DNA of 16,752 nucleotides from Candidatus Naiadarchaeum limnaeum (GTDB lineage: Archaea; Undinarchaeota; Undinarchaeia; Undinarchaeales; Naiadarchaeaceae), in the NCBI GenBank assembly GCA_014189685.1, contig DVAB01000003.1:1-16752 (forward strand), read 5' to 3'. Positions 1-16,752 of this stretch are shown in pieces (position 1 is the first letter of the stretch; each line of letters opens with the position of its first letter). The position numbers and the translations under genes were made by a program. The notes below the pieces were generated by a model. It saw only the letters and a program-made list of their open reading frames with translations. It made no database searches and had not been told where the DNA came from.

Positions 1-15
1 AAAAACGAAGTTTTT
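1..15. repeat. Short hairpin AAAAAC-GAA-GTTTTT at left edge
   Basis: A 6-bp perfect inverted repeat with a 3-nt loop lies in non-coding DNA. Its core AACGAAGTT is also the centre of the hairpin at 12846-12868, read on the minus strand. It may extend beyond the window edge. Function unknown. Confidence 0.5.
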
Positions 16-20
16 GACAG

Positions 21-45
21 AAGCGAATTTTGAAAAAATTCGCTT
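21..45. repeat. 10-bp perfect inverted repeat, 5-nt loop
   Basis: AAGCGAATTT (21-30) pairs with AAATTCGCTT (36-45) around the loop TGAAA. It is downstream of the radical SAM stop codon at 95-97, so it could act in 3'-end formation of that transcript. It could also lie in the leader of a leftward gene outside the window, since an AT-rich TATA-like element sits at 71-80. With the hairpin at 1-15 it forms a pair like the one at 12846-12891. Confidence 0.6.
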
Positions 46-70
46 GATTTAGAAAGAAATCTATTAGCGC

Positions 71-80
71 GTATTTAAAG
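71..80 (-). promoter_or_regulatory. Possible TATA box for a leftward transcript
   Basis: On the minus strand this reads CTTTAAATAC, close to the archaeal box-A consensus. A start site would fall near position 48, so the hairpins at 21-45 and 1-15 would be in the leader. No gene is visible because the window ends, so the call is tentative. Confidence 0.3.
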
Positions 81-94
81 GTTTTCTTATCTTT

Positions 95-2224
95 TTATCT
101 TTCATAATCTTCTGTGGCCAACTGTTTCACTAGTTGCTGCTCAAGCGGTGTAATCTTTGCGACTATTTGAGGCTCGCTAACATTCTCAATGTCTCTGAAG
201 AACGTGAGAAGAGAGTCTCTTGCAAGTATCTTGCCTATATGCTGATCAGTTGTACCAAATTGATTAAACAGGGCAGTTATCTGCTGTTTTTTCTCATTCC
301 CATAATAGAACTTGTAATTTACAGGCTTTCTATAATTATCGAGTTTGCCCACTGTGTCGTCCACTCCGATTCTGTCATTTTCATAAAGCCATGTCTGGAT
401 ATCATAATTAAATTCATGCATTGATAAATCATCTAGGAGCACAGGCTGAAATACTCCGGATGTCCTGTATGAAAGGAATGCAAGAAGTTCTTCCATCTGT
501 TCCACCTTCACTTTGCCGTGCCTCTCTTTTATCATTTCAGAAATAACAGAGGCAATAAAGTTTCCAAAATGCAAATATCTTGTGTTCAAAAGCATAGCAG
601 AGTATTGCTGTATTAAGTTTCCTCCAAGTTCGCCGCTGACAAGTTTGTTGTAGTTTTCTGGCCTGTTGTAGAAAGCAACAAGTGCGTCCTCACTGTCCCA
701 TAACTCGCTTTTAGTATCTTCCATATATTTATTGAATGCAAGTTTAACCTCATGCGGCGCATTGTCAAGCTCCTTAAAACACCTATGCACTAATTCGTTC
801 ATTTGTATGCCATAAGATTTTGCATAGTTCAAGAGCGCATCATATGCCTTTTCAAAGAAAACGGTTTTTACTAAGAGATGAAGTTTCCTCATCTCCAAGT
901 ACTCCTCAAATGACAAATCTTTTGTCGCAATAACAACCCTTTCTGTTTCAAATGCCCCAACCCCCTCATACGTGCCAAAATCACGCGGCACTATTCTGTT
1001 TTTGATAACAAATTTATATTTCTCTATAGTTTCCGGAGTATCCATTTCAGAACTTCTTATAAGCATGAGCGTGTATGGAACGATGTAATCCACTCCTGCC
1101 CTAATCAAGGTATCTATCGTTCTAATGTGGCTTTCCTTTGTTTCTCCAGGGAGCCCAAGAATTATTTCACTGGCAGCAACACTTCCAAATTTGTGGATTT
1201 CATTAATCATCTCAAAATATTCCTTTTCATCAAATCGGCTTCTTTTGATATTGTCAAGTACTGTGTTGTCCGCTGATTGCACAGCTGCTGAAATCCTTTT
1301 CTCCGCCAGAACTTTCATGCACTCCAATATTGTTTTTTTATTATTTTTGCCCCATGTAACAGCTACATATTGCGGAAATCCTGTTTTTTGTCTCAGCTTT
1401 GCAAGGTATTTGCACAATTCCAAATCGCGTGTGTACATTCCAAAGTTTGTATCTGAGAATAGCAACCCTTTTGGCCCACCGCTTTTCTGGACTTTTTTGC
1501 AAATGTATTCACACTCTGCTCTAATTCGGTCTTCACTAAAGAATCTCATTTTTGTGAACAACGTGTTTCCGGTTCTGCAGAATGTGCAGCTGAATGGGCA
1601 GTTCCTATTTTGCTGAATATACGGAGATAATTTATCATCAAAGAATTCATCCAATCTTCCTGACAAATAAGGAGATGGAATATCATCCATCACTGGGACT
1701 ACTGTATTGTATAAATCATCTTCAACATAGAAAAGTTTTCTATCCTTCAGACAAATTGTAGCCTTTATGTGCCCCTCTTTCTTCTTTACCGATTCAATGC
1801 CTCTTTCTAAAATTGCTGTGCAGATATCCACAAACGGAATCTCAGCTTCTCCTGGGATAAAGTAATCAACTTGCTGATTTTTTTGGAAGAACTCAAGCTG
1901 TTGGTCCTTTCTCTCTGGCAGCGGGAAATCAGGGCCGCCGAATACATTTATGTGGTTGTCATCTATTGTGTTGTAAAATTCCATTATGCTTAGCGATATA
2001 TTCCTGTTCCAGGGGTAGGCACTAAGCGCCAAGACATGAGGCCTTTCCTTTTTTAGCGCGCGAATTAGCTTGTCTGGGTACTTAAAAAGAGTAAACTCAA
2101 CTTTGTTTCCTAAAATTTTGCGAGCATATTCAGCCAAATATCCAATATTTATTGGAATAACATCGGACGAAATAACTGTAGTGGTGTGTGTAAGGTCTCC
2201 TATAAAGACTTTGAGCTTTTCCAT
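95..2224 (-). CDS. B12-binding domain radical SAM protein
   Basis: A 709-aa protein of the cobalamin-binding radical SAM superfamily. The N-terminal part (about 1-180) looks like the Rossmann-type B12-binding domain (IGYLAEYARK near 27-36, VFGGPDFP near 94-101, YFIPGEAE near 121-128). A radical SAM core follows, with the CX3CX2C 4Fe-4S/SAM motif at C209, C213 and C216, and the ILGLPGET strand-turn near 355-362. I see no DXHXXG cobalamin-ligand motif, which is common in this superfamily. The roughly 300-residue C-terminal part matches no domain I recognise. Substrate cannot be predicted: members methylate, cyclise or rearrange varied substrates. The gene probably has its own promoter (TATA-like element at 2255-2264) downstream of the PRC-barrel gene. 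Family assignment is firm; function is open. Confidence 0.88.
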   Translation of the reverse strand: MEKLKVFIGDLTHTTTVISSDVIPINIGYLAEYARKILGNKVEFTLFKYPDKLIRALKKERPHVLALSAYPWNRNISLSIMEFYNTIDDNHINVFGGPDFPLPERKDQQLEFFQKNQQVDYFIPGEAEIPFVDICTAILERGIESVKKKEGHIKATICLKDRKLFYVEDDLYNTVVPVMDDIPSPYLSGRLDEFFDDKLSPYIQQNRNCPFSCTFCRTGNTLFTKMRFFSEDRIRAECEYICKKVQKSGGPKGLLFSDTNFGMYTRDLELCKYLAKLRQKTGFPQYVAVTWGKNNKKTILECMKVLAEKRISAAVQSADNTVLDNIKRSRFDEKEYFEMINEIHKFGSVAASEIILGLPGETKESHIRTIDTLIRAGVDYIVPYTLMLIRSSEMDTPETIEKYKFVIKNRIVPRDFGTYEGVGAFETERVVIATKDLSFEEYLEMRKLHLLVKTVFFEKAYDALLNYAKSYGIQMNELVHRCFKELDNAPHEVKLAFNKYMEDTKSELWDSEDALVAFYNRPENYNKLVSGELGGNLIQQYSAMLLNTRYLHFGNFIASVISEMIKERHGKVKVEQMEELLAFLSYRTSGVFQPVLLDDLSMHEFNYDIQTWLYENDRIGVDDTVGKLDNYRKPVNYKFYYGNEKKQQITALFNQFGTTDQHIGKILARDSLLTFFRDIENVSEPQIVAKITPLEQQLVKQLATEDYER

Positions 2225-2254
2225 ATTACCTTATTTTTAAGTATTGAAATATGG

Positions 2255-2264
2255 TATATATATT
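2255..2264 (-). promoter_or_regulatory. TATA box of the radical SAM gene
   Basis: An alternating AT run reading AATATATATA on the minus strand is centred about 36 bp upstream of the start codon at 2224, with a purine-rich stretch just upstream that could be the BRE. It predicts a leader of roughly 10 nt. Confidence 0.55.
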
Positions 2265-2269
2265 TTTCT

Positions 2270-2293
2270 TTAAGTTTGGCATGCCTAACTTAA
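2270..2293. promoter_or_regulatory. 24-bp near-perfect palindrome, candidate operator
   Basis: The half-sites TTAAGTTTGGCA and TGCCTAACTTAA are reverse complements except for one base pair. The centre is GGCATGCC with no loop, which favours a protein-binding dyad over an RNA hairpin. It lies between the PRC-barrel stop codon (2296) and the TATA-like element of the radical SAM gene (2255-2264), immediately upstream of the BRE position. No long T-run follows on the minus strand, so a terminator role is less likely. Confidence 0.55.
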
Positions 2294-2295
2294 AA

Positions 2296-2805
2296 TTATT
2301 CCATCTGTTGCAGTTCTATTGGATTTATTAAAATTTTTCTCACTCCTATAGCCCGATCCTCTGCGCGGAAAGCCTTGCCTGTCGGCGCAAAAAACCTTTT
2401 TTTTTGCCCAATTGAAACTTCCTCAATCAAAACGCCTGCTCTTGTTCCGCTTTCAGTTTCAAAAATATAATCATATATCATTCCAAGAACTTTCTTTTTA
2501 TTCAGCGAATAGACCTGTGCATTTAAGCTGCCTGGATTTGGCTTGTCAGAAAGGAATGAATCAAAATCAGGTGGGTAATTTTCCCCCGGAACTCCACTGA
2601 TTGAAAAAATTATTTCATTTGCATCTATGTTTTTTAATCTGCCCACAGGCACGACTGAGCTTCCGATTTTTCCTTTTGTTCTGACAGTAACAATAGATGC
2701 CTCTTCTGTTCTTGGATCAACTATTGCATTAATTATTTTTCCAAGAGGCTCGCCTCCTCCGTTGAAAGCTTCTTTGCCCCGAATTTCAGAGAATCTAATC
2801 TGCAT
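2296..2805 (-). CDS. Tandem PRC-barrel domain protein
   Basis: A 169-aa protein that appears to hold two PRC-barrel units: one about residues 1-70 (EPLGKIINAIVDPRTEEAS, then VPVGRLKNIDANEI), the second about 93-165 (KVLGMIYDYIFETESG, then KRFFAPTGKAFRAEDRAIGV). PRC barrels are small beta domains known from photosynthetic reaction centre H subunits, the RNA-processing factor RimM and many archaeal proteins of unclear role, where they are thought to mediate protein or RNA contacts. A GAGGG purine run lies shortly upstream of the ATG, and an AT-rich box at about 2841-2850 could be its own promoter. It takes the position after rpl11 where L1 is often found. The specific role is unknown. Confidence 0.7.
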   Translation of the reverse strand: MQIRFSEIRGKEAFNGGGEPLGKIINAIVDPRTEEASIVTVRTKGKIGSSVVPVGRLKNIDANEIIFSISGVPGENYPPDFDSFLSDKPNPGSLNAQVYSLNKKKVLGMIYDYIFETESGTRAGVLIEEVSIGQKKRFFAPTGKAFRAEDRAIGVRKILINPIELQQME

Positions 2806-2851
2806 TCCGCTAACCCTCTAAAATAAGAATAGAACGAGGTACTTAAAATAA

Positions 2852-3652
2852 CTATTTCTTCTCTCCGGTCTTCTTCTCTGGAGCTTTCTTTTCCTCTGCT
2901 TTTGGAGCCGCTCCTCCGGCTGCCGGGGCTCCTGCTGCTGGCGCTGCCCCTGGGGCTGCAGCTGCTTCCACCGGCAATAACTTCTGTATGATATCTGCTG
3001 GAATTCCAGCCTCCTTCAAAGCTGCCTTTATCTCTGAGCGTTCGCGTCCAGTCATCTTCTCCATTATTTCCTGTGCTTTCTTCTCTGCCTGTTCGCGTGC
3101 TTTCTTTGTTGCCTCTGCAAGCGCTAACTTTTCTTGCTCCAGTTTTGCAAGCTCCTCTTTTGTTAGCTCTGTTTTTCCAGCTCTGATTTTAACATCAAAC
3201 TCTCCGCTATCGATTAATTTCAGCGCTTCTTTTGCATCCTTTCCCTCAACAAGAATTCCCATTGAAACGCAGCTTCCAACAACAGTCTTAACTGCGCCTC
3301 TTAAATCATTGCTCAAAAGCACAGCTTCTTTCATTTTTGCAATTTTAATTGCCTGCTCAATAAGCATGTTTGCAACTTTTTCAGCTTTTGGGTTTCCAGA
3401 AGCTTTTTCTAAATTTAATTCCTTTTTAATCAAAGCAGAAACAGGGGGGGTTCCAACCTCAACTTCGAAAGTTCTATCTTTTTTAACTTTAACAATAACC
3501 GGAACTTGCATTCCTGCAAACTCTTTAGTCTTCTCATTAATAGCAGCAATCACTTTTGGAATAGGCACTCCTAGTGGACCTAAAGCCGGGCCTAATGGCG
3601 GCCCTGCAGTTGCCTTACCTCCTTCTACAAGTGCTCTGATTTGATCTGGCAT
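2852..3652 (-). CDS. rpl11: Large-subunit ribosomal protein uL11 with long C-terminal extension
   Basis: Residues 1-157 are a standard archaeal uL11, which binds the GTPase-associated centre of 23S rRNA near the stalk base. The Pro/Gly-rich N-terminal region AGPPLGPALGPLGVPIPKVI (16-35) and the C-terminal RNA-binding domain with GSCVSMGI (126-133) are intact. Archaeal uL11 is usually about 160 aa; this one has 266. The extra part is a charged, probably coiled-coil helix (about 163-198), a short helical segment MTGRERSEIKAALKEAG (200-216), an Ala/Pro/Gly hinge (228-250) and a Lys/Glu tail (251-266). That layout resembles the flexible tails of P0 and P1 stalk proteins. A TATA-like element near 3676-3687 suggests a leaderless mRNA. 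The gene follows secE-spt5, but L1, L10 and L12 do not follow it. Confidence 0.95.
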   Translation of the reverse strand: MPDQIRALVEGGKATAGPPLGPALGPLGVPIPKVIAAINEKTKEFAGMQVPVIVKVKKDRTFEVEVGTPPVSALIKKELNLEKASGNPKAEKVANMLIEQAIKIAKMKEAVLLSNDLRGAVKTVVGSCVSMGILVEGKDAKEALKLIDSGEFDVKIRAGKTELTKEELAKLEQEKLALAEATKKAREQAEKKAQEIMEKMTGRERSEIKAALKEAGIPADIIQKLLPVEAAAAPGAAPAAGAPAAGGAAPKAEEKKAPEKKTGEKK

Positions 3653-3675
3653 TTTTGTAAAACGTGTATGTTTTG

Positions 3676-3687
3676 ATAAATTAAAAA
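3676..3687 (-). promoter_or_regulatory. TATA-like element upstream of rpl11
   Basis: The minus strand reads TTTTTAATTTAT, centred about 29 bp from the rpl11 ATG. It suggests a start site at or next to the start codon. Read-through from secE-spt5 is also possible because only 45 bp separate the genes. Confidence 0.45.
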
Positions 3688-3697
3688 GTATATAACT

Positions 3698-4195
3698 TTA
3701 TTCCTCGGTCTCCTTTTCTTCTTTTGCCTTCCCTTCGCCCTCTTTCGTCTCCTCTTCCATGCCTCCTTTCTCTAATACACGGACAGATTCAGCAGGAACT
3801 GTGATTGGAATTGGAACAGTGGCTTCCAAAAGCTCAATTGTAACTTCGTTTTTAGTTTTATCAACACGTGTGATTTTTGCCTTCTCCCCCTTAAATGGCC
3901 CACTTGTGACCTCAACAATAAATCCTTCCTGCAGGTTTGTAACTGCTGGCATAGGTGCAAGAAAGTGCTCAATTTCAGCAATAGTTGTTTCCCCTTCTAC
4001 AAGTCCGCGCGCATGCGCAACTCCTCTATAAGCCTTGTCAATATCATTCTTGTCGCCCTCAACTAAAATATACCCCTTTAATCCTGGGACAACAATCGCA
4101 GAAATTTTTACTTTATCTCGCTCTATTCTATCCGCTAATTTTGAGGCTACATTTCTCTCCTTATTTGCTGTTGTGCGGATTGCGTATATTCCCAT
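3698..4195 (-). CDS. spt5: Transcription elongation factor Spt5 (NusG family)
   Basis: A 165-aa archaeal Spt5/NusG homologue, a processivity factor that bridges the RNA polymerase clamp. The NGN domain covers about residues 1-85 (GIYAIRTTANKERNVA at 2-17, GYILVEGD near 41-48, VAHARGLV near 59-66). A KOW domain follows at about 88-140, with GFIVEVTSGPFKGEKAKI at 91-108. The last 20 residues are a Glu/Lys tail beyond the usual archaeal end. The ATG directly follows the secE TAA with no spacer, so the two are almost certainly co-translated. A polymerase-associated Spt4 partner is expected elsewhere in the genome. Confidence 0.95.
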   Translation of the reverse strand: MGIYAIRTTANKERNVASKLADRIERDKVKISAIVVPGLKGYILVEGDKNDIDKAYRGVAHARGLVEGETTIAEIEHFLAPMPAVTNLQEGFIVEVTSGPFKGEKAKITRVDKTKNEVTIELLEATVPIPITVPAESVRVLEKGGMEEETKEGEGKAKEEKETEE

Positions 4196-4360
4196 TTATT
4201 TCACAGTCGCTGCAATTATTCTAATTATGAACCCAATTATTCCAATTATAATTACCCCGATTCCTGTAATCTTGAGAATTGTTTTAAACTCGAAGCTAGT
4301 TGGCTTTTTTGCAATTAGCAATATTCGTTTGTATTCCTCAATTTTTTCCTTAAGGCCCAT
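4196..4360 (-). CDS. secE: Preprotein translocase subunit SecE (Sec61 gamma)
   Basis: A 54-codon gene read directly from the minus strand. The protein starts MGLKEKIEEYKRILLIAKKP, an amphipathic cytosolic helix with the conserved KP, followed by a single transmembrane segment (about residues 30-50, rich in Ile and Gly) and the end AATVK. Size and layout match archaeal SecE/Sec61 gamma, which clamps the SecY channel. Position supports the call, since secE-spt5 is a conserved archaeal pair. There is no Shine-Dalgarno; a TATA-like element at 4381-4390 gives a leaderless start at this ATG. The stop codon directly precedes the spt5 ATG. Confidence 0.92.
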   Translation of the reverse strand: MGLKEKIEEYKRILLIAKKPTSFEFKTILKITGIGVIIIGIIGFIIRIIAATVK

Positions 4361-4380
4361 AGTTTTCAAAATAGTTGATT

Positions 4381-4390
4381 AAATTTAATA
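4381..4390 (-). promoter_or_regulatory. TATA box of the secE-spt5 operon
   Basis: The minus strand reads TATTAAATTT, centred about 26 bp upstream of the secE ATG, which fits a leaderless mRNA. A second AT-rich element (GGATTTAAATAC, around 4419-4430) lies further upstream, next to the ftsZ stop codon. Confidence 0.55.
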
Positions 4391-4436
4391 GAATTTACAC
4401 AAGCATAATTAACAAACTAGTATTTAAATCCACTCT

Positions 4437-5570
4437 TTAAACAAACTCTATTCCATACTCGCGCTCTAATTTTGTTTTCAAGTGTTTGCGCTCCTCAACT
4501 CCCTCAGGGCCCAAAATCTGCTTTTGCTGTTTTAATCCTGTGACAACAATTAGCACGCGCATTAAATTCTGCAATTCTGGGTCGATTCTTGCACCCCAAA
4601 TCAAGCGTGCCTGTGGGTCAAGTTTTTCAGCGACAGCTTCCATTACAACTCTTGATTCATGCAATGTCATGTCAGCCCCGCCTGTTATATTGATTAAAGC
4701 TCCTTTCCCTCCTTCAATTTGGACATCCAATAATGGATTATTGAGTGCCTTTTCAACAGCATCCCTTGCTCTTTCCTCTGTATCACTCTCTCCCAATCCA
4801 ATCATTGCTGTTCCTCCGTCTTTCATAACTGTTCTCAAATCAGCAAAATCAAGATTAACAAGCCCCTCTTTTGTTACAAGTTCAGTTACCCCCTTTACAG
4901 CATTTACAAGAACTTCATCCGCAACTTTAAACGCTGCGTTCAATGGTAGTTCCGGAACAATCTCCAAAAGTTTGTCGTTTGGAATTATAATTACCGTATC
5001 TGTGTGCTCTCTTAAATTTGCAAGCCCCTGCATAGCGTTTTCCCATCTGACCGCGCCTTCCAGAGAAAAGGGCAGTGTAACAATTCCAATAACAAGAGCC
5101 TTTACTTTTTTCGCAACCTCTGCAATTATCGGGACGCTCCCTGTTCCTGTTCCGCCCCCCAAACCGCAAGTAACAAAAACCAAATCAGCGCCCATTAAAA
5201 CTTCTTTTATCTCTTTTTCATCCTCGCGCGCAGCCTCTGCTCCGACTGTTGGATCAGCCCCTGCCCCAAGCCCGCCTGTAATGTTTTTTCCAATCAAAAC
5301 TTTCTGATGGGCATTTGTATAGAGCAAATCCTGTGCATCTGTGTTAATAGCAATGCAATCCGCCCCATCAATTCCAACATCCAAAAGTCTGTGAATAGTA
5401 TTGTTTCCTGCGCCGCCTGCACCAACGACTTTTATAGAAGTTTTTCTTGCTTTAACTAATTCTTCCAAACTCTGGTCAGTTGGAAGCTTAAAAATTTTTG
5501 TCTTAATTGTTGATGTATCGATGCGCGGAGTGAAGCCGTATTTGAATTTTGTTATGTCCAAGATTCCCAC
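4437..5570 (-). CDS. ftsZ: Cell division GTPase FtsZ
   Basis: A 377-aa tubulin-superfamily GTPase that forms the division ring. The nucleotide-binding glycine loop GAGGAGNN is at residues 50-57, NTDAQDL at 76-82 and the tubulin signature GGGTGTG at 138-144. The catalytic T7 loop NLDFADL (239-245) is intact, so it should be an active polymerising GTPase. PNDKLLEIVP (197-206) marks it as FtsZ rather than CetZ. The protein ends soon after the core, with no long linker or obvious membrane-adaptor peptide, as in many archaeal FtsZ proteins. The start is a GTG two bases after the FKBP stop, with a GAAGG purine run just before it, implying translational coupling. Archaea with FtsZ often have a second paralogue, not seen here. 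Confidence 0.96.
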   Translation of the reverse strand: MGILDITKFKYGFTPRIDTSTIKTKIFKLPTDQSLEELVKARKTSIKVVGAGGAGNNTIHRLLDVGIDGADCIAINTDAQDLLYTNAHQKVLIGKNITGGLGAGADPTVGAEAAREDEKEIKEVLMGADLVFVTCGLGGGTGTGSVPIIAEVAKKVKALVIGIVTLPFSLEGAVRWENAMQGLANLREHTDTVIIIPNDKLLEIVPELPLNAAFKVADEVLVNAVKGVTELVTKEGLVNLDFADLRTVMKDGGTAMIGLGESDTEERARDAVEKALNNPLLDVQIEGGKGALINITGGADMTLHESRVVMEAVAEKLDPQARLIWGARIDPELQNLMRVLIVVTGLKQQKQILGPEGVEERKHLKTKLEREYGIEFV

Positions 5571-5572
5571 CT

Positions 5573-6283
5573 TCAGTCAAGTTTAATATTCGTTTTATCT
5601 AGTATATCGGTGATTCTAACTTGCTCAATATCTTTGATGTATTTAAGTATATCTCTTGCTATGATATCCTTTGTTAGATTTATAAATCTTCTGGTCTGTT
5701 CATCGTTTTGCGGGGTTGTAATCTCAATAATTTTCTCTTTTATTTGAATTCCTAAATCCTCCGGGCTTGATTTTGGCAGATGATATTTGAACAAGGATTT
5801 TATCTGTTCTTTTTTATCAGTTACTTTTTTCAGAATTGTGAGCTCATATTCCAAATTTTTCCCAGCCAAAGGATGATTAAAATCTACTCGAACGCGGCCA
5901 CCTGAAACTGTTTGCACAATTCCATGTTGCCCCCCAATATTTACGGGCAATCCTGGAAAAGGTTCAACTTTTTGCTTTTTAAAAATATTTCTTGGAACCA
6001 AAGTACTCAATTCAGGATTGCGCGGCCCAAAAGCTTCATCTGAATTTACTTCCAACCTAGTTTTTTTTCCTATCTCAAGTCCTTCCAGTTGCCCATCCAA
6101 ACCTTTTAGAACATGCCCCGCACCCACAACAACTGTTGCAGGCTTGTACTCATCCCCCTCTCTGTAAATCTTTTCTTTTTTTGCAGTCTCCTCATTGGTT
6201 AAATCAAAAATCTGCCCAGTATCTTTTACTCTTGCAATATAATCTATTGTGATAAAGTCGCCTTTGTGTACAGTTTCAGCCAT
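5573..6283 (-). CDS. FKBP-type peptidyl-prolyl isomerase, SlyD-like
   Basis: A 236-aa FKBP prolyl isomerase and chaperone. The catalytic barrel is split: about residues 8-88 (KGDFITIDYIARVKDTGQIF, GHVLKGLDGQLEGLEIGKK, DEAFGPRNPEL) and 134-152 (DFNHPLAGKNLEYELTILKK). Between them, about 90-133, is the insert-in-flap chaperone domain typical of SlyD and long archaeal FKBPs. Residues 155-236 form an extra C-terminal domain of mixed alpha/beta character, seen in form in long archaeal FKBPs; I do not know its role. It is first in a likely operon with ftsZ. The promoter at 6306-6314 is shared with the divergent methyltransferase, and the ATG sits about 27 bp from it, so the mRNA is probably leaderless. 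Confidence 0.93.
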   Translation of the reverse strand: MAETVHKGDFITIDYIARVKDTGQIFDLTNEETAKKEKIYREGDEYKPATVVVGAGHVLKGLDGQLEGLEIGKKTRLEVNSDEAFGPRNPELSTLVPRNIFKKQKVEPFPGLPVNIGGQHGIVQTVSGGRVRVDFNHPLAGKNLEYELTILKKVTDKKEQIKSLFKYHLPKSSPEDLGIQIKEKIIEITTPQNDEQTRRFINLTKDIIARDILKYIKDIEQVRITDILDKTNIKLD

Positions 6284-6305
6284 GGAGCAGTTTAATAGAG
6301 CAAAG

Positions 6306-6314
6306 TATATTTAA
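6306..6314. promoter_or_regulatory. Shared bidirectional TATA element
   Basis: The element TATATTTAA lies almost exactly midway between two divergent start codons. Its centre is about 27 bp from the FKBP ATG (6283, minus) and 28 bp from the methyltransferase ATG (6338, plus). On the minus strand it reads TTAAATATA, also a good box A. Only 54 bp separate the genes, and both mRNAs would be leaderless. Confidence 0.6.
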
Positions 6315-6337
6315 CCTTTTTTGCTACTAAAGTATCT

Positions 6338-6913
6338 ATGAAATATTTTTCGGATATAGTCGCTCACCTACATTTGAGGTTTAGGGCAAAGCCTCTAGGA
6401 AACGCCATCGCACCTCTTTTTAAAAAAAGACAGTCTGTTTTAGATATTGGCTGTTTCGACGGTGTTTTAAGCAATTATTTGGCAGAAAAGTTAGAGCTCT
6501 CAGTAAAGGGTGTTGATATAAATATTCCAAAAAGTGTTTTGATAAACGCAAAGCTTTATGATGGGAAAAAGTTGCCCTTTAAGAGCAATAGCTTTGATTG
6601 TGCAATGCTAATAGATGTTTTGCATCATTCTGAAAATCCACTTCAATTGTTAAAAGAAGCAAGGCGAGTTTCTAAGAAAACTATTGTTCTAAAAGATATA
6701 TATAGTGAAAATTTTTTTCATTACCTCGCAGGTATCCTAGCAGACTTAAGTACTGTTTTTGTTGGGATGAGGTTACCAGACAAGTATTTTAGCAAAAAAG
6801 AATGGAGAGCTCTTATCATTAGCGCAGGGCTGAAGATCTCTTATATAGACTACTCGTTTAAGATAAATTCAATTGATCCGGAAAAGCACATAATCATGCG
6901 ACTACAAAAATAG
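6338..6913 (+). CDS. Class I SAM-dependent methyltransferase
   Basis: A 191-aa methyltransferase of the methyltransferase-11/UbiE-like type. Motif I is VLDIGCFDG (34-42), the acidic ribose-binding residue is at D60 (GVDIN), and the post-motif region FDCAMLIDVLHHSENPLQLL (86-105) is characteristic, with the HH seen in many small-molecule methyltransferases. The C-terminal half is hydrophobic in places and short. The substrate is not evident. The neighbouring prenyltransferases make a lipid or quinone-like substrate possible, but that is inference from position only. The 3' end overlaps the convergent UbiA gene by 12 bp. Confidence 0.85.
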   Translation: MKYFSDIVAHLHLRFRAKPLGNAIAPLFKKRQSVLDIGCFDGVLSNYLAEKLELSVKGVDINIPKSVLINAKLYDGKKLPFKSNSFDCAMLIDVLHHSENPLQLLKEARRVSKKTIVLKDIYSENFFHYLAGILADLSTVFVGMRLPDKYFSKKEWRALIISAGLKISYIDYSFKINSIDPEKHIIMRLQK

Positions 6914-7825
6914 TTTTAGTAAATGAGGTACTCCGAGGATTATCAAATAAATCATATAAAAGGGAAGCGAATATAAAGCCATCTTTGGCAGTATTTTTCT
7001 CAAGTACTTATCATTTGCATTTCTTGTTAATTTGAAAAGCTCTCCTGTAAAAAGGACATTGCCTATCAAAATGAGGATTACAAAATTGTAAAGAAATGTT
7101 AACAAAATTAAGCATACACAAACGCTTAACGAAAAAATGAAAGCAAGCCATGCTGATTTTTTTATCCCAAGAAAAAGCGCTGTGGTTTTGTCTCCATACT
7201 TTTTATCTGCAGTGTAATCAAGCATCTCATTGACTATGAACATCATCATCCAGGTAAAGAACATCACAACCACTAATAATAAAGTAATTTCAAAATTTGC
7301 ACCAAATAAAAAGTAAATTACTAATGGTAATAGCATTCCCCCATAGCTATTTGCAAGTATCCCTAATAAGGGAATACCTTTTATTCTAAGTGGCTTTGCT
7401 GAGTAAATATATGCAATTAAATAGCCTATTGCAAATAAAGTTAAAACTGCCTTATTGCCAATTATAATCAAGAGAATAATAAGTGCAAGAGTTGTTACAA
7501 GAAGATGTATAGTTGCATTTTTAAGAGAAACTTCTTTCAAAATATTCCTAGTGTTTGGTATTTTTGGCGTGCTCAACTTATCCGCTTCCCTATCAAGAAT
7601 CTGATTCAACATATTCACACTTGCCCCGAGCATGTAAAAGGCTCCAATGCTTAAAACAAAATTAAAGTCAAAAATTATTTCAAAGCCTTTCATTGTTGTT
7701 GCAACAAAAAGATAGATAAAAAATCCTATAAGCAGTCCCTCCAATCTGTGGAGTCGTGCAAGCCACATTTTTCTGTAATCAATTGTTATTAACAATGCCT
7801 CTCGAAATATACTCGCATAGTTCAT
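6902..7825 (-). CDS. UbiA-family prenyltransferase, DGGGP-synthase-like
   Basis: A 307-aa polytopic membrane protein of the UbiA superfamily with about eight or nine hydrophobic helices. Both Asp-rich Mg-diphosphate motifs are present: NQILDREAD (74-82, N-x3-D-x3-D) and DYTADKKYGD (203-212). The YSAKPLRIKG segment (141-150) is also typical. In archaea such enzymes include digeranylgeranylglyceryl phosphate synthase, which adds the second geranylgeranyl chain in membrane lipid synthesis. The nearby trans-polyprenyl synthase fits that, but quinone or other acceptors are not excluded. It diverges from the second UbiA gene over a 56-bp shared promoter and overlaps the methyltransferase at its 3' end. 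Confidence 0.85.
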   Translation of the reverse strand: MNYASIFREALLITIDYRKMWLARLHRLEGLLIGFFIYLFVATTMKGFEIIFDFNFVLSIGAFYMLGASVNMLNQILDREADKLSTPKIPNTRNILKEVSLKNATIHLLVTTLALIILLIIIGNKAVLTLFAIGYLIAYIYSAKPLRIKGIPLLGILANSYGGMLLPLVIYFLFGANFEITLLLVVVMFFTWMMMFIVNEMLDYTADKKYGDKTTALFLGIKKSAWLAFIFSLSVCVCLILLTFLYNFVILILIGNVLFTGELFKLTRNANDKYLRKILPKMALYSLPFYMIYLIILGVPHLLKLFL

Positions 7826-7846
7826 ATCTCAATACTCTCTCTTTGG

Positions 7847-7867
7847 AAATATTTATATTTTAAATAG
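7847..7867. promoter_or_regulatory. Shared AT-rich promoter between two UbiA genes
   Basis: A 21-bp AT-rich block contains overlapping TATA-like elements for both strands. TTTATATT (7852-7859) is about 26 bp from the ATG at 7882, and ATAAATATTT on the minus strand (7847-7856) is about 27 bp from the ATG at 7825. Both transcripts would be leaderless. Confidence 0.6.
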
Positions 7868-7881
7868 AGTCATATATACCT

Positions 7882-8757
7882 ATGCAAATTCAGGAAGTAA
7901 ACTTATTTGTGCTTAATTCAGTCAAGAATTTATCACAATTTGCAGTTGGTTTTGGACTTGGAGTTGCAACTTTTGGCTATACTTATAATGTTGTAAACGT
8001 GATTTTAGCAGTTTTATCCCTATTGTTAACTTATACGGCCTCCTACTTTTATAATGATATTGTTGATCTTTCTGAGGATAAAAAAGATCCGTTCAAGCTG
8101 AGATTTAAACCAATAGCGCGCGGAGATTTAAAAGTCGAGACCGCAAAAATTCTTATGATAATCTTTTCTATAACTGGGATTGCACTATCTCTTATCATAA
8201 GCTTTGAATTTTTTGCTGTTATTATTATACTTACTACTCTAAACTTTGTTTATAGCTCTCCATATACGCGTTTCAAAAAAAGCGTGCCAACGTTCGCTTT
8301 TACAATTTTTTTACTGGAATTCTTTAAGTTTACTACTGGGTGGCTTTCAGTCGTTAGTAGCTTTGCGGCTTTTCCATTAATTTTTCTAAGCACAATGTCA
8401 ATGCTGTATGTCTTTTTTGTTTATGTTTACAAAAAAAAACTTTCCCCAGAGCAGTTGCTAAGGGACTATATTGTTTTTCTCGTAGTTGGAACTGGAATTA
8501 TATTATATGCCATCTCCGTATTGATTTACCCCTATAAATTTCAGTTAATAATCTCTCCCTCTCTATTTCTGCTAATCTTAGTTCCGTGGTTCATTTATGG
8601 AAGGAGAAACTTTTTCTTTGAGCAAACTGTGTATTCTATGTTAATTGGCGTCTTAATTCTATTCATTGTTTCAGCAATGCTTTTTGTAACTCCAACAGGA
8701 GTTTTTGATCCAATAAATGCTAAAATATCCACTCTATTATCGAACGCGTTTTCATAA
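7882..8757 (+). CDS. Divergent UbiA-family membrane protein
   Basis: A 291-aa polytopic membrane protein with about eight hydrophobic helices. The first UbiA motif is clear: NDIVDLSED (58-66, N-x3-D-x3-D), followed by KPIARGDL (76-83), and YSSPYTRFKK (124-133) matches the conserved loop. The second Asp-rich motif, expected around residues 175-200, is missing; the equivalent segment is YVYKKKLSPEQLLRDY (181-196). So either the second diphosphate-Mg site is built differently, or this is a specialised or inactive paralogue. The acceptor is unknown. It is divergent from a canonical UbiA gene and lies 41 bp upstream of the polyprenyl synthase on the same strand. Confidence 0.75.
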   Translation: MQIQEVNLFVLNSVKNLSQFAVGFGLGVATFGYTYNVVNVILAVLSLLLTYTASYFYNDIVDLSEDKKDPFKLRFKPIARGDLKVETAKILMIIFSITGIALSLIISFEFFAVIIILTTLNFVYSSPYTRFKKSVPTFAFTIFLLEFFKFTTGWLSVVSSFAAFPLIFLSTMSMLYVFFVYVYKKKLSPEQLLRDYIVFLVVGTGIILYAISVLIYPYKFQLIISPSLFLLILVPWFIYGRRNFFFEQTVYSMLIGVLILFIVSAMLFVTPTGVFDPINAKISTLLSNAFS

Positions 8758-8759
8758 AA

Positions 8760-8769
8760 CTATTTAAGA
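8760..8769 (+). promoter_or_regulatory. Possible TATA box of the polyprenyl synthase gene
   Basis: CTATTTAAGA is centred about 34 bp upstream of the ATG at 8799. The gene may also be transcribed from the upstream UbiA promoter. Confidence 0.4.
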
Positions 8770-8798
8770 GTTCAAGTTTATTAATAAAAAGTGCTCCT

Positions 8799-9788
8799 AT
8801 GCAAATAAAAATAGAGCAAGTTTTAAATCAAAAGGCAAAGAAAGTTGACTTTAAAATATTTGAATTCATAGATAAGTATATCTCTAAAGGGCTAAGGAAA
8901 CCTATTACTTATCTGTTTAAATCAGGCGGAAAAAGAATTCGCCCAAGTATTGCAATGTTAGCAGCTGAATTAATTTGCTCTGATGCAGATGTTGCTCTTT
9001 ATCCAGCAGTGTCCTGTGAAATTGTTCACGCAGCATCTCTGATTTATGATGATATAATCGATCGTGCCACAAAAAGAAGGCACAAAAAGCCAATCCATTT
9101 AAGGTGGAATTATCCGACTGCAATTTTGGCTGGAAATCAATTGCTCTCTCTTGCAATAAAGGTACTTGCGCTTGATCCCAAAAGCAAATCCACAAGCTTT
9201 TCAGATAATATAGACCTGTTCTCTAATGCTTGGATGGCAATTTGCGATGGAAAATTTCTCGGTGCTATTGGGGCTTTCGATAGAGTCACAGATGAACAAG
9301 TTCTTGATATTATTTACAAAAAAACCGCAGTTCTTTTTGAACTGGCCGCAAAAACAGGAGCAATTTATGCGGGCGCTGACAGAAATGCAGTAAATGCACT
9401 TGCGAGCTATGGCAAAAACGTTGGAATGGCCTTTCAAATTCAGGATGATATTCTAGGGATTTTGGGCAATGAAAAAGTCCTTGGGAAAGATGTTGGTTCT
9501 GACATCAAAGAGGGCAAAAAGACATTACTTGTTTCTTATGTTTTGAATAATGGTTCTACGAGTTACAAAAAGAAGCTTTTACACTATCTAGGGGACCCCA
9601 ATCTTAACAAAGAAGATCTAGAATTAGTTAATGATATATTTGTGAATAGTGGAGGAGTTGATCATGCTAAAAATTATGCTTATAAGTTTTCACAGGATGC
9701 TATCTCCTGCCTGGATGTTCTTGAAGATTCAAAGGATAAAAAATACCTAGCAGAAATTTCGCAATATGTTGTGGAAAGGCTGAAATAA
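8799..9788 (+). CDS. Trans-polyprenyl diphosphate synthase, GGPP-synthase type
   Basis: A 329-aa all-helical soluble isoprenyl diphosphate synthase. It condenses IPP with allylic diphosphates, in archaea mainly to geranylgeranyl diphosphate for lipid side chains. Visible motifs are GGKRIRPS (43-50), the first Asp-rich motif DDIID (84-88), KT of the diphosphate-binding helix (174-176 region), the second motif QDDILG (215-220) and GKDVGSDIKEGKKTLL (229-244). Residues just before DDIID are small (AAS at 78-80), which favours C20 or longer products. The usual GQ-x2-D segment after the mid-helix is replaced by GKFLGAIG (151-158), which is unusual. It probably supplies the prenyl donor for the two UbiA proteins upstream. 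Confidence 0.92.
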   Translation: MQIKIEQVLNQKAKKVDFKIFEFIDKYISKGLRKPITYLFKSGGKRIRPSIAMLAAELICSDADVALYPAVSCEIVHAASLIYDDIIDRATKRRHKKPIHLRWNYPTAILAGNQLLSLAIKVLALDPKSKSTSFSDNIDLFSNAWMAICDGKFLGAIGAFDRVTDEQVLDIIYKKTAVLFELAAKTGAIYAGADRNAVNALASYGKNVGMAFQIQDDILGILGNEKVLGKDVGSDIKEGKKTLLVSYVLNNGSTSYKKKLLHYLGDPNLNKEDLELVNDIFVNSGGVDHAKNYAYKFSQDAISCLDVLEDSKDKKYLAEISQYVVERLK

Positions 9789-9796
9789 CCAGAAGG

Positions 9797-9806
9797 TATT
9801 TAAAAA
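9797..9806 (+). promoter_or_regulatory. TATA box of the 9834 gene
   Basis: TATTTAAAAA is centred about 33 bp upstream of the ATG at 9834. No Shine-Dalgarno is visible, so the leader is likely very short. Confidence 0.45.
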
Positions 9807-9833
9807 AGAGCGCACACTAATCTATAGTCTAAG

Positions 9834-10337
9834 ATGGGCCTAAGTTCTTCATTGAGGAGTAGCATTCTAGCTTTTTCTAGACTAGTGAATGAAGGGCATT
9901 TTAATAGAGAGGCAGGTTGGGAAGTTTCTAGTGCTGCATTAGTTGATAGACGAGCAGTGATTGACAGAATTTTAGGAAAAGGCTTAAAAGTTCCATATGA
10001 GATACTACCCGGCTGCTGGATTTACACCGGAAAGAAAACTACCGCAGGCCAATATGTTAAAGGTCTCTTTAAAGGCAGAATTGTTTTTCAATATTATCCA
10101 TTCTATATTATTAATGGTGAGGGCAATAAAGTGAAAAATATTGCAATATGGCTTGGCACACAATTCGGAGCCCAGGGAAAGTTGCTTCCTGCGAATTCTG
10201 TTTATTACGGATATATAGATCCGCGAAAGACTCTGAAAGCTCCACAACCGCCCGCTGATTTAAGAGGAGTTGCGAGCGTTGAGACGATTCAAAAAGGGTT
10301 AGACATTATAATTAGAGAATTTTCAGCATTCATTTAA
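9834..10337 (+). CDS. Uncharacterised 167-aa protein
   Basis: I do not recognise this protein. It starts MGLSSSLRSSILAFSRLVNE, has a probable amphipathic N-terminal helix and then a middle region of beta character rich in aromatic and basic residues (CWIYTGKKTTAGQYVKGLFK, about 62-81; VFQYYPFYIINGEGNKVKNI, about 85-104). A Pro-rich turn (KAPQPPADLRG, about 135-145) precedes a C-terminal helix. There is no signal peptide or transmembrane segment. Own TATA box, typical composition for the region, and a good length for one compact domain make it a real gene. It sits alone between the polyprenyl synthase and two small genes. Confidence 0.7.
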   Translation: MGLSSSLRSSILAFSRLVNEGHFNREAGWEVSSAALVDRRAVIDRILGKGLKVPYEILPGCWIYTGKKTTAGQYVKGLFKGRIVFQYYPFYIINGEGNKVKNIAIWLGTQFGAQGKLLPANSVYYGYIDPRKTLKAPQPPADLRGVASVETIQKGLDIIIREFSAFI

Positions 10338-10348
10338 TTTTTCGAATA

Positions 10349-10358
10349 CTTTAAATAC
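10349..10358 (+). promoter_or_regulatory. TATA box of the 10393-10926 gene pair
   Basis: CTTTAAATAC is a good box A about 39 bp upstream of the ATG at 10393. The predicted start is near 10379, just at the Shine-Dalgarno AGGAGGTT (10379-10386), so the mRNA has a short leader carrying a strong ribosome binding site. Confidence 0.55.
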
Positions 10359-10392
10359 TCTGAATTTCTTTGCTCTTTAGGAGGTTGTTTAC

Positions 10393-10578
10393 ATGGCAGA
10401 AAAGCATCCATTTGTTGAAATTTTTGAGCGCTTGGAGCGCACCTTTATTGAGCATGAGGGGAAACACAAGATTACTGTAGATGGCATAACAATTGAGAGC
10501 CCTGTTAAAAAAGGAATAAAGAAGATTTTACATATCTCAGGAAGCATGGAATTTGATGTGCGCACAAAGAAAAAATAA
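10393..10578 (+). CDS. Uncharacterised 61-aa protein
   Basis: A small protein I do not recognise: an N-terminal helix (HPFVEIFERLERTFIEHEGK) followed by short beta strands (ITVDGITIESP, ILHISGSMEFDV) and a basic end. The strong Shine-Dalgarno (AGGAGG, 6-8 bp before the ATG) and the TATA box upstream support it as a real gene. It is 18 bp upstream of another unrecognised gene on the same strand and probably forms an operon with it. It is soluble, with no cysteines and no metal-binding motif. Confidence 0.65.
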   Translation: MAEKHPFVEIFERLERTFIEHEGKHKITVDGITIESPVKKGIKKILHISGSMEFDVRTKKK

Positions 10579-10596
10579 GATTTTTAAGAGTATAAG

Positions 10597-10926
10597 ATGC
10601 GTATAACTTCGGCCAAGATTTCATTACAGAAAGATAGCACTGAGCAAATAGAGTTTTTCTTCAAAAGGGGCAAGTACATTATAAATATTCTTGATGATAG
10701 CACTGTTTCTGATTTTATGGATATGAATTTTGTTAAATCTATTTTTGAGGAGGGGTTGATTATGGGCGGAATAAAAAGTATGCATTTTTCAAAGCCAGTT
10801 ATAATAAGCTATAAAGGCAAACCACTTGCTGAGATTTATCCAGATGGCAGAAAAAAATTGCATAGCTTGACTAGCATACATCTTGGCTTAAGGCTCCTCG
10901 TGCACAGAATTGTGAAAGAGCTTTAA
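10597..10926 (+). CDS. Uncharacterised 109-aa protein
   Basis: I do not recognise this protein. It is predicted soluble with an alpha/beta pattern: MRITSAKISLQ and FFFKRGKYIINILD suggest strands, then helix DFMDMNFVKSIFEEGL (about 39-54), a strand VIISYKGKPLAEIYPDG (about 68-84), and a C-terminal helix LRLLVHRIVKEL. It begins 18 bp after the 61-aa gene and lacks a clear Shine-Dalgarno, so it is likely second in that operon. An HD hydrolase gene follows from its own promoter. Confidence 0.65.
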   Translation: MRITSAKISLQKDSTEQIEFFFKRGKYIINILDDSTVSDFMDMNFVKSIFEEGLIMGGIKSMHFSKPVIISYKGKPLAEIYPDGRKKLHSLTSIHLGLRLLVHRIVKEL

Positions 10927-10932
10927 ATCAAG

Positions 10933-10942
10933 GTTTAAATAG
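10933..10942 (+). promoter_or_regulatory. TATA box of the HD hydrolase gene
   Basis: GTTTAAATAG is a strong box A centred about 29 bp upstream of the ATG at 10966. It overlaps the end of the preceding operon and predicts a leaderless mRNA. Confidence 0.6.
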
Positions 10943-10965
10943 TCTCGCGTTGAATTTTAATTTCC

Positions 10966-12144
10966 ATGAAAACTTTAAAAGACCCAATCCACGGGAACAT
11001 ACATTTTTCAGATGATGAAGTGAGAATTCTTGACGCGCCTGAATTGCAGCGATTGCGAAATATAAAACAGCTGGGGCTTTCTTATCTAGTCTATCCAAGT
11101 GCAACTCATTCAAGATTTGAGCATTCAATAGGAACTTATTTTTTAGCGAACAAACTTGCGGCCTCACTAAAGCTTTCAAAAGAGGATGTGCAAAAAGTTC
11201 GATTAGCCGCTTTATTGCACGATATAGGACATGGTCCGTTTTCTCATAGTTCAGAGCGCGCGATTTTAACTAGGTTTGATTCAAAATTTTCACATGAGCG
11301 AAATACTGCGCGCATTTTGAAAAAAAGTCCTATTTCAGATTATTTAAAAGAAATTGGTTTCTCAGGGGAAGAAATTGCAAAAATCGCTGTTGAGGGAAAA
11401 TCAAAATTCTCAGAAATAGTTTCAGGCGAAATTGATGTTGACAGAATGGATTATTTAGTCCGCGATTCGTATTACACAGGCGCAGCTTATGGGACAATTG
11501 ATTTAGATAGATTAATTGATACTTTGCAACTTAAAACTGGACGATTAGTTTTTTCTGAAAATGGATTTTCAGCTGCTGAATCAATGGTTTTGGCGCGGTA
11601 TTTAATGTACCCTTCAGTTTACGAGCACCACACAACTAGAATTGCAGATACAATGTTCACATATGCAACTGCAAGCGCGCTTGAGGATAAAATTTTCACT
11701 CCTGAGGAGCTTTATTCAATGGATGATATTGAACTTATATCGCGATTAAGAGAATTAGAAGGAACTCCGGCGCATTTAGTTGAAAGGATTGAAAGCAGAA
11801 AATTGTACAAGCGTGCAATCTCTTTTTCTAAAGAGGATTTAGGAAAAAGTTTTTTAAAATTTTTGCGCATAAATCCAAAACAGGCTTTAAAATTGGAGCG
11901 CGAGCTTTTAAATAAATGCAAACTTTCTGCAGGCGAAGTTATTTTAGACATTCCAGACCCTTTGTATGTTAAAGAGGCAAGAGCAAAAATTTTCTGGAAA
12001 GGGAAAATAAGGGAGCTTTCAAATGTTTCTCCGCTTGTGAAAGCTCTGAGCGCGGCACAGTGGAGCTATTGGAACATTGCTGTTTATTGCGATAGCCAAA
12101 ATTTAGGCAAAGTTCAGAAAGCGGCGAAAAAAGTTTTATTATAG
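10966..12144 (+). CDS. HD-domain phosphohydrolase, SAMHD1/dGTPase-like
   Basis: A 392-aa metal-dependent phosphohydrolase. It starts with the family signature KDPIHGNIHFSDDEVRILD (5-23) and has QRLRNIKQLGLSYLVYPSATHSRFEHS (28-54). The HD metal-site residues are H53, H85-D86, and an Asp in DVDRMDYLVRD (157-167); HDIGHGPFSH (85-94) is intact. This subfamily, found in bacteria and archaea, is related to SAMHD1 and to dGTPases that hydrolyse dNTPs to nucleoside and triphosphate, but many members have no proven substrate. The C-terminal half is helical and family-typical. Likely roles are dNTP pool control or nucleotide second-messenger turnover; the sequence does not decide. The stop codon directly abuts the 3' end of the convergent tRNA gene. 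Confidence 0.9.
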   Translation: MKTLKDPIHGNIHFSDDEVRILDAPELQRLRNIKQLGLSYLVYPSATHSRFEHSIGTYFLANKLAASLKLSKEDVQKVRLAALLHDIGHGPFSHSSERAILTRFDSKFSHERNTARILKKSPISDYLKEIGFSGEEIAKIAVEGKSKFSEIVSGEIDVDRMDYLVRDSYYTGAAYGTIDLDRLIDTLQLKTGRLVFSENGFSAAESMVLARYLMYPSVYEHHTTRIADTMFTYATASALEDKIFTPEELYSMDDIELISRLRELEGTPAHLVERIESRKLYKRAISFSKEDLGKSFLKFLRINPKQALKLERELLNKCKLSAGEVILDIPDPLYVKEARAKIFWKGKIRELSNVSPLVKALSAAQWSYWNIAVYCDSQNLGKVQKAAKKVLL

Positions 12145-12276
12145 TAGCCCCGGGCAGATTCGAACTGCCGTCATAGGCTTTCTCACGAGCAACAACGGCA
12201 TTGATTTTTTGATGGTTTGTTTACCGTTGCTCGCTCGACCAAAGGCCTACATCCTTGGCCGCTAGACGACGGGGCT
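12145..12276 (-). tRNA. tRNA-Gln (anticodon UUG) with intron
   Basis: A 132-nt gene, 73 nt after splicing. The acceptor stem AGCCCCG pairs with CGGGGCT (7 bp), with discriminator A73 and no encoded CCA. The D arm GTCT/GGAT has A14 and G18-G19. The anticodon stem is TAGGC/GCCTA and the T arm GGCAG-TTCGAAT-CTGCC, with C56 present. The spliced anticodon loop is CTTTGGA, so the anticodon is UUG (Gln). Exons are 12239-12276 and 12145-12179. Glu and Lys were considered, but removing the intron at the canonical 37/38 site gives UUG only. A TATA box lies at 12305-12316. The gene ends one base from the HD hydrolase stop codon. Confidence 0.92.
12180..12238 (-). other. tRNA-Gln intron (59 nt) with bulge-helix-bulge
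   Basis: The intron lies between positions 37 and 38. C32-G and U33-A pairs plus a U34-G wobble form the central helix with the intron 3' end; the fourth pair would be U-U. The 5' bulge is G36, G37 and intron base 1; the 3' bulge is two intron adenines plus A38. The intron helix then runs C2-G, G3-C, A4-U, G5-C, C6-G and on to CAACGG/CCGTTG. This is close to the canonical substrate of the archaeal splicing endonuclease. Confidence 0.85.
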
Positions 12277-12304
12277 ATAAGGTTGACTAGACCTTATTGT
12301 TGCG

Positions 12305-12316
12305 ATTTAATAAAAA
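12305..12316 (-). promoter_or_regulatory. TATA box of the tRNA-Gln gene
   Basis: The minus strand reads TTTTTATTAAAT, about 35 bp upstream of the mature 5' end, implying a 5' leader of several nucleotides removed by RNase P. It lies just downstream of the stop codon of the 276-aa gene at 12325. Confidence 0.5.
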
Positions 12317-12324
12317 GGTTCGCT

Positions 12325-13155
12325 TTACATTATCTCCGCTTGTTTCAAATAAGCATTTAACACTGCCCTTAACCCACTCTCATTTACTAATTCAGAATTC
12401 TCGTTAAAATAATTGTTAGTATCAAGTGTTTCTGTAATTGTTTTTGAATTCATTATCTGCCCTATGCCGCCAGATTTTTGCATTCTGATAACAATTGCAA
12501 GTCTTTCCTCCATTCCGTGCGGAATTGTGATGCCCTCAATTTTTAATGCTTTCTCTAAATTTAACTTTGAAATATAAACTCTTGCCTGCATCCACATGCG
12601 TTTGTGTGCAGGCGGCAAATAAATGTACATGAAATAATCTTTCTCAGGCGTTGTTTTTACAGGAGTCCAGCCGTTTGCCATTACAAGCCCGTGCAATGCG
12701 CGCGCGACAAACTCATCTTTCGGAGCACTGGCAACTTTTTTCTCTTCTTCCTCCGAAGGAGTTAAAACTTCTTCCTCAAGCACTTCCTCAACCTCATTTT
12801 TCGGGGTCTCCTCTACTATTTTCTGCTCAATTACCTCTTCTATGTCCAAAGGAACTTCGTTCCTTTGGCTCCGCGAAACCTCTGGTTTCGCTTGGTCTTC
12901 AGGCTTTTCGCCCTGCGAAATCTCTGCTGTCGCTTCGCCTTCAGTCTTTTCACCAACATCCCCAATAGCTTCTTTTATAATTTCGCTGGCAGGATTTGTC
13001 TGAGCAGGAACCTCCTCTTCTGCAGCTTCTGGAAGTTCTTTTTCTTCTTCCTCAGCCGGCTGCTGGAATTCCCACTCCTTGAAAACCTTTTCAGCTCCTT
13101 TCTTCTCCCGGCTCTTGGAAGAATCTAAAAACTTGCTTAAATCGTCCTGTGTCAT
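12325..13155 (-). CDS. Uncharacterised acidic low-complexity protein with C-terminal domain
   Basis: A 276-aa protein I cannot name. Residues 1 to about 148 are Glu/Pro/Ala-rich and probably disordered. They contain a 14-residue tandem repeat (68-81 and 82-95, pattern GEKxExxAxxE[IV]S) and a 9-residue palindrome-coded insert-like stretch (96-104). Residues about 150-276 look like a folded domain: a helix (FVARALHGLVMANGW), strands (DYFMYIYLPPAHKRMWMQAR, ERLAIVIRMQKSGG) and a C-terminal helix ending LNAYLKQAEIM. There is no signal peptide or transmembrane helix. A TATA box at 13178-13185 predicts a leaderless start. The gene lies 32 bp downstream of the 156-aa gene on the same strand, so they may be linked in function. 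Confidence 0.75.
   Translation of the reverse strand: MTQDDLSKFLDSSKSREKKGAEKVFKEWEFQQPAEEEEKELPEAAEEEVPAQTNPASEIIKEAIGDVGEKTEGEATAEISQGEKPEDQAKPEVSRSQRNEVPLDIEEVIEQKIVEETPKNEVEEVLEEEVLTPSEEEEKKVASAPKDEFVARALHGLVMANGWTPVKTTPEKDYFMYIYLPPAHKRMWMQARVYISKLNLEKALKIEGITIPHGMEERLAIVIRMQKSGGIGQIMNSKTITETLDTNNYFNENSELVNESGLRAVLNAYLKQAEIM
12846..12868. repeat. 10-bp perfect hairpin with 3-nt loop inside a CDS
   Basis: CCAAAGGAAC (12846-12855) and GTTCCTTTGG (12859-12868) pair perfectly around TTC. On the minus strand the core is AACGAAGTT, the same as in the hairpin at 1-15. It encodes residues 96-104 of the acidic protein. Confidence 0.75.
12873..12891. repeat. 8-bp perfect hairpin with 3-nt loop inside a CDS
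   Basis: GCGAAACC (12873-12880) pairs with GGTTTCGC (12884-12891) around TCT. It is 4 bp from the hairpin at 12846-12868. A weaker 6-bp hairpin, TTTCGC-CCT-GCGAAA, follows at 12906-12920. Confidence 0.75.
12873..12954. repeat. Imperfect 42-bp tandem repeat, two copies
   Basis: The units begin at 12873 and 12915; 33 of the first 40 positions match by eye. The period is a multiple of three, so reading frame is kept and the protein shows a 14-residue repeat. The first unit holds the GCGAAACC hairpin; in the second the palindrome has decayed. Confidence 0.75.
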
Positions 13156-13177
13156 ACAAAAATATAGGCGTTTAGTG

Positions 13178-13185
13178 TATAAAAG
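13178..13185 (-). promoter_or_regulatory. TATA box of the acidic protein gene
   Basis: The minus strand reads CTTTTATA, centred about 26 bp upstream of the ATG at 13155, just before the stop codon of the upstream gene. It fits a leaderless start. Confidence 0.5.
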
Positions 13186-13187
13186 TT

Positions 13188-13658
13188 TTATTCAACAGTT
13201 CCAACCCTTGTAACCTGTGTCCATGGAATCGGGCCGTACTTTTGCATGCTCTGCAAAATTCTATCATAAATTCCGCGGCTGATACTCTTTATATCAACAT
13301 CACCCTGCCCCTCTGTTGTAAACATTATGCCGTCTTTTTTATCCCCATAGAGAACATGTATGTAAAAATCAGCCTTCCAGATGCTGTCCCTGAAAAATCT
13401 TTTCCTTACTCCTCTGATTTTGCCCCAATACTTTTTCCAAGTGAAGCCCTCAAACATATCCCCAAGCTCTTTTGAGCCTTTTCCCTCATCAACCTTCATT
13501 ATGTAAATTTTTGTTGGAGTAATGCTGTGCTTTGCAAGAAGCGCCTGAACCTCTTCGCGCAGCTCGCTCTGGCTTTTTAGCTTCTGCTCCAGGCGCGCAA
13601 TTACATTACCATGCGCTTTTGGAACAAATATGATTTCGAAATGAGGCCTTGGAATCAT
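13188..13658 (-). CDS. Uncharacterised 156-aa protein
   Basis: I do not recognise this protein. It begins MIPRPHFEIIFVPKAHGNVI and then has a charged helical stretch (ARLEQKLKSQSELREEVQALL, about 21-41), a strand (KIYIMKVDEG), a basic aromatic segment (FTWKKYWGKIRGVRKRFFRD, about 72-91), a strand (FYIHVLYGDKKDGIMFTT) and a C-terminal helix. It is soluble, rich in Lys/Arg and aromatic residues, and could contact nucleic acid or ribosomes, but that is only a composition-based guess. It is divergent from the trm56 operon over a 75-bp region with a TATA box for each direction, and lies upstream of the acidic protein gene on the same strand. Confidence 0.7.
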   Translation of the reverse strand: MIPRPHFEIIFVPKAHGNVIARLEQKLKSQSELREEVQALLAKHSITPTKIYIMKVDEGKGSKELGDMFEGFTWKKYWGKIRGVRKRFFRDSIWKADFYIHVLYGDKKDGIMFTTEGQGDVDIKSISRGIYDRILQSMQKYGPIPWTQVTRVGTVE

Positions 13659-13683
13659 ATGTATCGAGGAAATAGTGAGAGTG

Positions 13684-13695
13684 TAAATATATATT
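13684..13695 (-). promoter_or_regulatory. TATA box of the 156-aa gene
   Basis: The minus strand reads AATATATATTTA, centred about 32 bp upstream of the ATG at 13658, giving a very short leader. Confidence 0.55.
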
Positions 13696-13702
13696 GCTTA
13701 CG

Positions 13703-13710
13703 CTTTAAGA
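13703..13710 (+). promoter_or_regulatory. TATA box of the trm56 operon
   Basis: CTTTAAGA is centred about 27 bp upstream of the ATG at 13734, fitting a leaderless mRNA. This supports the ATG at 13734 over in-frame codons further upstream, which lie before or within the promoter. Confidence 0.55.
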
Positions 13711-13713
13711 AAC

Positions 13714-13725
13714 GTACAATTGTAC
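13714..13725. promoter_or_regulatory. 12-bp perfect palindrome GTACAATTGTAC, candidate operator
   Basis: The palindrome lies between the TATA box (13703-13710) and the trm56 start codon (13734). Archaeal repressors often bind there to block polymerase recruitment. No regulator gene is visible in the window. Confidence 0.45.
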
Positions 13726-13733
13726 ACTCAAAG

Positions 13734-14249
13734 ATGGCAAAAATTGAGGTTCTCCGTTTAGAGCATCGGAAAAAGCGCGACCCAAGGGTCAGCACACATG
13801 TATGTTTAGCTGCGCGCGCCTTTGGAGCTTCTGCTATTTATTATTCTGGGGAGCGCGATTTAGTTTTAGAGAAGACTGTAAGGGATGTTGTAAAAAACTG
13901 GGGCGGGCCATTTTCTATAAAATATATCCCGCAGCCACGCTCTTTTATTAAAAATTACCGCGGTAAAAAAGTAAATTTAACAATGTATGGCTTACCATTT
14001 GCTCAAAGCACAAAGCGCATAGCCCAAAGCCGAAAGCCTATTTTAGTAATTATCGGCGGTGCAAAAGTTCCTGGGTGGGTCTATGGTTTATCCGATTATA
14101 ATTTAGCAGTTACAAACCAGCCGCATTCTGAAGTTGCTGCGCTCTCAGTATTTTTATATGAATTTTTTGCGCACAGAGAAAAGAAATTTAAGTCTGCGAA
14201 ACTAAAAATAGTTCCGCAGGCGCGCGGAAAAAAGTTCTCAAATAAATGA
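13734..14249 (+). CDS. trm56: tRNA (cytidine(56)-2'-O)-methyltransferase
   Basis: A 171-aa SPOUT-class enzyme that methylates the ribose of C56 in the tRNA T-loop, an archaeal modification. The N-terminal IEVLRLEHRKKRDPRVSTHV (4-23) and AARAFGASAIYYSGERD (26-42) match the family, as does NLTMYGLPF (81-89). The trefoil-knot region VIIGGAKVPGWVYGLSDYNL (105-124) with VTNQPHSEVAALSVFL (126-141) carries the SAM-binding elements. The open frame continues upstream to 13611, but homologues start at this MAKIEVLRL and the TATA box is placed for this ATG. It is first in an operon; its TGA overlaps the ATG of the next gene. Confidence 0.93.
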   Translation: MAKIEVLRLEHRKKRDPRVSTHVCLAARAFGASAIYYSGERDLVLEKTVRDVVKNWGGPFSIKYIPQPRSFIKNYRGKKVNLTMYGLPFAQSTKRIAQSRKPILVIIGGAKVPGWVYGLSDYNLAVTNQPHSEVAALSVFLYEFFAHREKKFKSAKLKIVPQARGKKFSNK

Positions 14250-14446
14250 AAATTGAAGTTAAGTTTGATGGTAAAACTGAAAATCTGGATTTGCCCAGCG
14301 GCGCAACTGTTTTAGATGTTTTTAAAAAGTTAAATTTGAGTACAGAGGTTTATCTTGCGAAAATAGGAAAGGATATTGTTATTGAACAAGAGAAAATTTC
14401 TGAGAACGATAGGGTTGAGCTGATTAAGGTGATCAGCGGTGGATAA
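14246..14446 (+). CDS. Ubiquitin-like sulfur carrier protein (SAMP2/TtuB/MoaD-ThiS type)
   Basis: A 66-aa beta-grasp protein starting MKIEVKFDGKTENLDLPSGA and ending KVISGG. The C-terminal Gly-Gly is what an E1-like enzyme adenylates and converts to a thiocarboxylate. The segment ATVLDVFKKLNLSTEVYLAK (20-39) is the usual helix of the ThiS/MoaD fold. MoaD and ThiS alone cannot be excluded, but the next gene is an NcsA/TtuA thiolase, which in archaea and Thermus takes sulfur from such a carrier (SAMP2 or TtuB). The ATG overlaps the trm56 TGA by 4 bp, and the stop overlaps the ncsA start by 8 bp. No E1-like (UbaA/ThiF) or desulfurase gene is in the window. Confidence 0.85.
   Translation: MKIEVKFDGKTENLDLPSGATVLDVFKKLNLSTEVYLAKIGKDIVIEQEKISENDRVELIKVISGG
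14428..14433 (+). promoter_or_regulatory. Shine-Dalgarno site of ncsA inside the sulfur carrier gene
   Basis: GGTGAT, preceded by AA, is complementary to the archaeal 16S rRNA 3' end and lies 5 bp before the GTG at 14439. It lies within the last codons of the sulfur carrier gene and decides for the GTG start of ncsA. Confidence 0.6.
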
Positions 14447-15353
14447 ATCAACTAAGTGTGCGCTCTGCCCTCAAAAGGCAGTTGTTCACTTGAAGTACTT
14501 TAACAGAAAACTCTGCAAACAGCATTTTAGCGAGCTAACACAAGATCGAATTAGAAAAAACATTAGCAAAAATGAGCTTGTCGATAAGAATAATAGAGTT
14601 GCGGTTGCTGTTTCTGGCGGGAAAGATTCAACAACATTGCTCTATTCTTTAGCAAATTTCGCTGAAAAGTTCCCAATCGAATTGGTTGGAATAACAATTG
14701 ACGAAGGAATTGAAGGATATCGCTCTGAAAGTTTGAAAGTTGTTGAAAAGAATTATAAAAAACTCGGAATTGAGTACAAAATTCTCCGCTATGAAAATGA
14801 GGTTGGCAAGCCAATGGATGAAATTGTAAAAAAGGACCAGAGACTTCCATGCTCATACTGCGGAGTTTTCCGCCGCGATTTATTAAATAAAGCTGCGCTC
14901 GAAGTTGATGCTGATAAAATTGCAACTGGGCATAATTTGGATGATGAAGTGCAGTCAATTTTAATGAATTACATTCGCGGTGATTTTTCAAGATTGGCGC
15001 GCACAGGCACGAAAACTGCTGCAGACACTGGGTTTGTTCAGCGCATAAAGCCATTGAGTGTTGTTCCAGAAAAAGAAATTGCGCTCTATGCAATGCTAAA
15101 TAATTTTGAAGTTTACTGGGGAGAATGCCCTTATTCACATGAGGCTTTCCGCAGCGAAATTCGCGATACTCTGAATAGATGGGAAGAAAGAAGTCCTGGG
15201 ACAAAATATCAGATTTACAATGGCGCTGAAAATTTGAAAGAGCTTTTAAAAGGCGCAATTGGGGGGGCAATTTTGTTTGAGTGCGAGATTTGCGGGACTC
15301 CGTCTCCTAGTGTGATTTGCAAAAGCTGTGAAATGAAAAAGGAAGTTAGATGA
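14439..15353 (+). CDS. ncsA: tRNA 2-thiouridine synthetase, NcsA/TtuA/Ctu1 family
   Basis: A 304-aa PP-loop adenylating enzyme of the tRNA 2-thiolation family. It activates a tRNA uridine (U34 in NcsA/Ctu1, U54 in thermophile TtuA) and replaces its O2 with sulfur. The N-terminal zinc finger is C7-x2-C10 with C26-x2-H29. The PP-loop SGGKDS is at 59-64. The three cysteines C138, C141 and C230 match the Fe-S ligands of TtuA. A C-terminal zinc finger is C282, C285, C294, C297. GHNLDDEVQSILMNYIRGD (164-182) is typical. The GTG start overlaps the sulfur carrier gene and has a good Shine-Dalgarno. Whether U34 or U54 is the target cannot be read from sequence. It converges on the SRP RNA gene. Confidence 0.93.
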   Translation: MDKSTKCALCPQKAVVHLKYFNRKLCKQHFSELTQDRIRKNISKNELVDKNNRVAVAVSGGKDSTTLLYSLANFAEKFPIELVGITIDEGIEGYRSESLKVVEKNYKKLGIEYKILRYENEVGKPMDEIVKKDQRLPCSYCGVFRRDLLNKAALEVDADKIATGHNLDDEVQSILMNYIRGDFSRLARTGTKTAADTGFVQRIKPLSVVPEKEIALYAMLNNFEVYWGECPYSHEAFRSEIRDTLNRWEERSPGTKYQIYNGAENLKELLKGAIGGAILFECEICGTPSPSVICKSCEMKKEVR

Positions 15354-15374
15354 ATTTTGATGAATAGATAAAGT

Positions 15375-15641
15375 AGCACCGCAGCCTGAGTGGGAATGGC
15401 CGCTTACTATCGTTAACCTCTTAATAGAGCTCCACTCCGCTTTCTGCGAGCACCTCCTGTTTTACTTAGTGTTGCTTCCTTCCGGACCTCACACGGTTTG
15501 CAAAGCATTCAGCCCCACAGGGCGAAGCTTCGACGCCCTAGCAAGAGACAATAGCTGCGCACCAAGCCGCCCCAAACATTCAGCCAGCCGTAAAGCAGAT
15601 TTACTGTATAGGAGACTGCTACCCTCCCGCCTAGCGGTGCC
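15375..15641 (-). ncRNA. ffs: Signal recognition particle 7S RNA
   Basis: About 267 nt on the minus strand. The hallmark is the helix 8 region at 15469-15494, GTGTGAGGTCCGGAAGGAAG followed by CAACAC, with the GGAA tetraloop and the asymmetric loop that binds SRP54. The ends GCACCGC (15634-15640) and GCGGTGC (15376-15382) pair to form helix 1, which is found in archaea. CTATTGT/ACGATAG and CTCTT/AAGAG form parts of helix 5. A GGGCG/CGCCC hairpin (around 15516-15537) fits the SRP19-binding helix 6. The region near the 5' end with GTAAA-TCTGC-TTTAC fits the Alu-domain hairpins. Ends are estimated to within a few bases. The promoter is inside the upstream coding sequence. The RNA scaffolds SRP19 and SRP54 for co-translational targeting. 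Confidence 0.92.
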
Positions 15642-15655
15642 AACCGATAATTTGT

Positions 15656-16752
15656 CTATTCAGGATAATAAACCTTCCCACCATGCCTTTCAACTATATA
15701 ATCTTTTTCAGTTTTTTCTGTTTCTCTACTTGAAACTTGCCCGCTTTTTGTGTACCTTTGCTCAGAAATACTCGGTCCGCTTGTTTGATTTAATTTTTTA
15801 AGAGCATCGCTTGTGATTTTGTCAATTTTTCTCATCTCATCTGTCTTATATTGCTCCAAAATTTCGCGCGGCTCTTTTTTGTGTATAGGATCAAACCAAA
15901 TATTTACAATTATGCTTGGCATTGTAACAATCGGAGAAATAAATTTTGTTATTTTTTCAAAAACTTTTTCCTCTTTTTTAACTACTTCTGCACGCGGTTT
16001 TGAAAATGTTTTAACCCAGATTGGATTTGTATAAGCTGTATAACCATTTTCAGTGTGCGCAACAAATCTGTAATAAGTATCTTCTGCTAAAAATTTGTCA
16101 TCCCAAATAAGTTCTGGTTCAAAGTATTTGTTCGGCCGCAAAACTTCTTCTAATTCCTCTGCATTCCAGATTTCAATTTCACTAACTCGGCCAAATTCAA
16201 GATTTGAGGCTAACTGGATTTTCATTTTTACTTTATCAGTATCTGCAATTAAAGCTTCCTGCCCAAAAGTTGTATCCCCAATCCAAACGGTTATTACAGG
16301 CCCATCTGTTATGAAAGAATTTCCATTTTTCAGCGCTTCTAAAATTCCGCTTTGTGAAACGGTATTTGTATAAACATAAGTTCGCGCTTTTCCAAGAATT
16401 TGCCAATCACCGTGCGAATCACTTCCTGCTCCAATGAAAACTTTTCTTTCCTTTGCTAAAAGTTCTTTCCATTTTTGCAAGCCTTTTTCTAACTCACTCT
16501 GATCTTTTTCCCATGTTTCAAAGTTCCAAATCTGCAAGCCTGTGAAAGGTAAATTATAATCCTCTTCTTTCCATTTCTGTCTGAAAGGGTCCTCGTAAAA
16601 AGGATGTGCAACATAGCCCGCACCGCCTTGTGATTTAACCTTTTCAACTAGCTGTTTTGGAGAAAGTGTTTTTGTTTTGCCATTCGCCTCAAGCTCATCT
16701 CCAGGAATATAATTTTCAATTCCAATGGCTAAAAAATGTCTGTATCGTTCAG
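15656..16752 (-). CDS. PHP-domain phosphoesterase, CehA/McbA-like (5' end off the window)
   Basis: A partial gene of at least 365 codons, open to the right edge. A start codon at 16535-16537 would be an internal TTG; the frame continues upstream with clear PHP-domain sequence. Reading from the edge: RYRHFLAIGIENYIPGDE, then GGAGYVAHPFYEDPF, GLQIWNFETW, and GAGSDSHGDWQILGKARTYV. The His of AHP and the SDSHG cluster are metal-site motifs of PHP phosphoesterases; the first HxH motif is outside the window. A beta-rich C-terminal part (KMKIQLASNLEFGRVSEIEI, YYRFVAHTENGYTAYTNPIW) is typical of the CehA/McbA type. The last ~90 residues are charged, with a predicted membrane-adjacent Pro/Ile stretch. 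Substrate unknown. The gene ends just before the SRP RNA. Confidence 0.85.
   Translation of the reverse strand, partial: ERYRHFLAIGIENYIPGDELEANGKTKTLSPKQLVEKVKSQGGAGYVAHPFYEDPFRQKWKEEDYNLPFTGLQIWNFETWEKDQSELEKGLQKWKELLAKERKVFIGAGSDSHGDWQILGKARTYVYTNTVSQSGILEALKNGNSFITDGPVITVWIGDTTFGQEALIADTDKVKMKIQLASNLEFGRVSEIEIWNAEELEEVLRPNKYFEPELIWDDKFLAEDTYYRFVAHTENGYTAYTNPIWVKTFSKPRAEVVKKEEKVFEKITKFISPIVTMPSIIVNIWFDPIHKKEPREILEQYKTDEMRKIDKITSDALKKLNQTSGPSISEQRYTKSGQVSSRETEKTEKDYIVERHGGKVYYPE
15664..15673 (-). promoter_or_regulatory. SRP RNA TATA box embedded in the PHP coding sequence
   Basis: The minus strand reads GTTTATTATC, centred about 27 bp upstream of the predicted SRP RNA 5' end. The same bases are the codons for Val-Tyr-Tyr-Pro near the end of the PHP protein. 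Confidence 0.6.

Follow-up and report, generated by a model that had tools for sequence, protein, structure and literature searches.

Few parts of the ribosome are as conserved as uL11 at the GTPase centre, and the uL11 gene of Candidatus Naiadarchaeum limnaeum raises the question of what a long C-terminal addition to such a protein is, how widely it is shared and what it could do at this site.

An in-frame extension follows a canonical uL11 core

Within the window analysed here (the whole 16,752-nucleotide stretch), open reading frame and Pfam/NCBIfam analysis identified the uL11 gene as a single open frame of 266 aa on the reverse strand (2852..3652), with an ATG start and no internal stop. 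The Pfam models Ribosomal_L11_N and Ribosomal_L11 match the protein only over residues 1-157, with both L11 domains (PF03946/PF00298) scoring above the curated cut-off, and the NCBIfam model for archaeal L11 (NF002232) covers residues 3-157. These residues (3182..3652, reverse strand), as delimited by the family models and by structural alignment, make up the N-terminal domain (NTD) and RNA-binding C-terminal domain (CTD) of a canonical archaeal uL11, and the model of the protein aligns with M. jannaschii uL11 (5d8h_C, VIA) with a Z of 17.0 and an rmsd of 2.2 over 157 aligned residues. In the PDB, full-length chains of archaeal uL11 have 161-164 residues; judged by the family-model limits, the present protein has 109 residues beyond its 157-aa core. 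The initial annotation, which had counted 108, was correct that this extension follows the core in frame and that it consists of a charged helix, a short helical part, an Ala/Pro/Gly-rich linker and a Lys/Glu-rich end. It had also described the charged helix as a coiled coil, and this part of the description found no support: a search for a hydrophobic stripe on the long helix gave a hydrophobic moment not above that of shuffled sequences (p 0.15-0.35), that is, no significant amphipathicity.

The same in-frame extension recurs across 80 named contigs and 28 of the 345 archaeal genomes sampled, which rules out an origin by frameshift or assembly join. The source genome (0.98 Mb, 98% complete) contains a single uL11 copy and no second paralogue. 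Directly upstream of uL11 is a gene for NusG/Spt5 with NGN and KOW domains (3698..4195, reverse strand), and this protein likewise ends with a Lys/Glu-rich low-complexity tail. Elsewhere in the window, the product of a gene at 12325-13155 (reverse strand) is 276 aa in length, matches no Pfam family and has a long N-terminal half rich in Glu, Pro and Lys.

The helical part of the extension is conserved and under purifying selection

Alignments, AlphaFold models and dN/dS values together distinguish two parts of the extension. Residues 158-229 (2966..3181, reverse strand) form a conserved arm with a KTEL motif (residues 160-163), a predicted long helix (165-199) and two predicted short helices (205-214 and 219-225), and residues 230-266 (2855..2965, reverse strand) form a variable, predicted-disordered Ala/Pro/Gly linker with a Lys/Glu-rich end. 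Across 52 sequences, the mean pairwise identity was 0.70 for the NTD, 0.65 for the CTD, 0.50 for residues 158-229 and 0.29 for residues 230-266, and alignment occupancy was 1.00 for residues 158-229 and 0.57 for residues 230-266. From residue 155 to 230, 51 of the 52 sequences are equal in length and the remaining one is a single residue shorter. The K-T-E-L entry to the arm is near-invariant, and K160, T161, E162, E167, E174, L178, A193, I196, G202, I208, I217, I222 and P227 are either invariant or present in at least 90% of the rows. Residues 158-229 are under purifying selection, with a dN/dS of ~0.07 in the extension versus 0.04-0.09 in blocks of the core (two more divergent same-genus pairs).

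When the full-length protein was modelled with AlphaFold from this alignment, the three helices were predicted at the positions given above, with block-mean pLDDT values of 86-95 over residues 161-220 and disorder from ~230; the extension modelled alone yielded the same helices with a pLDDT of 79. Although the Ala/Pro/Gly hinge and charged end are present in this uL11, they are not kept in relatives, and the charged disordered end is, judging from the alignment, disposable.

The arm is found in several DPANN groups and only in uL11

All of the best 80 archaeal contigs retrieved in a search of named genomes encode the extension, a set of matches that establishes its presence and says nothing on its absence. 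Their labels are Woesearchaeota, Nanoarchaeota, Nanohaloarchaeota/Nanohalarchaeota and Undinarchaeales, with some given only as archaeon, DPANN or Euryarchaeota. In the sample of 345 archaeal genomes, 28 genomes representing 19 families covered the extended-uL11 profile at least as far as position 231, and among the matches listed, most of the other uL11s stop near position 157. The archaeal clades that share the extension are Undinarchaeota and several other DPANN groups. The extension is restricted to uL11: a profile of residues 155-230 alone matched 14 of 149 genomes, at one place in each and always at the C-terminus of uL11, and detected no second copy of the arm elsewhere in these 149 genomes.

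Lys/Glu-rich uL11 tails of ~38-106 aa also occur in other lineages (sampled genomes G013, G035, G055, G075, G095, G100 and G115), and these are non-homologous tails to which the arm profile gives no match. In family f37 (G051, G071 and G091; L230, L232 and L233), uL11 matches in two pieces and is ~30 residues longer within the core, which suggests an internal insertion. Searches for homologues of the extension found none in Pfam (weak matches only, mostly coiled-coil-type); a sequence search of the PDB also gave no homologue (best E 0.068), and the model of the extension had no Foldseek match (best E 7.4). The arm seems not to have been described before, as no account of a C-terminal extension of DPANN or archaeal uL11 was found in the open-access journal papers searched, and L11 is not mentioned in the main text of the Undinarchaeota paper (PMC7414124).

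Relationship of the arm to the primase fusion and to DPANN phylogeny

A fusion of the primase subunits PriS and PriL has been reported for Undinarchaeota and DPANN Cluster 2 (PMC7414124). The primase of the source genome is one 446-aa frame in which, by eye, small-subunit catalytic motifs are followed by a cysteine-bearing large-subunit part, and on these motifs it is a PriS-PriL fusion. A genome of the same order, G004, is identical in DNA to a named one, Candidatus Undinarchaeales archaeon SRR5007147.bin71 (L035), and the window is accordingly treated as part of an Undinarchaeales MAG. A primase was detected in 13 of the 14 genomes found with the arm profile, and all 13 belong to the fusion-like group (recognised by a short, incomplete match within a frame of 420-530 aa), three primases having been read directly and the rest of the group judged from match shape. 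Many genomes of the fusion group have no uL11 arm; since some fusion-bearing DPANN do without it, the arm is not essential to the ribosomes of PriS-PriL-fusion DPANN.

In a tree of the uL11 core and P0, 13 extended genomes of Woesearchaeota type grouped with the source genome and the other Undinarchaeales (G002-G005) at a UFBoot of 100. Two further extended groups, G009 and the genomes of Nanohaloarchaeota type, were placed apart with other archaea mixed in, and DPANN was not recovered as one group. That the arm aligns almost without gaps favors a single origin, perhaps with later loss or transfer. The arm is also a candidate rare genomic character for DPANN relationships; the PriS-PriL fusion and loss of Csl4 have already been proposed for Undinarchaeota plus Cluster 2 (PMC7414124).

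A proposed structural arm at the stalk base

The reading that we favor, with a probability of roughly 0.55, is that residues 158-229 would be a structural arm of DPANN lineages whose contact at the stalk base is fixed and whose layout is comparable to that of the C-terminal helix of mammalian mitochondrial uL11m. The KTEL-led helix of ~35 residues and the two short helices would continue from the end of the rRNA-binding domain, and the partner of the arm would be uL10/P0, GTPase-associated rRNA or else a bound GTPase or tRNA, the contact serving to steady or tune the docking of factors. A fixed stalk-base contact is the most economical reading of the sequences and single-chain models from which the arm is known here, and two additions to uL11 in other systems, described below, are precedents for such additions mattering at this site. 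The lack of a significant amphipathic moment in the long helix and the absence of the arm from some fusion-bearing DPANN count against it. A near-fixed, selected addition of 70 residues in several major DPANN lineages suggests that ribosome and factors meet differently in these organisms. The more far-reaching proposal, that in Undinarchaeota and much of the related DPANN the ordered arm reaches the factor-binding site and alters the work of GTPases or of a DPANN-only factor, beside a P0 without a factor-binding tail, is possible but unlikely.

Alternatively, the arm could be a docking site for a DPANN-specific trans-acting protein, such as a hibernation, assembly or surveillance factor, with residues 201-229 as the binding surface. 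The uL11/stalk region binds other factors elsewhere, and the compact two-helix cap with its conserved G202, I208, I217, P218, I222 and P227 looks like a recognition element; however, no candidate partner emerged, and we consider a docking site of this kind unlikely.

Sequence evidence against a second stalk tail

The initial annotation had likened the extension to the tails of the stalk proteins and proposed that it acts as a factor-recruiting arm, which would catch elongation factors and add to or replace the tails of P0/P1. The P-stalk tails (aP0, aP1 and P1/P2) do share with this uL11 the order of a helical part, an Ala/Pro/Gly hinge and a charged end, the extension is sited at the stalk base, and the P0 tail has been lost in the source genome. 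Nevertheless, the terminal hydrophobic hook of the stalk tails is absent from the extension. In P. horikoshii, a 14-mer from aP1 binds aEF1A, whereas the 11-mer obtained by removing its last three residues does not (PMC6791870). A GLxxLF-like hook was found in none of 106 uL11 ends, and in 103 of these the final ten residues contain no F, W, Y or L. Among the ends counted, 26 come from the sampled genomes, which overlap in part with the named set, and a few are cut off by the contig. The analogy draws on the hinge and charged end, the very parts that relatives do not keep. Comparison of the extension profile by hhalign gave 26% over 11 columns for P1 and 0.8% over one column for P0, too little to indicate a meaningful similarity.

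The state of the stalk proteins also speaks against this analogy. L10 and L12/P1 were both found, ruling out that stalk genes are missing from the source genome. Its aP1 is intact and canonical, ending in GLGALFG, and a search of 30 related genomes detected aP1 in 29, every copy with an uncut end carrying the hook. In the source genome, uL10/P0 (L004:937-1803, contig C41) has 288 aa and stops after the spine helices, lacking both hinge and charged tail; shortening by assembly error is unlikely, given that the P0 stop adjoins the end of a convergent gene and leaves no space for a tail. Of the suggestion that a stalk component is missing, what survives is that the stalk is altered by loss of the P0 tail, and not that a component is absent. 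Moreover, P0 still ends in GLGALFG/GLGSLFG in 7 of the 28 genomes with the extension, those of families f47 and f101, which form the Nanohaloarchaeota-type group. Such an end was not seen in the other 21 (in G003, P0 is cut off by the end of its locus), and the hook has also been lost from P0 in unextended fusion-group genomes with readable P0 (e.g., G017, G022, G031, G051, G059, G063 and G071). Because loss of the P0 hook and presence of the uL11 extension do not track each other, the arm is no simple replacement for the P0 tail. That the arm is a second stalk tail fishing for factors is not supported by these sequences, and we regard it as very unlikely.

Across DPANN, P0 has widely lost the GLxxLF hook, which aP1 keeps, a second testable peculiarity of the stalk. 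The P0s of the Undinarchaeales genomes G003-G005 (L116-L118) end in long Lys/Glu/Pro-rich tails, two of which could be read to the stop codon and have no terminal hydrophobic hook, and L116 runs off its locus. Close upstream of aP1 (L002:1839-2252) is a gene for a 137-aa protein with a stretch resembling domain 2 of elongation factor Tu (PF03144, E 2e-5, just below the cut-off).

Unlikely alternatives: a neutral extension and rRNA compensation

The extension could also be neutral, a tail peculiar to its lineage that serves no specific role, as may hold for the Lys/Glu-rich ends of many DPANN proteins. The non-homologous Lys/Glu-rich uL11 tails of other lineages and the similar ends of NusG and P0 in these genomes are in keeping with this explanation, which fits residues 230-266. 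Residues 158-229, however, are a poor match to it, as they hardly vary in length, average 50% pairwise identity between lineages and have a dN/dS of ~0.07; a neutral extension as a whole is highly improbable.

Finally, the arm might make up for rRNA lost from the stalk base, an idea put forward for extensions in mitoribosomes and applied here by analogy with the mammalian mitoribosome (PMC7395135). For the GTPase-associated centre of 23S rRNA (~1174) this is largely refuted, as the centre is intact and full length in extended and unextended genomes, the source genome included, and the rRNAs differ in length away from it, near reference positions 130, 583-630, 1282 and 1844; we consider compensation very unlikely. 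Partial 23S rRNA pieces on two contigs of the source genome cover overlapping model positions, 159-460 and 663-2973 (with gaps) on C34 and 16-1422 on C47 (L278 and L280-L283), possibly reflecting two rRNA copies or an assembly break.

Comparison with known uL11 additions

Additions to uL11 are known from other systems, and each differs from the DPANN arm. The NCBIfam entry NF011111 (PRK14539, 50S ribosomal protein L11/unknown domain fusion protein) likewise combines uL11 with an extra domain, but it matches the present protein only over residues 21-176 and with 72.3 bits against a cut-off of 310. The MPPKFDP motif at the N-terminus of eukaryotic uL11, which binds the P-complex and supports translation (PMC9122527), is also an addition specific to one lineage; it consists of seven flexible N-terminal residues, whereas the arm described here is C-terminal and predicted to fold.

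Mammalian mitochondrial uL11m resembles the DPANN protein in having a helix added after the C-terminal domain of uL11. In VIA, mammalian uL11m (6gb2_BK) aligns with residues 2..228 of the uL11 model, past the core, with a Z of 13.5 and an rmsd of 4.3 over 171 aligned residues, a score to be read with the ease with which long helices match, and the alignments of 6vlz_J and 8pk0_J also run past the core. This similarity may be just that of a long helix leaving the same point. By chain length, the addition in uL11m is ~30-35 residues, its sequence has no detected relation to that of the arm, and we know of no two-helix cap in uL11m; the helix presumably arose independently, in a uL11 of bacterial type. 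In human uL11m, this C-terminal helix contacts domain IV of EF-G1mt (PMC7395135).
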